Shown here one piece after another: positions 1-64,000 of a DNA stretch of 64,000 nucleotides. The position numbers were made by a program, and so were the translations under genes. The number at the start of each line of letters is the position of its first letter. The stretch's first letter is position 1. Source of the stretch: Psychromonas antarctica. GTDB taxonomy: Bacteria > Pseudomonadota > Gammaproteobacteria > Enterobacterales > Psychromonadaceae. The DNA lies in assembly GCF_022267535.1 (NCBI RefSeq), contig NZ_JAHNZV010000004.1:1-64000 (forward strand), given 5' to 3'. Below the pieces are notes generated by a model. It was not told where the DNA came from. It did no database searches and saw nothing but the letters and a program-made list of their open reading frames with translations.

Positions 1-63
1 TTTTTGAGACTTTAAACCTTTTGATGCTTTAAGGGCGAATGCTTCTATCTCTTCTTTTTTCAT
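1..63 (-). CDS. IS256-type transposase, N-terminal fragment (runs off window)
   Basis: Reading the minus strand from 63 gives an open frame beginning MKKEEIEAFALKASKGLKSQ that continues past the window edge. From memory this resembles the start of IS256-family (mutator-type) transposases of marine gammaproteobacteria. A purine-rich ribosome binding site (AAGGATAGG) lies a few bases before the ATG. Only 21 codons are visible, so the family call rests on the N-terminal style and cannot be confirmed with DDE catalytic residues. Nothing shows whether the full transposase is intact. Confidence 0.55.
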   Translation of the reverse strand, partial: MKKEEIEAFALKASKGLKSQK

Positions 64-130
64 AATTACCTATCCTTAAAATGATTAAATTAATGATAGG
101 CAATTACACAGATTTCAGGACAGGGTCATA
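1..130 (-). mobile_element. 5' end of an IS256-like insertion sequence
   Basis: The stretch 64-130 between the transposase start and the unrelated downstream DNA contains an ACACAGATTTCAGGACAGGG-like segment at about 105-125, which resembles terminal inverted repeats of IS256-family elements. The outer boundary is approximate because the other end lies outside the window and no target duplication can be checked. Confidence 0.4.
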
Positions 131-650
131 AAGTTTGATGCTAATGCTCTTTATGCTTAACTCTTGCTAATAAATGGCTCTGATTTTTTAAAGTATAAGA
201 GGCGAAAGCGCCTCAGCTTTCTAGCCGCAAATATGTGCAAAGTATCCTATAATACTTACGACTTACTCCAACGAAACAATCAACTGACTGAGCCATTTCA
301 ATAGCAATTCTAAAATACCTTCTAGCTAGCCAACTGATCTATCTATGAATTTTAAAAATGCGATATATTTAGAAAAAGAACCAGAGGTAGACAGTAAATT
401 ACTGTTTAGGCAAAAGCCAAGCAACTCTAGTCGATGCTCGCACATAAGTATTTACTTGGATATACATGTAACCAATTAGCGTCATTTTGCTTCACGTACT
501 CACAGGATATGCACAGGAGCAGTTTATGGTCACGATGTTTGGCTTATGGAAAAATTCTCAAATCATGCGATGAAGAAGTGTTTGCAGGAACAGATAATAT
601 TAATAAAAATAAGACGTTTGAGTTATTGATTGCGGGGAGTTTAAAAACAA
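131..650. other. Intergenic stretch without a recognisable gene
   Basis: I see no convincing coding region. A short perfect hairpin (GAGGCG-AAAG-CGCCTC, 199-214) is present but lacks a T-rich tail. A 75-codon open frame at 434-661 ends inside the tRNA terminator and has no good ribosome binding site, so it is not taken as a gene. Confidence 0.5.
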
Positions 651-684
651 AAAGCCCGTAACGCGTTGAAACGTTACGGGCTTT
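651..684 (-). terminator. Rho-independent terminator of the tRNA operon
   Basis: A perfect 13-bp stem (AAAGCCCGTAACG pairing with CGTTACGGGCTTT) surrounds an 8-base loop. On the minus strand it starts 9 bases after the encoded CCA of tRNA-Pro and is followed by a T-rich run. Confidence 0.9.
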
Positions 685-692
685 TCTAAATG

Positions 693-769
693 TGGTCGGT
701 GATAAAGGATTCGAACCTTTGACCCCCTGGTCCCAAACCAGGTGCGCTACCAAGCTGCGCTAATCACCG
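693..769 (-). tRNA. tRNA-Pro (TGG)
   Basis: The minus strand reads CGGTGATTAGCGCAGC at the 5' end and ATCACCGA plus encoded CCA at the 3' end. The anticodon loop TTTGGGA gives anticodon TGG. All four arms pair. It is the last gene of the minus-strand tRNA operon, just before the terminator. Confidence 0.95.
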
Positions 770-796
770 AAAAACTATCTTTTAGTGCTTACAATT

Positions 797-867
797 TCGG
801 GGTCAACCCCCTGGTCCAACTCTTTGTAAACCCACGGAGGTGCCCTATCAAACTGGACTATCCACCG
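797..867 (-). pseudogene. Decayed tRNA-like sequence (tRNA-Pro relic)
   Basis: The minus strand begins CGGTGGATAGTCCAGTTTGA and aligns with the neighbouring tRNA-Pro through the 5' acceptor strand, the D arm (GTCC can still pair with GGGC) and the GGACCAGGGGG part of the anticodon/variable region. No complement to the 5' acceptor strand exists at the 3' side and there is no CCA, so a functional tRNA cannot form. It sits between tRNA-His and tRNA-Pro, the place that tRNA-Leu(CAG) holds in the corresponding E. coli cluster. Confidence 0.65.
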
Positions 868-894
868 AATATCTTGTTTTACATCGAGAAAAGA

Positions 895-971
895 TGGGGC
901 GAATGACGGGGATTGAACCCGCGACAACCGGAATCACAATCCGGGGCTCTACCAACTGAGCTACATCCGCC
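895..971 (-). tRNA. tRNA-His (GTG)
   Basis: The minus strand reads GGCGGATGTAGCTCAGTTGG and ends with CATTCGCC plus encoded CCA. The extra 5' G (position -1) opposite C73, typical of tRNA-His, is present. The anticodon loop TTGTGAT gives GTG. Confidence 0.95.
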
Positions 972-1018
972 ACTAATACTACTTTGCACCGTAAACTTAA
1001 CTATTGTCTTCCGAAGAA

Positions 1019-1095
1019 TGGTGCACCCGACAGGATTCGAACCTGTGGCCTTCGCCTCCGGAGGGCAACGCTCTATCCAGCTGAGCTACGGGTGC
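1019..1095 (-). tRNA. tRNA-Arg (CCG)
   Basis: The minus strand reads GCACCCGTAGCTCAGCTGG, with anticodon loop CTCCGGA (anticodon CCG), and ends CGGGTGCA plus encoded CCA. It is the first gene of the operon after the promoter at 1119-1147. Confidence 0.95.
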
Positions 1096-1118
1096 TCACG
1101 TCTTTAGGCGTGGCGCGG

Positions 1119-1147
1119 ATGTTACTGTGAGTTAAAGATTCTGTCTA
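1119..1147 (-). promoter_or_regulatory. Sigma-70 promoter of the tRNA operon
   Basis: On the minus strand a -35 TAGACA (1142-1147) and a -10 TAACAT (1119-1124) are separated by exactly 17 bases and followed by the GC-rich discriminator CCGCGCC. Such a discriminator is typical of stringently controlled stable-RNA promoters. The predicted start is near 1111, just ahead of tRNA-Arg. Confidence 0.75.
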
Positions 1148-1305
1148 GTATTTTTTTTAAATTTCAAAAAAAAACTTTGTAACAGACTATTCTATGAACG
1201 AATTGCTTAATTAATAATTAATTGATTGAATTTATTATTAATACGCGACTGTTGTTGTTTTCAGATATACTTTAATTAATTTATTTTATACAAGAGCATT
1301 CAGCT

Positions 1306-3789
1306 ATGACACTAGACCCCTTTTTAGATCGCGAAGCACAAACTTACGAGCACCCCGTGCCAAGCCGTGAATTCATTTTAGAATACATGGAAAAACAGGC
1401 GAAACCTGTCAGCCGAGATGCGCTATTCAGTATATTTTCACTTAGCAGTGAAGAAGAAGCAGAAGGCTTACGCCGCCGTTTAAAAGCAATGGAACGTGAC
1501 GGTCAATTAGTTTGGTGTCGCAATGCAACCTACGCCCTAGCTGATAAACTGAATTTGGTCAAAGGAAAAGTCATTGGTCATAAAGATGGCTTTGGTTTCT
1601 TAAAAACCGAAGAAGTTGGCGCAGATCTTTTCCTCCCTGCACACCAAATGCGCACCCTTTTTCACGGCGATCAAATTCTCGTTCAACCTGTAAAGGTTGA
1701 TGCACGCGGGCGAACTGAAGCGCGATTTGTGCGTTTATTAGCCCCTCGCCAAGAAACCATTGTTGGCCGCTATTTTGTTGAAGAGGGAGTGGCGCTGGTT
1801 GTTCCCGATGATTCACGTATTACTCAAGAAATTCTGATTAGCAAAGAAAATAGTAACGGCGCGCGCCATGGACAAATTGTTGTTGTCGAAATTACCCAAC
1901 GTCCAAAACCGCGTTTTACGGCACAAGGTAAGATCACTGAAGTGTTAGGTCAGGATATGGAACCGGGCATGGAAGTTGAAATTGCCCTGCGTACCCACGA
2001 TATTCCTCATGAATGGCCTGAAGGTTTAGATAAAGAACTTACCGTATTTACTGAGTTTGTGCCTGAAGAGGCGATTGCTGGGCGCGTAGATCTACGCAAG
2101 CTTCCTTTAGTAACCATTGATGGAGAAGATGCGCGTGACTTTGATGACGCGGTTTTCTGTCAACGTGAAGCAGATGGTGGTTGGCGTTTATGGGTTGCGA
2201 TTGCCGATGTCAGTTATTATGTACGCAATGGTACAATTTTAGATACCGAAGCGATTAAACGCGGTAACTCAGTCTATTTTCCTGATCAAGTAATTCCTAT
2301 GCTTCCGGAAGTTTTATCGAACGGACTATGCTCGTTAAATCCGCAGGTTGACCGTTTATGTATGGTCAGTGAGATGGTTATTTCCAGAAACGGACAGTTG
2401 AGCGACTATAAATTCTATGAAGCGGTGATGAACTCCCATGCACGTTTCACTTACACTAAAGTGGCTGCTATTTTACAAGGCGATCAGCCGCTGCGCGAGC
2501 AATATAAACCGCTTGTACCGCATCTTGAAGAATTAGAGCATCTTTATAAAGCCTTTAAAAAAGCACGCCACCTCCGTGGCGGTATGGAATTTGAAACGCT
2601 GGAAGTGCGCTTTCTATTTAATGAAAACCGTAAAATTGAGTCTATCGAACCTCTCGTGCGTAACGATGCACACAAGATTATTGAAGAATGTATGATTCAG
2701 GCAAACGTTGCAGCGGCACGATTAATTGGACGTGCAGAAGCAGCGGCATTATACCGTGTTCATGAAACCCCCAGCGATGAAAAACTAACAAACTTCCGCT
2801 CATTTTTGACTGAGCTAGGCTTGAGTTTAGCGGGCGGTGATAAACCTTCGCCAAAAGATTACGCAACTTTAGCGGAATCTTTTGCTGGACGCGAAGATCA
2901 AGAGCTACTGCAAACCATGCTGCTACGCTCAATGAAACAAGCTGTCTATCAAGATGAGAATTTAGGTCACTTTGGCTTAGCGCTTGATGAATATGCCCAC
3001 TTTACTTCGCCAATTCGTCGTTATCCGGATCTTATTTTACATCGTGCAATTAAGTATCTGGTTGCGCATACAGAAAAAGATCAGCAAAAGTCCAAATGGA
3101 CCAGTACTGGCGGTTATCACTACCAACATCAAGAGATGGGCGTTTTAGGCGAACACTGCTCAATGACCGAACGTCGCGCAGATGATGCGACCCGCGATGT
3201 AGGTGATGCGCTGAAATGCGAATATATGCAAGATCATGTCGGTGATAAAATGACAGGTACCATTGCAGCGGTGACTAACTTCGGTTTCTTTGTACGCCTA
3301 AACGATATCCATATTGATGGCCTAGTACATGTCACCAGCCTACTTTCTGATTACTATATTTTTGATGCCGGGAAACAGACCCTTAAAGGGGATCGTACTG
3401 GACGGACTTATCGTATTGGTGATGTATTGGAAGTGAAGGTACTGTCCGTTAATCTCGATGATAAAAAAATCGACTTTGAGCTAGCAGATCAAGAAGCGGC
3501 AGGACAACGTAAACGGGCGCGTACAACCGCCACAAAAGAGAATTCTCGCCCAATGGATAAACGCGCTCACCCTAAAGGTGATAAAAAGAAAGTGGATAAA
3601 AGTGCTAAGCCGTCTACTGGCGAAGGTGATAAAGAGTCTGTTCAAAAGCAGAACCAACCGAAAAAGAAGAAAAGTGTAAAGCAGGGTGAAAAAAATACCC
3701 CGACCTCTAAACAGAAAAAAGTGACACCCAAAAAGAAACGCCCAGGTCGTGCCGAGCGGACTCGTAGTAAAGCGAAGAAAGCGGATTAA
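1306..3789 (+). CDS. rnr: Ribonuclease R
   Basis: This is a 3'-5' exoribonuclease of the RNase II/R family that degrades structured RNA and works in mRNA and rRNA quality control. The 827-residue product has an N-terminal winged-helix region, cold-shock domains ([10 protein letters not shown] near residue 92), the RNB catalytic core with the metal-binding aspartates in [11 protein letters not shown] (about 272-282), an S1 domain (about 645-730) and a long lysine-rich tail. The length is close to the E. coli enzyme (813). rlmB follows 91 bases downstream on the same strand, the usual gammaproteobacterial order. A TATACT -10-like box lies at 1266-1271, but no good -35 is visible. Confidence 0.97.
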
Positions 3790-3880
3790 CTAACGGCTAC
3801 CCGCTTCGTGCTTACAGCTAATAACTGACCGCGATTAGCTGAATAACATTTTTTATTAACAAATTGAATTAGAGAAATAA

Positions 3881-4621
3881 ATGAGTAAAAGTGAATTAAT
3901 TTATGGTATGCATGCAGTGGATGCCCTATTAGAAAAACAACCTGAACGTGTGATTGAAATTTATGCGCTAAAAGGCCGTGATGACGAGCGCTTAAATACG
4001 TTACTCGCAAAGGCACGTGAATGGGGTGTTTCAGTGCAGTTAATGCTGCGCAAATCCATGGATGAAAAATCAGAAGGAGAGCAGCACCAAGGTATTATTG
4101 CACGAGTAAAAGCCGTGAAAATACTCACGGATAATGACTTAGACCCAATTCTTGATAACTTGGATAAACCACCCTTCTTACTGATCTTAGATGGTATCAC
4201 CGATCCGCACAATTTAGGGGCTTGTTTACGAAGTGCCGATGCGGCCGGTGTTGATGCAGTTATTATCCCCAAAGATAATTCCGTAAGTCTCACGCCGGTG
4301 GTACGTAAGGTCGCTTGTGGCGCAGCAGAATCGGTTCCACTTATACATGTGACCAATCTCGCGCGTACGATGCGTGCGCTGCAAGAGAAAGGAGTCTGGA
4401 TTTACGGCACGGCAGGAGAAGCGACGCAAAACATCTACGACTGCAAACTGTCAGGTGCAATGGCCTTAGCAATGGGGGCTGAAGATAAAGGCTTACGCCG
4501 TCTCACTCGCGAGCACTGCGATGAGTTGATTAAGCTGCCAATGGCTGGTGCGGTTTCCAGTTTGAATGTCTCTGTGGCAACCGGTATTTGTCTTTTTGAA
4601 GTTGTTCGCCAGCGCCGCTAG
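3881..4621 (+). CDS. rlmB: 23S rRNA (guanosine-2'-O-)-methyltransferase RlmB
   Basis: This SpoU/TrmH-class enzyme methylates the ribose of G2251 in 23S rRNA using S-adenosylmethionine. The 246-residue protein has an N-terminal substrate-binding region and the knotted SPOUT catalytic domain. Its three motifs are all visible: [16 protein letters not shown] near residue 107, [12 protein letters not shown], and [18 protein letters not shown] at the C-terminus. The start ATG follows an AGAGAAATA stretch. It lies behind rnr and may be cotranscribed. A weak hairpin (TGTCAG...CTGACA, 4637-4655) follows the stop without a T-tract. Confidence 0.96.
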
Positions 4622-4672
4622 CAAAGCGTTGTCAGCTGTCAGTTATAGGCTGACACTGACGACTCTATTCAG

Positions 4673-5914
4673 TTAAAACGCATACATTAATTTAAGCCCC
4701 GATGAGACCTCTTTATGTAAACTATCGACGGGCACATTTTGTGTATATTGATATTCAGAATCAAAAATCAAATACAACTCTCGATAGATTTTATTCTGAG
4801 CTTTAAAATTCACACTATAAATACTGTTTTCATTACCCATTATCCACACGGTATCCATCGCTATCTGTAACGACTCGGAAACGATTCGCTCATAATGCAG
4901 GCGCGTTCGCACAATAAACTCATCAACGGAAACCGCATCTTCACCAACATTTGGTACCGCCATCCGGTAACCGGGACCAATTTCCACATTAAACTTATGC
5001 TTGTTCAGATCAAATATAATTCGCCCATATCCTACCGTATACACATCTTCTTGCTCATAACTGGCAAATTGGCTGCGTTTTAGATCACTGCGCGCAAAGA
5101 TCAGGTTACGCAGATTTAAATAGTGATCCCCCTGTAACTGCCAACGGTATTTTTCAGTGCTCATCTGGCGATCTTCCTCTTCCAGTTCAAACATGAAATT
5201 ACTATTTAATTTATATTTATTAGGTTCTTCGTAATTAAGAACAAGCCGACCATCAATAGAACGAGCAACTTTATTATCCTGCTCATAGGAAAAACCAAAT
5301 TCAACCGCGCCTGAAAATTTATCTAGCGGTTCACCTTCAGCTACCTCTGGCAGCTCAATATCATCTGTTTGGGGTATAATTTTGATGGGTGATTTTTGCT
5401 TAATTAAATCAGGTTGACGCTGAATATTGGTTTTTAACAAGTCACTCTCAGAGGCAATTAACGATGGCGTGTTACGTTTATGAAGGGATCGTTCACGATT
5501 ATTTTTTTCCAGCTGCGCGATATAATCATCTTGTGTTTCAGCGGCACTTCGAAGGTCGCTTATCTGCTCCGCTAATTGTTCGTTCTGCTTAAGTAAGAGA
5601 GTCAATTTTTCCACTAATAAACGATTCTCTTTTGTGCTTGCTTGCCTCTCTCGCAAACGTCGCTGAGTCGTTTCTACATTTTCTTTTTTTTCGATAACCA
5701 AAGGCACTGGAGCGCGTGGCGTAAATTGTGCTGGTTCTTCGCTAACGAGACTTGCATCAGCCGCTGTCGAGGTAGGTTGGCGATTGCTTTCTGTTATTGT
5801 TAGCGCTGTCTCTTTTAGTGTCGGCGTCTTCTCTCTATGCACAAAAAGTATTGTGCTCAGCGCAAGTAGCCCAATATTAATGACTAAAATAAAAAATGAT
5901 TTCGAATTCAACAA
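4673..5914 (-). CDS. DUF481-type protein with membrane anchor and coiled coil
   Basis: The 413-residue product starts with one hydrophobic segment (about residues 6-25) that could be a signal anchor. A charged, Q/E/R-rich predicted coiled coil (about 75-135) and a linker follow. From about residue 195 to the end is a domain of alternating hydrophobic strands (GAVEFGFSYEQ ... GLKLMYAF) that resembles DUF481, found in YdiY-like outer-membrane proteins. The C-terminal aromatic residue suits an outer-membrane barrel, but the uncleaved-looking N-terminal anchor and coiled coil are unusual for simple barrels. It is convergent with rlmB. Function is unknown; the domain call is by eye. Confidence 0.6.
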   Translation of the reverse strand: MLNSKSFFILVINIGLLALSTILFVHREKTPTLKETALTITESNRQPTSTAADASLVSEEPAQFTPRAPVPLVIEKKENVETTQRRLRERQASTKENRLLVEKLTLLLKQNEQLAEQISDLRSAAETQDDYIAQLEKNNRERSLHKRNTPSLIASESDLLKTNIQRQPDLIKQKSPIKIIPQTDDIELPEVAEGEPLDKFSGAVEFGFSYEQDNKVARSIDGRLVLNYEEPNKYKLNSNFMFELEEEDRQMSTEKYRWQLQGDHYLNLRNLIFARSDLKRSQFASYEQEDVYTVGYGRIIFDLNKHKFNVEIGPGYRMAVPNVGEDAVSVDEFIVRTRLHYERIVSESLQIAMDTVWIMGNENSIYSVNFKAQNKIYRELYLIFDSEYQYTQNVPVDSLHKEVSSGLKLMYAF

Positions 5915-6033
5915 TGCGCGCTCATAAATAGTAAATAGGCTAATATAAAACGCTATATTAATCGCTAATCAATTAGATGCAACGATTACCCCCATTTTAC
6001 TTAAATATGTTCCATTATTATGCAAATCATCGC

Positions 6034-6062
6034 TTGCACCGGTTGCTACTAAAATGTACACT
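6034..6062 (+). promoter_or_regulatory. Promoter of the rpsF operon
   Basis: TTGCAC (6034-6039) and TACACT (6057-6062) are spaced by 17 bases and followed by TTGCCGCC, a GC-containing discriminator. The leader of about 90 bases contains a TTGG...CCAA stem around TACGGCTGAG (6117-6134), which could be part of an S6:S18 autoregulatory structure; that last point is only a suggestion. Confidence 0.6.
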
Positions 6063-6161
6063 TTGCCGCCTTAAATCAGCCAACCTTTTTTGTTCCTTGC
6101 TTCTATTTGGTACGGCTGAGCCAATCTAAGAAGCTACTAACCCGTAAGGAGCGATTTTTAT

Positions 6162-6557
6162 ATGCGTCATTATGAAATCGTATTTATGGTTCACCCAGAT
6201 CAGAGTGAACAAGTTAATGGTATGATCGAACGTTACACAGCATCTATCACAGAAGCTGGTGGTACAGTTCATCGTCTAGAAGACTGGGGCCGTCGTCAAC
6301 TGGCTTACCCAATCAACAAACTACACAAAGCACACTATGTTCTTATGAATATTGAAGCTGCACAGAACGTAATCGATGACTTGGAAACTGCTTTCCGTTT
6401 CAACGATGCTGTGATCCGCAACATGATCATGCGTACTAAAGCTGCTGTGACTGAAGTTTCTGTAGTGGCAAAAGCAAAAGAAGAACGTGTTGAACGTGCT
6501 CCTCGTGCTCCACGTCCAGAATTCAATGCAGAAGCGCCAGCACCTGCTGAAGCATAA
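6162..6557 (+). CDS. rpsF: 30S ribosomal protein bS6
   Basis: bS6 binds the central domain of 16S rRNA together with bS18. The 131-residue product begins [18 protein letters not shown] and carries the [15 protein letters not shown] segment typical of the family. The C-terminus is an acidic/alanine-proline tail. A strong ribosome binding site (TAAGGAG) precedes the ATG. It is the first gene of rpsF-priB-rpsR-rplI, a conserved gammaproteobacterial ribosomal operon. Confidence 0.98.
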
Positions 6558-6565
6558 GCTACTTA

Positions 6566-6871
6566 GTGACTGATAACTTTTTGCGACTTTCGGGTGTAGT
6601 TACTGAAAAGCCTACATTCAAAAAAAGTCCAAGCGGTGTACAACACTGCAATTTAGTGGTTGAACACAGTTCAATGCAAGAAGAGGCCGGATTACCACGC
6701 AACGTTTTTTGTTATATGCCCGTTGCAATAAGTGGAACATTAGCCGATCAGTTAAAAGATAAATTATCGAAAGGGATGCAAATTAGAGTAAGTGGATTTA
6801 TCACTTATCACCAAAGCGCAAATAAGCTTGGTAAACTCGTATTGCATGCTCAGTACATAGAACAAATTTGA
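6566..6871 (+). CDS. priB: Primosomal replication protein N (PriB)
   Basis: PriB is a small OB-fold single-strand-DNA-binding protein that joins PriA and DnaT in restarting stalled replication forks. The 101-residue product (NFLRLSGVVTEKP ... LVLHAQYIEQI) has the family length and lies in the expected place between rpsF and rpsR. The start is GTG at 6566, eight bases after the rpsF stop, with no clear Shine-Dalgarno, so translation is probably coupled to rpsF. Confidence 0.95.
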   Translation: MTDNFLRLSGVVTEKPTFKKSPSGVQHCNLVVEHSSMQEEAGLPRNVFCYMPVAISGTLADQLKDKLSKGMQIRVSGFITYHQSANKLGKLVLHAQYIEQI

Positions 6872-7108
<237 letters not shown>

Positions 7109-7125
7109 ATTAGGAGCTATATATT

Positions 7126-7578
7126 ATGGAAATTATTCTACAAGATACAGTTGCTAACCTTGGTAAACTTGGCGATAAAGTTGATGTTAAAGCAGGTTAC
7201 GCACGTAACTTCCTTTTCCCACAACAAAAAGCTGTTCCAGCAAACAAAGCAAACTTAGAAGCTTTTGCAGCACGTCGTGCTGAATTAGAAGCTAAACAAG
7301 CTGCGAACCTTGCTGCTGCACAAAAACGTGGCGACGCATTAGCTGCATTAGAAGCGGTTGTTATCTCTTCTAAAGCGGGTGATGAAGGTAAACTATTCGG
7401 TTCAATCGGTACGCGTGACATTGCTGATGCAATCACTGCTGCTGGTGTTCCTGTAGTTAAAAGTGAAGTACGTCTTCCTGAAGGCGCTTTACGTAACACT
7501 GGTTCTTACGAAATTGCTGTTTCAGTACACTCTGACGTATCAACGATTGTTAACATTGAAGTTGTCGCTGCAGAGTAA
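7126..7578 (+). CDS. rplI: 50S ribosomal protein bL9
   Basis: bL9 is a two-domain protein at the base of the L1 stalk. The 150-residue product starts [21 protein letters not shown], with the conserved N-terminal 23S-binding domain ([15 protein letters not shown]), a long alanine/lysine-rich connecting helix and the C-terminal domain. It has a strong TAGGAG ribosome binding site and is the last gene of the operon, followed by a terminator at 7605-7634. Confidence 0.98.
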
Positions 7579-7604
7579 TCTCTCGCTTAAACTTTTGATG
7601 ATAA

Positions 7605-7634
7605 AAATACCTGCTTTCGAGCGGGTATTTTTTT
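7605..7634 (+). terminator. Terminator of the rpsF-rplI operon
   Basis: A 10-bp stem (AAATACCTGC with GCGGGTATTT, one G-T pair) has a 6-base loop and is followed by a run of T. Confidence 0.88.
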
Positions 7635-7970
7635 GCCTGCGATTTATAAAATCCACACAAAGCTGCACAGTGGTCTCCCGCTGATACTTTAGATGAGCCC
7701 CCTGCTTTCGATCTCTCGTTTTCTAACAGCGGTTTTTATCTGCGCTTTAGCCTTTAACGCGATCCGCATCTAATAATCCCAAATCAACTCCGTAAGACGC
7801 GCCAAACAAGCACCCGCTTGTGTAACAGTTAAGCTGCAGAAATGTGATCTTAAAAAGAATCTCTGGCAACAGATAGGGTTCCTATCACAAACGCAGTGAT
7901 TACCTATGCTAATATATTAGTTGTATGGCCCCTCAAGAAGCATAGAAAATGCGAAAATAAAGGACCCAAT
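7635..7970. other. Intergenic leader before the chemoreceptor gene
   Basis: No gene is visible. The only structure noted is a short inverted repeat ATCAC-N7-GTGAT near 7883-7899. I could not place a convincing sigma-70 or sigma-28 promoter. Confidence 0.4.
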
Positions 7971-9635
7971 ATGTTGAAATTAAACCTGCGTAATAAATTA
8001 CTGCTACTGGCATTATTGCCTATTCTGATTATTCTATTTTTTATTATGTCGATCACTTACTATGCCGAAGAGCAAGCGTTGGAAAACAACATTACTGATT
8101 TTAGATCGAGCTTGATTAACGAACGTAAAGATGAACTTAAAAAAGTCACTGAAGTTGCAGCAGGCATCGTTTCTTATCAACAATCACTGGGTGATAATGG
8201 CGATGTTAATGGGGCGTTACGCAATATTCGCTTTGGTAAAGCGGGTTATTTTTACATCTATGATACGCAAGGCATTAATATCTTTCATGGTTTAAAGCCA
8301 GACCTTGAAGGCAAAGACTTGTCTTCCTTAACCGATCCCAAAGGTACCAAAATAGTTATTGGTTTACTTAATGCCGCACAAAAAGGTGATGGTGTTTTTC
8401 CTTACTTTTATCAAAAGCCCGGTTCACAAGAACAAATTGAGAAGCTAGGCTACGCCATTACATTACCCGGTACCGATTGGATAATCGGTACCGGCGCCTA
8501 CATTGATGATATTGAGTTAGCGATTAATAAATATGCACAAAACGCCAATACAGCCTCCTCGAATAAATTGACTCTATTATTAAGCGTCGCCATGGGATTG
8601 GTTCTTTTAACCATTATTGCCATTATTATTGCTGCGACGAAGATGATTACGCCGATTAAGGGAATGGCAAATAATCTTAATGACATTGCCCAAGGGGAAG
8701 GTGATTTAACCAAAAGGTTAACCATCACTGGCCAAGATGAAATCGCACAACTCGGTGAGTCATTTAATCTATTTGTCGATAAACTACAGCATATGATCCA
8801 AGAAATCACCTCGTCAACTGCAGAGGTTAATATCGCTGGCCGCGAAATGAGTAAGCAGAGTAATGAAATAACAACGCAGTTGCTTAGTCATAATAATGAA
8901 ACTGAACAGATTGTTTCCGCCATAACCGAGATGTCTTCCACCGCCAACGAAGTGGCTAGCAATACCAACCAAGTCGCCGAAGCGACCCAGGCGGTGACTC
9001 AAGATGTCATGCGAGCTCAAGAGCGCGTTGATGCATCACTATCTGAAATTTCCGATTTAATGGGCGAGATCAATGGTGCCGCTAACAGCATGAATGCATT
9101 AAGTGCACAGTCGCAAAAGATCAACAATGTGCTCTCCGTAATTGGTGGGATTGCTGAACAAACTAACTTATTGGCATTAAATGCAGCCATTGAAGCAGCA
9201 CGCGCAGGTGAACAAGGTCGAGGTTTTGCCGTCGTTGCCGATGAGGTACGGACGCTTGCAAGCCGCACTCAAGAAAGCACATTAGAAATCAACGAAATGC
9301 TTAGTGAACTGCATCGTTTAGTCGCGCTTGCGGTTACAGCAATGGAGCGCAGTCAAGAAGGGAGTACACGTTCGGTTGAATCCTCGCGTTTAATTTCAGA
9401 TAGTTTAGGCTCAGTGACAACAGCGGTAAGATCAATTAACGATATGAGCACTCAAATTGCCACCGCAGCGACCGAACAAAGCTCAGTGACAGAAGAAATT
9501 AACCGCAATATTTATGCAATTCAGGATATTGTCGGTGTGCTGACACAGAGCAGCACAGCAGCTGAAAGCGTTAGCCATAATATAGAAACCGAAGGGGCGA
9601 AGTTGGATACACTAGTCAAGCAATTTAAAATTTAG
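7971..9635 (+). CDS. Methyl-accepting chemotaxis protein with single Cache sensor
   Basis: This transmembrane chemoreceptor signals through CheW/CheA. From the ATG at 7971 (ribosome binding site AAAGGA at 7959-7964) the product is 554 residues; an upstream in-frame start at 7896 lacks a binding site. Order: first membrane segment (about 10-32), periplasmic single-Cache-like sensor (about 40-190, with [14 protein letters not shown] and [12 protein letters not shown]), second membrane segment (about 200-222), HAMP, and the methyl-accepting signalling domain with the near-invariant tip ([20 protein letters not shown] near 396). The ligand is unknown; Cache domains of this kind often bind small organic acids or amines. 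It is a single gene with its own terminator. Confidence 0.93.
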
Positions 9636-9680
9636 ATACTGATTTTAAATTTTTTAACTAATCTGACAATTTAACAGACG

Positions 9681-9710
9681 AATACCTGCTTTTAAGTGGG
9701 TATTTTTTTA
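9681..9710 (+). terminator. Terminator after the chemoreceptor gene
   Basis: A 9-bp stem (AATACCTGC with GTGGGTATT, two G-T pairs) has a 6-base loop and a following T run. It is very similar to the rplI terminator. Confidence 0.8.
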
Positions 9711-9836
9711 ACTGCGATTTATGCACCCCCTAAGAAAGCTAACTACCTTTACTTAGGAGATTCTGCTTGTATTAAATAAAAAAAACCTTATTGTTTACAA
9801 TCTAAATTAATCGTAATCTCGGATAAGGCCATAAAC

Positions 9837-10301
9837 ATGCAAACATTAGAACAGTATCAGTTATTGACAAAGCAGGCGGTGGCTTTAATTGAGGGGGAGA
9901 GAGATCTAACAGCCAACCTTGCAAATATCAGCGCTCTGCTTAATATGAATTTAGATAATATCAACTGGGTAGGATTTTATCTTTTAAAGGACAAACAGTT
10001 AGTGCTAGGCCCATTTCAGGGTAACGTCGCCTGTGTGCGCATCCCACTGGATAAAGGTGTATGCGGTACGGCTTTTAGTAGTAATACTATCCAGCGTATT
10101 GCCGATGTACATCTGTTCACGGGCCACATCGCCTGCGATATAGCGAGCCAGTCAGAAATCGTACTGCCCATTAATATCAATGGCAGAACAATCGCTGTTT
10201 TAGACATCGACAGCCCCATCACAGAAAGATTTAATGAAACAGATGAACAAGGACTGGCATTGTTTGTTGAAGCCCTTCAGCAGCACCTTATTTTCTCTTA
10301 G
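9837..10301 (+). CDS. msrC: Free methionine-(R)-sulfoxide reductase (GAF domain)
   Basis: This cytoplasmic single-GAF-domain enzyme reduces free L-methionine-(R)-sulfoxide using thioredoxin. The 154-residue product has the three active-site cysteines at residues 66, 76 and 100. Their spacing of 10 and 24 matches Cys84/94/118 of the E. coli enzyme, in GNVACVRIPLDKGVCGTA and HIACDIASQSEIVLP. The C-terminal LDIDSP motif is also present. A weak AAGG binding site precedes the ATG. It stands alone and converges on the oxidoreductase gene at 10343. Confidence 0.9.
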   Translation: MQTLEQYQLLTKQAVALIEGERDLTANLANISALLNMNLDNINWVGFYLLKDKQLVLGPFQGNVACVRIPLDKGVCGTAFSSNTIQRIADVHLFTGHIACDIASQSEIVLPININGRTIAVLDIDSPITERFNETDEQGLALFVEALQQHLIFS

Positions 10302-10342
10302 CTTAGACAAACTAAGGCAACAACCATTAGGAGTTAATCTAT

Positions 10343-11260
10343 TTACTCTAATAAGACTTGAATTCCATCTTCTAAATCTATTGCAGATCTTGCATCTGCT
10401 AAACCTAATGAAATGGCATCTTTACGCTCAATATTGCCAGAGGCGTAATCTAAATATATCTTGAAAGCTTCCCCATTTGCTATCATCCAAATATCTTCTT
10501 GTGTTGAATATTCGCCAGTATTAACCTCTACGCCAGCAACTTTTATGGGTTCAAAGAACCACATCTTTGCTGGTTTATATCCACCAAAAACACTTAATTC
10601 CTTATCTTTTCCGTAAATTTTCAAGTCAAAACTGATGCCCTCTTCATGACCTTTAAATAAATTTAGATTTAGAATAATATTGTTACTTTCAAGTTTTGAA
10701 CTTAGGTTCATTTCACCAATCCCCGTTTCTAAATCGATCATCTCAAACTTGCCAAATAGTTTTTGAAGAAAATAAAGAGGATGAACCGCCACATCAACAA
10801 ACCAATCCTTACTGTCTCTTATTGCATCAAACTTGATCCCCACATCTAAAGTGATCTTATACACCTCTGCAAAATCTTCCTTTATTATAATTCTTTCAAT
10901 TTCTTTAGAGGTGTTGAAAAATGGATATGAATAATTAACAAAAACATCTTCTGTTAAATAAAGATTTTTTGATTTATCGTTTTGTTTTGATCCGTGCAAG
11001 GGCTTTTCGCAAAATATTCTTTTTCCAGAAAAACGTTTAATATACTCAAAATGGGTATGAATTGGGCTGGCTATTATAATCACATCCATCTCATCTAAAT
11101 CGTTTAAATTATTTGTTGCTTTCCCCATCCCCTCATTTTCAACCACTCTCTGCACTTTCTCTAAATTTTTTCCATAAACACAATCAATAGAGTATCCGCA
11201 TTTTTTAACGAATCCGAAATAAATTCGTCCCCAATTTGTACCAATTAACCCAATCTTCAA
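10343..11260 (-). CDS. Gfo/Idh/MocA-family oxidoreductase
   Basis: This predicted NAD(P)-dependent sugar or inositol-type dehydrogenase has an N-terminal Rossmann fold (GLIGTNWGR) and a CEKPLHG motif matching the conserved EKP of the family. The start is probably TTG at 11260, with a near-perfect GGAGGTGAT ribosome binding site eight bases upstream, giving 305 residues beginning LKIGLIGTN. The upstream TTG at 11275 overlaps that site. Sugar-nucleotide dehydrogenases of this size occur in surface polysaccharide clusters, but no such genes are nearby. It is isolated, looks more AT-rich than the backbone genes and lies at the edge of the mobile region, so it may have been acquired. The substrate cannot be told. 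Confidence 0.75.
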   Translation of the reverse strand: MKIGLIGTNWGRIYFGFVKKCGYSIDCVYGKNLEKVQRVVENEGMGKATNNLNDLDEMDVIIIASPIHTHFEYIKRFSGKRIFCEKPLHGSKQNDKSKNLYLTEDVFVNYSYPFFNTSKEIERIIIKEDFAEVYKITLDVGIKFDAIRDSKDWFVDVAVHPLYFLQKLFGKFEMIDLETGIGEMNLSSKLESNNIILNLNLFKGHEEGISFDLKIYGKDKELSVFGGYKPAKMWFFEPIKVAGVEVNTGEYSTQEDIWMIANGEAFKIYLDYASGNIERKDAISLGLADARSAIDLEDGIQVLLE

Positions 11261-11454
11261 TTTAATCACCTCCAATAGTTTTGTATCTCTATTTTAATAA
11301 CCAAAAATTATGTGTTTGTCCGTTTTTTTATATAACGCTGGGACTCAAGAGGCGAAGAATGCGGTTTAGTTATTCGTAAGCGATCTACAAACCCCATCTA
11401 ACAAAGCGATAAAATAACTGTCACTCTTTCCTTTTACCTTAAAGGGAAACTATT

Positions 11455-11511
11455 ATGCATACAAAGCCATTAACAAAAATACAGCAAGGTTGGCTAGATC
11501 ACATCAATTAA
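11455..11511 (+). pseudogene. IS66-type TnpA remnant (N-terminal 18 codons)
   Basis: A ribosome binding site (AAAGGGAAAC) and ATG open a short frame, MHTKPLTKIQQGWLDHIN, that stops at once. The wording resembles the start of the small accessory TnpA protein of IS66-family elements (TK.QQ.WL.HI). The rest of the gene is absent and REP-like repeats follow within 30 bases, so this is probably a truncated insertion sequence. Confidence 0.4.
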
Positions 11512-11538
11512 GCCAACACTAATTAAAAAATCGCGTAA

Positions 11539-11766
11539 AAAATCGCGGACATCCAAATCTTTTTAACGTAAAAAATCGCGGACATCCAAATCTTTTTAAG
11601 AAGATAGATAGTTATAATTTTTACAAGTTATCGCGATAACCATTAGCTCTTAAAAACATTTCTAGCTTCAAAATCGCGGACATCCAAATCTTTTTAAGAA
11701 GATAGATAGTTATAATTTTTACAAGTTATCGCGATAACCATTAGCTCTTAAAAACATTTCTAGCTT
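11539..11766. repeat. REP-like repeats, left flank of the RAYT gene, with a 98-bp tandem duplication
   Basis: The core GCGGACATCCAAATCTTTTT occurs three times (from about 11543, 11576 and 11674). The copies from 11572 and 11670 belong to an apparently perfect 97-bp direct repeat with a period of 98. Each long unit also contains ATCGCGAT-centred dyads. The core is the reverse complement of the repeats on the other side of the transposase (12920-13004), so the two flanks are inverted with respect to each other. Confidence 0.85.
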
Positions 11767-11868
11767 AACCACGAGAATATCTATTAAATTTTAACAAGTA
11801 TACGATATTTAGACGTCAGCACCCCTTAGCAAACAACTAATTATACAATATGACGGGATGAGGACTGT

Positions 11869-12864
11869 TTAATGAAGCATACATCGTAATTTGTTTTGGC
11901 CCGACACCCAACATCTGCCAGTATGACTGGCAAACTTATCTAACTCTTCCAATGAGCCGACAGCACAGTGGTAATTTCCACCAAAATGACAAGCCAATTC
12001 CAACCATGTATTGCCATCTAAACCGAGTGTACTCAGCAACCTAGGTATCTTATTTGAAATCCCACCTCGCTTATCTGAACGAATAGCACGGCCAGTCCAA
12101 TCAACCAACTCTAAATAGTCGATGAAAGCATAGGGGATGCCTTGCGGCTGCTCGTTACATTCTCCTGCCACAAAACCGAATAGGGGTTTACTTGTGAAGT
12201 CTGAGCACGTTTTTTCATCATCACAACAACTGCCATGAACACGTTCAAATACAGAGGTGTATTCGGAGGCTTCAACAGTTTCTGCCATTTTTGCGCGCAC
12301 TGGGTTTAAATCAACATACGCCATGCAGGTTAATAAAGCTTTTTCATCCAATAATGCTTGAGACTTAAAGCGGCCTTCCCAGAACCGCCCCTTACAGTTA
12401 TCTTCTTTATTCGCTTTTCGGGCGATAAATTCATTTAATGAACGCATAAACCAAGAAATATCAACTAAACGATGTCGCCATCTAGCGATTACCTCCAATG
12501 CCATAGTAATTTCGGCATCGCTGGTTAACTCACTTTTTAGCCAACGCGATACAATCGGTGAGCCCGAATAAAGTTGACACCAGCGCTTGCAGATATCTTC
12601 ATCTGAACAAGCCTCTATTTCGACTTCATTGGCATGTAAAACAAGATGATAGTGATTAGACATGATGGAATAGGCGCAGACATTAATAGCAAAAATATCA
12701 CTGAGTTGACGAATACGATCAACCATCCATTGACGTCGGTGTGAGAAACTTCGACCGCTGTATTTATCTTCACCACACAAAAAAGCACGCCGAACACAAC
12801 GTGAAATACAGTGGTAATAGGGTGTATCAACAAGTGAAATTAATGTTGAACGTGATTGCGTCAT
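11869..12864 (-). CDS. REP-associated tyrosine transposase (RAYT, Y1/IS200-like)
   Basis: This is a single-strand-DNA transposase-like protein of the HUH/Y1 class, thought to mobilise REP sequences. From the ATG at 12864 (ribosome binding site GGAGG five bases upstream) the product is 331 residues. Visible motifs are the N-terminal YYHCISRCVRRAFLCG, the HUH motif in SNHYHLVL (about residue 73), GRFWEGRFKSQALL and YVDLNPVRA; the tyrosine just before DLNPVRA is the likely nucleophile. A C-terminal region of about 130 residues follows. REP-like repeats in inverted orientation flank the gene on both sides, as expected for a RAYT unit. Confidence 0.88.
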   Translation of the reverse strand: MTQSRSTLISLVDTPYYHCISRCVRRAFLCGEDKYSGRSFSHRRQWMVDRIRQLSDIFAINVCAYSIMSNHYHLVLHANEVEIEACSDEDICKRWCQLYSGSPIVSRWLKSELTSDAEITMALEVIARWRHRLVDISWFMRSLNEFIARKANKEDNCKGRFWEGRFKSQALLDEKALLTCMAYVDLNPVRAKMAETVEASEYTSVFERVHGSCCDDEKTCSDFTSKPLFGFVAGECNEQPQGIPYAFIDYLELVDWTGRAIRSDKRGGISNKIPRLLSTLGLDGNTWLELACHFGGNYHCAVGSLEELDKFASHTGRCWVSGQNKLRCMLH

Positions 12865-12919
12865 ACTTACCTCCACTAGTGTTTATAAAACCACTGGTTA
12901 TATAGTAGGTATAAATTCA

Positions 12920-13004
12920 CAATTCGTCAAAAAGGTATGGATGCCCTCAATTCATCACTCAATTCATCATCAATTCGTCAAAAAGGTATGGATGTCCTCA
13001 ATTC
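12920..13004. repeat. REP-like repeats, right flank of the RAYT gene
   Basis: Two copies (12920-12953 and 12971-13004, period 51) of CAATTCGTCAAAAAGGTATG followed by GATGYCCTCAATTC. The reverse complement matches the left-flank core (GGACATCC...CTTTTT.ACG). Confidence 0.85.
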
Positions 13005-13078
13005 GTCGGGCTAACCGCCCAAGTCAAACTATGCAGCCGTAAGCTCACGAGTTTTTTAACTGCATGAACTTCAGCCAT
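12998..13078 (-). pseudogene. Truncated small ORF cut by the REP repeat
   Basis: A 26-codon frame starts at ATG 13078 with an AAGGA ribosome binding site and begins MAEVHAVKKLVSLRLHSL. It ends at a stop created within the REP-like repeat at 12998. The start is credible, so this may be the 5' scrap of a gene downstream of the DUF2787 gene that was cut by the RAYT unit. The product is not identifiable. Confidence 0.25.
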
Positions 13079-13202
13079 AGTCTGCTTCCTTTTTTGATGT
13101 GAAACGGGGTTTGGGGAACTTCAGAGGGGGTAATTAGAGTAGAGCCTTGCTACACAAGGGATCTCAAGTTCCCAAAATACTAAAATGGGTAGTTGGATTT
13201 CA

Positions 13203-13631
13203 TTACCAAGAATTCACGACTATTTCATCAAAAGCGCCACTTTCCAGATAACACGTAAAGTTACTTTGCCAGAGCTTATAAAACTCTTTTACTTCTGGGT
13301 GAGATAATGGCTTGCCTGCACAACCAATCATGAAGAAAGTCTGCATACTGAAATTGAAATCAAATTCAGTAGCCAACTCCGGATAGGGATAGCCATAATA
13401 AGCAAAGTCTGTTATGTACAACAAATCCCAATTCCCCGTCGATTGATCCTTTTGCATCGAGATTTCAATAGGGTGATAACCGCCCTGTTTATTGTAATAG
13501 GAGAGATCCCTAAAGTTGAGGGTGATTTGAGTATCCTCTTCAGTAATCCGCTTTTGTTTTATTTGCTGGTTTAATTGTTTATGAAACTTCGCTGAAACCT
13601 TTAACGGATTCTGGTTGATTTTAATATCCAT
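13203..13631 (-). CDS. DUF2787 family protein
   Basis: The 142-residue product resembles DUF2787 proteins, which are common in genomic islands of Vibrio and Shewanella and usually lie next to a mobile-type radC. It contains ITLNFRDLSYYNKQGGYHPIE and a C-terminal SHPEVKEFYKLWQSNF segment. No signal peptide or membrane segment is visible. The start overlaps the stop of the radC-like gene by one base (TAATG type), so the two are one transcript. Function is unknown. Confidence 0.75.
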   Translation of the reverse strand: MDIKINQNPLKVSAKFHKQLNQQIKQKRITEEDTQITLNFRDLSYYNKQGGYHPIEISMQKDQSTGNWDLLYITDFAYYGYPYPELATEFDFNFSMQTFFMIGCAGKPLSHPEVKEFYKLWQSNFTCYLESGAFDEIVVNSW

Positions 13632-14107
13632 TAGATTAATCCCCGCTCTGCAAATGATACTGAATTCTTGCCGACGACAATATGATCTAACACCCGCACA
13701 TCAATCAGGGCAAGGGCTTGCTTGAGTCTCACCGTGATGCGTTTATCTGCCTCAGAAGGTTCTGCAATGCCTGACGGGTGGTTATGAGCAAAGATCACCG
13801 CACTGGCATTGGCTGCCATAACCGCTTTTACAACTTCTCGGGGATAAACGCTGGCACTGTCAACTGTGCCGTAAAACAGCTCTCGGTATTCAAGCAATTG
13901 ATTCTGTGTATCCAATAGCATGATCGCGAAGACCTCATTATCAAACTTCCCCAGCTTGTAGCTGAGGAAGTCTATGGTCGCTTGTGCGTTAGTAAAGGCA
14001 CTATCACGGAAGTACTTGGTTGCTAAAATTTCAGATGCTTTTTCTAACACCTGATGATCTGTCATAGGCTTCTGTAGGGTGTAAACCCGATTTGTTTTAG
14101 TGTGCAT
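13631..14107 (-). CDS. radC: RadC/JAB-domain protein of mobile elements
   Basis: The 158-residue product has the JAMM metal motif, with HNHPSGIAEPSEAD (H-x-H ... D) near residue 116. It is shorter than chromosomal RadC (about 220) and lacks the N-terminal helix-hairpin region, like the YeeS/YkfG-type copies on islands. The biochemical role is unsettled. It is transcribed away from alpA and is coupled to the DUF2787 gene. Confidence 0.85.
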   Translation of the reverse strand: MHTKTNRVYTLQKPMTDHQVLEKASEILATKYFRDSAFTNAQATIDFLSYKLGKFDNEVFAIMLLDTQNQLLEYRELFYGTVDSASVYPREVVKAVMAANASAVIFAHNHPSGIAEPSEADKRITVRLKQALALIDVRVLDHIVVGKNSVSFAERGLI

Positions 14108-14249
14108 AAATAGCTCCTTTTGCTGGTGGTTTGGTTATGCACAGTGATGAAATATATCTGTAAATGTTTTCAATCTAACCTGTGATTTTTTTATTTTTTA
14201 GTAATGCCTCTTATCTGATGAGCAATAAACAGTTGAGGGGAGATTACTC

Positions 14250-14468
14250 ATGAGACTCATCAAATTAGCAGAAGTAATGAAGCAAACCGCACTTGGCCGC
14301 TCAAGCGTTTATAAATACATGAAAGAAGGGTTATTCCCTAAGCCAGTTACGCAAATCGGCAAATCAGTGGCATGGGTGGAAAATGAGGTACAAGAGTGGA
14401 TTTTAGATAAGATTGAGCAACGAGATGATGCGGAGCTACAGGTTGCAGGGGGAAGCGCATGCAGCTGA
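14250..14468 (+). CDS. alpA: AlpA-family transcriptional regulator
   Basis: This 72-residue MerR-like winged-helix DNA-binding protein has helix residues TALGRSSVYKYMKEGLFPKPV and the GKSVAWVENEVQEWI wing typical of AlpA/excisionase proteins of P4-like islands, where they regulate integrase expression or act as directionality factors. The ribosome binding site GAGGGGAG lies about 10 bases before the ATG. It is divergent from the radC-DUF2787 pair. Confidence 0.88.
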   Translation: MRLIKLAEVMKQTALGRSSVYKYMKEGLFPKPVTQIGKSVAWVENEVQEWILDKIEQRDDAELQVAGGSACS

Positions 14469-14525
14469 ACTTGCTTAAGATCCAATATCGAAGTCTATGA
14501 AAAATTACATTGCGCTTCGCCGCCC

Positions 14526-14555
14526 TTTTAGCTAAATTATATAAATTAGCTAAAA
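14526..14555. promoter_or_regulatory. Inverted-repeat operator ahead of the defence operon
   Basis: TTTTAGCTAA (14526-14535) and TTAGCTAAAA (14546-14555) are perfect 10-bp inverted repeats around a 10-base AT-rich spacer that contains TATATA. Each arm itself contains the palindrome TTAGCTAA, with 18 bases between repeat starts. The site is 35 bases before the small HTH-like gene and is the likely operator/promoter of the operon. One further TTAGCTAA (28333-28340) lies in front of the integrase. Confidence 0.5.
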
Positions 14556-14589
14556 ACAGATAACTGCAAATATATCAGGGCGTAACAAT

Positions 14590-14829
14590 ATGAACGAAGA
14601 AACTATTTTCAACAACATCAAACAAGCCTTAAATGATGCCCCGCGTAATCAGTACACTGCTGAATTACACCTGCAAATGATCAAGTATGCAGATGACCTT
14701 AAAAACATTACCGCTAAAGAGTTCTGCGCAGGTGTTGGCTTGAAAAGTAGCTTCGGCACTGAATTCTCTAAAATGCGCAATTTAACGGCTCGCTTAAAAA
14801 GCGCAGGCTTAAACACAACACAACTATAA
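14590..14829 (+). CDS. Small HTH-like protein in front of hsdM
   Basis: The 79-residue acidic, helical product (NEETIFNNIKQALNDAPRNQ ... EFSKMRNLTARLKSAGL) resembles small HTH-like proteins I recall directly upstream of type I restriction genes. The ITAKEFCAGVGLKSSFGTEF segment could be a helix-turn-helix. It lies 30 bases before hsdM on the same strand with an AGGG ribosome binding site, and just after the TTAGCTAA operator. It may autoregulate the operon; that role is inferred from position only. Confidence 0.55.
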   Translation: MNEETIFNNIKQALNDAPRNQYTAELHLQMIKYADDLKNITAKEFCAGVGLKSSFGTEFSKMRNLTARLKSAGLNTTQL

Positions 14830-14859
14830 CCGCCCAATCATTATTAAGGTTTTATAAAA

Positions 14860-17625
14860 ATGGCCATAAAAAAAACAGAACTCTATTCCTCCCTTTGGGC
14901 AAGTTGTGATGAACTACGTGGTGGCATGGATGCCAGCCAATATAAAGACTACGTACTCACCATGTTATTTATGAAATACGTCTCTGACAAATATAAAGGT
15001 GACCCATACGGCATGATAGTGGTGCCAGCAGGGGCAAGTTTCGATGACTTAGTATTACTTAAAGGTAAAAAAGATATCGGTGAAGGCATTGATAAGGTCA
15101 TCGCTGCATTAGCCGAAGAGAATGATTTAAAAGGCGTGATCGACATTGCCTACTTTAACGATGAAGATAAAATCGGTAAAGGCAAAGAGATGGTGGATCG
15201 ACTCACTAAGCTGGTGGGTATATTCCAAAAGCTAGATCTTGCCGATAACCGTGCAGATGGTGATGATTTACTCGGTGATGCTTATGAGTATTTAATGCGT
15301 CACTTTGCAACAGAGTCAGGTAAATCAAAGGGGCAATTTTATACCCCTTCTGAAGTCTCACAAATTCTAGCTAAAGTTGTGGGCATTAAAAAACAAACGC
15401 CACAGGACGCAACGGTTTACGATCCGACCTGTGGTTCAGGTTCATTATTATTAAAAGCCAGTGATGAAGCACCACGCGGTTTGTCTATCTATGGTCAAGA
15501 AAACGAAGGCCCCACCGCCGCTCTCGCTAAAATGAACATGATCTTGCATAACAACGCCACCGCTAAAATTTGGAAAGGCAATACGCTGTCTTCACCACAA
15601 TGGAAAGATGCGGCTAATAAATTAAAAACCTTTGATTTTGCCGTTGCTAACCCGCCCTTTTCTAATAAAAACTGGACCAGTGGTTTAAACCCTAACGATG
15701 ATCTCTTTAATCGTTTTACTTGGGGGATTCCACCTGAAAAAAACGGTGATTACACTTTCCTATTGCACATTATCACTAGCCTTAAAAGCACCGGTAAAGG
15801 GGCTGTCATTTTGCCTCATGGGGTATTGTTCCGTGGTAATGCAGAAGCCAATATACGCCAGAACCTCATTAAACAAGGTTACATCAAAGGCATTATCGGT
15901 TTACCAGCTAACCTATTCTACGGTACAGGCATCCCAGCTTGTATTATCGTGATAGATAAAGAGCATGCACAACAAGCGGTGCTAACAGATACCAGTGATA
16001 GTGACGGCAAAGTGGAAGGTCGTTCAATCTTTATGATTGATGCCAGTAAAGGCTTTATTAAAGACGGTAATAAAAACCGTTTACGTAGCCAAGATATCCA
16101 TAAAATTGTCGATGTGTTCAACAAAGAGCAAACCATTGAGCGCTTTAGCCGTTTAGTGGCGATTGATGAAATTGCAGCAAATGATTACAACCTCAATATT
16201 CCACGTTATATCGATTCCAGTGAACCTGAAGATTTGCACGATTTAAGTGCGCATTTACAAGGTGGTATTCCTAATAGTGATATTGATGCGCTAGAGCATT
16301 TCTGGCAGGTGTTCCCTAATATTCGATCAACATTATTTAAACCAACGCGCGCAGGTTATAGCCAGTGCTTGGTAGATGCGAGCCAAGTTAAAAATAACAT
16401 TTTAGCGCACAGTGAGTTTAAAGACTTTGCCAGCCGTAGCTTATTGCCCTTTACTGCATGGTCAACGCAAGCTGGATTTTCAGACCTAGCCCTAGGTGAT
16501 AACCCCAAAGAGTTTATTCACCGCATCTCAGAGATGCTATTAACCACTTACGCCACCAGCGAGTTATTAAGTAAATACGACATTTACCAAATACTGATGG
16601 ATTACTGGTCAACAACATTACAAGACGATGTGTATGTATTGATCCAAGATGGCTGGGAAGCTGGTAATAGTTTACGTGAATTAGTGGTCGCAAAAGGTGA
16701 AAAACTAAAAGAGGTTCCAGACTTAGTTATTAATAAGAAGAAATACAAAGCCGAGTTAATTCCACCAAGCTTAATCGTGAAGCGTTATTTTGCAACACAG
16801 CAAAGTGAACTTGATAAATTACAAACGTTACAAGACACGGCCACTCAAGTATTAGAGTCTTTAGTTGAAGAGCATTCTTGTGATGAAGGTACTTTAGAAA
16901 AGATAAGTAACAAAACAGAGGCTAATACAGCACTAAATGAATTTATAGTGTTAGCTTGGAAAAGCTTAGACTCCGATCAATTCGATAAGTATCAAAAATT
17001 AAAAAATTCTATTGAACAACTACAAGAGAAGCTGCTAGCAGTGTCTGCTCAGCCTGTATTTGAATTAGCCAAAAATGCAAAAGGTAAGCTAACCCTCAAA
17101 GGTATTAAAGCACTTATGGTGACTGTAGATGCTGCCGAAGAATCTCAGCTTCAAGGCTATATTGACTTAGATAAGCAAATTAAAGACCGAAATAAGTTGG
17201 TCAACGCATCGTTTGCTGCCGGTTTTAAACAGGTTAATGAAGCATTACAGTCAGATTCTAACTCAATTTTCTTAGCAGAAATTAAGATAGTTCAATCTTA
17301 CCTAACTTGCCTAGATGAAGTTGCTTCATTAAAGAATAAATTAAAAATAGCACAGGAAGCACTTGATCTCGCAGTGTTTAATCATTATCCGACACTGACA
17401 ATTGAAGAAGTGAAAAGTTTAATCGTCGATGATAAATGGTTAGCCACATTACAAGCCAATATTGTTGCGGAGATAGAACGTGTGACGCAGCAAATGGCGA
17501 ATCGCGTTACCGAGTTAAGCGAACGTTACAACACCCCATTACCCAACTTAACCCAGTCCGTAGATAGCTTAAGCGATAAAGTAGCAAGTCACCTTAAAAC
17601 GATGGGTTTGGAGTGGACGTTATGA
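14860..17625 (+). CDS. hsdM: Type I restriction-modification DNA methyltransferase subunit HsdM
   Basis: This N6-adenine methyltransferase subunit works with HsdS to protect host DNA and is part of the HsdR2M2S1 complex. It has the N-terminal helical bundle, the SAM-binding motif DPTCGSGSLLLKA (about residue 188) and the catalytic NPPF (about 266). The product is 921 residues, whereas classical HsdM is about 500-530. The extra 400 or so residues (from about 510) are helical, with charged coiled-coil-like stretches, and I do not recognise a domain in them. The stop overlaps the hsdS start (ATGA), so the two are translationally coupled. Confidence 0.95.
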   Translation: MAIKKTELYSSLWASCDELRGGMDASQYKDYVLTMLFMKYVSDKYKGDPYGMIVVPAGASFDDLVLLKGKKDIGEGIDKVIAALAEENDLKGVIDIAYFNDEDKIGKGKEMVDRLTKLVGIFQKLDLADNRADGDDLLGDAYEYLMRHFATESGKSKGQFYTPSEVSQILAKVVGIKKQTPQDATVYDPTCGSGSLLLKASDEAPRGLSIYGQENEGPTAALAKMNMILHNNATAKIWKGNTLSSPQWKDAANKLKTFDFAVANPPFSNKNWTSGLNPNDDLFNRFTWGIPPEKNGDYTFLLHIITSLKSTGKGAVILPHGVLFRGNAEANIRQNLIKQGYIKGIIGLPANLFYGTGIPACIIVIDKEHAQQAVLTDTSDSDGKVEGRSIFMIDASKGFIKDGNKNRLRSQDIHKIVDVFNKEQTIERFSRLVAIDEIAANDYNLNIPRYIDSSEPEDLHDLSAHLQGGIPNSDIDALEHFWQVFPNIRSTLFKPTRAGYSQCLVDASQVKNNILAHSEFKDFASRSLLPFTAWSTQAGFSDLALGDNPKEFIHRISEMLLTTYATSELLSKYDIYQILMDYWSTTLQDDVYVLIQDGWEAGNSLRELVVAKGEKLKEVPDLVINKKKYKAELIPPSLIVKRYFATQQSELDKLQTLQDTATQVLESLVEEHSCDEGTLEKISNKTEANTALNEFIVLAWKSLDSDQFDKYQKLKNSIEQLQEKLLAVSAQPVFELAKNAKGKLTLKGIKALMVTVDAAEESQLQGYIDLDKQIKDRNKLVNASFAAGFKQVNEALQSDSNSIFLAEIKIVQSYLTCLDEVASLKNKLKIAQEALDLAVFNHYPTLTIEEVKSLIVDDKWLATLQANIVAEIERVTQQMANRVTELSERYNTPLPNLTQSVDSLSDKVASHLKTMGLEWTL

Positions 17626-19133
17626 CAAATTTATCGGGAGTACCATTTCCTTCAAAAAAAGTGAACGTCGCTAGCGACGGCCCGCAGGGCGGAGGCATGG
17701 ATAGCCGACGTAACCAAATAAGTTCAAAGCAATTGATACCTGATGGGTATAAACAAACAGAGGTTGGGGTTATTCCTGATGAATGGGACGCTATATCTAT
17801 CGGTGATACAGCGACTTTAATTGGAGACGGAATTCATTCAACTCCTGTTTATGATTCTAATGGCAACTATTATTTCGTTAACGGGAATAATATAAATAAT
17901 GGAAGTATCAAACTTACTGAAAATACCAAGAGAGTAAATGAGAGTGAATACCAGAAACATAAGAAAAACATAAATAACCGAACGTTGTTTTTATCTATCA
18001 ATGGAACCATTGGTAATTTATGTTTTTACAATAACGAACCAATTATTTTAGGGAAAAGTGCTGCATATATAAATATACGTAACACCGCTGATGTACAGTA
18101 TATGTACCATGCGCTTTCATGTGAGGCAACACAGCAACGATTCGAAGATGGATTAACAGGTTCAACTATTCAAAACCTTGGGTTAGGCACCATTAAAAGC
18201 ACATTAATTCCATTTCCTAAGTTAAAAGAACAAACTGCCATCGCTAATGCTTTATCGGATGTGGATTTATTACTCAGTGAACTAGAAAAACTGATTGCCA
18301 AGAAACAAGCGATTAAAACCGCCACCATGCAACAACTGCTCACAGGTAAAACCCGTCTACCGCAATTTGCCTATGTTAATTCAGACGAGTCGACAGAAGG
18401 CGAACTAAAGAATAAGGCAATTCATCAAACATCAAGTCCAACAAGCAACCAAACAACAGGCACAACGCCAAGCCAAGGCAAGAAAAAAGGCACAAAACCC
18501 AGCGAACTAGGTGAAATACCAAAAGATTGGGAAGTTGTTGCATTTGGGGATTTATTTGAACAAACCATTCATAGAAAGAAGCTTCATCCTGATGTGTTGA
18601 CGACATTTGTTGGAATGCAAGATGTTAGCGAAAACGCTCAACTAGTCACACAAAAACAAGTTCCTTTTTATAAAATAAGTTCAGGGTTTACATATTTTGA
18701 AAAAGGAGATGTACTTGTTGCTAAAATCACACCTTGTTTTGAAAATGGCAAAGGTAGTCAAACACATATTTTAGAAACAAAAATAGGGTTTGGTAGTACA
18801 GAATTCCACATATTGAGAGCAAAAAACTTAGCTGATTCTAACTTTATTTATTTCTGGACTATAAGGGACTGTTTGCGGAAAGAACTTGCAGGTGAAATGG
18901 TAGGCAGTGCAGGGCATCGTAGGGTTCCTTTTTTAGCAATCCAAAACTATCAAATACCTTGTCCGCCATCTAAAGAAGAACAAATCGCCATCGCCACCAT
19001 CCTCTCCGATATGGATGAAGAGATCCAAGCCTTAAGCAAACGCTTATCTAAAACACGCCAAATCAAACAAGGCATGATGCAAGAGCTTCTAACAGGTCGC
19101 ACACGGTTGCCTGTTTGCACGGAGGCAAAATGA
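17622..19133 (+). CDS. hsdS: Type I restriction-modification specificity subunit HsdS
   Basis: HsdS recognises the bipartite DNA target. The 503-residue product has two target-recognition domains (about 45-200 and 295-450). Each is followed by a conserved helix (ELEKLIAKKQAIKTATMQQL and MDEEIQALSKRLSKTRQIKQ) ending in LLTGKTRLP and LLTGRTRLP. A Ser/Thr/Gln-rich linker lies between the halves. The start is ATG 17622 in an ATGA overlap with hsdM; an in-frame GTG at 17613 is less likely. The first 45 residues form an unusual extension encoded partly by a palindromic element (17666-17710), after which the normal beginning GYKQTEVGVIPDEW appears. The stop overlaps the gajA start. Confidence 0.93.
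   Translation: MTNLSGVPFPSKKVNVASDGPQGGGMDSRRNQISSKQLIPDGYKQTEVGVIPDEWDAISIGDTATLIGDGIHSTPVYDSNGNYYFVNGNNINNGSIKLTENTKRVNESEYQKHKKNINNRTLFLSINGTIGNLCFYNNEPIILGKSAAYINIRNTADVQYMYHALSCEATQQRFEDGLTGSTIQNLGLGTIKSTLIPFPKLKEQTAIANALSDVDLLLSELEKLIAKKQAIKTATMQQLLTGKTRLPQFAYVNSDESTEGELKNKAIHQTSSPTSNQTTGTTPSQGKKKGTKPSELGEIPKDWEVVAFGDLFEQTIHRKKLHPDVLTTFVGMQDVSENAQLVTQKQVPFYKISSGFTYFEKGDVLVAKITPCFENGKGSQTHILETKIGFGSTEFHILRAKNLADSNFIYFWTIRDCLRKELAGEMVGSAGHRRVPFLAIQNYQIPCPPSKEEQIAIATILSDMDEEIQALSKRLSKTRQIKQGMMQELLTGRTRLPVCTEAK
17666..17710 (+). repeat. In-frame REP-like palindromic element inside hsdS
   Basis: Three palindromic pieces lie in succession: a perfect 14-bp palindrome CGTCGCTAGCGACG (17666-17679), a hairpin GCCC-GCA-GGGC (17680-17690) and GGC...GCC (17694-17706), closing with CGACG. 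This block is far more GC-rich than the surrounding gene and is read in frame as VASDGPQGGGMDSRR within the N-terminal extension. Confidence 0.7.
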
Positions 19134-20905
19134 ATATATTAATCGACCAAGCAAGAATCGCTGGCTTTAGAGGCATTGCCAATGTAGAGATATCACTCCC
19201 TAGAGTGACAGTACTAATTGGGACAAATAATTCTGGTAAAACATCAATCATTAAAGCCCTTCAGCTTGCCTTGGGTGATTACTCCAGATATTTAACCGAA
19301 GAAGACTTCCACATTGATAATGATGATCATGTTGTTGAGTGTATTGTTATTGATGTAAGAATTGTTGCTATGGATGAACATGATAAAAGAGCAAAAATCT
19401 TTGAAGCTGAATGGCTGGAAGAGCTTGGTGATATTATTCAGGCAGAGGCTGATGGTTCTCAATTTGTCGTGATCAGGACTAAATGTGAACGGGATAAGGT
19501 TAGAGGCGGTTTTTTAACTGCTAGGTTCTGGCTAGAGGCGTGGCCTGAGTTTGATGGGTGGATTGACGTTAAAACTATCGCCAAGCGACAAATACGTAAG
19601 CGATTTGATGCCTTGCCTTTTATTTCTATTGATGCACAGCGTGATATACATCAAGAGCTTAGAGAGAAAACATCCTATATTGGTAAGGTTTTGGCTAGTG
19701 TCGAATACGATGATGAAGACGTAAAAGAACTCGAAAAAATGGTAGCTGACATTAATGAAAAGGCAATCGTTAAAAGTGAACCTTTATCTGAGCTAAAAAC
19801 TCACCTTGATGCATTGAGTCAATCATTCGAAGGCAGCGGCCAAACTGATATTACTCCTTTTCCTAAGAAAATTAGAGACTTATCGAAACGATTTACTGTT
19901 CATTTTGGAGAGAATGAGGGTAATTCGTTCTCTATGGAATATCACGGTATGGGCACTCGTAGTTGGGCTTCAATGCTAACAGTAAAAGCATTTACTGAGC
20001 TTTCAGCTAAAAAGCACGCAGAAGAAGTAAAACCATTTTTCCCAATTATTGCCGCCGAAGAACCAGAAGCGCATTTGCATCCAAATGCGCAGCGTACACT
20101 TTATCAACAGTTGAGAGATTCAAAAGGACAAGTAATCGTTAGTACACACTCCCCTTTTCTTGCTGCGATGGGAAATCTGCAAGATCTCCGCTCAATGGTA
20201 AAGACAGCAAGTAATGTTAGTGTAAAACAACTTCCAAACGTTTTTGATGCTGAAGATTTATTAATACTTCAGCGAGAAGTTATGAGATTTCGTGGTGAAG
20301 TTTTATTTGCCAGAGGGATAATACTCTTTGAAGGTGTTACAGAAGAGCAAATTGTTCCTGCAATGTTCGAGCACTATTTTGGCTTTACAGCATTTGCCGC
20401 AGGTGTAAATTGCATCAGCGTTGCGGGGAAAAATTACGCTCCTTTTATTAAATTGGCTTGCAGTTTAGGTATCCCTGTTTGCGTTGTGGGTGATAACGAT
20501 GGGAATGCAAAAATTACGGTAGAATCCCAAATTGAAAACATTAGACGTGATACTCGATTAGCACTAAATACAGATGAGTTTCAAATTTTCTTTTTGTCTG
20601 ATAACAACGATATTGAAGCTGAACTTGTTAATGAGTTAGGAATAACACAGGAGTTAGCTGAAGCCTTGGTACTCTCTGAAACAAAAGGCTCAGGCAACCC
20701 TCACTATGTTGCAGCTAAACAGCAAGAAATATCGGAATTAAATAATGACGCATTACTCGAAAAGTTAAGGTCAGCGAAAGCATCTTACGCTGGATTTTTA
20801 GCGGCGGTAATTTACAGAAACCCCCAAGCTAGAGCAACCGGAGCACTAGTTCCAACAGCCTTTAGAAATGCATTTGAACAAGTGAGAGGGTGGATATCAT
20901 CATGA
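19130..20905 (+). CDS. gajA: GajA-like OLD-family ATPase/TOPRIM nuclease (Gabija)
   Basis: This is a predicted nucleotide-sensing DNA endonuclease of the anti-phage Gabija system. From the ATG at 19130 (ribosome binding site GGAGG at 19121-19125) it is 591 residues. The N-terminal ABC-type ATPase half has Walker A GTNNSGKTS (about 30-38) and, later, a Walker B/H-loop region (AAEEPEAHLHPNAQR and VIVSTHSPF, about 305-350). The C-terminal TOPRIM domain has the acidic residues FEGVTEE (about 401) and VGDNDG (about 453). B. cereus GajA is of similar length (about 580). It overlaps hsdS and gajB by ATGA junctions. The direct UvrD partner marks it as a class 2 OLD protein, the Gabija arrangement. 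Confidence 0.88.
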   Translation: MNILIDQARIAGFRGIANVEISLPRVTVLIGTNNSGKTSIIKALQLALGDYSRYLTEEDFHIDNDDHVVECIVIDVRIVAMDEHDKRAKIFEAEWLEELGDIIQAEADGSQFVVIRTKCERDKVRGGFLTARFWLEAWPEFDGWIDVKTIAKRQIRKRFDALPFISIDAQRDIHQELREKTSYIGKVLASVEYDDEDVKELEKMVADINEKAIVKSEPLSELKTHLDALSQSFEGSGQTDITPFPKKIRDLSKRFTVHFGENEGNSFSMEYHGMGTRSWASMLTVKAFTELSAKKHAEEVKPFFPIIAAEEPEAHLHPNAQRTLYQQLRDSKGQVIVSTHSPFLAAMGNLQDLRSMVKTASNVSVKQLPNVFDAEDLLILQREVMRFRGEVLFARGIILFEGVTEEQIVPAMFEHYFGFTAFAAGVNCISVAGKNYAPFIKLACSLGIPVCVVGDNDGNAKITVESQIENIRRDTRLALNTDEFQIFFLSDNNDIEAELVNELGITQELAEALVLSETKGSGNPHYVAAKQQEISELNNDALLEKLRSAKASYAGFLAAVIYRNPQARATGALVPTAFRNAFEQVRGWISS

Positions 20906-22800
20906 TTAATCTTTCAGAAACTCAAACGAAAATTGTTCGCGCACCTATCGGTACTCCGATACAAATACTTGCATCGGCTGGTTCTGGAAAAACGAGAGTT
21001 TTAACTGAACGCATCAGATTTATTTTAGATAATACTAAAAAAGATAGGGTCATCGCACTTACGTTCACCAATAAGGCCGCAGAAGAGATGCAAGAGCGGC
21101 TAGTTGACGTTGATGAAGTCGAAGATAGGACGTGGATATCTACTGTCCATTCAATTGCACAACGAATACTTGAGCAATACGGTCATACCATTGGCTTACC
21201 ATCAGAGCTGCACATATATGATCGCGATAAAGATCGAATGGAAGTGTTTCTTCAATCTTTGAGGGATGAGGGTGTTGATATAGACGAGTACCTCAATATT
21301 GAAGACTCAAAAGAGAAAAAGAATCGCCAGCAAGTAATGCAAAATTACATGGATACATTTTCAGTTATCAAAAGGGAATTGTTATCTCAAGAGGAGGTTG
21401 AAGATCGTTTTTCAATTGAATCTGGTATATGGAAAATCTATCAGGATTACCAAAGTGCATTATTGGCTAGTGGTGGCATCGATTATGACGACATTCTGAT
21501 TTTTGCCCATAAGCTGTTATTGACACAAGAATGGATAGCAGACCTATATCGAACAAAATTCAAGCATATTTGTGTTGATGAAGCTCAAGATCTAAATAAA
21601 GCACAGTATGAATTTATTAATGCCTTCTGCGGAGATAAGGTGAAAAGTATTTTGATGGTTGGTGACCCAAATCAAATGATTTATGGTTTTAATGGTTCAT
21701 CTGAGAAGTACTTAACAACCCAATTTGTAGAAGATTACAACCCGACAAAATACAAGTTAACTGAAAACTATCGCAGTACGAAAGCCATTATTAAAGTCGC
21801 GAATCAAATTAAACCTCAATCACAAACTGAACATGAAATGGCATTAAATGGTTTGTTCCATAAGCAAGAATGTGAAGATGAATATGTTGAAGCTCAATGG
21901 GTGGTAAACCAAATCAATGAGTTATTAAAACTTGAAAATCATGGGGAAATCGAGGGAAACATAACTTTAGAGAACATGGTGATTATCGCTAGAAACAGAT
22001 TTGTTTTTAAAGCGCTGACTGAAAAACTTGAACAAGAAAAAATCGCCTTTAATTTTAAGAAAGGAGAGCGGCAAGCCGAGCCGACTTCACTGTTTGGGAA
22101 AATATTAGATTATTCTATTCGCTTAAAATTAAACCCTAAAGACTGGGTAGATGGTAAAAAGTTATGTGCTCTTCTGAAAATTAAACCTCCTAAGGAGTGG
22201 CATGGCGATAATTTACTAAGTACTTGGTCACGTGAAGTAATTAATGCCGATATATTATTTCCAAGCCTTCAAGCTGAACTTTTAGCAAACATTGACTCTC
22301 TCGATAGTGAAGAGCCAAACATTCCCAAATTTTATAAAGAATCTTCTGAACAACTCAACAAGTTAGCAAATGATGCTGAGCTTGATGATAAAAAGCCAGA
22401 AATTGAGCGTAGTATCAAAGAATTAGAAGAGTTTAGGAGTGCTTGGACCCGTTTCAAGTTAAAAGGTCTTGGTGAATCACTACAGGCATTCAGAAATGCA
22501 CTTGCACTAGGACAACTTGCAGAAAGTGCTCAAGGTAAAGGTATAACCTTAAGTACGGTGCATACAATGAAAGGCCTAGAGAAAGATATTGTCTTTTTAG
22601 TTGGCATGGTTGAAGGAGTCTTTCCTGATTATCGCGCCAAAACAGCTCAAGACATTGAAGAAGAGCAAAATAGTGCCTTTGTTGCTGTGACTAGAGCTAG
22701 AAGGTGGCTTTATATTACATACCCACAAAGAAGAACAATGCCATGGGGTGATATTAAATACCAATCACCATCACGTTTTATAAAAAATCTTAAAGTTTGA
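20902..22800 (+). CDS. gajB: GajB-like UvrD/Rep-type helicase (Gabija)
   Basis: This superfamily 1 helicase partners GajA in the Gabija defence complex. From the ATG at 20902 (ATGA overlap with gajA) it is 632 residues. Motifs in order: Walker A LASAGSGKTR (about 28), Ia ALTFTNKAAEEM, II VDEAQD (about 224), III GDPNQMIYGF, IV TENYRST, V STVHTMKGLEKDIVFL (about 552) and VI VAVTRARRWLY. It is longer than the B. cereus GajB (about 490) but shorter than UvrD (about 720). No downstream gene overlaps it; a pseudogene scrap follows after three bases. Confidence 0.87.
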   Translation: MINLSETQTKIVRAPIGTPIQILASAGSGKTRVLTERIRFILDNTKKDRVIALTFTNKAAEEMQERLVDVDEVEDRTWISTVHSIAQRILEQYGHTIGLPSELHIYDRDKDRMEVFLQSLRDEGVDIDEYLNIEDSKEKKNRQQVMQNYMDTFSVIKRELLSQEEVEDRFSIESGIWKIYQDYQSALLASGGIDYDDILIFAHKLLLTQEWIADLYRTKFKHICVDEAQDLNKAQYEFINAFCGDKVKSILMVGDPNQMIYGFNGSSEKYLTTQFVEDYNPTKYKLTENYRSTKAIIKVANQIKPQSQTEHEMALNGLFHKQECEDEYVEAQWVVNQINELLKLENHGEIEGNITLENMVIIARNRFVFKALTEKLEQEKIAFNFKKGERQAEPTSLFGKILDYSIRLKLNPKDWVDGKKLCALLKIKPPKEWHGDNLLSTWSREVINADILFPSLQAELLANIDSLDSEEPNIPKFYKESSEQLNKLANDAELDDKKPEIERSIKELEEFRSAWTRFKLKGLGESLQAFRNALALGQLAESAQGKGITLSTVHTMKGLEKDIVFLVGMVEGVFPDYRAKTAQDIEEEQNSAFVAVTRARRWLYITYPQRRTMPWGDIKYQSPSRFIKNLKV

Positions 22801-22803
22801 AGA

Positions 22804-22938
22804 ATACACAAACTCATAGAGAGTTGTTTACGTTATGTGAGCCGTGTCATTAAAGATGCGGTTAGTGCTGGATTAGTGAAGCCATACGATGCCGACGCCG
22901 GAACTAAAGCGATGCGCTACATTCCACATTGGTGTTAA
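22804..22938 (+). pseudogene. C-terminal scrap of an AlbA_2/Schlafen-type protein
   Basis: An open frame without a start encodes YVSRVIKDAVSAGLVKPYDA, then DAGTKAMRYIPHWC and a stop at 22936-22938. The ending closely resembles C-termini of AlbA_2/Schlafen-like ATP-binding proteins (GLIKPYD...MRYIP.W), which I recall as accessory genes inside type I restriction loci. Only 45 codons survive, directly behind gajB. The simplest reading is that the Gabija pair replaced most of this gene. Confidence 0.55.
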
Positions 22939-22939
22939 T

Positions 22940-23049
22940 TTGTTTGATCATTGCTTGATTTGAGGGCTTAAAATCAAGCTGTAAAAAAGAAAATGGCCCT
23001 TAACAATTTGATTTTATAGCTTTTAATTTGCTTGATCGTTGCTTGATCG
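22940..23049 (+). repeat. Two pairs of 11-bp tandem repeats in front of hsdR
   Basis: TTGTTTGATCA and TTGCTTGATTT (22940-22961), then TTGCTTGATCG twice (23028-23038 and 23039-23049), are all 11 bp long. The two pairs are 88 bp apart, eight repeat units. A 9-bp inverted copy (AAATCAAGC, 22971-22979) forms a hairpin with the first block. One helical turn per repeat suggests a protein-binding array controlling hsdR, whose ATG is 27 bp after the last copy. Confidence 0.65.
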
Positions 23050-23076
23050 TAATGATGATTTGAAAGGATTTGGTTC

Positions 23077-26000
23077 ATGAGTAAAGTTGGTCAGAAAGAA
23101 CGTGTCACCCAAGATCGCGTTGTTCAGTTTTTCAAGAAACAGCTTGGTTACGACTATTTAGGTGATTGGCAATATCGTGAAAACAATCGCAATATTGAAG
23201 TCGGTCTGCTCAGTCAATGGCTAACTAAGCGCGGTGTTTCTGACGGCTTAATCTCTCGTACCTTGCGCAAACTTGATGCAGCTTCAGCATTAGGTGAAGG
23301 TAAAAAACTCTTTGATGCCAATAAAGAGCTATATCGATTATTACGCTATGGCGTGAAAGAGAAAGAAGGTGCTGGTGAAGCCATAAAAACGGTTTGGGTT
23401 ATTGATTGGGAGAATCCTGAAGCTAACCATTTTGCGATTGCAGAAGAAGTCACCATAAAAGGTGAGTTAAAAAAACGTCCTGATATTGTACTTTATGTAA
23501 ATGGTATTGCTTTAGGTGTCATTGAATTAAAACGTTCATCGGTTTCCGTTAGTGAAGGTATTCGCCAAAACTTAGATAATCAGAAAAAGTCCTTTATTCG
23601 CAATTTCTTTACGACGATGCAGTTAGTGATGGCAGGTAATGATACGCAAGGTCTTCGTTACGGCACCATTGAAACCACTGAAAAATATTACCTAGAATGG
23701 AAAGAACCAGATAGCGAAAAAACACTGTTAACAGCTGGTATCGAAGCGGAAACAATACTTGATCAACATATTGCCCTGTTTTGTAATAAAACGCGATTTT
23801 TACAACTTATTCATAACTTTATAGTATTTGATGCAGGTATTAAAAAGACCTGTCGTCATAATCAATTCTTTGGTGTTCAAGCAGCTAAAAAACATATCGC
23901 AGCAAAACAAGGTGGTATTATCTGGCATACGCAAGGGTCTGGTAAAAGTTTAACCATGGTGTGGTTGGCTAAGTGGATTAGAGAAAACATTACCGACGCG
24001 CGTGTTTTAATTGTGACAGACCGTACTGAACTAGACCAACAAATTGAAGGTGTATTCTCTGGTGTTGATGAAGATATTTATCGCACGACAAGCGGCCAAG
24101 ATTTAATAACCACTTTAAATGAAGCAAACCCCTGGTTAATCTGTTCATTAGTCCATAAGTTTGGGCGAAATGGCGAAGTCGTCACAGATGAAGATGATGA
24201 TAGCGCGACTTCTGAATATATTGATTCCTTAGCCGAACACCTCCCCACTAACTTTTCCCCAAAAGGTAATTTATTTGTGCTGGTGGATGAATGTCACCGT
24301 ACACAATCAGGTAAGTTACATACCGCAATGAAAGCCCTACTTAGTGGTAGAGAGGGCCCTAATGCCATGTTTATTGGTTTTACAGGTACACCACTGATGA
24401 AGAAGGATAAGAAAAAGTCATTAGAGGTGTTTGGTCCTTACATTCATACCTATAAATTTAATGAAGCGGTTAGTGATGGTGTAGTACTTGATTTACGTTA
24501 TGAAGCTCGTGATATAGACCAACACTTAACCTCGACTAAAAAAGTAGATCAATGGTTTGAAGTGAAAACAAAAGGTATCTCTAATCTAGCGCGTATGCAG
24601 CTGAAGCAGAAATGGGGAACGATGCAAAAACTGCTTTCTAGCAAGTCACGCCTAGAACAAATCGTTAGCGACATTTTGATGGACATGGAATTGAAACCAG
24701 CGTTAATGTCTCGACGAGGTAATGCAATGCTTGTGTGTGCAAGCGTACATCAAGCCTGTGTCGTTTATGACCTCTTTAATAAGACTGATTTAGCCGGAAA
24801 ATGTGCCATTGTGACCAGCTATCAACCAGCCGCAAGCACCATTAAAGGTGAAGAGTCTGGTGAGGGGCAAACTGAAAAGTTATTCAAATACGACACCTAT
24901 CGTAAAATGTTGGCAGACTATTTTGAACAAAGTGAAGATGAAGCGGCTAAACGAGTAGAGGAATTTGAAAAAGCGGTCAAGAAGCGTTTTGTTGATGAGC
25001 CAGGACAAATGCGTCTGCTAATTGTAGTGGATAAGCTGTTAACGGGCTTTGATGCGCCATCAGCAACCTATCTGTATATTGATAAAAATATGGCTGATCA
25101 CAATCTATTTCAGGCAATTTGCCGTGTTAATCGTTTAGATGGCGAAGATAAAGAGTACGGTTATATTGTCGATTATAAAGATTTATTTCGTTCATTAGAT
25201 AAAGCGATAAAAGATTATACAGCCGAAGCTTTCGATGGCTACGATGAAGCAGATGTTGCTGGATTATTAAAAGATAGATTGGTACAAGCAAGAGAAGATC
25301 TCGATACTGCATTAGAAACTGTCCGCGCAGTGTGTGAACCCGTTAAAGCCCCTCGTCATACCACTGACTTTATTCATTATTTCTGTGGTAAATCAGGTGT
25401 AGAACTGACGGAAGAAGAAGGACGCTCCGAGAAAGAAGCGCTACGGCTTACGCTGTATAAAGCGGTTGCTAAGTTATTAAGGTCTTACGCAAACCTTGCA
25501 AATGAAATGCAACAAGCAGGTTATTCTGTGGCAGAAGCAGAAAAAGTTAAACAAGCAGTTATTTATTTCGAAAAAGTGCGTGATGAAGTAAAAGTTGCTA
25601 GTGGTGATCTGCTAGAAATGAAACGTTTCGAACCGGCTATGCGTGGTTTACTCGATATGTATATCCGTGCAGATGATAGTGAATTGCTGATGGATTTTGA
25701 AGAGTTAGGTTTAATCGATCTCGTTGTTAATAATAATGGAGAAGGTCTTTATTCATTACCTGAAGGTATAAAAGGTGATGAAGAAGCAATGGCTGAGGCC
25801 ATTGAAAATAATGTGCGTAAAACCATTGTTGATGAAAACCCTGTTAACCCTAAGTACTATGAGCAGATGTCTACACTATTAGATGACATCATTAAACTTC
25901 GACGTGAAAAAGCACTGGATTATCAAACATACCTTGAAGAGATTAAAGCATTAGCTAGAAAGGTAGTGAATCCAAGCGGTACGAGTAAAGCAAATTACCC

Positions 26001-26232
26001 CGATACCGTTGATTCTGCAGCAAAACAAGCTTTATACGATAACCTGGGCAAGGATGAGGTATTAACCACTAAAATTGATTCCGCGGTTCGTTACACGAAG
26101 AAAGCTGACTGGTTAGGTGATCGCTTCAAAGAACGTGAAATAGCAAATGCGATTAGAGAAGAAACAGCCAGCTATAACGTTGATATTGTAGAAGTAATGG
26201 ATCTGGTTAAAGCACAAAAGGATTATCATTAA
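23077..26232 (+). CDS. hsdR: Type I restriction endonuclease subunit HsdR
   Basis: This is the motor and nuclease subunit of the type I complex, which translocates unmodified DNA and cuts at random sites. The 1051-residue product has the N-terminal PD-(D/E)xK nuclease (PDIVLYVNGIALGVIELKRS, about 135-153), SF2 helicase Walker A HTQGSGKSLT (about 286), DECHR (about 404) and later helicase motifs (LLTGFDAPS, CRVNRLDG), then a helical C-terminus that binds the HsdM/HsdS core. The start ATG has an AAAGGA binding site. It is separated from gajB by 276 bp carrying its own repeats, so it may be transcribed independently of hsdMS. Confidence 0.95.
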   Translation: MSKVGQKERVTQDRVVQFFKKQLGYDYLGDWQYRENNRNIEVGLLSQWLTKRGVSDGLISRTLRKLDAASALGEGKKLFDANKELYRLLRYGVKEKEGAGEAIKTVWVIDWENPEANHFAIAEEVTIKGELKKRPDIVLYVNGIALGVIELKRSSVSVSEGIRQNLDNQKKSFIRNFFTTMQLVMAGNDTQGLRYGTIETTEKYYLEWKEPDSEKTLLTAGIEAETILDQHIALFCNKTRFLQLIHNFIVFDAGIKKTCRHNQFFGVQAAKKHIAAKQGGIIWHTQGSGKSLTMVWLAKWIRENITDARVLIVTDRTELDQQIEGVFSGVDEDIYRTTSGQDLITTLNEANPWLICSLVHKFGRNGEVVTDEDDDSATSEYIDSLAEHLPTNFSPKGNLFVLVDECHRTQSGKLHTAMKALLSGREGPNAMFIGFTGTPLMKKDKKKSLEVFGPYIHTYKFNEAVSDGVVLDLRYEARDIDQHLTSTKKVDQWFEVKTKGISNLARMQLKQKWGTMQKLLSSKSRLEQIVSDILMDMELKPALMSRRGNAMLVCASVHQACVVYDLFNKTDLAGKCAIVTSYQPAASTIKGEESGEGQTEKLFKYDTYRKMLADYFEQSEDEAAKRVEEFEKAVKKRFVDEPGQMRLLIVVDKLLTGFDAPSATYLYIDKNMADHNLFQAICRVNRLDGEDKEYGYIVDYKDLFRSLDKAIKDYTAEAFDGYDEADVAGLLKDRLVQAREDLDTALETVRAVCEPVKAPRHTTDFIHYFCGKSGVELTEEEGRSEKEALRLTLYKAVAKLLRSYANLANEMQQAGYSVAEAEKVKQAVIYFEKVRDEVKVASGDLLEMKRFEPAMRGLLDMYIRADDSELLMDFEELGLIDLVVNNNGEGLYSLPEGIKGDEEAMAEAIENNVRKTIVDENPVNPKYYEQMSTLLDDIIKLRREKALDYQTYLEEIKALARKVVNPSGTSKANYPDTVDSAAKQALYDNLGKDEVLTTKIDSAVRYTKKADWLGDRFKEREIANAIREETASYNVDIVEVMDLVKAQKDYH

Positions 26233-26966
26233 TGCCATTAGCCGATCAAAACAGTGAACTGATCATTGCTGGTATTAAGGTTCACCTCAATCGTAAAACT
26301 ATTAAGAATATACATTTAAGCGTACTGCCTCCTGATGGGCGAGTACGCTTGTCTGTGCCTCATATAACGAGTGAACAAGCAATTCGCCTTGCAGTGATCA
26401 ATAAGCTTGCCTGGATAAAGAAACAACAAGCAGATTTTGCTAATCAACCTCGCCAACTTACTCGCGAAATGGTGAGAGGTGAAAGTCATTATTTATGGGG
26501 TAAGCAGTATCGCCTTTCAATAATTGAAACAACGGGAAAGTTCCAGGTGAAAGTAAAGGGCGACGATAAAATAGAGCTATCTATCACTGAAAATACAAGC
26601 GTAGAAAATAGGCTTAAGTTATTAAATAACTTATACCGCCAAGAAATAAAAACATCATTAGAAAAGCTACTCCCCTATTGGCAAAAAAAACTTGATGTAA
26701 AACCGGAAACTATCGGTATTAGGAAGATGAAAACCAAATGGGGAAGTTGCAACATTGAAGCCAAACGGATTTGGTTAAACCTTGAGTTAGCTAAAAAACC
26801 TTTTGAATGTATTGAGTTTGTTCTAGTCCATGAATTAGTTCACTTAATAGAACGTCATCATAATGACCGCTTTAAGCGTATTATGGATAAAAACATGCCC
26901 GATTGGCGAGAACGCAGAAACTTGCTTAACAGCTTACCGCTTGCTTATGAGGATTGGAGCTATTGA
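26232..26966 (+). CDS. YgjP-type (DUF45) metallopeptidase of the restriction locus
   Basis: This 244-residue SprT/wss-like zinc metalloprotease has HELVHLIERHH (about 200-210) and the preceding KMKTKWGSC segment typical of YgjP/DUF45. Such genes often sit at the end of type I hsd operons, where their role is not settled; turnover of HsdR-like proteins has been considered for other proteases. The ATG overlaps the hsdR stop by one base (TAATG), so it is translationally coupled to hsdR. No signal peptide is visible. Confidence 0.85.
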   Translation: MPLADQNSELIIAGIKVHLNRKTIKNIHLSVLPPDGRVRLSVPHITSEQAIRLAVINKLAWIKKQQADFANQPRQLTREMVRGESHYLWGKQYRLSIIETTGKFQVKVKGDDKIELSITENTSVENRLKLLNNLYRQEIKTSLEKLLPYWQKKLDVKPETIGIRKMKTKWGSCNIEAKRIWLNLELAKKPFECIEFVLVHELVHLIERHHNDRFKRIMDKNMPDWRERRNLLNSLPLAYEDWSY

Positions 26967-26989
26967 AAGACAGTAATATAAATAGAATC

Positions 26990-27033
26990 ACACCATCACC
27001 TTCCAAGTGAGCTCACTTGGAAGGTGATGGTGT
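26990..27033. terminator. 44-bp perfect palindrome between the hsd operon and the integrase
   Basis: Two 22-base arms (starting ACACCATCACCTTCC) pair perfectly with no unpaired centre. It lies 23 bp after the metallopeptidase stop and 34 bp from the convergent integrase stop. It may act as a bidirectional terminator, although neither side has a strong T run; a recombination or protein-binding role is also possible. Confidence 0.5.
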
Positions 27034-27067
27034 TTATGCCGTTAAACGCAGTAATAAGAACTATTAT

Positions 27068-28279
27068 TCAAACAATCAGTTTTTCTATTGTGTGAGCAAG
27101 TTGATGAAAGGCTTGCAACCTCTCATCAAAATAATCATACCGATCATAAATACCCTCAACACCTTTTAACTTATGATTCAAACAGCGCTCGGCCACATGG
27201 CCGGGCGTTCCTTGTGCCGCTAAGAGACTTCGGCAGGTACGACGTAGATCATGTACGGTGAAGTGTTCCATATCCCCCATCTGATTAGGAGGCTGTTTCT
27301 TCTTACCCGCCTCGTGACCAAATAGCTTAGTAATTGCCCTGTTTAGGGTATCTGCCCCCATATATGGACGTTTGCTGCTTCGCCTGTTGGGAAATACATA
27401 ATCTGAACCACAAGCCCTAATTTTAAGCTCCTGAAGCCATTCTAAAACGACTTCCGGCAATGGAATAACAATGCCGACACCTGATTTACTACGCCCTTTA
27501 GGAAGGCTCCACTTACCTTCTACTAAATCAAACTCCTGCCATAAAGCTTCTGTTAACTCCCCTTTCCTAACACCTAACACCACCAGCAATGCACAAGCTA
27601 AATAATTGTCACGACTAAAACTATCACGATTATCACGCGCTTTTTGGAAAAAGAATTTAAGTTCATCAAGACTTAGGGCTCTATCCTTACTTTTCTCTAT
27701 TCCACCAGCATCAGTTACCGTAAATGCGCTTGCTGGGTTCGCGCCCAGCAGGTCTAGTTTTATGCCGTGATTAAAGAGTTGTTTGCAGTAGCCTAAGGCA
27801 TCATTAGAAATAGCCGGACGGCCTGAATCATTAATTGAAGTTATTACTCGCCTGATATCTCTAGCATTTATGCTATCGAGTTTGATTTCACCAATAACAG
27901 GCGCAATATCTTTACGATAAACCCGAGCAGGGATAGAGGGGTGTTTTAAGCGTTTTACATTACCCTCTTGCCAATCAGCAAAAAGATCATCAACTACTTT
28001 AATTGAGCCTTGCTGAGTACGACGCTTTTCAATGAGGGGATCAACACCTTGACGGAGTTGTTGCATTTTAAGGGACGCAGCAGTACGCGCATCAGCTAAA
28101 GACAGATCACTATACTTGGCCAGCGTCATCTCTTTGCGTTTTTTATTGGAGGAAAACCTTAACATCCAATGTGCCTTGCCAGACTTAGGGACGACAAAAT
28201 ACAAGCCATCCCCATCTGCGAATCGTCCTACCTTACCCTTTGCTTTAGCTTCTACTTCTTTTGCTGTTAGCTTGCCCAT
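27068..28279 (-). CDS. int: P4-type tyrosine integrase of the island
   Basis: This site-specific recombinase is responsible for island integration and excision. From the ATG at 28279 the product is 403 residues (a GTG at 28291 is in frame). Domains: N-terminal arm-binding DUF4102-type domain (GRFADGDGLYFVVPKSGKAH), core-binding domain, and a C-terminal catalytic domain with Arg in GVRKGELTEALW, HDLRRTC (the H-x-x-R box), a later His and the Tyr nucleophile in the VEGIYDRYDY region. It lies beside the 3' end of yicC, a recognised integration site of mobilizable genomic islands in Vibrio. Confidence 0.92.
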   Translation of the reverse strand: MGKLTAKEVEAKAKGKVGRFADGDGLYFVVPKSGKAHWMLRFSSNKKRKEMTLAKYSDLSLADARTAASLKMQQLRQGVDPLIEKRRTQQGSIKVVDDLFADWQEGNVKRLKHPSIPARVYRKDIAPVIGEIKLDSINARDIRRVITSINDSGRPAISNDALGYCKQLFNHGIKLDLLGANPASAFTVTDAGGIEKSKDRALSLDELKFFFQKARDNRDSFSRDNYLACALLVVLGVRKGELTEALWQEFDLVEGKWSLPKGRSKSGVGIVIPLPEVVLEWLQELKIRACGSDYVFPNRRSSKRPYMGADTLNRAITKLFGHEAGKKKQPPNQMGDMEHFTVHDLRRTCRSLLAAQGTPGHVAERCLNHKLKGVEGIYDRYDYFDERLQAFHQLAHTIEKLIV

Positions 28280-28315
28280 ATGCCTGTTCACCCCAGTTAA
28301 ATTGGGGGGCAGAAG

Positions 28316-28410
28316 TTACCCACCACCCATTATTAGCTAAAGTATAACATACCCACCGAATAACTCACCACTTAGCAATGGAACCCACCACACTAAGACG
28401 AACCACCACG
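28316..28410. promoter_or_regulatory. Possible integrase arm-type binding repeats
   Basis: Direct repeats of ACCCACC or close variants occur at 28318, 28351, 28363 (ACTCACC), 28383 and 28402 (ACCACCAC) between the integrase start and the yicC end. Such short repeats beside int suggest arm-type sites of the attachment region. A TTAGCTAA (28333-28340) lies among them. Confidence 0.4.
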
Positions 28411-28476
28411 GACAACAAAACAACACAAACCCAGCAAAACCAGCACCCAAAAGGCAGTTACGAACCTATCCGGACA

Positions 28477-29340
28477 CTATTCTATATTCTGCACCTGCTC
28501 GCGCATTTGCTCGATTAACACCTTGCATTCAACTGCGACCGCGGTGATCTCGCTGTTAATCACTTTAGAACCCAAGGTGTTTGCTTCACGATTAAACTCC
28601 TGCATCATAAAGTCTAAACGACGACCTACTGGCCCACCTTTCTTTAATACATTGCGTGCTTCCGAGATATGAGAATCTAAGCGATCTAACTCTTCTGCCA
28701 CATCGGATTTTTGTGCTAGTAACACCAACTCTTGTTCTACACGCGTGCTATCTAAATCAACGCTAGCATCTTCGAATTTTTTAAGAATACGCGCTTTTTG
28801 CCATGCTTGTACTTCAGGCATAGAAGCTCGGACTTTGCTCGCCTGTACACTAATAGCAGCTAAACGTTGTTCGATAAACACGGAAAGGTTACTGCCCTCA
28901 TCAATACGCGCGTCAATAAACTCTTCTAACGTCTCTTCAAAACCCGCCATTAGTTCAATACTTATTAAGTCGAGATCTTGTTCTGGTGCTTGCATTACAC
29001 CAGGCCATTTTAGAATATCGATTGGATTTAATGTACCCGATCCCGCTGTATCGAGTACCCATTGCGCATTTTGAATCAATTGTGCCGCTAATTCACAATT
29101 CATGCTTAACGCATTTTCATTACCGCTGCTGGCTTCAAAGCGTAAATTACATTCTATTTTTCCTCGCTGGAGGCGTTTGCGGAAAATATCTTTTAATTTA
29201 ATTTCAAGACCGCGAAACTGCTCAGGAAGGCGAAAGTAGGTCTCTAAATAACGTTGATTTACAGAGCGAATTTCCCAGACGGCAATTCCCCAATCACCTT
29301 TAAATTGTTTACGTGCAAATGCTGTCATGCTGTAAATCAT
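28477..29340 (-). CDS. yicC: YicC-family endoribonuclease-like protein
   Basis: The 287-residue product from ATG 29340 (ribosome binding site GAGG) equals the E. coli YicC length. It begins MIYSMTAFARKQFKGDWG and ends in the conserved MREQVQNIE, so the 3' end is intact although the island integrase lies 198 bp beyond its stop. YicC/YloC proteins are reported endoribonucleases linked to stress and stationary phase. The conserved C-terminal segment GRRLDFMMQEFNREANTLGS is present. Confidence 0.94.
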   Translation of the reverse strand: MIYSMTAFARKQFKGDWGIAVWEIRSVNQRYLETYFRLPEQFRGLEIKLKDIFRKRLQRGKIECNLRFEASSGNENALSMNCELAAQLIQNAQWVLDTAGSGTLNPIDILKWPGVMQAPEQDLDLISIELMAGFEETLEEFIDARIDEGSNLSVFIEQRLAAISVQASKVRASMPEVQAWQKARILKKFEDASVDLDSTRVEQELVLLAQKSDVAEELDRLDSHISEARNVLKKGGPVGRRLDFMMQEFNREANTLGSKVINSEITAVAVECKVLIEQMREQVQNIE

Positions 29341-29439
29341 AATCACCTCGGTTAATTTGCTTATTTTAAATTTTCATTAGCAGTATAACTGAGGAAGTTG
29401 CATACATGCTATGATAATGGGGTTTACGGAGTAGATTTA

Positions 29440-30000
29440 ATGAAACAAAAAATAACTTGCCATATTATTGGGGGATTCTTAGGGGCAGGGAAAAGCACCT
29501 TGATTCAGCAACTATTAACTTATAAGCCAGTTAATGAAAAGTGGGCGGTATTAGTCAATGAATCTGGCAATGTGCATTATGCTAAAGCCGATTGCCTAAT
29601 CGATAATATTTTTATTAAAGAAGTCTATGGCGGCTGTTTATGCTGCAGTGCGGGTCTCCCTTTTAGGGTCGCTTTAAACCGCCTAATTAAAGAGGTTAAT
29701 CCACAGCGTATTTTTATTGAACCTTCTGGTGCAGGCCACCTCGTTAATATCCAAAAATTATTACAAGGTCAGTTTTATCTGCCAGTATTAGACCTTAAAG
29801 CGACTATCTGCCTATTATCCGAACAGCAGCTAAGTAATACTACATATCTACAAAATGAGGGTTATTTAGCATTAATTAGACAAGCTGATAAGCTCTGTCT
29901 TTATGATGGTAAAGATAATACGCGGGCAGAAAAAATAGCCCATAAATATGCAAAGCCACTTTATATTTTACAACAGAATAAACACGATTTACGCTTCTAA
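29440..30000 (+). CDS. Short COG0523 (CobW/UreG-type) GTPase
   Basis: This is a G3E-family P-loop GTPase of the kind that acts as a metallochaperone. From the ATG at 29440 (GGAG binding site) it is 186 residues, with Walker A GGFLGAGKST (about 10-19), the metal-binding GGCLCC (about 66-71) and an EPSG Walker B-like motif. The usual C-terminal CobW_C domain is missing and the protein is much shorter than typical COG0523 members (300 or more). No Zur box is seen upstream. It converges on the HDOD gene, their stops overlapping by four bases. Confidence 0.8.
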   Translation: MKQKITCHIIGGFLGAGKSTLIQQLLTYKPVNEKWAVLVNESGNVHYAKADCLIDNIFIKEVYGGCLCCSAGLPFRVALNRLIKEVNPQRIFIEPSGAGHLVNIQKLLQGQFYLPVLDLKATICLLSEQQLSNTTYLQNEGYLALIRQADKLCLYDGKDNTRAEKIAHKYAKPLYILQQNKHDLRF

Positions 30001-30827
30001 TTGGCGAGTAAACGACCAAGTTCCTGCCCGGCTTCAATCATCTCATCAAATTCATCGACCAAGCCTTCTTTATTTAAATTCAGGTAGTCAGTTAATGTGC
30101 TAGGGAAACGTGCCACTATCATTTTAGCGGGCAGTCCAGCTGCCCATGCGAAACTAGCAAAAACAGATAAACGAATTAAGATCGCCTCTTTGGATGGTGT
30201 TTCATAAGAAAGAGGATCAAGTTGTTGCTCTATTGCATCATAAAAAACTTTTGAAAAATTCCAACGTCTAGCGAGCTCCGCTCCAATTTGACTGTAATCA
30301 AAGCCGAAAGTCTCTCGTTGCGCAGACAAACGGGGCTCACCCGTTTCAATTGCCATCATAATTAAAGAGCACTCTTCAGGTTTGAGAATCTGTAATAATA
30401 GTTCACCAATATTATGCATCATGGCACAGGTAAATGCGGTTTCTTCATTAATATTAGCATGCTTGGCAAGCGCTTTAGCGATACTTGCCGTGGTGAAGGT
30501 ATCTTTCCAAAACTTGTTTTTATCAAAGCCAGGGGTATCGGGAAAAACATTTGATAACGAAGTCGCCACAACAATGCTGCGCACCTGATTAAAACCTAAG
30601 CGAATGACTGCGCGTTCAATTGATTCAACCTCATTACCGCGACGATAAGCAGCTGAATTGGCCATGCGAATTACTTTTGCACTGATTGATTGATCCATAC
30701 CTATCTTTTTGGCAATATCTTCAACACGAGCACCTTCTTGGGAGAAGCTTTCCATTAGTTCAAGTAATAAAATAGGCAAAACGGGCAGTTGCTTTATATC
30801 TTTAAACAGTTGTGAAAGTTCAATCAT
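29997..30827 (-). CDS. HDOD-domain protein
   Basis: The 276-residue cytoplasmic protein is essentially one HDOD domain, with KQLPVLPILLLELMESF near the start and MIRMANSAAYRRGNEVESIERAVIRLGF in the first third. These HD-related domains are common in signal-transduction proteins of environmental gammaproteobacteria and lack a proven catalytic activity. The His/Asp pair (MMHNIGELLLQ) is partly kept. It is a single gene; its output is unknown. Confidence 0.88.
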   Translation of the reverse strand: MIELSQLFKDIKQLPVLPILLLELMESFSQEGARVEDIAKKIGMDQSISAKVIRMANSAAYRRGNEVESIERAVIRLGFNQVRSIVVATSLSNVFPDTPGFDKNKFWKDTFTTASIAKALAKHANINEETAFTCAMMHNIGELLLQILKPEECSLIMMAIETGEPRLSAQRETFGFDYSQIGAELARRWNFSKVFYDAIEQQLDPLSYETPSKEAILIRLSVFASFAWAAGLPAKMIVARFPSTLTDYLNLNKEGLVDEFDEMIEAGQELGRLLAN

Positions 30828-30954
30828 TCCACATTTCCTTAACTATTAATAATATGATAGATCCAAATTAAATTAGAAATATAGATTCATTCGTTTTCAA
30901 TTGAATTGAATAATAGAACCTTTGTACAGATAAAATCAATGCTCAGCAGGAGCT

Positions 30955-31395
30955 TTATTGAAGTGGCGCAAATTGAAATTCATTTATCCCCGAATGCAGG
31001 CAAAACTGCTTTAAGTTTATCTGAATTTCTAAGGCGGCGCCAAGCGTGTATTGTTGTTTATGGTTGGTTCCCCAAACAACACCCGGCCAGCAAGGGTCTG
31101 ATTCGTTGCGGGCAATAATATGCACATGCATCTGCTTAACAATATTACCGATACTGGCCACATTCAATTTATCACAGTTAAAATGATTGATCACAAATTC
31201 ACTGATTAAATTACTTTCCAGTTGCAGCTGTTCTTGCTGCTTTTTTGGTAGCAGATAAAGCTCTGTCTGAGTGGTTTTAGGGACAATAATGAACCAGGGA
31301 AAATAGCTATTGTTAAGCAGTAGCCAGCGACTATTGTCACTCTCAGCCAGTAGATAACAATCATTTTGTAAACGCGGGTCTAATTGAAATTTCAT
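30955..31395 (-). CDS. HIT-domain protein
   Basis: The 146-residue HIT (histidine-triad) nucleotide hydrolase/transferase-like protein carries QMHVHIIAR (about residue 89). The first His of the triad is replaced by Gln, as in a subset of proteobacterial HIT proteins, while the catalytic middle His and the last His remain. NSYFPWFIIVPK matches the family's N-terminal strand. It has an AAGGAAA ribosome binding site before ATG 31395. The substrate is unknown. Confidence 0.85.
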   Translation of the reverse strand: MKFQLDPRLQNDCYLLAESDNSRWLLLNNSYFPWFIIVPKTTQTELYLLPKKQQEQLQLESNLISEFVINHFNCDKLNVASIGNIVKQMHVHIIARNESDPCWPGVVWGTNHKQQYTLGAALEIQINLKQFCLHSGINEFQFAPLQ

Positions 31396-31743
31396 TTTAT
31401 ATTTCCTTCACGCGTGAGCGGTTATCGAGGTGATCTGCGGTCATAAAAAATCGACTTGTTATCTATTCATTTGCACGTGCAAAAAATAGACTATCTAATG
31501 AGCAAAATTGCGATTGCAACGAAAATAACCTAAGGATAATGATCTACCAGCCCCTTTAAACAGCTCTGCTTACTGAGCAGTAGTTTAGGCATGCCATTGG
31601 GATCAAACCGTAATAGCAAATATAAGAAGGTTAAAATTCATGATTAGACGCTCTAAAATTGCTAGACTGGCTTGTCTACCCCCCTTTGGGTTTACTATTA
31701 TATTCGATTTTACAGCTGAGTTCAGCAACACAAGGAGTTGACC
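31396..31743. other. Intergenic region with a 14-bp palindrome
   Basis: No gene is seen. A perfect palindrome TTTGCACGTGCAAA (31470-31483) and a hairpin CTGCT-TACTG-AGCAG (31567-31581) are present. The first could be an operator; nothing else supports a regulator call. Confidence 0.4.
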
Positions 31744-31965
31744 ATGAAATTTAGCCCCTGCACTAGCCAATGTACTAGTGATGGTGATTTTTGCCAAGGA
31801 TGCGGACGCAGCCACGCTGAAATCAGAGAGAGTAAAGCGCTGGTTGGCAAAGTGGTGGCGCATCTTTTTGAATATAATTATGATGATCCAGAAAGCTTTC
31901 TAAAGATGATCAATAAGAAATCACTGACACGATTAACGCAACTTAAAAACAAAAAGTGTAGATAA
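31744..31965 (+). CDS. Small cysteine-motif protein (DUF1289-like)
   Basis: The 73-residue protein starts at ATG 31744 (AAGGAG six bases upstream). Its N-terminus SPCTSQCTSDGDFCQGCGRS has the four-cysteine pattern of DUF1289-type proteins, probably a metal site. Function is unknown. The DUF2956 gene follows after one base, so they are cotranscribed. Confidence 0.65.
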   Translation: MKFSPCTSQCTSDGDFCQGCGRSHAEIRESKALVGKVVAHLFEYNYDDPESFLKMINKKSLTRLTQLKNKKCR

Positions 31966-31966
31966 A

Positions 31967-32299
31967 ATGGCTAAACATAAAAATAACGAGATCTCAGCAG
32001 AAACCCAAGATGAGGCACTGGTCGTAGCCAAAAAAACGCAAAAACCAGGGCAAACAAAAGAGCAGACGCGTCTTATTGCCCAAGGCATCCAAAAGGGTAT
32101 TGCTGAATACAAAAAAATGGCCAAAAACAAACAACGCCAAGCCGATAAAGCGAATAAGAAAAACAGAAAAAAACAACCTGAGCAAGCGACTGAAATACAA
32201 ATTGATACAAAAGAACAGAGTAATAACTACTTACCTTGGACGTTATTCGTTTTAAGCTGGGTAGGTTTCGCGACTTATATTTTTTATAAGCACTCATAA
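31967..32299 (+). CDS. DUF2956 family protein
   Basis: The 110-residue product has a conserved basic N-terminal region (AKKTQKPGQTKEQTRLIAQG), a highly charged Lys/Gln/Asn stretch and one C-terminal membrane segment (WTLFVLSWVGFATYIFY). This architecture is that of DUF2956 in marine gammaproteobacteria. It is a small tail-anchored protein of unknown role, second gene of the DUF1289-like pair and followed by dapB. Confidence 0.8.
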   Translation: MAKHKNNEISAETQDEALVVAKKTQKPGQTKEQTRLIAQGIQKGIAEYKKMAKNKQRQADKANKKNRKKQPEQATEIQIDTKEQSNNYLPWTLFVLSWVGFATYIFYKHS

Positions 32300-32363
32300 T
32301 TAAATGCAAAGCAGCATGAATAACGTTGCCCTTTGTCATATTAAAAATACGAAAGGAATAACC

Positions 32364-33095
32364 ATGATTAAAGTCATAGTAAATGGTGCCAAAGGGCGCA
32401 TGGGTAGTGAAGCGGTTAAAGCCATTGAAAATGATCCTCAATTACAGCTCGTGGGCCAGTGTGATTTTGGTGATGACCTTGCTGTTTTGATTAAACAGAG
32501 CGGTGCACAAGTCGTCGTAGATTTAACCACAGCTTCTGCCGGTTTTACTAATACTCAAATTATTATTAATGCTGGTGCGTCTCCGGTCATTGGCACCAGT
32601 GGCTTCCAAACAGAGCAGGTAAATCAACTGCAGGCATTGGCGGCAGAAAAACAGATTGGTGGTCTGATCGCGCCCAATTTTTCTGTTGGTGCGGTATTAA
32701 TGATGAAATTTGCAGCTCAGGCAGGCAAATATCTCCCCGATGTTGAGATCATTGAAGCACACAGCCCACAAAAGGAAGAAAGCCCATCAGGGACAGGGAT
32801 ACGCACCGTTGAACTGATTGCTGCAGCACGCATTAAAGCGGCGACGCCTTGTAGCGATAAAGAGCTCATCGAAGGCGCGCGTGGTGCCGAGTTACATGGT
32901 ATCAAACTGCATTCGATACGTTTACCGGGTGTCGTTGCACAACAGACCGTTTTCTTTGGTGGGTTAAGTGAAACATTAAAAATTGAGCATAATTCACAGC
33001 ACCGAGAATCTTTCATGCCGGGCATTTGCTTAGCATGCAAGGAAGTCGTTAAACGCCATGAGCTAGTGTATGGACTTGAACACTTGATGGACTAA
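32364..33095 (+). CDS. dapB: 4-hydroxy-tetrahydrodipicolinate reductase (short type)
   Basis: This NAD(P)H-dependent enzyme belongs to the diaminopimelate/lysine pathway. From the ATG at 32364 (AAAGGA binding site) it is 243 residues, versus 273 in E. coli. The Rossmann motif NGAKGRMG and the PSGTG loop are clear. The active-site segment reads EAHSPQKEESPSGTG where the family has E.HH..K.DAPSGTA: the first His and the Lys are kept, the second His is Ser. The C-terminus (RESFMPGICLA ... LVYGLEHLMD) resembles Firmicutes/Thermotoga-type DapB more than the enterobacterial type. It may be an acquired or alternative DapB. Confidence 0.85.
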   Translation: MIKVIVNGAKGRMGSEAVKAIENDPQLQLVGQCDFGDDLAVLIKQSGAQVVVDLTTASAGFTNTQIIINAGASPVIGTSGFQTEQVNQLQALAAEKQIGGLIAPNFSVGAVLMMKFAAQAGKYLPDVEIIEAHSPQKEESPSGTGIRTVELIAAARIKAATPCSDKELIEGARGAELHGIKLHSIRLPGVVAQQTVFFGGLSETLKIEHNSQHRESFMPGICLACKEVVKRHELVYGLEHLMD

Positions 33096-33115
33096 TGCAA
33101 CATTTATAGCGTCAC

Positions 33116-33151
33116 AAAAACCGCATCCGTATTTATGCTGGCGCGGTTTTA
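33116..33151 (+). terminator. Terminator after dapB
   Basis: AAAACCGC (33117-33124) pairs with GCGGTTTT (33143-33150) around an 18-base loop and ends in a T run. Confidence 0.65.
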
Positions 33152-33193
33152 AACCCTACTAGGCTGGATTTTATAACTAAGATAGACCCATTT

Positions 33194-33724
33194 TTATTTC
33201 TTTTGCTCTTTGATCTCTTTTTTCAAAACCCAATCGGTTTGCATCTCTCCCCCCATATCAAATAGGTGTGACCCAACTTTCTCAAATCCCATTCGTTTAT
33301 AGAAATGTAAAGCGCGAAAATTTCCTTCCCATACCCCTAAATAGAGCGATTCTTTTTTTGCTTGTTGCGCTAATTCACAGGCAAAACCCATTAACTCTTT
33401 ACCGAGCCCCTTACGCAGAAACGTTTTGCGAATATAAAAACGTTCAACTTCAAGCGCGTTAGCAACGTTAGTGGTAATTTGTGCACTGGCTTCGTTAACC
33501 TTTAAAAATCCAGCGACCTGCCCTGCTGAATAAATAAAGTAAAACTGACTGCCTGGGTGATGAAATTCCATCTGTAATTTTTCACGGGTTAGCGCGGTGT
33601 CCAGATATTGCTGCATCAACGCGTCACTATTGCTGTCAGTAAAAGTATCGCGGTAAGTTTCGATTGAAATATCTCGCAGCAGCTCTAACTGCTCGCAGGA
33701 GCATGCTTTAATATGATTAACCAT
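33194..33724 (-). CDS. GNAT-family N-acetyltransferase
   Basis: The 176-residue product starts at ATG 33724 (AAGGA binding site). Its acetyl-CoA-binding motif A reads ERFYIRKTFLRKGLGKELM (R..G.G..L) and is followed by LYLGVWEGNFRALHFYKRMGFEKVG, typical of GNAT enzymes acting on amino groups. Substrate unknown. Convergent with dapB. Confidence 0.9.
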   Translation of the reverse strand: MVNHIKACSCEQLELLRDISIETYRDTFTDSNSDALMQQYLDTALTREKLQMEFHHPGSQFYFIYSAGQVAGFLKVNEASAQITTNVANALEVERFYIRKTFLRKGLGKELMGFACELAQQAKKESLYLGVWEGNFRALHFYKRMGFEKVGSHLFDMGGEMQTDWVLKKEIKEQKK

Positions 33725-33837
33725 CAATTTCCTTGGATTGGTAATAGGCTCAGAACTCGATTTCCTGAATCCAGCATCTTAGAATAATTTAAGTATCGAG
33801 GGTCAATAAGCGGATTCTGTTTCAGATCACGGTAGAA

Positions 33838-33866
33838 TATATCCCCATGTTACTTCAATATGCAAA
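33838..33866 (+). repeat. Terminal repeat of a dispersed MITE-like family (partial copy)
   Basis: TATATCCCCATGTTACTTCA followed by ATATGC matches the left terminal repeat of the elements at 39226 and 62870. No matching right end is seen, so the copy is partial. It lies in the 332-bp gap between the GNAT gene and the DUF3820 gene, which has no gene of its own. Confidence 0.55.
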
Positions 33867-34056
33867 ACTAGCTCGGCGTTATAACACTTGAGAAGGGAAT
33901 GACCACTATCAGGTGTTGTATCTTGCTCTAATATCCGCAAGTATCTTCAGATAGTCTGAGTGTATAACACCGCCATTATCACCAAGACAAACCTGTTGGC
34001 TATGTTAAAGTAACGCGCCTAAAAAGGCCATTCACCATAATATAAGGGTAAATATC

Positions 34057-34281
34057 TTGTTAGATAATCCACAACTACTCAGTGACGCCATCAACCAAAA
34101 GATGCCTTTTGGTAAATATGCGGGTCGTAAACTCATTTACCTTCCGGAGCCCTATTTGGTATGGTTCTGTAGCAAAGGCTTCCCAGAAGGGAAATTAGGC
34201 CAGCAGCTGGCATTAATCTACGAGGTGAAATTAAATGGTCTGGAGAAAATGTTAGCGCCGTTGATCAAACACGATCTATAA
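34057..34281 (+). CDS. DUF3820 family protein
   Basis: The 74-residue cytoplasmic protein resembles DUF3820: MPFGKYAGRKLIYLPEPYLV, then WFCSKGFPEGKLGQQLAL and NGLEKML. The start is probably TTG at 34057, with AAGGG about nine bases upstream. The family is widespread in gammaproteobacteria, with a proposed nucleic-acid-related role that is not proven. Single gene. Confidence 0.8.
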   Translation: MLDNPQLLSDAINQKMPFGKYAGRKLIYLPEPYLVWFCSKGFPEGKLGQQLALIYEVKLNGLEKMLAPLIKHDL

Positions 34282-34473
34282 AGCGGCTACTACAGGCGTG
34301 CAAAATAATACCCACTAAAACGCCATTGAAAATATCCTACGCCCCTCTAAGCACAAGTACATCTACGCCCTAACACAATAGTTGTAGAACTATAAACAGA
34401 TTTTCATTTTTTTGTCTATGATTTCTTAGTTGATCATAGTTTTACTATTCTGCTCTGCTTGCAAATAATAGAG

Positions 34474-34516
34474 TGTGATCTGTAACCACTAGCTGTTTCT
34501 CTATTTAGGCTAGAAT
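34474..34516 (+). promoter_or_regulatory. Possible CRP site and promoter of the amylase gene
   Basis: TGTGATCTGTAACCACTA (from 34474) has one perfect CRP half-site (TGTGA) and a poor second half. A -10 TAGAAT lies at 34511-34516. The site is centred about 41 bases before the predicted start, which is where CRP sits in class II promoters; no -35 is visible. Confidence 0.35.
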
Positions 34517-34571
34517 TAGCCACTTTTTTTGATAAGTTCATTTAATTTTCAAGTTATAAGGTAAACAAATA

Positions 34572-36707
34572 ATGTTACGGAAAACACTATTAGCCCTATC
34601 GATCTCCGCTTTACTTTCTGCCTGCAGCACAACAAGTGAAACGGCCATCAATCAGAGCAAGGTTGCTAAATCAGCCATTTCTTCAAAAATTCATAGCGTA
34701 AATGTTACTCAAGCCAAATCGGCATCTGATAACCACCTCATCTGTAATCAACCTCAGAGCAACAAACCCGCCTGTAACCTGCGTATGTATCAGGTCATGG
34801 TTGAGTCCTTTATTGATGCCGACAGCAATGCAGATTTCGGGACCGCGTACGGAACCAGTCACCATAAAGGTGATATTGCTGGTATTACCGCGTCGCTTGA
34901 TTACATTAAATCATTAGGCATGAATACCGTCTGGTTGACCCCTATATTTGAGTCGGTTGCCATTGAAGGACAGAGTGATTGGATAGACAGACTTGATGCG
35001 ACAGGCTATTTTGCCAGTAATTATTTTAAAATAGACCCTCATTTCGGCACATTAGCACAGGCTAAAGAGTTAGTTAAACAAGCCCATGCAAAAGGTATGT
35101 ATGTCATTTTTGATGGTGTTTTTGGTCATCACAAAGGCAATGTAGTTCCTTCACCAGAAGGACGCTTACCCACCTCAGGAGCGCCTGTCGGTAATGTCGG
35201 TTTTGAAGCAAAATATCCAGACGATCTCGCTTTCTACAAAGAGGTCGCAACCTATTGGGTTAATGAGCTACAAATTGATGGCTGGCGTTTAGATCAAGCT
35301 TATCAAGTGCCGGTTAAAGATTGGGCTGAAATTCGCAAAGCAGTCGAGAAAGCGTCAGCTGCACAAACGTATAAATTAGCAGGCCAAAAAGTTAATCCGC
35401 TTGGCTATATGGTCGCTGAAATTTGGCGCACTGGCGCCAATGATATCGCTCTACAAGGTTATGGTAGCGATAAGGCTCAAGCCCTGCCATCGGCTTTCGA
35501 TTTTCCAGTTCGTTACTCTGTAGTACAAACTTTTGCGGTTGATGAAAATAGCGGCGGCAATCGCCCAGCAACTCATCTAGATGATGGGCTTTTCTCTCAC
35601 ATGGCCTACCCTGAACACGCCATGCCCAACCTTATGTTAGGTAACCACGATCTAGTGCGCTTTGGTGATCTATTGCAGCGTGGTTATATCGCCGATCCTA
35701 AAGATCCTGAATATTGGGATCGCCACAAAGCTGCATTTAGTTTTATGGCCGCTTATAGTGGACCTATTACGATTTATTACGGTGAAGAGATTGGTGATCA
35801 GGTTGATGATTTTGAAGCGAAGTATCAAAACTGTGATGGTGCAAGCGGACTTTGTGATGATCATGTTGCACGTACCAGCGCAAAAATTGAAGGCATAGCG
35901 ACTACTGTTGGCGGTAAAGTCACGGTACTGAATAAACAAGAAGCTGATTTGAAAAATTATGTATCTTCTTTAATGGCGATGCGTGCTGCTAATCCAGCGT
36001 TATACAACGGTAGCCGTACACATATCTATTCAGATGAAAATGTTTATATCGATCGTAAAGATGCAGCCGATGACCACGTTCTGTATTTAGTCAATACGAA
36101 AGGGAAAGAAGCCAAAATCAAGCTCAAAAGTAGTGCGATAGGGAGTGAGGGTGAGCTAACTAACTTATTAGCGAAACAAAATGTTTCCTTAATTAATGGC
36201 CAATATGAAATAACCCTTCCTGGATTTACTGCCGCTTTCTATAAAATAACCTCGCCAACAAAAGCGGGACCAAGCATCAATACTAAAGTAGCAAGTCTGA
36301 CGGGTACAGGTATCCTTGCAAAATGTGATGCCCCTACCGTAAAAGGAAAAGGACCACTTGAAAAAACCATGTGGATCCGCGGTACTTATAAAGGCGGTGA
36401 TGGCTTTAATGCGACACCTACTTCACGTAAGTTCAAGTATAAAGGTAATGGCGTTTACCAAGTTGTTGTTAAAGAGGCTAAGCCCGGCGCATTTGCCTTT
36501 AAATTTGCGGCTGCGGATTGGTCATCGGAATTTGCTGTAGTTAAATCAAAAAGTGTGATTATTGGTCAAGAGCAGCCAATACAGACAGCATCTGGATATG
36601 GTACTGAATCACCGATTACCATTCCTGAAGCGGGCACCTATGTGTACAGCTTTAAAGTCGATAAAAGTCTTCATAGCGGTACGATGATGGTCAGCAAATG
36701 TAAGTAA
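34572..36707 (+). CDS. Lipoprotein alpha-amylase (GH13) with C-terminal carbohydrate-binding-like region
   Basis: This outer-surface or periplasmic starch-degrading enzyme has 711 residues. It begins with a lipoprotein signal (lipobox LSAC, Cys18). The GH13 barrel (about 70-470) shows the four regions: DGVFGH, GWRLDQ with the nucleophile Asp (about 241), VAEIW with the acid Glu (about 283) and LGNHD (about 357-360). The C-terminal 110 residues (MWIRGTYKGGDGFNATPTSR ...) look like a starch-binding or SusE/F-like beta-sandwich. It is a single gene with a possible CRP-dependent promoter and its own terminator. Its exact specificity (amylase, cyclomaltodextrinase or neopullulanase) cannot be set from sequence alone. 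Confidence 0.88.
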   Translation: MLRKTLLALSISALLSACSTTSETAINQSKVAKSAISSKIHSVNVTQAKSASDNHLICNQPQSNKPACNLRMYQVMVESFIDADSNADFGTAYGTSHHKGDIAGITASLDYIKSLGMNTVWLTPIFESVAIEGQSDWIDRLDATGYFASNYFKIDPHFGTLAQAKELVKQAHAKGMYVIFDGVFGHHKGNVVPSPEGRLPTSGAPVGNVGFEAKYPDDLAFYKEVATYWVNELQIDGWRLDQAYQVPVKDWAEIRKAVEKASAAQTYKLAGQKVNPLGYMVAEIWRTGANDIALQGYGSDKAQALPSAFDFPVRYSVVQTFAVDENSGGNRPATHLDDGLFSHMAYPEHAMPNLMLGNHDLVRFGDLLQRGYIADPKDPEYWDRHKAAFSFMAAYSGPITIYYGEEIGDQVDDFEAKYQNCDGASGLCDDHVARTSAKIEGIATTVGGKVTVLNKQEADLKNYVSSLMAMRAANPALYNGSRTHIYSDENVYIDRKDAADDHVLYLVNTKGKEAKIKLKSSAIGSEGELTNLLAKQNVSLINGQYEITLPGFTAAFYKITSPTKAGPSINTKVASLTGTGILAKCDAPTVKGKGPLEKTMWIRGTYKGGDGFNATPTSRKFKYKGNGVYQVVVKEAKPGAFAFKFAAADWSSEFAVVKSKSVIIGQEQPIQTASGYGTESPITIPEAGTYVYSFKVDKSLHSGTMMVSKCK

Positions 36708-36729
36708 CCCCACATCTACACTATTAAGA

Positions 36730-36764
36730 AGGCCGTGGTGGGAACCCATCACGGCATTTTTTAT
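36730..36764 (+). terminator. Terminator after the amylase gene
   Basis: GCCGTGGTGGG pairs with CCCATCACGGC (one G-T pair) around an AA loop, followed by a T-rich run. Confidence 0.88.
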
Positions 36765-36779
36765 TTATCCGTTAATATC

Positions 36780-36977
36780 TAACCTCAGCTCGGGTTAAGC
36801 AAAACGATACAATACCGTTATTTACGCGGATTTCAGCGTTAAATAATCTACCAATAACCAGTTATTGCTACAATGATTCGCCTTGAACTACGCAAAACTA
36901 ACGATACAGTATATTGTAAAATTTTAACTAATTGATATTTATGTCAATTACGTTTCCATTATCCCGAGTTGAGGTTA
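36780..36977. mobile_element. MITE-like element with 17-bp inverted ends
   Basis: TAACCTCAGCTCGGGTT (36780-36796) is matched by its inverted copy at 36961-36977 (TAACCTCAACTCGGGAT on the other strand), 15 of 17 identical, enclosing 164 bp of non-coding DNA. The size and structure fit a miniature inverted-repeat element. Confidence 0.5.
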
Positions 36978-37031
36978 TCTAAAAATAGACCTCAGGATGC
37001 AGATTGATAGCTTGCGGATAAGTAGCTGCAC

Positions 37032-39149
37032 CTACTTTCCTTTTGCCTGCTGTATCGCCGTAAGCACCGAATCGCTGCTTAAAATAGTTGCCAATGGGAT
37101 GCCTTGCTCAGCGCCTGGGCCATAAACAATATTAAAGGGCACACCAAAACGCCCGTAAGATTGCAGATACTCAGTGACATCCTTCGAGGCGTGCGTCCAA
37201 TCTCCTTTCATAGTGATAGTACCTTCATTTTGGAGTGCGCTATACACAGGATCTTGTAACAATACTCCAATTTTATTTGCCTTGCAGGTCACGCACCAGT
37301 CAGCAGTGACATCCACAAAGACCACATGCCCGAGCTTAACTTGTTGCGCTATCTGCTGGCTATCCAAAGGTACCCACTGCAGTTCCGGCAAATGTGCGGC
37401 CCATCGATTAGCGCTTAAGCGGGTAACAAATGTAATGGCAAGGCTACTGACTAAAATAGTAGCCAGAACAATTAGTAATACTTTTTTGCCACGCTTTGTA
37501 CCTATTAAGAACAATAATAAAAGCGTCAACAATAGGGCGATTGAAAGAGTCGCCGTGTTACCAATAAAACTACTTAATAAACTTAATAACCAGTAACTGG
37601 TGATTAACATCATTAAAGCAAAAATAGTTTTAATCGTGTTCATCCACTGCCCCGGTTTGGGTAGCCACAGAACAAGTGCTGGAAAGACAGCAATCAATAA
37701 CCAAGGTAAGGCCATACCCAGCCCTAACGCTGTAAAAATCAAGCACAACTGCAATGCGCTTCCACCTAAAGCAAAGGCGACAGCAGTGCCTAAAAATGGC
37801 GCGCTGCAAGGCGTAGCCAGTAATGTTGCAAACATCCCCTGCAGAAAGTGTCCGAGATAGGAGTGCGATCCTTTACTCGCCAACCAAGTTTGCATAACCG
37901 TGGGCAACTGTATTTCAAATAATCCGAGCATGTTAGCGGCGAATAAAGCGGTGACCACAACCATTACAGCAATAAAATAAGGGCTTTGAAATTGAATTCC
38001 CCAGCCCAGTGCCTCACCTGAAAACTTGAGGAGTAATAAAAAAACGGCCAATAACCAGAACGAAGTTAAAATACCCAAAGACGAGGCTATAAATTGTCGG
38101 CGAATTTGTTTACGTTCAATGCCGTGTGCCGAGAGAATGCTACTTAATTTCATCCCCAACACAGGTAAAACACAAGGCATAATATTTAAGATAAGCCCGC
38201 CGACTAAAGCAAAAATAAAGATCGACAGTAAGCTATTAGAACCGTTCAGTACAAGTTGATCGGTTGGCTGGCTAACAAACTCCACCGCCAAATCTTTATC
38301 AATCACGGTGACATTTAATAATTTATTATTTAAATCAACCCGTCCTGACCAGCTACTGACAGCCACTTGCGCATTAATTTGATCACCCGAAAAGGTTATT
38401 TTAGGGGCTGAAAAGTTAACACCATCAAGCTCACTATCTGATGAATCAATAAAAATATCCGGTAATTGCCAACCCAACTTGTTCTCTACTTGTACAATAA
38501 GTATCTGCTTTTGATTGTCCCAAGCGGATCGAAAACCGCTGATTGTAGAGCTAGTTTCTCTCTTTTCAATTGCCTGCCTATCTATTTTCATGGGCACCGC
38601 ACCCACGGCTTGATTATAAGTGAAAAGTGCGTCGCTATTCATTAACAAGTGGCTAGGTGTAAAGTTCAATTCAATGTCGTAGTCACTCAATACGCAGATA
38701 TTAGTACATGAGGCGATGGTTAACCGACCTTTTAACCGCACTGGCTTTACTACATCCTGCACATACAGCGTAAGCGGAAAGTTTATCACGCCCTTATAAC
38801 CTAAGGTTTCTACCCCGAGTACAGGATAACGTTTGGGGGCCGGCCATCCCCAAACAACATCGTCAATATTGGTTGACGGCGAGAAATCAAAAGCGGGAGC
38901 GACTCCCCCATCACCTGGCGAGCGCCAATAAGTTTTCCAGTCATCTTCCAAACGCAGTTGTAAAACGCCATTAACGGTCTGTAATAATGGATCGCTCTGC
39001 CCTGTTAACTGCATTTGCACGGAAACAGGTGGATGGTTGGGATTAATTAACCAACCTGTTGAGCTTTGTTCGCGAGCCTGGGCAAGCGAACTAAAAAAGA
39101 TAACAATCAACAATGCACTGACTGCAATGGAATGAATAAATCTGTTCAA
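37032..39149 (-). CDS. DsbD/ScsB-like thiol:disulfide interchange protein
   Basis: This membrane electron-transfer protein passes reductant from cytoplasmic thioredoxin to periplasmic partners. The 705 residues include a signal peptide (about 1-25), a periplasmic DsbD-N-like domain (to about 290, with DDWKTYWRSPGDGG and a CTNIC pair), eight or so membrane segments with the redox Cys in NIMPCVLPVLG and ATPCSAPFLG, and a C-terminal thioredoxin-fold domain (VTADWCVTCKANK). The N-terminal domain resembles ScsB rather than classical DsbD. The start is TTG at 39149 with GGAG eight bases upstream. It is a single gene; a role in copper tolerance is possible from ScsB homology. Confidence 0.88.
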   Translation of the reverse strand: MNRFIHSIAVSALLIVIFFSSLAQAREQSSTGWLINPNHPPVSVQMQLTGQSDPLLQTVNGVLQLRLEDDWKTYWRSPGDGGVAPAFDFSPSTNIDDVVWGWPAPKRYPVLGVETLGYKGVINFPLTLYVQDVVKPVRLKGRLTIASCTNICVLSDYDIELNFTPSHLLMNSDALFTYNQAVGAVPMKIDRQAIEKRETSSTISGFRSAWDNQKQILIVQVENKLGWQLPDIFIDSSDSELDGVNFSAPKITFSGDQINAQVAVSSWSGRVDLNNKLLNVTVIDKDLAVEFVSQPTDQLVLNGSNSLLSIFIFALVGGLILNIMPCVLPVLGMKLSSILSAHGIERKQIRRQFIASSLGILTSFWLLAVFLLLLKFSGEALGWGIQFQSPYFIAVMVVVTALFAANMLGLFEIQLPTVMQTWLASKGSHSYLGHFLQGMFATLLATPCSAPFLGTAVAFALGGSALQLCLIFTALGLGMALPWLLIAVFPALVLWLPKPGQWMNTIKTIFALMMLITSYWLLSLLSSFIGNTATLSIALLLTLLLLFLIGTKRGKKVLLIVLATILVSSLAITFVTRLSANRWAAHLPELQWVPLDSQQIAQQVKLGHVVFVDVTADWCVTCKANKIGVLLQDPVYSALQNEGTITMKGDWTHASKDVTEYLQSYGRFGVPFNIVYGPGAEQGIPLATILSSDSVLTAIQQAKGK

Positions 39150-39225
39150 TTAGAAATCTCCAAATAATAAAAAATAGCGTGTTCACCCCACGAGGTGACT
39201 AGAAATAATCTAAACAGCACATAGA

Positions 39226-39450
39226 TATGCCCCATGTTACTTCAAGATGCAAAATCAGCAAGCCAAATTGCACCTCGCTGCGAGGTATAAAATGGCAGTA
39301 CAGTCGTTCGTTAAGGTTATAGAACGACACCGACGGGTGCGATTTGCCTTGCCCTGCAAAGACTCAGTTTGAAAGCCCCCCTGATGTGATTCCTTATTCG
39401 GATCTCTGGGCAGAGTTCCTACTAAAGCATATTCAAGCATCATGAATATA
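39226..39450. mobile_element. MITE-like element, dispersed family copy 1
   Basis: The left end, TATGCCCCATGTTACTTCAA then GATGC (39226-39250), is answered by an imperfect inverted right end at 39427-39450 (TATATTCATGATGCTTGAAT then ATGC on the minus strand). The 225-bp element has no credible gene. Similar ends occur at 33838, 39554 and 62870-63090. Confidence 0.6.
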
Positions 39451-39553
39451 GAAATGGCCCCTCCCCCCATTTACGTAATTTGAGTTTGTCTGCTATAATT
39501 AGTAAGTTCTTTAAATTCCTTGTTATGTGCAAGAATTATTTATTATATGCGTC

Positions 39554-39690
39554 TATATCCATGTTACTGCAAAGTGAGCAGACTGAATATACTTAGCTGC
39601 TAGGCATAAAATTGCATTATAGTGATTCTACATTAAGGTTTTACAACGATGCAGATACGTACAATTGGGCTTGTCCTACGGAGGTTCAAA
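39554..39690. repeat. Diverged copy of the same MITE-like family
   Basis: TATATCCATGTTACTGCAAA (39554-39573) begins a stretch that aligns by eye with the element at 39226: an AGG-ATAAAAT-GCA-TA-AGT block, a TTAAGGTTTTA block and AATTGGGCTTG. Its right end is not clear. The 713-bp gap 39150-39862 is mostly made of these two copies. Confidence 0.5.
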
Positions 39691-39862
39691 ATAAATAGTG
39701 ATTTGACACAAGATAGGTGAAAAATCCGTCTAGATCTGCATATTATCCATACCACTGACTTGTACATGAGTATGGTTCACATTATCGTTAGCTTTTGCTA
39801 TCTAGAGCATCACAGCAACGCTATCATCAATACACGTTATTTCAGCAGGCTTAGAATTATAT

Positions 39863-41638
39863 ATGTCGCTATTGTCACTCATTCTACTGATAACTTTCCT
39901 CATTACGGCCTGTCGATTACTGATAATTGAGCGTAAGTACCGGAAGATCAATAAAATACACCAGCATTTGCAGACACTTGTAAATAGCATCCCGGATCTC
40001 ACTTGGGTTAAGGATAAAGACTCACGATTTTTATTTGTTAATACGCAATTTTCTAAAGCATTTGGTCTGACCACAGAAGAAATTATCGGTAAGACAGACT
40101 TTGATCTCAGTTCCGATCCGGAGAAAGCGCAAGGTTACTACCAAGATGATTTAAAAACCCAGTTGGAACAGAAGAAATTCCATACAGAAGAGCAAATCAC
40201 AGGCACAGATGGCGTGGCCGCTTGGGCGGAAACCATTAAAGTCCCAGTATTTAATGATCAGCACCAAGTTATGGGTACGGCAGGCATGGCGCGGGATATT
40301 ACGCAAAGAAAAAATGCCGAGTATAAATTGATCCATATTGCTTACCATGACGATCTGACTAACCTTCCAAACAGAACCTCTTTTCACATAAAAATAAATA
40401 AGCTACTAAACCTTAATAACTGTGCTGTAGCGGTTATTTTATTCGATCTCAATAATTTTAAAACAATTAATGACAGTTTAGGTCATAGCAGCGGCGACCA
40501 AGCGCTTCTGCAAATATCACAACGATTGAAATCCTTAGTTGATGAGAATACGATCGTCGCTCGATTAAGTGGTGATGAATTTGCTATCGCGCATAACTAT
40601 TCAAAATTAGAAAATTCACTCGAAAAACTGCAAGTTAACCTGCTTCAACAATTTGACATTCCCGTCGCACTGAAAGAGATAAACTACGATATTAGTGCCA
40701 GTTTTGGTGTTGCTGTTGCCCCCCAAGATGGACGTGATTATGAAACCCTCTTAAAACACGCTGATTTAGCCATGTCTCAAGGCAAAAAACATAAGAACAA
40801 ACATTGTGTTTATTTTATCCAGAAATTTGCCGATGAATTACTCCATAAGATGAAGCTATCTAATCAGTTATACCATGCTATAACAAACCAAGAGCTCAGT
40901 TTAGTGTATCAGCCTAAAATTGATTCAAGTACAGAGAAATTGATAGGAAGTGAGGCGCTGCTGCGTTGGGAAATAGAGGATGGACAATGGATTTCACCGT
41001 TCGATTTTATTCCGATTGCAGAGAAGAATGGTTTTATTATTGAATTGGGTAATTGGGTCATAAAAACAGTCCTACAACAAATCAGAAACTGGCTTGATAA
41101 TAAGTTTGAAGTGGTTCCTGTGTCGATCAATGTATCAGCTATTCAACTGCGTCAACCGACTTTTTCTGAGTATCTATTTCAACAACTTGAACGCTATCAA
41201 ATACCAGGCCATTTACTCGAGCTAGAACTGACAGAAGGAGTGCTGATGGAAAATATCGAGCAAACCACTGGTCTACTTAATAAAATACGTAAAAAAAGGA
41301 TAGCAATTAGTATTGATGACTTTGGCACAGGTTATTCCAGCTTATCTTATCTGCCCAAGTTACCGATCGATATTTTAAAGATAGACCGAGCATTTATTAC
41401 CAATATTCATCGTAATATCGATAACCAAAAAATAGTGCAAACCATTGTCAGCCTTGCCAATAACTTTAATCTCTCGGTAATTGCTGAAGGTGTCGAAACA
41501 GCCGATGAACTAACGGCGACAATAAGCTGCGGTATTAACAATATTCAAGGCTATTATTATTCACGCCCACTTGCCGTTTCTGAATTAGAAAAAAGATGGC
41601 TCAGGCATGCAGATAACGAAATCGAGGCATCGCTTTAA
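39863..41638 (+). CDS. PAS-GGDEF-EAL c-di-GMP signalling protein
   Basis: This 591-residue membrane-anchored protein makes or degrades cyclic di-GMP. Order: N-terminal hydrophobic anchor (1-20), PAS domain (about 33-150, WVKDKDSRFLFVN), GGDEF domain (about 160-325, signature written SGDEF in ARLSGDEFAI) and EAL domain (about 335-580) with GSEALLRW, ELTEGVL, DDFGTGYSSL and AEGVET. The catalytic EAL residues look complete, while the GGDEF signature has Ser in its first position, so phosphodiesterase activity seems more likely. It is a single gene behind two MITE-like elements; no strong ribosome binding site is seen. Confidence 0.93.
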   Translation: MSLLSLILLITFLITACRLLIIERKYRKINKIHQHLQTLVNSIPDLTWVKDKDSRFLFVNTQFSKAFGLTTEEIIGKTDFDLSSDPEKAQGYYQDDLKTQLEQKKFHTEEQITGTDGVAAWAETIKVPVFNDQHQVMGTAGMARDITQRKNAEYKLIHIAYHDDLTNLPNRTSFHIKINKLLNLNNCAVAVILFDLNNFKTINDSLGHSSGDQALLQISQRLKSLVDENTIVARLSGDEFAIAHNYSKLENSLEKLQVNLLQQFDIPVALKEINYDISASFGVAVAPQDGRDYETLLKHADLAMSQGKKHKNKHCVYFIQKFADELLHKMKLSNQLYHAITNQELSLVYQPKIDSSTEKLIGSEALLRWEIEDGQWISPFDFIPIAEKNGFIIELGNWVIKTVLQQIRNWLDNKFEVVPVSINVSAIQLRQPTFSEYLFQQLERYQIPGHLLELELTEGVLMENIEQTTGLLNKIRKKRIAISIDDFGTGYSSLSYLPKLPIDILKIDRAFITNIHRNIDNQKIVQTIVSLANNFNLSVIAEGVETADELTATISCGINNIQGYYYSRPLAVSELEKRWLRHADNEIEASL

Positions 41639-41657
41639 CGGCGCCATTATCCGTGAC

Positions 41658-42179
41658 CTATCTGCTAGTGCGCGATTTTGAATTGCTTTTTAAAGGCACT
41701 TTTGCGGCAACAACGATAAATCTGGCGCCTTCTTCACCCGCTTCAACAAAATGGCTTTCTCCTGGTTGAATCAGATGTGTATCTCCGGGGGTTATGATTT
41801 GAGTTATCACTTTCCCCTCTTTATCTATTAACCCAATGGTTAATTGCCCTTCTAGCAGATAGTAAATCTCTTCGCTATCAAGATGGGTATGTAACCCCAC
41901 GCTGGCATTAGGTGCTAAACTTGAATCCATAAATAGCTCGATACTACTTTTTAATAACCCTTCCTGCTTATCAGGCTGTTCGTTATATAACCATTTGCCC
42001 ACTAATTCCCCACTCCCTTGCTGTCCCTTGGGGGCTTCGCTATTTTTATGAGCAGGTAAATAAAGGACATTCGCGATCCCCTCTTTCATCTTAAAACGCG
42101 TACTATTTTCAGCGCATTGTTGAGTATATACAGGAACATCCCCGCTATGAAACGCGTCTTCAGTTAAAATTTTAGTCAT
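41658..42179 (-). CDS. Cupin-domain protein
   Basis: The 173-residue protein has a single cupin barrel: motif 1 GLHTHLDSEEIYYLLEGQ (G..H.H...E......G) and motif 2 DTHLIQPGESHFVEA (H present). These bind a metal ion; the family includes dioxygenases, isomerases and sugar-binding regulators. Convergent with the GGDEF-EAL gene. No specific function can be assigned. Confidence 0.82.
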   Translation of the reverse strand: MTKILTEDAFHSGDVPVYTQQCAENSTRFKMKEGIANVLYLPAHKNSEAPKGQQGSGELVGKWLYNEQPDKQEGLLKSSIELFMDSSLAPNASVGLHTHLDSEEIYYLLEGQLTIGLIDKEGKVITQIITPGDTHLIQPGESHFVEAGEEGARFIVVAAKVPLKSNSKSRTSR

Positions 42180-42282
42180 ACCAATCTCTCTTGTTATGTT
42201 GGTTATAGCAATTTGACTCGTTAGATGCTCTAAGCCGATTTTTATTGTATATTATCCTGCTCATTTACCAATAGGAATCAGA

Positions 42283-42942
42283 ATGAATTATCAAGCTGCT
42301 GTTTTTGATATGGATGGACTGCTTTTAGATACAGAAAGAGTGTGCCAACAAGCATTTCGTGACGCATGCATAAGTCTATCTTTACCTATGTTAGAAGAGG
42401 TCTATTTAGGGATTATCGGCTGTAATGCCGAGGGTATTAAAGAGGTGATTTGTAATGGTTATGGAGCAGATCTTGATTATGAAGCATTACGTGTTGAATG
42501 GATGGGCCGCTATCACCCGATTGTTGAGCAACAAGCTATTCCAGTGAAAGAGGGAGTTATAGCGCTGCTCAACTACTTAAAAGCACAACAGATTCCGATT
42601 GCAGTTGCCACATCAACCCATAAAGAACTGGCCATTACTAAATTAAAATTAGCAGGATTGCTGGAATATTTTGAGCAAATTAGTGCGGGTTGTGAAGTAA
42701 CCCATGGCAAGCCTAGTCCGGAGATATTTCTACTTGCAGCAAAGCGCTTAAATACATTACCGCAACAGTGCCTCGCTTTTGAAGATTCCAGTAACGGCGT
42801 ACGCGCCGCAATGGCGGCCGGCATGCAGGTTTACCATGTTCCGGATTTAGTCAGACCCAGTGATGATATTATCGCCCTAGGCCATACCATTAGTGATTCG
42901 TTAACAGATGCTTTAGATCATCTAAAAGCGCGCAATAATTAG
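42283..42942 (+). CDS. HAD-family (beta-phosphoglucomutase/phosphatase-like) hydrolase
   Basis: This 219-residue haloacid-dehalogenase subfamily IA enzyme has motif I FDMDGLLLDTE (nucleophile Asp9, acid Asp11), motif II ATSTHK, motif III Lys in GKPSPEIF and motif IV FEDSSNGVRAA. The layout with a helical cap between motifs I and II resembles YcjU/YniC/phosphoglycolate phosphatase-like proteins that hydrolyse small sugar phosphates. A binding site AGGAATC precedes the ATG. Substrate unknown. Confidence 0.9.
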   Translation: MNYQAAVFDMDGLLLDTERVCQQAFRDACISLSLPMLEEVYLGIIGCNAEGIKEVICNGYGADLDYEALRVEWMGRYHPIVEQQAIPVKEGVIALLNYLKAQQIPIAVATSTHKELAITKLKLAGLLEYFEQISAGCEVTHGKPSPEIFLLAAKRLNTLPQQCLAFEDSSNGVRAAMAAGMQVYHVPDLVRPSDDIIALGHTISDSLTDALDHLKARNN

Positions 42943-43004
42943 TCGCTATCAGAAAAGGGCTATTCCTAGATTACAAAGAGCGATCTGATTCGATTAACTC
43001 TATT

Positions 43005-43305
43005 TTATTTTTTATCGATCTTAATTAAGCACTGTGCCACCTCTTCTTGGCGTTGTTGTTCTGCTTCCACCACCACGGATCGCTAAGGCAGCTTTTAATT
43101 TGCCATTATTAACAGCCAGTAAAAAGGCCGTAGTCTCCTCGATATCGGCGTGGTAAGTTTTTTAAAACCAGACTGGATGAATGCCTCACCCTCCTGACGC
43201 AGCACATTGTATAGTGAAGGCATCGACATTTAGGAGAGGTAAATAGTGCGAGGTCTGCTCTTTGGTTACTGGGAAGTGACAAGCAACACCATTTAAATTC
43301 AACAT
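43005..43305 (-). pseudogene. Decayed gene, product not recognised
   Basis: An ATG at 43305 with an AGGTGA ribosome binding site opens MLNLNGVACHFPVTKEQTSH..., which stops after about 39 codons. Reading continues in other frames with protein-like sequence (EGEAFIQSGFKKLTTP, then EETTAFLLAVNNGKLKAALA, then VVEAEQQRQEEVAQCLIK to a stop at 43005). At least two frameshifts are needed to join them. I do not recognise the original product. It fills most of the gap 42943-43450. Confidence 0.5.
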
Positions 43306-43450
43306 AATAATCACCTTAGCTGCGCCTATGGTGTTAATTTAGTCGAATAAGTTGAAGATAAATAAAAGGCGTCAACCCTTAACAAAAACCAACATATCGT
43401 TAACATAGCGGTTCTTTAGTTGGAGCTAAATGGTGGCTCTTGTGGAGCTT

Positions 43451-44104
43451 TTATAAACCAATGCTTTCCAAGATATCTAAAAATACCGATTCGCGGTTTT
43501 TACTGGTCAGTGCCGGATATAAACGGCATAAACGGATGGCATTACCAAACTTATCTTTGCCAATCACACTTAACACCCGGGTAAACAGCTGTTCATCGAG
43601 ATGGAATGTTTTTACTGCATGGGTGACGGCATCATCTAGGCTAACATAGGTGACCCCATCAAAATCAAAACTCTCATGTTCACTTTCAATAATGAGTTTT
43701 TCATTAGCGATCACGAGTGGCCATCCTTGGTAATTTATGCGCCCTTGCATCATCTCAAACATGAACCAAGCGCTACGTTTAAATCCTTCAAAAGCACTAC
43801 CCTCCAGTTGCGACTCTGCAAGTTCCTGCTTAGTCCAGTTTGATCCTATGCTGAGGATTTTCTGATGTTTGACTACTAATGCTTTTTTTATTGCATCTCG
43901 ATAGGCATAAAGCGAGCTAAATGCACTACGTTTAATAATCGCAGCACACTCATCACAGCTCGGTAGGCAAATTGGGCTGTGCGTGAGCAAGCTCTCTTCG
44001 CTGTTATATTTCGGAAAGTTGATAATTTGATCTTTAGGCTCGCCACAAAACCAACAGGTGGCACGGTAGTTAAAGGGGATTTCAATAACGGGATAACGGT
44101 TCAT
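43451..44104 (-). CDS. Conserved-looking cysteine-motif protein of unknown function
   Basis: I do not recognise this 217-residue protein. The N-terminal quarter carries two cysteine pairs, CWFCGEP and CLPSCDEC, which could bind zinc. No membrane segment or signal peptide is seen. The rest is mixed alpha/beta with an acidic patch (ESEHESFDFDGVTYVSLDDA). It is a single gene with no informative neighbours. Confidence 0.6.
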   Translation of the reverse strand: MNRYPVIEIPFNYRATCWFCGEPKDQIINFPKYNSEESLLTHSPICLPSCDECAAIIKRSAFSSLYAYRDAIKKALVVKHQKILSIGSNWTKQELAESQLEGSAFEGFKRSAWFMFEMMQGRINYQGWPLVIANEKLIIESEHESFDFDGVTYVSLDDAVTHAVKTFHLDEQLFTRVLSVIGKDKFGNAIRLCRLYPALTSKNRESVFLDILESIGL

Positions 44105-44298
44105 GCTTTTCCATAATATAACGAGAGAAGTGCTAAGGTTACATTTAGTCGCTTAAAAACACCACTTAAGCAGCGCTTAAACCGATAAAAAACTATTATA
44201 ACAACAACCCGATAGGGTTAATAAAGAACTAACTTGAGGACAAAAGTCACGGCGCTCAGATAGCAGAAAGGATTTAAATTTTTAGCGCTGACTGATAT

Positions 44299-45570
44299 TT
44301 AATCTGCTACACAGATCCGATTTTTACCGCTGTTTTTGGCGCGATAAAGCGCTTTATCTGCACGCGAAAAGAGCATGTCAAAATGACTATCAGAGGGTTT
44401 GAAAGTCGCAATACCAATGCTTATTGTAACCTGTACTTTATCGCCTTGAACACTTGTGATTATCTGTTTTTCTTGTAGTGAACGTATCCGCTCGGCTAAA
44501 ACCATCGCTTGCTTACTATTAGTTTCAGGTAAACAGATAGAAAACTCTTCGCCACCAGTACGCGATAAAATATCTTCACTGCGCACATTAGCGGCAAGAT
44601 TCGTACTTAGTGCAATTAAGACCTGATCACCAACGGGGTGGCCATAACTATCATTAACTAACTTAAAATTGTCGATATCAAGGGTTATGACTGCCATCGA
44701 CAACTTGTGCCGTTGGGCACGAAAATATTCTCGCTCAGCATGGTCGACAAAATAGCGACGGTTATTTAATTCAGTTAAGAAGTCGGTATTGGCTTGTTTT
44801 TGCAGCGCCTCTTTGAGTTTGTAAAATTCTGTCATATCAGTAGAAAAGCCAATAACCGCGGAGGTTGTATCATCTATTTGATAAGGTATTTTCACACTAT
44901 GATAGTAGTTAGTTATACCTTCTGCATTTATAAAACGCTCTTCAACGGTTTGCTTTTTTTGTGTATCCAGCACTTTTTGATCTGCGACCCAAAAACTATC
45001 CGCAACCTTTTGAGAAAATAGTTCGGTATCTTTTTTTCCTGATATTTGATCTGCTGGCAGGCCAATAAACTCCGCTGTTTTACGGTTCACATAGCGAAAA
45101 TTACGGGTGCTATCTTTCATATAAATATGTGCATCGACATTATCTAACACCGCATCCAATAAATGTTTTTGCTCTTTGATAATAATGTCCTGCTTTTTCT
45201 GATCGGTGATATCCGTAGAAATACCACACATGCCAATGACCTTACCTTGCTTATCATGTAATGGTTTTTTTATGGTTTTGAAAATACGATTTTCCGCAAG
45301 CCCCTTAACACCATTCAAATCCACAGTTTCAAGGGTAAGATTCTCCCTCATCACCTTTTGGTCGTTACGGCATAATTTATCAGTAGAGGTTAAATCAAAA
45401 AAATGGCCCGTCTTCTTGCCAATAACCTGATCGCAACGCTTATTGAATAGTTTCAGGAAAGGTTGGTTACAAAATGTGTAGCTCCCGTGCACATCTTTAG
45501 TATAAATATAGGCACCAACTTCATTTAATACACTTTGCAATGCATCTACTTTAAGCAGCAGTTTATCCAC
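44299..45570 (-). CDS. PAS-PAS-GGDEF diguanylate cyclase
   Basis: This soluble sensor enzyme makes cyclic di-GMP. The start is probably GTG 45570, with GAGGGG six bases upstream, giving 423 residues; an in-frame ATG at 45588 has no binding site. Two PAS domains (about 15-125 and 135-250; YIYTKDVHGSYTFCNQPF and HIYMKDSTRNFRYVNRKT) precede a GGDEF domain with the intact signature RTGGEEFSICLPE (about 350). The NVDAHIYMKD and STDMTE pieces are typical PAS/PAC boundaries. No membrane segment. The signal is unknown. Confidence 0.92.
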   Translation of the reverse strand: MDKLLLKVDALQSVLNEVGAYIYTKDVHGSYTFCNQPFLKLFNKRCDQVIGKKTGHFFDLTSTDKLCRNDQKVMRENLTLETVDLNGVKGLAENRIFKTIKKPLHDKQGKVIGMCGISTDITDQKKQDIIIKEQKHLLDAVLDNVDAHIYMKDSTRNFRYVNRKTAEFIGLPADQISGKKDTELFSQKVADSFWVADQKVLDTQKKQTVEERFINAEGITNYYHSVKIPYQIDDTTSAVIGFSTDMTEFYKLKEALQKQANTDFLTELNNRRYFVDHAEREYFRAQRHKLSMAVITLDIDNFKLVNDSYGHPVGDQVLIALSTNLAANVRSEDILSRTGGEEFSICLPETNSKQAMVLAERIRSLQEKQIITSVQGDKVQVTISIGIATFKPSDSHFDMLFSRADKALYRAKNSGKNRICVAD

Positions 45571-45808
45571 AATTAACCCCTCGGCCATTACTAATTATCG
45601 CCCAATATGGCTCTTAATCTAACGTTCTCATTAAATAAGCAAGTATTACGCCACATTCTATAATGTGTAAAACCCAGTTATTTTGTCAATTGCAAAGACA
45701 CGCCTTTAAAAATAGGGGATAATCCGCGACAAGTAAAAATTAGATGGGCAAATAGTATACGATATTAGCCTCTGATTGAACCAATTATTGCTTTAGGAAA
45801 CATTATTT

Positions 45809-46441
45809 ATGTCCCAAGTTGGCACGCTTTATATCGTATCGGCCCCAAGCGGCGCAGGAAAATCCAGCCTGATCAACGCCCTATTAACTGAACCAAGAGA
45901 TTGGAAAGTACAAGTTTCTGTTTCCCATACCACTCGCTCACCTAGAGTGGGAGAACAAGATGGTGAGCATTATCATTTTGTGGATGTAAATAAATTTAAG
46001 CAGTTAATTAAAGAAAATGCTTTTTTTGAATGGGCACTGGTATTTGGCAATTATTACGCTACCTCACGAATAGCTATTGAACAAGCATTAGCACAAGGAA
46101 TTGATATTTTTTTGGATATCGATTGGCAAGGCGCACGACAAGTACGGGAAATGATGCCCCAAGCAAAAAGTGTTTTTATTCTGCCACCTAGCCGCGCAGA
46201 ATTAGAAGCGCGCCTCAATAAACGCGGTCAGGATAGCCACGAGATTATCACTAAACGTATGGCAGAGGCACAATCTGAAATGTCACATTATGATGAGTAC
46301 GATTATCTAATTATTAATGATGACTTTGAGCGCGCTAAGCAGGAATTCTCAGCTATCGTTAAATCACAGCGGAATAAGCTCGCAAAACAAGCAATTAAGT
46401 ATCAAGTAACCATTAATGAGCTGCTACAACAACAATCTTAA
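45809..46441 (+). CDS. gmk: Guanylate kinase
   Basis: This enzyme phosphorylates GMP to GDP, essential for GTP supply and cyclic di-GMP/ppGpp turnover. The 210-residue product has P-loop [15 protein letters not shown] (residues 11-25) and the GMP-binding [20 protein letters not shown] segment, and is of family length. An AGGAAAC binding site precedes the ATG. rpoZ follows 81 bases downstream, the conserved gammaproteobacterial order. Confidence 0.98.
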
Positions 46442-46522
46442 AACGAAGTTGCTGGATCAAATCACATTTAACGCATATAATTAGCACCCTTTTTTGTGTA
46501 ATTAATTTTTTGGAGTTCAACA

Positions 46523-46798
46523 ATGGCACGTGTAACCGTTGAAGATGCAGTAAATGTAGTTGGTAACCGTTTTGATCTTATCTTAATGGCATCTCGTCGA
46601 GCTCGCCAGCTTGCTACTCAAGGTAAAACACCTTTAGTTGAGCCAGAGAACGATAAACCTACTGTTATCGCGTTGCGTGAAATTGAACTGAATCTCATTA
46701 CTAATGAGTTAATGGATATTCAAGATCGTCAAGAGAAGAATGAGAAACACGCGGCTGAATTAGCCGCAGTGGCAGCCATTGCTGAAGGTCGTGGTTAA
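46523..46798 (+). CDS. rpoZ: DNA-directed RNA polymerase subunit omega
   Basis: The 91-residue omega subunit assists RNA polymerase assembly and forms part of a ppGpp site. It starts [19 protein letters not shown] and contains [17 protein letters not shown]. It follows gmk and ends just before a terminator. spoT, which often comes next in enterobacteria, is not here. Confidence 0.98.
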
Positions 46799-46828
46799 TA
46801 ATATAAACCGAGCGGCTTAAAAATTATA

Positions 46829-46864
46829 AAAAACGCCGAACATGCAGATGTCCGGCGTTTTTTT
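46829..46864 (+). terminator. Terminator of gmk-rpoZ
   Basis: ACGCCG-ACAT pairs with ATGT-CGGCGT across a GCAG loop, with one mismatch, followed by a run of T. Confidence 0.85.
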
Positions 46865-46892
46865 ATATTCAATAAATAGGGATCTATCTGTT

Positions 46893-47873
46893 GTGATAAC
46901 GTTATTACTACCCACTCTGGCGATAATTAGCGGTTTCGCGCTGCTCATTTGGAGTGCCGATAAATTTGTTTTAGGCGCATCCAATACGGCCCGTAGTTTT
47001 TCTATTTCACCTTTGATTGTCGGTGTCGTAATAGTAGGCTTAGGCACTTCTGCGCCAGAGATGCTAGTTTCGGCTATCGCAGCGGCACAAGGTAAAACAG
47101 GCCTTTCTATCGGTAATGCCCTCGGTTCAAATATCACTAATATTGGCTTAATGTTAGGACTAACCGCACTCTTTTACCCGCTGCACATCCACTCCAAGCT
47201 GATAAAACGTGAGATGCCAGTATTGCTCGCGATTATGGCCATTAGCCTATTTCTATTATGGGATCAGTATCTTAGCTTTTTTGACGGGCTGATATTAATC
47301 TCCATGATGTTTGCCATGTTGATTTACACTGTTTATGAAGCAAAAAGTCATGGCGATGATAAACTATCGCAAGAGAGACTCGATGAGCTGCCCGAAGAAG
47401 TAAGCAAGAAAGAGGCTATAAAATGGCTAATACTGGGTATTGTGCTATTAATCGCCTCCTCTCGTATTTTGGTGTGGGGTGCAGTTGAAATTGCTGAATA
47501 TTTTGCCGTTAGTGATCTTATCATTGGCCTAACTATTGTCGCTATCGGCACCAGTCTACCAGAACTAGCAGCCACCATTACAGCTGCCCGTAAGAAAGAG
47601 TTTGATCTAGCAGTCGGTAATATTATCGGCTCTAATATCTTTAATCTATTAGGCGTAATGGCCCTGCCGGGTTTAATTAAACCTGGCGGCTTTGAACCAG
47701 AAGTCTTAACCCGTGATTATCCAGTAATGATAGCGTTAACCATTGCATTAATCATTTTTTCTATTTCATGGCGCAAAGGAAAAACAGGTGTATTAGGACG
47801 CGTAGAAGGTGCTCTTTTATTAGCGGGTTACTTTGCTTATATGCTGTGGTTATTTAAAGATATGCACGTTTAA
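46893..47873 (+). CDS. yrbG: Calcium/sodium antiporter (CaCA family, YrbG-like)
   Basis: This inner-membrane cation antiporter has two repeated five-helix halves. From GTG 46893 (AGGGA upstream) it is 326 residues, matching E. coli YrbG (325). An in-frame ATG at 46842 would begin inside the rpoZ terminator and is rejected. The two alpha-repeat signatures GLGTSAPEMLVS-AAAQGK-LSIGNALGSNI and AIGTSLPELAATITAARK...VGNIIGSNIFN are complete. A cytoplasmic acidic loop joins the halves. Single gene with terminator. Confidence 0.93.
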   Translation: MITLLLPTLAIISGFALLIWSADKFVLGASNTARSFSISPLIVGVVIVGLGTSAPEMLVSAIAAAQGKTGLSIGNALGSNITNIGLMLGLTALFYPLHIHSKLIKREMPVLLAIMAISLFLLWDQYLSFFDGLILISMMFAMLIYTVYEAKSHGDDKLSQERLDELPEEVSKKEAIKWLILGIVLLIASSRILVWGAVEIAEYFAVSDLIIGLTIVAIGTSLPELAATITAARKKEFDLAVGNIIGSNIFNLLGVMALPGLIKPGGFEPEVLTRDYPVMIALTIALIIFSISWRKGKTGVLGRVEGALLLAGYFAYMLWLFKDMHV

Positions 47874-47913
47874 AGAATAAATATTTAAAAGCTAGAAAAC
47901 TGAAAGCTCAACA

Positions 47914-47950
47914 AAAAAGGCGCTAAGGTTAATCACCTGAACGCCTTTTT
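47914..47950 (+). terminator. Terminator after the antiporter gene
   Basis: AAAAAGGCG pairs with CGCCTTTTT, with an inner AGGT/ACCT stem. T run on the plus strand and A run on the other, so it may work in both directions. Confidence 0.8.
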
Positions 47951-47973
47951 AGATTATTTATAAGGAGTTGCTA

Positions 47974-48123
47974 TCACTTTGCTACTCTAACTGTTAATTC
48001 AATGTCTTGTGCTTGATTGAATAAAGCAGGCCGTTCTGCTTTCGGTGTTGAAAACTAGTAACCGAAACCCATGAAAAACACGCCACTCACTAGATTTCCT
48101 AATGACACCCACAATAAGTTAAC
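47974..48123 (-). pseudogene. Formate/nitrite-transporter (FNT) C-terminal remnant
   Basis: The minus strand from 48123 encodes VNLLWVSLGNLVSGVFFMGF then GY, an in-frame TAG (48055-48057), then FSTPKAERPALFNQAQDIEL...VAK and a stop at 47974. NL..V.LGN...G..F.G.GYW is the last membrane helix of FocA/NirC-type channels; the amber codon replaces the expected Trp. A stop lies directly before the fragment, so only the 3' end survives. The rest of the gap up to 48285 is AT-rich with nothing recognisable. Confidence 0.6.
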
Positions 48124-48285
48124 TTAAAAGCAGATTAAATATATTCTCAAAAAACTAACTAGGAAAACTTTATTAAAATTAATAACATACCGAACAAAAG
48201 CTAAAAATTTTATTAACTATAGCCTTGTTATTAAAGTAGTAATATAAATATTAAGAGCAAACTAATAACGAAGAGGAAGTTGGTT

Positions 48286-48759
48286 ATGCCTGAAGAGGGT
48301 TGCAACATATTAATCAGTGCCTGTTTATTAGGTGAACGGGTTCGTTATGATGCTCAAATAAACAAACTTAAGCATTGCATGATTGATAACTGGTTAGCAC
48401 AAGGTTGCCTATTAAGCTGCTGTCCTGAAGTATGCGGCGGTTTAGCGACACCGCGCCCGGCAGCTGAAATCCAGAAGGATGGTTCGATTAAAACAGAAGC
48501 GGGTGAAGATGTCAGTGGCGCATTTAAAAAGGGCGCGCTAAAAACGCTGCAGCTCGCTTTAGAAAATAATATTAAGATCGCAATCTTAACAGAAAAAAGC
48601 CCCTCATGCGGCAGCTCACAAATTTATAATGGCCGCTTTGAACGCCGATTAATCAACGGGAAGGGGTTAACTACGCAATTATTAGAAGCGCACGGTATTA
48701 AGGTTTTTAACCAATTTCAGTTAGCCCAGATTCCAACTTATTTAAATAGCCTGAAATAA
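48286..48759 (+). CDS. DUF523 family protein
   Basis: The 157-residue product starts at ATG 48286 (AGAGGAAG seven bases upstream; a TTG at 48280 is in frame). It has the typical ISACLLGERVRYDA start, a CCPEVCGGLATPR motif and EKSPSCGS, giving conserved cysteines that may bind a metal or an iron-sulfur centre. In other bacteria DUF523 is found alone or fused to DUF1722. Function unknown. Single gene. Confidence 0.88.
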   Translation: MPEEGCNILISACLLGERVRYDAQINKLKHCMIDNWLAQGCLLSCCPEVCGGLATPRPAAEIQKDGSIKTEAGEDVSGAFKKGALKTLQLALENNIKIAILTEKSPSCGSSQIYNGRFERRLINGKGLTTQLLEAHGIKVFNQFQLAQIPTYLNSLK

Positions 48760-48912
48760 ACCTAGTTTAAAGCGATAGTTCTCTCTTCCGCGTTAATGTT
48801 GTAGATTATATTTATATACACAATTAACATAGGCGCGATAAAAATATATTACTGCCGAGATACGCTAATAGCTTATAGGTATAATAACTAGTTTACTCGA
48901 AGGATCACTGCA

Positions 48913-49887
48913 ATGCTTCCCATGTGCCCATTTCTCAATACTACAAATGCAATGATTAATTTTAAGCTTGCAGCGATAATAACTCTGCTAGTTATCTGTT
49001 TTATGCCCCATAACTTATCCGCGCAAGAAGCCTCAAATAAGACAATAGGAAAAACATTAGTCATTGGTAAAGTAAGTGGATCGCCCAAAAAACATCTTAA
49101 ATCCCTAAAATTGCTGGCTAATTACCTTGTTTCTCATATGCAGGATCTTGGTTATACAAAAGGCAAGGTATTACTTTCTCGCAGCGAACAAGAGCTCGCC
49201 AGACACTTACAGCAAGGTGAGATTGATCTCGTGACTGAAACGCCATTTTCAACCATGTATCTTCTAGCAGAGGCGGGGGTAGAGCCTATTTTGCGTAAAT
49301 GGAAAAAAGGCATAGCAGAATATCATTCAGTTATTTTTGTACGTAAGGATAGCGGTATTAATAGGTTGCAAGATTTAAAAGGGAAAACTATCGCATTTGA
49401 GGATCCTAATTCCACAGTTGCATACTATATACCCGCCTATGATCTGATTACGGCAGGACTAAATTTAGAGCAGCTTAACTCACCACGGGAAAAAGCAAAA
49501 ACAGATTTTGCCGGTTATATTTTCTCTCAGCAGGTGATTAACACCTCGCTTTGGGTGCATAAAGGGCGTGTTAATGCAGGGGCAATGAGTAATCTAGATT
49601 GGCAAAAAAATGACCGAATGCCTGACAGTTTTCACCCTGATTTAAAAATAATTCATAGAAGCATCTCTATTCCGCGAGCCATAGAAGTACTCCGTAAGGG
49701 GTTACCCTTTGCGGTCAAAGCGCGCATAAAAATTCTGATGCTTAATATTGATAAAGATCCTGATGCCGATGAGATCCTCAGAAGCTATCAACAAACCCGA
49801 AATTTCGATGAATTAAACGGACAAACATTAAGCCGCTCGAATAAAGTTGATAAGCGACTAAACATAGTCGATGAAGCGACCCAGTAA
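48913..49887 (+). CDS. PhnD-like periplasmic binding protein
   Basis: This is a phosphate/phosphonate-type (PhnD/SBP) solute-binding protein of 324 residues, with a signal sequence ending near MPHNLSAQ (about residue 37). ATG 48913 has an AAGGATC binding site; ATG 48952 is an alternative. The QQGEIDLVTETPFSTMYLL and DLKGKTIAFEDPNSTVAYYI segments are typical of the fold. No ABC permease or ATPase is nearby. Instead its stop overlaps the start of a membrane GGDEF protein (TAATG), suggesting that it is the ligand sensor for that enzyme. Confidence 0.85.
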   Translation: MLPMCPFLNTTNAMINFKLAAIITLLVICFMPHNLSAQEASNKTIGKTLVIGKVSGSPKKHLKSLKLLANYLVSHMQDLGYTKGKVLLSRSEQELARHLQQGEIDLVTETPFSTMYLLAEAGVEPILRKWKKGIAEYHSVIFVRKDSGINRLQDLKGKTIAFEDPNSTVAYYIPAYDLITAGLNLEQLNSPREKAKTDFAGYIFSQQVINTSLWVHKGRVNAGAMSNLDWQKNDRMPDSFHPDLKIIHRSISIPRAIEVLRKGLPFAVKARIKILMLNIDKDPDADEILRSYQQTRNFDELNGQTLSRSNKVDKRLNIVDEATQ

Positions 49888-51245
49888 TGCGCCTTAGAAC
49901 ACAATATTCAATCGCTATGGTGCTTCTTATCGGCATAGCCGTCACTTTCATGTCTGCTATTTTATTTTACCAGTTTAGTAAAAACGCCAGAGTTCAACAG
50001 ACAGTCAGTACCGAAGCTATCTCTGACGCAATCATCCTGCAAATAATGAAGCGCGGCGAATTTATGACCAATTCTTTTTCGCGTTATCTTGTCGATGATA
50101 TTTACTATGAAAATCAAGCTAAAATAACACAAGCGCTACAGTCAAGTTTGACACAACAAGATCTCTTGTTTATTGAAATTTTTGATCCTAAGGGCTATAT
50201 CATCAATGATGGCAGTGTTGAGTTATGGGCGTTTGGCAATCAGGTTAACGATCCACAGATGCTCAATGCGATTCGAAAATCAGATAATATATATACACGT
50301 ATTGAAGCGGATAAAGTGATCTTTGCACGCAGCATTAAAATTGACGACGAGGTTATCGCTGGGATCCATCTGGGTTTCTCTTTACTGTATATCCAAAAGG
50401 ATATATCAAAGATGGAAAAGACCTTACAAAAGGAATTAACTGAGCTTAGTGAAAGGGATTTTCAAAAAAATATTTTCATCGTCATTGTCGCTTCCTTGCT
50501 GCTACTGATTGTCGGCATAATAATGGCAATATTCACCGCCAATAAATTAACACAGCCAATTCATCAACTTGCTCTGCATGCGCGAAAAGCAGGCAAGGGG
50601 GATCACCTGAATAGAATTGAGCTTAACCGCTCCGATGAGCTAGGCCAACTGGCCGCCATCTTTAATAAAATGAATCGTCGTTTACTTAAAAATAAAAAAG
50701 AAATCCATTATCAAGCTTTTCACGATCACCTGACCGGGCTCGCCAATCGGAATATGTTTAACAAATATATTAATGAGACCCTGCAACAAGCCGCAAATCA
50801 GAAAAAACAAGTGACGGTCTTGTTTTTAGATCTAGATGGTTTTAAAGCGATTAATGATACGTTTGGCCATGAAGTTGGTGATAAGCTGCTGATTGTTATA
50901 GCTGAGCGCTTTAACGCCGTGATTCGTAAACAAGATAGTATCAAGTTCGCAGAGCTGCCCAACAATATGCTGGTTTCACGTATTGGCGGTGATGAATTTA
51001 CCATAGTATTGCAGGACATTGGAGAAAAACAGATTGTCTCGCAGATTGCCAGCCGCATTATACGGTCAATCGCTTCTCCAATAGAGTTAAGTGGAGAACA
51101 GCTGAATATTGGTGTCAGTATTGGTATTAGTATCTAGCCGGAAGATGGCGGTGATGTCGATACTTTGATTAAAAATGCAGACAGTGCAATGTATCAAGCA
51201 AAAAATAAAGGCAAAGGATGTTATGCCTTTTTTAAGCAAACTTAA
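49887..51245 (+). pseudogene. HAMP-GGDEF diguanylate cyclase interrupted by an amber codon
   Basis: The first frame gives 416 residues: membrane segment (about 8-28), periplasmic sensor, second membrane segment (about 192-215), HAMP, and a GGDEF domain with intact signature RIGGDEFTI (about 369). It stops at TAG 51135-51137 after IGISI. The same frame then continues PEDGGDVDTLIKNADSAMYQ AKNKGKG to a TAA at 51243, exactly the expected end of a GGDEF domain. The stop therefore replaces one codon, most likely Tyr of the common SIGISIYPEDG. Either the gene is a recent pseudogene or the amber is suppressed. It is coupled to the PhnD-like gene. Confidence 0.85.
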
Positions 51246-52048
51246 TCATAACTCTTGTACGGATCGATGCCCATAAGATCGCCATGAATAAACTGATAAT
51301 CCAGCAAACGTTTTAATTTTTTATTACAAATGACTTTGTGCAGCACCTTAGTTTGGGTGTTTAATTTCGGCTTATCCAGACCTAATGCCAAAGCATTATA
51401 TGTATAAAAAGTCGCTTTACTGGGATGCGTATCCGCGCAGCCATTTAACGTTTCTCCCCAGCATCTATTTTTAATAATCAGCCCGATAATGGCCAAACAA
51501 TCATCAAGATGAATAAGATTTGCGGGGGCATTAGGAAAACCAATCACTTTATCAGTTTGCTTGGTCGCAATAAAAAATCGCCCCGGATGTCGTTTACCAC
51601 CGATCAAGCCAGCAAAGCGTAAAAGCGTGGTTTGAAAATGTCTGTTATTTTGCAACAAAGATTCAATCATTAACAATGGATGGGTGGACTGCTGTAAATT
51701 GTCGGACTCTTTGCAAGGCAAGGTTTGCTCAGGGTAAACGGATGTTGAACTAATAAATAAAACCTGTTTAACCGCTGATATTTCAATCTCTGCAATCAAG
51801 TTTTTAAATGCGGCAATATTTTTGCTGGTGATATTAATTATCAATATATCAGACAGTAAAAAGTCTTGTATATTATCAGGCAAATTTTCAATATCGATTT
51901 GAAAAGGTTGTAAACCAGCCTCAGCCAAGCATCGCATTTTGCCTGCACTGCGGGTTGAAATTTTAACTACCGCAAACTCAGCCGACAATCTTTGTGCGAC
52001 AGGTAAGCCCAACCAACCACTGCCTAAGATACTGATGCTGTTATTCAT
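51242..52048 (-). CDS. NAD(P)-binding epimerase/dehydratase-like protein (YeeZ type)
   Basis: The 268-residue extended-SDR-like protein has the N-terminal nucleotide-binding motif ILGSGWLGLPVAQRL and an active-site-like SSTSVYP segment, where S/Y is usual. Length and layout resemble E. coli YeeZ, whose reaction is unknown. It converges on the diguanylate cyclase, the two genes ending within a few bases of each other. The small DUF1289 gene lies 19 bp upstream on the same strand. Confidence 0.8.
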   Translation of the reverse strand: MNNSISILGSGWLGLPVAQRLSAEFAVVKISTRSAGKMRCLAEAGLQPFQIDIENLPDNIQDFLLSDILIINITSKNIAAFKNLIAEIEISAVKQVLFISSTSVYPEQTLPCKESDNLQQSTHPLLMIESLLQNNRHFQTTLLRFAGLIGGKRHPGRFFIATKQTDKVIGFPNAPANLIHLDDCLAIIGLIIKNRCWGETLNGCADTHPSKATFYTYNALALGLDKPKLNTQTKVLHKVICNKKLKRLLDYQFIHGDLMGIDPYKSYD

Positions 52049-52067
52049 CTTTCACCCCAATAGGTTA

Positions 52068-52283
52068 TTATTTAGCGTTTAAATCGGCTAGAGCCTGCCA
52101 TTTATTCTGTGCCGATAACTGCGCGTTGTGACGTGTTTCGGTTAAAGTTAAGATCGCACTTTTTTGCGCGTCAGAAGAGTCCTGCCACTGCAATATTTCC
52201 GTTAGACTACGCCAACAACCAATACAGATATCGTTATTATTCAGGCAACAGTTACGTATGCAGGGAGAATCCACTTTAGTCAT
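52068..52283 (-). CDS. DUF1289 family protein
   Basis: The 71-residue protein has the DUF1289 cysteine pattern SPCIRNCCLNNNDICIGCWR followed by SLTEILQW, a likely small metal site. The binding site GAGG lies just before ATG 52283. It is probably cotranscribed with the YeeZ-like gene. Function unknown. Confidence 0.88.
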   Translation of the reverse strand: MTKVDSPCIRNCCLNNNDICIGCWRSLTEILQWQDSSDAQKSAILTLTETRHNAQLSAQNKWQALADLNAK

Positions 52284-52411
52284 TAGTACCTCTATAAATG
52301 GCTGGGATGAGGTTTAATTGGTCGACCTATTGCTATTGCCTTTAATGATAACAAAGATTACGTTAAACTCCTTTTAAATTAACAAACTGATAACAAAAGA
52401 AGAGGTTTTCC

Positions 52412-52768
52412 ATGTTTATTATTCGTTGGCTGTTAGGCCGTATCATTTTATTACTTAATTTTATCTTTAGCCCGAAAAAACTAAAGCGCACAGAATCAGC
52501 ACAAGCAGAGATAGATCTGCAAACAAAATCACTGCAGCTCTATCAATATCAAGCCTGTCCTTTTTGTGTCAAAGTACGCAGATCATTGCGTCGTCAGGGG
52601 CTAAACATTGTCATCGTCGATGCCAAGCAGGCTGATAATAAAAAGGTATTGCAGAGCCAAGCGGGAAAAATACAAGTGCCCTGCTTACGCATAGAGGAAA
52701 ACAATAAGGTCACTTGGCTCTATGAGTCATCGGCAATTATCGATTATTTAACTAATCGTTTTGCTTAA
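52412..52768 (+). CDS. Membrane-anchored glutaredoxin-like protein
   Basis: The 118-residue protein has one N-terminal hydrophobic segment (about 2-20) and a glutaredoxin fold with the dithiol CPFC (about residues 50-53), the cis-Pro loop QVPCLRI and a WLYESSAIIDYL C-terminal helix. It may reduce disulfides or serve as a glutathione-linked reductase at the membrane. An AGAAGAGG binding site is upstream. Single gene. Confidence 0.88.
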   Translation: MFIIRWLLGRIILLLNFIFSPKKLKRTESAQAEIDLQTKSLQLYQYQACPFCVKVRRSLRRQGLNIVIVDAKQADNKKVLQSQAGKIQVPCLRIEENNKVTWLYESSAIIDYLTNRFA

Positions 52769-52821
52769 GCAATACCGGTCAAGAACCCAATTAGCGGAAA
52801 TCAACAGAGATAGCGGTAAAA

Positions 52822-53340
52822 CTAATGCCGCCCTTTAATCATCCCTCGCAGGTAACGCTTGCCAGTTATTTTGGACATCACAATAACCGCTATCACATGG
52901 TAAATTACCGCAATAAAAGTCATATTAACAGCAAACTCATGTACTTCTTTTACCCAATCTTCACCCCATAACAGATCTGTTCCCATCGCCCAACCGCTTA
53001 AACAGATAAGTAGTAGACTGCCCCATAAAAACCAAACCATTAAGGCTCCCGCAGGATTGTGACCATCATGATTATCTTGCTTAGTTTTACGTAGTTCTTT
53101 TAGATGGGTTATAGCAGCTGGAAATGAAGGTAAAAAACGTGTTAACCGAGCTGGAGACTGAACAACACATCCCCATAATAAGCGTATTACGATCAAGCCA
53201 AGCAGGGTATAACCAACCCATTGATGAATATCACTACCTTCTTCAGTGAACAGATAATTACTAAAAAAGAGTGCTGCGACTCCCCAATGAGTGAAGCGCA
53301 CCAGCAAGTCCCATCCAGATTGTTTCACTAATTGTTTCAT
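52822..53340 (-). CDS. Cytochrome b561 family protein
   Basis: The 172-residue membrane di-haem cytochrome has four hydrophobic segments with His ligands in RFTHWGVAALFF, DIHQWVGY, VHEFAVN and VIYHVIAVI. It is likely to move electrons between quinones and periplasmic acceptors. Its start overlaps by one base the stop of the PepSY gene, a common pairing with b561-type cytochromes. Confidence 0.9.
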   Translation of the reverse strand: MKQLVKQSGWDLLVRFTHWGVAALFFSNYLFTEEGSDIHQWVGYTLLGLIVIRLLWGCVVQSPARLTRFLPSFPAAITHLKELRKTKQDNHDGHNPAGALMVWFLWGSLLLICLSGWAMGTDLLWGEDWVKEVHEFAVNMTFIAVIYHVIAVIVMSKITGKRYLRGMIKGRH

Positions 53341-53606
53341 TACTCTCTCTCTTCTTTAATTACACTCATATCGGTCGGATTAAAGTAAATTTCAACCCGT
53401 TTGCCATTACTGTCATGGCCATATAACTCATAACAGTTAGTCGACGTTTTTTTAAATTTTTTGATAGTATAACCTTGATCGACTATTTGTTGTTTGGCCG
53501 TTGCAAATGGCATCCACTGTGTTTCTGGCATTTGTGTACATTGTGGATCGGCATAACTGTAAGAGGCGATAAAAAGTAGTGGTAATAACAATAATTTTTT
53601 TGACAT
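53340..53606 (-). CDS. Small periplasmic PepSY-like protein
   Basis: The start is ATG 53606 (GGAG seven bases upstream), giving 88 residues with a signal peptide (cleavage near SYADPQC). The mature part has MPFATAKQQIVDQGYTIKKF and KRVEIYFNPTDMSVIKEER, a PepSY-type fold. The TAATG overlap with the cytochrome b561 gene makes the pair a unit. It probably modulates the cytochrome; this is inferred. Confidence 0.82.
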   Translation of the reverse strand: MSKKLLLLPLLFIASYSYADPQCTQMPETQWMPFATAKQQIVDQGYTIKKFKKTSTNCYELYGHDSNGKRVEIYFNPTDMSVIKEERE

Positions 53607-53769
53607 GGTAGGCTCCAAACTCTGTAATAGGGTTAACAAGTTGTTAACGTTGTCTATTATCAGCGTTATTTCTTAACAGAAGCTTAAATAAAATCCACTT
53701 CCAGTTTATTTCTCACTGCCAAGCGGTATTATTGTGCTTAATCTATTTCCTATTATTTCCCACTGCGCA

Positions 53770-55689
53770 CTAATGATGATGACTTTTTAGTAAACTTTGC
53801 GGTATTAATTCAGCAATAAAACGGCGCGCACCACGGCGTAATAAAGAGCTGAAATATAAGAGTAATATAATCGTTAAACTGCCTATATTCCACCAACTAT
53901 AAGCCGTATCCGGCTGCGCTAACCAAGGCAGTGAAATTACATCGATATATTGATTAAGTGCTAAACCAATCAAAAAAGCACCACCTAACATCAACATTGC
54001 TAAACTGATTGCAGCAAAAATACCCTGCTGCTGTTTGAATGTTTGCAAAAATTCCAGACTAATGGTTGGAGCGATAAGTAAGAAAGCGATCGCAGCTCCC
54101 GGCGATAAGCCTGCTATGAGTAAAACAGCAATCACAGGGGTAATACCCGTTGCGCACAATGATAATGGCAATGCAACGATAATCATCACCAGTATTTGCA
54201 ACCACAAAGCCTGATCAAAAAACGCCCAAGCAGGTGTTGCAGAGAGTGTCGCGGCCAGTGTCCAACCGAGTAACACCCATGGTGCGGTATGATCAAGCTG
54301 ATGTTGATACCCCTGCCGGATGGCATTGATAAATCGAGAGGTTGATTTTTCTCCCTGCCCACTTATCGTCAGCGCTGCACAAGGGGCTGTTGTGAAGTGG
54401 CGTCCTAATAACCAAGCGACAGCACATGCAAAAACAGTCGCCAAAGCGATACGTAGTAGCAGCATCTGCACGCCCAACAGGGGCAGAGAGATAAGTAGCG
54501 CATCAAAACCGATAATCGGTGCTGCAATTAAAAAAGCGGTCGCAAAGGTTTGGCTCGCCCCCATATCCAATAATTGCTGATGCATTTTACGGGCAGAGGG
54601 TGAACAAACAGGTAAAGGTAAACCATAAAGAACCCCTTTTAAGCTGTCTTTTAAAAAAGATTGGCTGTTTTGTTGAGGCAGTATGGCGAATTTGGGTTTG
54701 AAGTAATGCATTAATCCACTTAACAGATATGCAAGCAGTAACATCGGCGCGCTGTGCAAGGCTATATTAGTAAAATTTAGCAGTGTTAATGCGGTCTCGT
54801 GGCTTTGATGATTTACCGCATCACCAAGCTGCTGATGATCGTCGTCCATCTCCTCTTGATGTAGGGGCATACTCAGCGCTTGAGAATCATCTTGTACTGC
54901 GGTTAGCAGCGTATCACTGTTTTGTAATGCCATTGAGTGAACAATTTCAGTACTATTATCATGACTATCCTCAATATAACCTAGCCAATGCGGTAGAAGC
55001 ACAGAAGCTAATACAATCACACCTAACAAACTACCAATTCCTGCTGCGTATCTATTTTCGTTGCTTGTCTCGTGCGCACTATGAACGTGAGCATGGCCGT
55101 GTAGATAAGGGCGATGCAGCACAACATGCATAATAGATCCCATCACAAAGGCTTGAAACCAAGCTAACCATTGCCCATCCAGTTGTAACAGTGAGTCACC
55201 CGCTAATAGTCCACCGCCTAATGTTGCAGCAGACATGGTCAGTAAAATAGCGAGCGGTAATAACCGTCCATACTGAGGACGTAATAACCACCAAATCGTT
55301 AAGCCCACCGGGAAACGGTGCAATAACACACCAATAGCAAGTAACCAGCCAGTATGATCAGCTTCAGAAACGATTAAAGCGGAGCCATCAATGCTGGCAT
55401 GCAAAACTAAACCCAGTACGCCTAAGAACAGGGTTGTCTGATGTGCTTGATGTGCCGCTCTATGAAAGTATTTCTCTATCCAGCTGGGTGCAAGCATACC
55501 CATGGCCATCAGCAATAACACCATGAATCCGCCTGTGTGCAGGATTTCAGGCAGGATATGCAAAAAGACTAGGCCAGAAATAGTGACGAAAATAAAAGCA
55601 TCAAGTAGATCCAGCCAACCGGGTTGGCGCTGAAATAAGCGGTAGGTAATTGGGCCGAGAAAAAGTGCAAAAATACTTAATAACAACAT
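53770..55689 (-). CDS. ZIP-like/DUF318 permease fusion transporter
   Basis: The 639-residue polytopic membrane protein appears to join two transporter types. The N-terminal part (about 1-250) has ZIP-like signature helices LHASIDGSAL and LHRFPVGL, resembling the metal-binding TM4/TM5 of ZIP zinc transporters. A His/Asp-rich loop follows (HGHAHVHSAHE; MPLHQEEMDDDHQQ). The C-terminal part (about 310-625) is a permease with GLPLPVCSPSA like the PLC-containing motif of DUF318/ArsP-type proteins. It starts 66 bp after arsJ, with a perfect Zur-box-like palindrome in the gap, so zinc-responsive expression is likely. Direction of transport is uncertain. Confidence 0.75.
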   Translation of the reverse strand: MLLLSIFALFLGPITYRLFQRQPGWLDLLDAFIFVTISGLVFLHILPEILHTGGFMVLLLMAMGMLAPSWIEKYFHRAAHQAHQTTLFLGVLGLVLHASIDGSALIVSEADHTGWLLAIGVLLHRFPVGLTIWWLLRPQYGRLLPLAILLTMSAATLGGGLLAGDSLLQLDGQWLAWFQAFVMGSIMHVVLHRPYLHGHAHVHSAHETSNENRYAAGIGSLLGVIVLASVLLPHWLGYIEDSHDNSTEIVHSMALQNSDTLLTAVQDDSQALSMPLHQEEMDDDHQQLGDAVNHQSHETALTLLNFTNIALHSAPMLLLAYLLSGLMHYFKPKFAILPQQNSQSFLKDSLKGVLYGLPLPVCSPSARKMHQQLLDMGASQTFATAFLIAAPIIGFDALLISLPLLGVQMLLLRIALATVFACAVAWLLGRHFTTAPCAALTISGQGEKSTSRFINAIRQGYQHQLDHTAPWVLLGWTLAATLSATPAWAFFDQALWLQILVMIIVALPLSLCATGITPVIAVLLIAGLSPGAAIAFLLIAPTISLEFLQTFKQQQGIFAAISLAMLMLGGAFLIGLALNQYIDVISLPWLAQPDTAYSWWNIGSLTIILLLYFSSLLRRGARRFIAELIPQSLLKSHHH

Positions 55690-55716
55690 TAAAATAGTCT
55701 CAATAAATTTCTATTT

Positions 55717-55731
55717 TGTTATATTATAACA
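55717..55731. promoter_or_regulatory. Zur-box-like operator
   Basis: TGTTATATTATAACA is a perfect inverted repeat about one central base, as in the gammaproteobacterial Zur consensus (GTTATAnTATAAC). It is 28-42 bp upstream of the transporter start and includes a TATAAT -10 candidate on the minus strand, which fits repression. Confidence 0.7.
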
Positions 55732-55755
55732 CCTCAAGGAGGTTGACTATTTTTA

Positions 55756-56994
55756 TCAGATATTATTATCTTGGTGACTATCACGGTCCCCACTAAGTGA
55801 AGAGTGTCTCGGCAAAAACACTGAAATGCCAGCAGCGATAGCGATAAAAAACGAGGCAACGAGCAAACAGGCACTTAAACCAAAACTAACAAATACCCAG
55901 CCCGAAAGTAGCGTGCCGATTAACCGACCCAGTGCATTGGCCATATAATAGAAACCAATATCCAGCGAGACCCCCTCTCTCTGTGCATAACTGACAATCA
56001 GATAGCTGTGCAATGAAGAGTTGATAGCGAAAAGCGCGCCAAAGAGGAACAAACCTGCGATAAACAACGCGCTAGAAAATTGCAGCGAAAGAGCCACCAG
56101 CAAAGGGGTAACAGCTAACGCTATTGCCCATCCAACGGCACTTTTACCATCGGGCAGTCGCCCTGATTTTTTACCTGTAAAATAGGGGGTGATAGATTGA
56201 ATGCCACCATAAAAAACTATCCACAGGGCGATTAAACCACCGACCGTCCAGGCGTTCCAGCCAAAGGTTTCACTGAGATAAACAGGTAACGCAACCACAA
56301 ACCAGACATCACGCGAAGCAAACAGAAATAGACGCGCCGCAGAGAGAATATTAACACTGGCGCTTTTGGAAAATAATTCAGTGAATTTAACTTTGCGTTT
56401 GACCCTACCGAGATCTTTTTTAAGCAAGAGTAGACTTAAACAGAAAACCACCAGCAAACCAGCCGCCATTAATAACATCGCACTTTGAAAGCCAACGAGT
56501 GTCAGCAGTAGTCCGCCTAAAAAGAAGCCAACCCCTTTCAGGGTGTTTTTTGAGCCTGTTAAAATAGCCACCCATTTATATAACGTATCCTGTTGGTGAT
56601 CACTTACAAACAGTTTAATCGCACTTTTAGCACTCATTTTATTAAGATCTTTGGCGATACCTGACAAGGCTTGCGCGAACATCACCCAGGGAATAATCAG
56701 CCATTCACCGGGAACGGTTAACATTAGCAGGGCAATCACCTGCATCAGCAGCCCCACATTCATGGTGCGATTAAGCCCAACACGCGCCCCCAGCCATCCC
56801 CCTAAAAGATTAGTCAGCACACCAAAAAACTCATAAAACAGGAATAGAAAAGCGACCTCTAGCGCGCTATAACCTAGCTGATGAAAATACAATACAACCA
56901 GCATGCGCAGGGCACCGTCGGTTAGCGTAAACGCCCAGTAATTGGCCGTAATAACGCAATATTGCTTTAATTCAGCAGATAAATTATTAAACAT
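55756..56994 (-). CDS. arsJ: Organoarsenical efflux MFS transporter ArsJ
   Basis: This 12-TM major facilitator exports 1-arseno-3-phosphoglycerate, made from arsenate by the companion GAPDH. The 412-residue product begins LSAELKQYCVITANYWAFTL, with TDGALRMLVVLYFHQLGYS and AKDLNKMSAKSAIK typical of ArsJ. It lies 6 bp after the GAPDH stop on the same strand, so the pair forms the known arsenate detoxification unit. No arsR or arsenate reductase is adjacent. Confidence 0.9.
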   Translation of the reverse strand: MFNNLSAELKQYCVITANYWAFTLTDGALRMLVVLYFHQLGYSALEVAFLFLFYEFFGVLTNLLGGWLGARVGLNRTMNVGLLMQVIALLMLTVPGEWLIIPWVMFAQALSGIAKDLNKMSAKSAIKLFVSDHQQDTLYKWVAILTGSKNTLKGVGFFLGGLLLTLVGFQSAMLLMAAGLLVVFCLSLLLLKKDLGRVKRKVKFTELFSKSASVNILSAARLFLFASRDVWFVVALPVYLSETFGWNAWTVGGLIALWIVFYGGIQSITPYFTGKKSGRLPDGKSAVGWAIALAVTPLLVALSLQFSSALFIAGLFLFGALFAINSSLHSYLIVSYAQREGVSLDIGFYYMANALGRLIGTLLSGWVFVSFGLSACLLVASFFIAIAAGISVFLPRHSSLSGDRDSHQDNNI

Positions 56995-57000
56995 CAGGGG

Positions 57001-58008
57001 TTACTTATCTGCTCGGCCAACTAAGCGTACTAATTCCGCAGTGCGTGTTGCATAACCCATTTCGTTATCATACCAAGCATATATTTTTACCATGCGAGCC
57101 CCCACCACCATCGTCGAGAGAGCATCGACAATAGTCGAGCGTTGATCGCCTCGATAGTCGATAGAAACCAAGGGTTTCTCTTCAAAACCTAAAATACCTT
57201 GGAGTTCGTTTTCAGAAGCACTTTTGAGTAATGCATTAACTTCTGCAATATTTGTATCGCGGCTAACATCAATGACAATATCGGTTAACGATGCATTAGC
57301 GAGAGGGACGCGTACAGCATGCCCATCAATGCGATCTTTAAGCTCTGGAAATATCTCCACAATCGCTTTGGCGGAGCCAGTGGTAGTGGGAATCAAACTC
57401 ATGCCACATGCACGGGCGCGGCGCAAATCTTTGTGTGGCGCATCTAAAATAGTCTGCGTATTGGTGAGATTATGAATAGTGGTAAAACAGACCTGTTCAA
57501 TACCTAACTTCTCATTAATTACTTTAATAACAGGCGCAAGACAATTAGTGGTACAAGAAGCGGCTGTCACAATTCGGTGTTTGTTCGGCTCAAAAATATG
57601 CTCGTTAACACCGACCACAATATTGGCTATGGCAGCATCTTTTACTGGAGCAGATACCACCACGCGTTTTACCCCTTGAGTTAAATAGCGTTGCAGCAGC
57701 GTAGGATCGCGGTGAACACCCGTTGCTTCAATGACCACATCGCAATCGGACCAATCGACGGCGTCAATGTCGCTTTGCTGTGTGCATTTTATTTTATGCT
57801 TGCCGATAATAATATGATTATCACAAGCGTTAACCTGATGCCCCCAACGCCCCTGCACTGAATCAAATTCAAGAAGATGCGCCAGTGTTTGTGCATCGCC
57901 AGCGCAATCATTAACTAACACAAACTCGATATCGCTCCAATCATAAGCAGCGCGCATCAGTAAACGGCCGATTCTACCAAAACCGTTAATTCCGACTTTA
58001 ATGGTCAT
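57001..58008 (-). CDS. ArsJ-associated glyceraldehyde-3-phosphate dehydrogenase
   Basis: This 335-residue GAPDH can use arsenate in place of phosphate, giving 1-arseno-3-phosphoglycerate for ArsJ. The Rossmann motif GINGFGRIGRLLMRA, the active-site ASCTTNCLAP (Cys near 152) and the NNEMGYATRTAEL-like ending (WYDNEMGY) are intact. It is encoded between the phosphatase (12 bp) and arsJ. It is probably not the glycolytic enzyme, given this context. Confidence 0.92.
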   Translation of the reverse strand: MTIKVGINGFGRIGRLLMRAAYDWSDIEFVLVNDCAGDAQTLAHLLEFDSVQGRWGHQVNACDNHIIIGKHKIKCTQQSDIDAVDWSDCDVVIEATGVHRDPTLLQRYLTQGVKRVVVSAPVKDAAIANIVVGVNEHIFEPNKHRIVTAASCTTNCLAPVIKVINEKLGIEQVCFTTIHNLTNTQTILDAPHKDLRRARACGMSLIPTTTGSAKAIVEIFPELKDRIDGHAVRVPLANASLTDIVIDVSRDTNIAEVNALLKSASENELQGILGFEEKPLVSIDYRGDQRSTIVDALSTMVVGARMVKIYAWYDNEMGYATRTAELVRLVGRADK

Positions 58009-58020
58009 TTTTTATATCCT

Positions 58021-58536
58021 TTATTGTGACTTGAGGCTTTGATCCAACGCGTTCAAATAATCGCGTTGGCAAACGTGTGTAAAAGCATTCGCTCGAACAG
58101 CCTGAATACACGCCATTGTTGGTTCCATGCATTCACCACGCTGCAAAAGAATCTGCGCAGCAAGCAAACCGGTGCGCCCCGAGCCTCCTTTACAGTGAAT
58201 GGCGATGCTTTTTCCTTGTGTAAGGAGACACTGCACTGCAGGTCCGGCGTTTTTCCAAGCTCGCAAAAACTCTGCTTCTGGAATATGATCATCAACAATG
58301 GGTAGGTGAAACCAGCTCATCCCCTGCGCGATGACTGCTTCGCCAATCCCCGACAAACTGTTTTTTTCCAGCTCACTGTGCGTCATTAAAGTCAGCACCG
58401 CCTCAGCACCTGCTGCTTTTAGCTGTTCAAGAGAAGCAATCAGTGCTGCGCCTTTTGTACCGGGACAGGGCGTTAAAATTATTTTTGCCGCGCTGTCTGC
58501 AATGGGGATCGGGAAAATGGGATGTATGACTGACAT
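58021..58536 (-). CDS. Tyrosine/dual-specificity-type phosphatase of the arsJ operon
   Basis: The 171-residue protein has the PTP signature HCKGGSGRTG (HCX5R) near residue 114 and an LPIVDDHIPE acid loop. It resembles CDKN3-type phosphatases found beside gapdh-arsJ in other marine gammaproteobacteria. Its role there is unsettled. It is first in the operon phosphatase-gapdh-arsJ; no clear operator is seen in the 100 bp upstream. Confidence 0.85.
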   Translation of the reverse strand: MSVIHPIFPIPIADSAAKIILTPCPGTKGAALIASLEQLKAAGAEAVLTLMTHSELEKNSLSGIGEAVIAQGMSWFHLPIVDDHIPEAEFLRAWKNAGPAVQCLLTQGKSIAIHCKGGSGRTGLLAAQILLQRGECMEPTMACIQAVRANAFTHVCQRDYLNALDQSLKSQ

Positions 58537-58635
58537 TTTTTTACTCTTATAAAATCATAAATAGGCCATAAAAAGCAGCAGATAATCTCCTGCTCAGAGT
58601 TATGTTACCTCGGCTTTATTGCATTTTAATGACAA

Positions 58636-59832
58636 CTACAAAGGTGCTACAGAGGTTGCAAAAATCAACCCTTTACGGTAATAGTAGAGCGCATCATCCT
58701 GACAGTCTTCTTTTTCTAGAAGGTTCGCAAGCAGTACAAAATCGGCACTATTCGGTACCGTTTCAATACTTATCTTCAAATGCTCAATAGCAGCATTAAC
58801 TTTATCTTCTTTAAGCTTTAACTTCGCCAGCGCTTGATGAATCAAGCCCGTTTGCGGTTCTTTTTTAAGCTTTTTCTCCAGTAATAAAATTAATGGATAG
58901 TGATCACTAAGGGTCAATTTATCGAGGTAAGTAAGCAGCGCTGGTAAGAACTGCTTATTAAGTTTATCTAATAAAAATTGCTCAGCAAATTTGTCATAGC
59001 CAGCTGCAATATAAGCATCTAATAAGATTTGCTGGTAATGCAGGTCTTTATGCATCCAACGCGAGGTTTTTTTCTCCCAGTAGCTTTTCAAAGCATCAGC
59101 ACTTTGTAAGGCAAGCTGCTTAAAAAGATGCTGGTGAGCATCCAACAGCATGGAGTCAAACGCCTGATCATCAAATGAAAAAGCGCGCCGTTTAGTATTT
59201 AATAACCCTAAATATTGTTGCCATTTACCCAATGCGGGGTAGGTCAACAGATAGAGCTCGCTAATACGCCTATTCTTCGGAAATTTATTCTCCAATGACT
59301 CTAATCTGGTCAGCGCATTTTCATACTGTTTTGCCTCTAACTGTAGCTCGACACCCACCAGCCCGGCCGCCAGCTCACACGCTGGCTGGCTATCACAAGC
59401 CTGTTGTAGATATTCATCACGCAGATCATATTTTTTCTGAGAATGCGCCGCTTTAGCTGCTGCGATATAAGTCAATGCTGGCGATTCACTGCGCGGAGCT
59501 GATTGCTCGAGTAATTTTTGCGCTTGTTTAGTATCACCTTCAAACAGTGCCAGCATACCTAAGACGCTATTTTTTTGTGCTTTCCGAGTCCTATGGCGGC
59601 CAAACCAACCACGTGTTAATGCACTCATCGACAGCAGTTTACGTAATAACCACTCCGCAAATAGCAATAAAAAATAAAAAACAATGGCAATAAAAATGGC
59701 ATTGATAATAGTCATTTCATAGGTAGTATAAGCATCAAAAGAGACTAAAATATAACCTTTATTGGCACTGATCTCAGGTCCTAAAATCAGCCCAGCTAAT
59801 AGCACTGCAATAATAATAATAATTCGCATCAT
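58636..59832 (-). CDS. hemY: HemY (haem operon TPR membrane protein)
   Basis: This 398-residue inner-membrane protein has two N-terminal transmembrane segments (about 4-20 and 40-62) and TPR-like repeats (SVLGMLALFEGDTKQAQKLL, ALTYIAAAKAAHSQKKYDLR). It has the standard layout of HemY at the end of hemCDXY. The exact role in tetrapyrrole metabolism is unproven. It starts 9 bp after hemX on the same strand. Confidence 0.93.
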   Translation of the reverse strand: MMRIIIIIAVLLAGLILGPEISANKGYILVSFDAYTTYEMTIINAIFIAIVFYFLLLFAEWLLRKLLSMSALTRGWFGRHRTRKAQKNSVLGMLALFEGDTKQAQKLLEQSAPRSESPALTYIAAAKAAHSQKKYDLRDEYLQQACDSQPACELAAGLVGVELQLEAKQYENALTRLESLENKFPKNRRISELYLLTYPALGKWQQYLGLLNTKRRAFSFDDQAFDSMLLDAHQHLFKQLALQSADALKSYWEKKTSRWMHKDLHYQQILLDAYIAAGYDKFAEQFLLDKLNKQFLPALLTYLDKLTLSDHYPLILLLEKKLKKEPQTGLIHQALAKLKLKEDKVNAAIEHLKISIETVPNSADFVLLANLLEKEDCQDDALYYYRKGLIFATSVAPL

Positions 59833-59841
59833 AATTTTCTC

Positions 59842-60999
59842 CTACTCGGCAGAGCCAGCAGCGAGTGATTTTTGTACACGCTGCTGTATGATCCGATCCA
59901 GTAAAGGGGCTGTTTTTAATTGATCAGGGTAGTTAATTGATATTTTTCGCTGGCCTAACTCTTGGATAGTCTTATAAAAGTGGCTGGTCGTATTATCAGT
60001 TAAATCGAAGTAATTTTTGAGTAAATCAGTCGCACTGTGCAGCGCTATATCGTAAATATCTTGCTGCTCTCGGTAAATAGAAAATTCTGCTTTGGCTAAA
60101 TCATTACGTAATTTCTCTTTCAAATACCAGCGTTGTTGTGGAGAAAGTAATGCTTGTAGTTGTGTTTCACGCTTATTAATAACAATAAATCCGTTCACAA
60201 AATCAGACCATGACTTAGCTAAATTTTCCTGCCAGTCATTAATATCAGTAGAAATGCCGGTTGCTTTCTTTTCTGCCGCCTGAGCCGTTTCGCCCCCCAA
60301 AACAACTAGCTTATCAATACGACGCTCTAGACTAGAGAGGGCGATTACTAGGCCGTCAGGATCGCGCTTGGGTAAGGCTTCTAACATGTTAATATCATCA
60401 AGCAGCATCGACCGTAAAACACTTAAACTCGAATCACTTAACTCAACAATGCGTTTGTCTGCTGTCAATAACAGCGCGATTGCAGTAGGGATATCTCTTT
60501 CGAGCCAAATTTTTCTTCCCGCAAGCGACACCAAGTATTCAACCTCAGCCAAAACCCAATCATTCGGATGACGTACTCTTGCCTCCGCCAACGTACGTTG
60601 TAGGGCTTGTATATCCGTTTTATATAATTTATTTTCATTTTGAACTTGTTGAAGCTGAGAATTAATCTGCTCCATTTCGATTTTAAAATTAGATTGTAAT
60701 TGTTGACCGTACTCTGCTTGTTTATGCTGCTTAGTTACCTGTGCAGATAATTGTTCTCCTAAATGATTAATTTGCAACTGCTGCTGCGCATTTAATTTTT
60801 GATCTTTTTGGTAGAAGTAACCGCCCAATACTAGCGCAACAAATAGCAAAACAAGTGACAACAAAGCGATAAAAATAGCCAGCTTGGCGCTTTTTTTGTT
60901 TTTAGGGGACGCTGGAGTATCCGTTTGCGGGAGCGTTTTTTTAGGCATAACGATTTTCTCTTCTATTTTCAGCTCATTACTGGCTTTATTTTCTGTCAT
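59842..60999 (-). CDS. hemX: HemX-like protein
   Basis: The 385-residue protein has one N-terminal membrane segment (about 37-62, preceded by a Lys/Ser-rich cytoplasmic part), a coiled coil rich in Gln/Glu (about 68-135) and a periplasmic domain with VLAEVEYLVSLAGRKIWLER. It is annotated in some genomes as uroporphyrinogen-III C-methyltransferase, but the sequence shows no methyltransferase fold. It lies between hemD and hemY. Confidence 0.92.
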   Translation of the reverse strand: MTENKASNELKIEEKIVMPKKTLPQTDTPASPKNKKSAKLAIFIALLSLVLLFVALVLGGYFYQKDQKLNAQQQLQINHLGEQLSAQVTKQHKQAEYGQQLQSNFKIEMEQINSQLQQVQNENKLYKTDIQALQRTLAEARVRHPNDWVLAEVEYLVSLAGRKIWLERDIPTAIALLLTADKRIVELSDSSLSVLRSMLLDDINMLEALPKRDPDGLVIALSSLERRIDKLVVLGGETAQAAEKKATGISTDINDWQENLAKSWSDFVNGFIVINKRETQLQALLSPQQRWYLKEKLRNDLAKAEFSIYREQQDIYDIALHSATDLLKNYFDLTDNTTSHFYKTIQELGQRKISINYPDQLKTAPLLDRIIQQRVQKSLAAGSAE

Positions 61000-61037
61000 A
61001 ACGACCTCACATCTAAAGAACGATAGAACTATTCATT

Positions 61038-61778
61038 TTATTTAAAATAATCAACGATCTGCTTATCTGACATACCGGGCAGCACTTCCACATTAGACCA
61101 CCCCAATCTTATAGCATGATCTGTGATACGTTTACTAGGCGCATAAATCGTCATTTTTTTTAACCACAGAGATTCTTCACTAGGCAGCAGTTCGGTTAAC
61201 CTTTCTAATAACTCAAGGCTACCGACAATTGCGCCGTTAATCCTTTGCTGCTGCCATTGCTCCACTACCAACTTCGCACTTAAATTAATAACGACACGCT
61301 GATAGGGCTGATAATACTCAATAATAGCACCACGAGCGGTTAATCTTTCTGCGAGCAGCTCACGTCCACCAACACCACGTACAATAAGTACCCGTTTACC
61401 TTGTGGTAGAGCCAAACAAGGCAAGGCCAACAAACCTTCGCTGTCAAACTGTCCGTGTGGGATAATAACTTTTTGCTCCGTTACCGTGCATAACTTTTCT
61501 GCGGTTCTTTTCCCTACCGCTAAATAAATAGCAATGGGCCAGCTTTTCCCGGCAAGAGCCCGATCGGCGTAGTCCACTGCATTGCGGCTGACGGCAATAA
61601 TATAATCGTACTTTTTTGCAAAGATATGCATCGCGTCGGCAAACTCCGCACTTTTTTGCACAGCCAGCAGCGGTTGCGCCAGTGCAAAGGTTCCTTGCTC
61701 ATCAAGCAACTTAGCTAAGCGTAAGGCATCAACTGCAAAACGGGTAATAAGTAAACGCGGTTTAGCGATAGGGCTCAT
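61038..61778 (-). CDS. hemD: Uroporphyrinogen-III synthase
   Basis: The enzyme closes hydroxymethylbilane to uroporphyrinogen III with inversion of ring D. The 246-residue two-domain product shows the poorly conserved HemD pattern: [20 protein letters not shown] at the start, [40 protein letters not shown]. The start overlaps hemC by four bases (ATGA). Confidence 0.93.
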
Positions 61779-62707
61779 GCTTGGCGATACACTTCAGCCA
61801 GTATTTCTTTAGCACCGCTATCGAGTAGCTGCTGCGCAAGTGACAATCCAAGTTGCTCTGCATCGTCTTGATGACCACGTATCTGTTTTCTAATAATATT
61901 TTTACCATCGACACTGCCGACTAGACCGCGCAGCAAAAGCTGCTCATTGTCGAGTACAGCAAAACTACCAATAGGCACCTGACAACCTCCTTGTAGTGCA
62001 AGATTCATGGCGCGTTCAGCAGTCACACGGATGCGTGTCTGTGCATCTTCCAAGGGTTTTAATAACGCGATGGTGTGTACATCATGCAAACGACACTCAA
62101 TACCGACCGCACCTTGCCCAACCGCGGGTAGACAAACCTCTGGCGCAATATAACAGCGAATACGCGCGTGCATCTGCAAACGGATCAAGCCAGCTGCAGC
62201 CAAAATAATCGCATCATATTGCCCTTCATCTAACTTGCGTAGTCGGGTATTCACGTTACCGCGCAGATCTTTAATAATAAGGTCGGGCCGTAATGCGCGT
62301 AACTGACATTGACGACGTAAACTAGAAGTACCAACAATAGCGCCTTGTGGTAACTGCTCGATGTTTTGGTAATGATTGGCAACAAATGCATCACGTGGAT
62401 CTTCACGCTTACAAATCACCGTTAAACCTAGCCCGTCGGGGAAATCGACAGGCACATCTTTCATCGAGTGCACGGCAATATCGGCACGCCCTTCTAACAT
62501 TGCTACTTCCAACTCTTTAACAAACAGCCCTTTACCACCAACTTTAGCTAACGGCGTATCTAGAATCTTATCACCCATAGTTTTCATTGCCACTAGCTCA
62601 ACCGTTAAATGCGGATGATATTTTAGCAGCTCAGCTTTAACAAAGTTGGCCTGCCACATTGCCAGCGGGCTATGGCGCGTCGCAATACGAATTATTTGCG
62701 CAGTCAT
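61775..62707 (-). CDS. hemC: Hydroxymethylbilane synthase
   Basis: Also called porphobilinogen deaminase, it polymerises four porphobilinogens on a dipyrromethane cofactor. The 310-residue product carries the cofactor Cys in [12 protein letters not shown] at position 242, the same as in E. coli, and [24 protein letters not shown] and [18 protein letters not shown]. First gene of hemCDXY. Confidence 0.97.
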
Positions 62708-62869
62708 TAGTCAGTCATCTCATTAATAAACGAATATTTTGATGCTATCAAAGATAAGCACAATTAGCATCTGTAATAGCGCTAAAATGGTGATTACTAC
62801 AAAGACGCGAAGACCTCTACTTTCTTTTTCTGCGTTAAAAGATAATCGCAATAGAGCTACATTTGCAAT

Positions 62870-63090
62870 TATACCCATGTTACCTCAGATGCTTTTCTGA
62901 CACTCACTCAAAGACCAGAGCGAGGTGCAACATGAGGGCCTTTGGAGCTAAGCCCCTTAGGGAAAGGCAACTCATACCAATCAGCGTTGTTATAATATAT
63001 CTATGTAGAACAACTATACTTCAATTTTGTGCCTATCCTCTCGGCACAATTTGTCTTGCTGACTTCGCATCTTGAAGTATTATGGATATA
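62870..63090. mobile_element. MITE-like element, dispersed family copy 2
   Basis: The left end TATACCCATGTTACCTCAGA then TGC (62870-62892) and the right end (63067-63090; TATATCCATAATACTTCAAG then ATGC on the minus strand) form imperfect inverted repeats around 221 bp. It occupies most of the 413-bp hemC-nudE gap and ends 30 bp before the nudE start, so it may carry or displace the nudE promoter. Related copies: 33838, 39226 and 39554. Confidence 0.65.
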
Positions 63091-63120
63091 AATGTTACCC
63101 GCAGGTTAAAGAGAGTTTAT

Positions 63121-63681
63121 ATGAGTCAATCGCCGGCATTACCCGAAATTTTAAAATGTACCCTCATTGCTAGTAGCCGATTTTTTAAAATTGAATCATT
63201 GCAGCTTAAATTTAGTAATGGTCAACAGCGTGAATTTGAACGGATGCGTAGCCATCATCAGGGCGCGGTACTGATTGTTCCATTTTTTGATAAAGAGACG
63301 TTATTACTAATTAGAGAATATGCAGCGGGTACGCATTCCTATGAGCTAGGCTTCCCTAAAGGGCTTATGGATCCTGGAGAAACGGCTGAGATAGCGGCCA
63401 ACCGAGAGTTAAAGGAAGAGGTTGGGTTTGGTACAAACAAGCTGCAAAAACTCAAAAAGGTGAATATGCCACCCAGTCATTTCAGTAGTAAAATGACGCT
63501 ATTTATGGCCACTGATCTTTACCCTGAAAAGTTGCCAGGTGATGAGCCCGAACCGTTAGAGGTGATAAAATGGCCTCTTGCTAACGTAGACCAGTTATTA
63601 GCAAGGGAAGACTTCCAGGAAGCTCGCAGCATTGCCGCATTATTATTAACACTCAAAGCGCTCAAAGATAAAACGGCTTGA
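63121..63681 (+). CDS. nudE: ADP-sugar/Ap3A-type Nudix hydrolase NudE
   Basis: This 186-residue Nudix enzyme hydrolyses ADP-ribose, diadenosine polyphosphates and NADH. The Nudix box GFPKGLMDPGETAEIAANRE followed by LKEEVGFG matches GX5EX7REUXEEXGU. The ATG at 63121 gives exactly the E. coli length (186). The ribosome binding site AGAGAG is modest. It is convergent with sthA. Confidence 0.95.
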   Translation: MSQSPALPEILKCTLIASSRFFKIESLQLKFSNGQQREFERMRSHHQGAVLIVPFFDKETLLLIREYAAGTHSYELGFPKGLMDPGETAEIAANRELKEEVGFGTNKLQKLKKVNMPPSHFSSKMTLFMATDLYPEKLPGDEPEPLEVIKWPLANVDQLLAREDFQEARSIAALLLTLKALKDKTA

Positions 63682-63701
63682 GCGCCGCTTTAATAGCGAA
63701 A

Positions 63702-64000
63702 TTAAAATAATCGGTTTAATCCATTCAGCGCAGCCACCCGATAAGCCTCTGCCATTGTCGGGTAATTAAAGGTGGTATTAACAAAATACTCAATATTATT
63801 AGCCTTCCCTTCCTGTTCCATAATAGCTTGACCGATATGAATAATCTCAGCTGCACGCTCGCCAAAGCAGTGAATACCGAGGATCTCTTTACTTTCTCGG
63901 TGAAAGAGTATTTTTAAACTACCCACTTCACAGCCTAATATTTGCGATCGCGCTAAATCTTTAAACTGTGCTCGGCCAACTTCATAAGGGATTTTTTGCT
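63702..64000 (-). CDS. sthA: Soluble pyridine nucleotide transhydrogenase, C-terminal part
   Basis: The visible 98 codons (minus strand, 5' end beyond the window) encode the dimerisation domain of a flavin disulfide-reductase-like enzyme: [36 protein letters not shown] and [20 protein letters not shown]. These match the end of SthA (UdhA), which moves electrons between NADPH and NAD+. The reading frame is open to the edge of the window. Confidence 0.93.

Follow-up and report, generated by a model that had tools for sequence, protein, structure and literature searches.

Among the relatives of the permease half of the fusion protein described here, SO_0444 has been characterised: it is required for growth under zinc/copper stress, has been termed an efflux protein, and was proposed to be under ZntR-type control (PMC3219624). 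The counterparts of the other half are the ZIP zinc transporters (ZupT/GufA/BbZIP), and the metal site of BbZIP comprises M99, H177, N178, E181, Q207, D208, E211, and E240 (PMC9873690). ZnuABC, which also takes up zinc, is an ABC importer with a separate binding protein and ATPase. ArsP_1 relatives of the permease half are annotated as organoarsenical exporters. The proteobacterial Zur box has the 23-bp consensus GAAATGTTATA-N-TATAACATTTC (PMC4219657). A literature search, mostly open-access and with Zur regulon databases outside its scope, returned no description of Zur together with DUF318, COG0701, or Psychromonas. The 639-aa membrane protein is apparently uncharacterised, and an earlier annotation may exist.

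We analysed a 64,000-nucleotide stretch (the window) from the 3.9 Mb draft genome of Psychromonas antarctica. The minus strand at 53770-55689 encodes, from an ATG start, a 639-aa fusion protein consisting of a ZIP-like half, a linker, and an ArsP_1/SO_0444-like permease half. On the same strand, the ZIP-like half comprises residues 1-240 (54970-55689), with eight predicted helices (low confidence) oriented N-out/C-out by the positive-inside rule. The linker comprises about residues 238-302 (54784-54978), is predicted to be periplasmic, and contains 6 His. The permease half comprises about residues 303-639 (53773-54783); it carries the motifs CSP and CATGITP, and its short C-terminal tail ends in His. 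The sequence-only reading had joined two such halves through a His-rich loop. The results showed that the two-part architecture is borne out by profile matches, full-length orthologs, and conservation across genera, but that the loop is only weakly His-rich in the Psychromonas antarctica copy. The fusion and its ZIP and ArsP_1 ancestry are well supported by these comparisons. AlphaFold2 gave a pLDDT of 41 and a pTM of 0.24 for the full 639-aa protein (13 close sequences in the alignment), and 47 and 0.32, respectively, for the ZIP-like half alone. Since both models are of very low confidence, the two putative folds are assigned from profiles and topology.

Almost every Psychromonas genome contains a full-length fusion, as do genomes of six further families of the order (f2, f6, f12, f15, f16, and f20). 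In f8, f13, and some members of f6, the ZIP-like half occurs on its own. The named relatives of the fusion protein were all from Psychromonas, and a search for plasmid-borne relatives gave none. As far as the compared genomes indicate, the fusion is ancient and no local accident. In the f6 fusions, the permease half lacked the stretch bearing the first Cys motif, and one tested f6 protein gave no Pfam match for this half, which by its sequence is decaying or repurposed. In f6 fusions L190-L193 and L199-L201, the first-repeat motif is lost, the ZIP-like half is intact, and the C-terminal His tail is longer.

Next to the fusion gene, the sequence-only reading had placed a perfect Zur-box palindrome over the -10 box. 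This was confirmed: the operator core TGTTATAATATAACA (palindromic, no strand assigned) is exact at 55717-55731, contains the TATAAT hexamer, and lies 27 bp before the ATG. Its inner 15 bp agree exactly with the 23-bp consensus, and the outer 4+4 bases agree only partly. The next-best Zur site in the window had 2 mismatches, and the whole genome contained one other perfect Zur box and two copies with 1 mismatch. The second perfect copy sits in the zur-znuC interval, with a 1-mismatch copy ahead of zur; the remaining 1-mismatch copy falls where two convergent genes meet and is probably there by chance. Sites with 2 mismatches occurred at chance level (control counts 43 against 24 per strand).

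Upstream DNA was available for 20 Psychromonas fusions, and 18 of them are preceded by a box with 0-1 mismatch, several of these boxes being in tandem. The sampled f2 fusions had perfect boxes. Those sampled from f12, f15, and f16 had boxes with 1-3 mismatches about 40-50 bp before the start, and shuffling reproduced those put to this test at a frequency of 0.01 or less; G097 (f15) was the exception. No such box was found upstream of the f20 and f6 fusions or of the single-domain ZIP-like relatives, indicating that Zur control is not universal. The unboxed Psychromonas fusions were those of G022 and G017, which were also the only tested members of the genus that lack a zur ortholog. G022 (one contig) showed no zur match at all and no such box anywhere in its genome, and G017 showed only a Fur-level match, while the other genus members tested showed a strong zur match. 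The chance of this co-loss is 1 in 190 (18 boxed, 2 unboxed) assuming independent genomes, which these are not, and the pattern consists of two losses, including one in a draft genome. Zur control of the fusion gene is very likely, judging from the operator and its occurrence.

In its own genome, the fusion accompanies a locus that holds zur, znuC, znuB, and znuA. ZnuA was undetected in the Psychromonas genomes G001, G004, G005, G017, G021, and G022 (G001 and G004 being incomplete), in the f15 genomes G037, G061, and G097, and in 7 of the 10 f16 genomes, all of which carry the fusion. A ZnuB-type permease was also undetected in G005, G017, and G022, and no second ZIP-family match was seen in G005, G017, G021, or G022. 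In the complete genome of G005, which has zur, the only perfect Zur boxes were the two before the fusion. ZnuA was present in all three fusion-less genus members, G012, G014, and G018. The pattern of ZnuA absence was noticed post hoc, during inspection of the genomes without a box. Because several genomes keep a Zur-boxed fusion without detectable ZnuA, the fusion protein is probably a stand-in zinc importer; other importers could also supply zinc in these genomes. As a separate observation, G022 and G017, which lack both zur and ZnuA, keep the fusion unboxed.

The earlier reading had taken Zur and the ZIP label together as pointing to zinc uptake, and the DUF318 kinship as pointing to export. 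Zur control was upheld by conservation across genera and by loss of the box with the regulator, and zinc uptake is still the best reading in view of the genomes without ZnuA, but the ZIP label by itself proved insufficient. The gene product is probably an inner-membrane zinc importer under Zur repression, which operates alongside ZnuABC and, in some relatives, takes its place. As cell zinc drops, Zur would dissociate from the operator, which overlaps the -10 hexamer, and expression would begin; the acidic, His-containing linker would collect zinc in the periplasm, and the membrane halves would move it to the cytoplasm. That the fusion carries zinc is likely, and inward transport is the favoured direction. 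We infer the zinc cargo, the inward direction, the periplasmic position of the linker, and the cooperation of the halves from sequence comparisons.

The linker of the Psychromonas antarctica copy has 65 aa with 6 His and 14 Asp/Glu and is thus modestly His-rich. In most Psychromonas orthologs it forms a long His/Asp/Glu repeat, often in tandem units, and among Psychromonas and f2 relatives its length goes up to 199 aa and its His count to 64; in f6, f12, f15, f16, and f20 it is short (9-38 aa). Its composition resembles that of the His/Asp/Glu loop of ZnuA from the same genome. The fusion shares with the ZnuABC system the Zur operator and a linker comparable to the His-rich acidic loop of ZnuA, but differs in having neither the separate binding protein nor the ATPase of an ABC importer, and no sequence kinship between the two is claimed.

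In the permease half, ArsP_1 (PF03773) matched residues 306-578 over nearly its whole profile, with 81.7 bits against a cut-off of 32.3. The best NCBIfam match was the SO_0444 Cu/Zn efflux family (NF033936), with 129.7 bits against an equivalog cut-off of 300. The half retains the LPxC motif and the CAT..TP motif of the second repeat, but the CSC motif of the intact paralog has become CSP, with the second Cys gone, and reads CIP, CVP, or CLP in relatives. Since it falls short of both the curated cut-off and the CSC motif, its resemblance to SO_0444 indicates ancestry rather than membership. The fusion further differs from that family in being joined to a ZIP-like half and in having a Zur box in place of the proposed ZntR-type control. 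The same genome encodes an intact SO_0444-family Cu/Zn efflux paralog (L064; G000:C265, about 12440-13700), which scored 504.9 bits and has a CSCG motif; no Zur box was found at this paralog. Its presence argues against the fusion serving as the efflux gene of this genome.

These results bear on the strongest alternative, in which the protein is an SO_0444-type zinc/copper transporter for efflux or periplasmic buffering, with Zur acting as an activator or with the gene handling rebound zinc after starvation. The permease half is indeed nearest to SO_0444, whose mutant is Zn- and Cu-sensitive (PMC3219624), and Zur is known to activate efflux genes in some bacteria (PMC6103462), which counts against the importer. 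However, the box overlaps the -10 hexamer and lies near the start codon in relatives, which is the position of a repressor. The lost Cys, the low family score, the separate unboxed paralog, and the persistence of the fusion in genomes without ZnuA also oppose efflux, and we regard this alternative as unlikely.

The ZIP-like half was further compared with canonical ZIPs. Zip (PF02535) scored 27.2 bits on the fusion against a cut-off of 35.1 (hmmscan), and 36.6 bits in the genome search, in which the scores along the frame were added up. We then built one profile from the N-terminal half and another from the canonical ZIPs of related genomes and aligned the two (hhalign). The results showed a near-full-length match of residues 24-226 to positions 35-251 of ZIP, with a probability of 92 and an E-value of 5.7e-7, which is a pairwise and not a database value. 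In the controls, setting the permease half against ZIP gave 0.1, and comparing the two halves of the fusion with one another gave 2.7. Hydropathy and the positive-inside rule predicted eight helices with both the N and C ends outside in the ortholog L043, and this topology places the linker in the periplasm. Foldseek and VIA-align searches with the low-confidence model of this half (pLDDT 47) returned nothing with E < 0.001 and no standout match, BbZIP entries appearing amid unrelated folds (5tsb at rank 12; 7z6n with Z 5.0). Profile searches of PDB sequences gave no match.

In the profile alignment, H177, N178, E181, Q207, D208, and E211 of BbZIP corresponded to H97, A98, D101, H124, R125, and V128 of the fusion, and E240 corresponded to L157. 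Two residues of the binuclear centre, H97 and D101, are thus kept, and H124 replaces Q207, while N178, D208, E211, and E240 are substituted. H97, D101, H124, R125, H188, and H192 were invariant across the fusions and the aligned stand-alone relatives. The fusion therefore resembles ZIP transporters in its matching region, eight helices, N-out/C-out topology, H97, and D101, but differs from them in having A98, R125, V128, and L157 at ligand positions and, for the single protein, in scoring below the Pfam cut-off. By these comparisons, the ZIP half is divergent and remodelled. As most canonical metal ligands are gone, "ZIP" cannot serve here as a simple label for zinc uptake, and the loss of most of the binuclear centre also counts against the importer reading.

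The missing ligands and the conserved R125 in the metal path would fit a second alternative as well, in which the protein moves a cargo other than free zinc under zinc starvation, such as a zinc-chelating small molecule, and the His-rich parts merely hold metal. The annotation of ArsP_1 relatives as organoarsenical exporters points the same way. However, the annotated loci showed no recognisable metallophore-type gene next to the fusion, the neighbours vary by family, and the linker suits direct metal binding, making this alternative quite improbable. A third, in which the ZIP-like half serves the permease half as a sensor or regulatory domain and transports nothing itself, would account for the loss of most ZIP ligands alongside the strong conservation of a different set, but it is the least probable, because the ZIP-like half stands alone in f8 and f13 and it is the permease half that has decayed in f6, both of which indicate that the ZIP-like half has an independent role.

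Beyond the zinc importer as such, a new importer design is conceivable, although we hold it to be somewhat doubtful. In this design, the rebuilt ZIP-derived half (H97, D101, H124, and R125) and the SO_0444-derived half would work as one unit, fed by the periplasmic His/Asp/Glu linker, and would replace ZnuABC as the main Zur-controlled zinc uptake in several marine gammaproteobacteria. If the protein is a zinc importer, it would reveal a zinc acquisition route for genomes that have neither ZnuABC nor a recognised canonical ZIP, and would add a non-ABC member to the Zur regulon. It would also unite an efflux-type family and an uptake-type family in one polypeptide, and its rebuilt ZIP site, in which an arginine is conserved, would serve as a test of what metal movement requires of the ZIP fold. 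Automatic annotation from the permease half alone would name an efflux or organoarsenical permease, probably with the wrong direction.

The arsenate operon that the sequence-only reading had noted beside the gene is real, with ArsJ at 583 bits and the ArsJ-associated GAPDH at 533 bits, both above their cut-offs, but its link to the fusion is incidental. The two genes lie directly upstream of the fusion on the same strand, as they do in some relatives, and transcription could read through from arsJ into the fusion. At many orthologous loci, for example L050-L056, the box and the fusion are kept and arsJ and GAPDH are absent; in other families, the neighbours of the fusion are unrelated housekeeping genes. 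A link between the fusion and arsenate resistance was rejected, as the neighbours are not conserved.

In the fusion-less genomes G014 and G018, a Zur-boxed canonical ZIP was considered as a replacement for the fusion and rejected, since their ZIP genes carry no box. G014 does have a perfect Zur box elsewhere, at G014:C124:2806-2820 (L218, box at 1501-1515), 50 bp before a 213-aa ORF. This ORF probably encodes a secreted DUF1007-type protein and is possibly another Zur-controlled metal gene. Adjoining the arsJ-GAPDH pair in the window, a 171-aa ORF at 58021-58536 (minus strand) has a CxGGxGRTG phosphatase-type motif; it stays beside hemY in relatives without arsJ, indicating that it belongs to an older neighbourhood. 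At 48913-51137 (plus strand), an ORF resembling substrate-binding proteins runs into the start of a HAMP-GGDEF-like one, and their translations suggest a paired sensor that responds to an anionic ligand.
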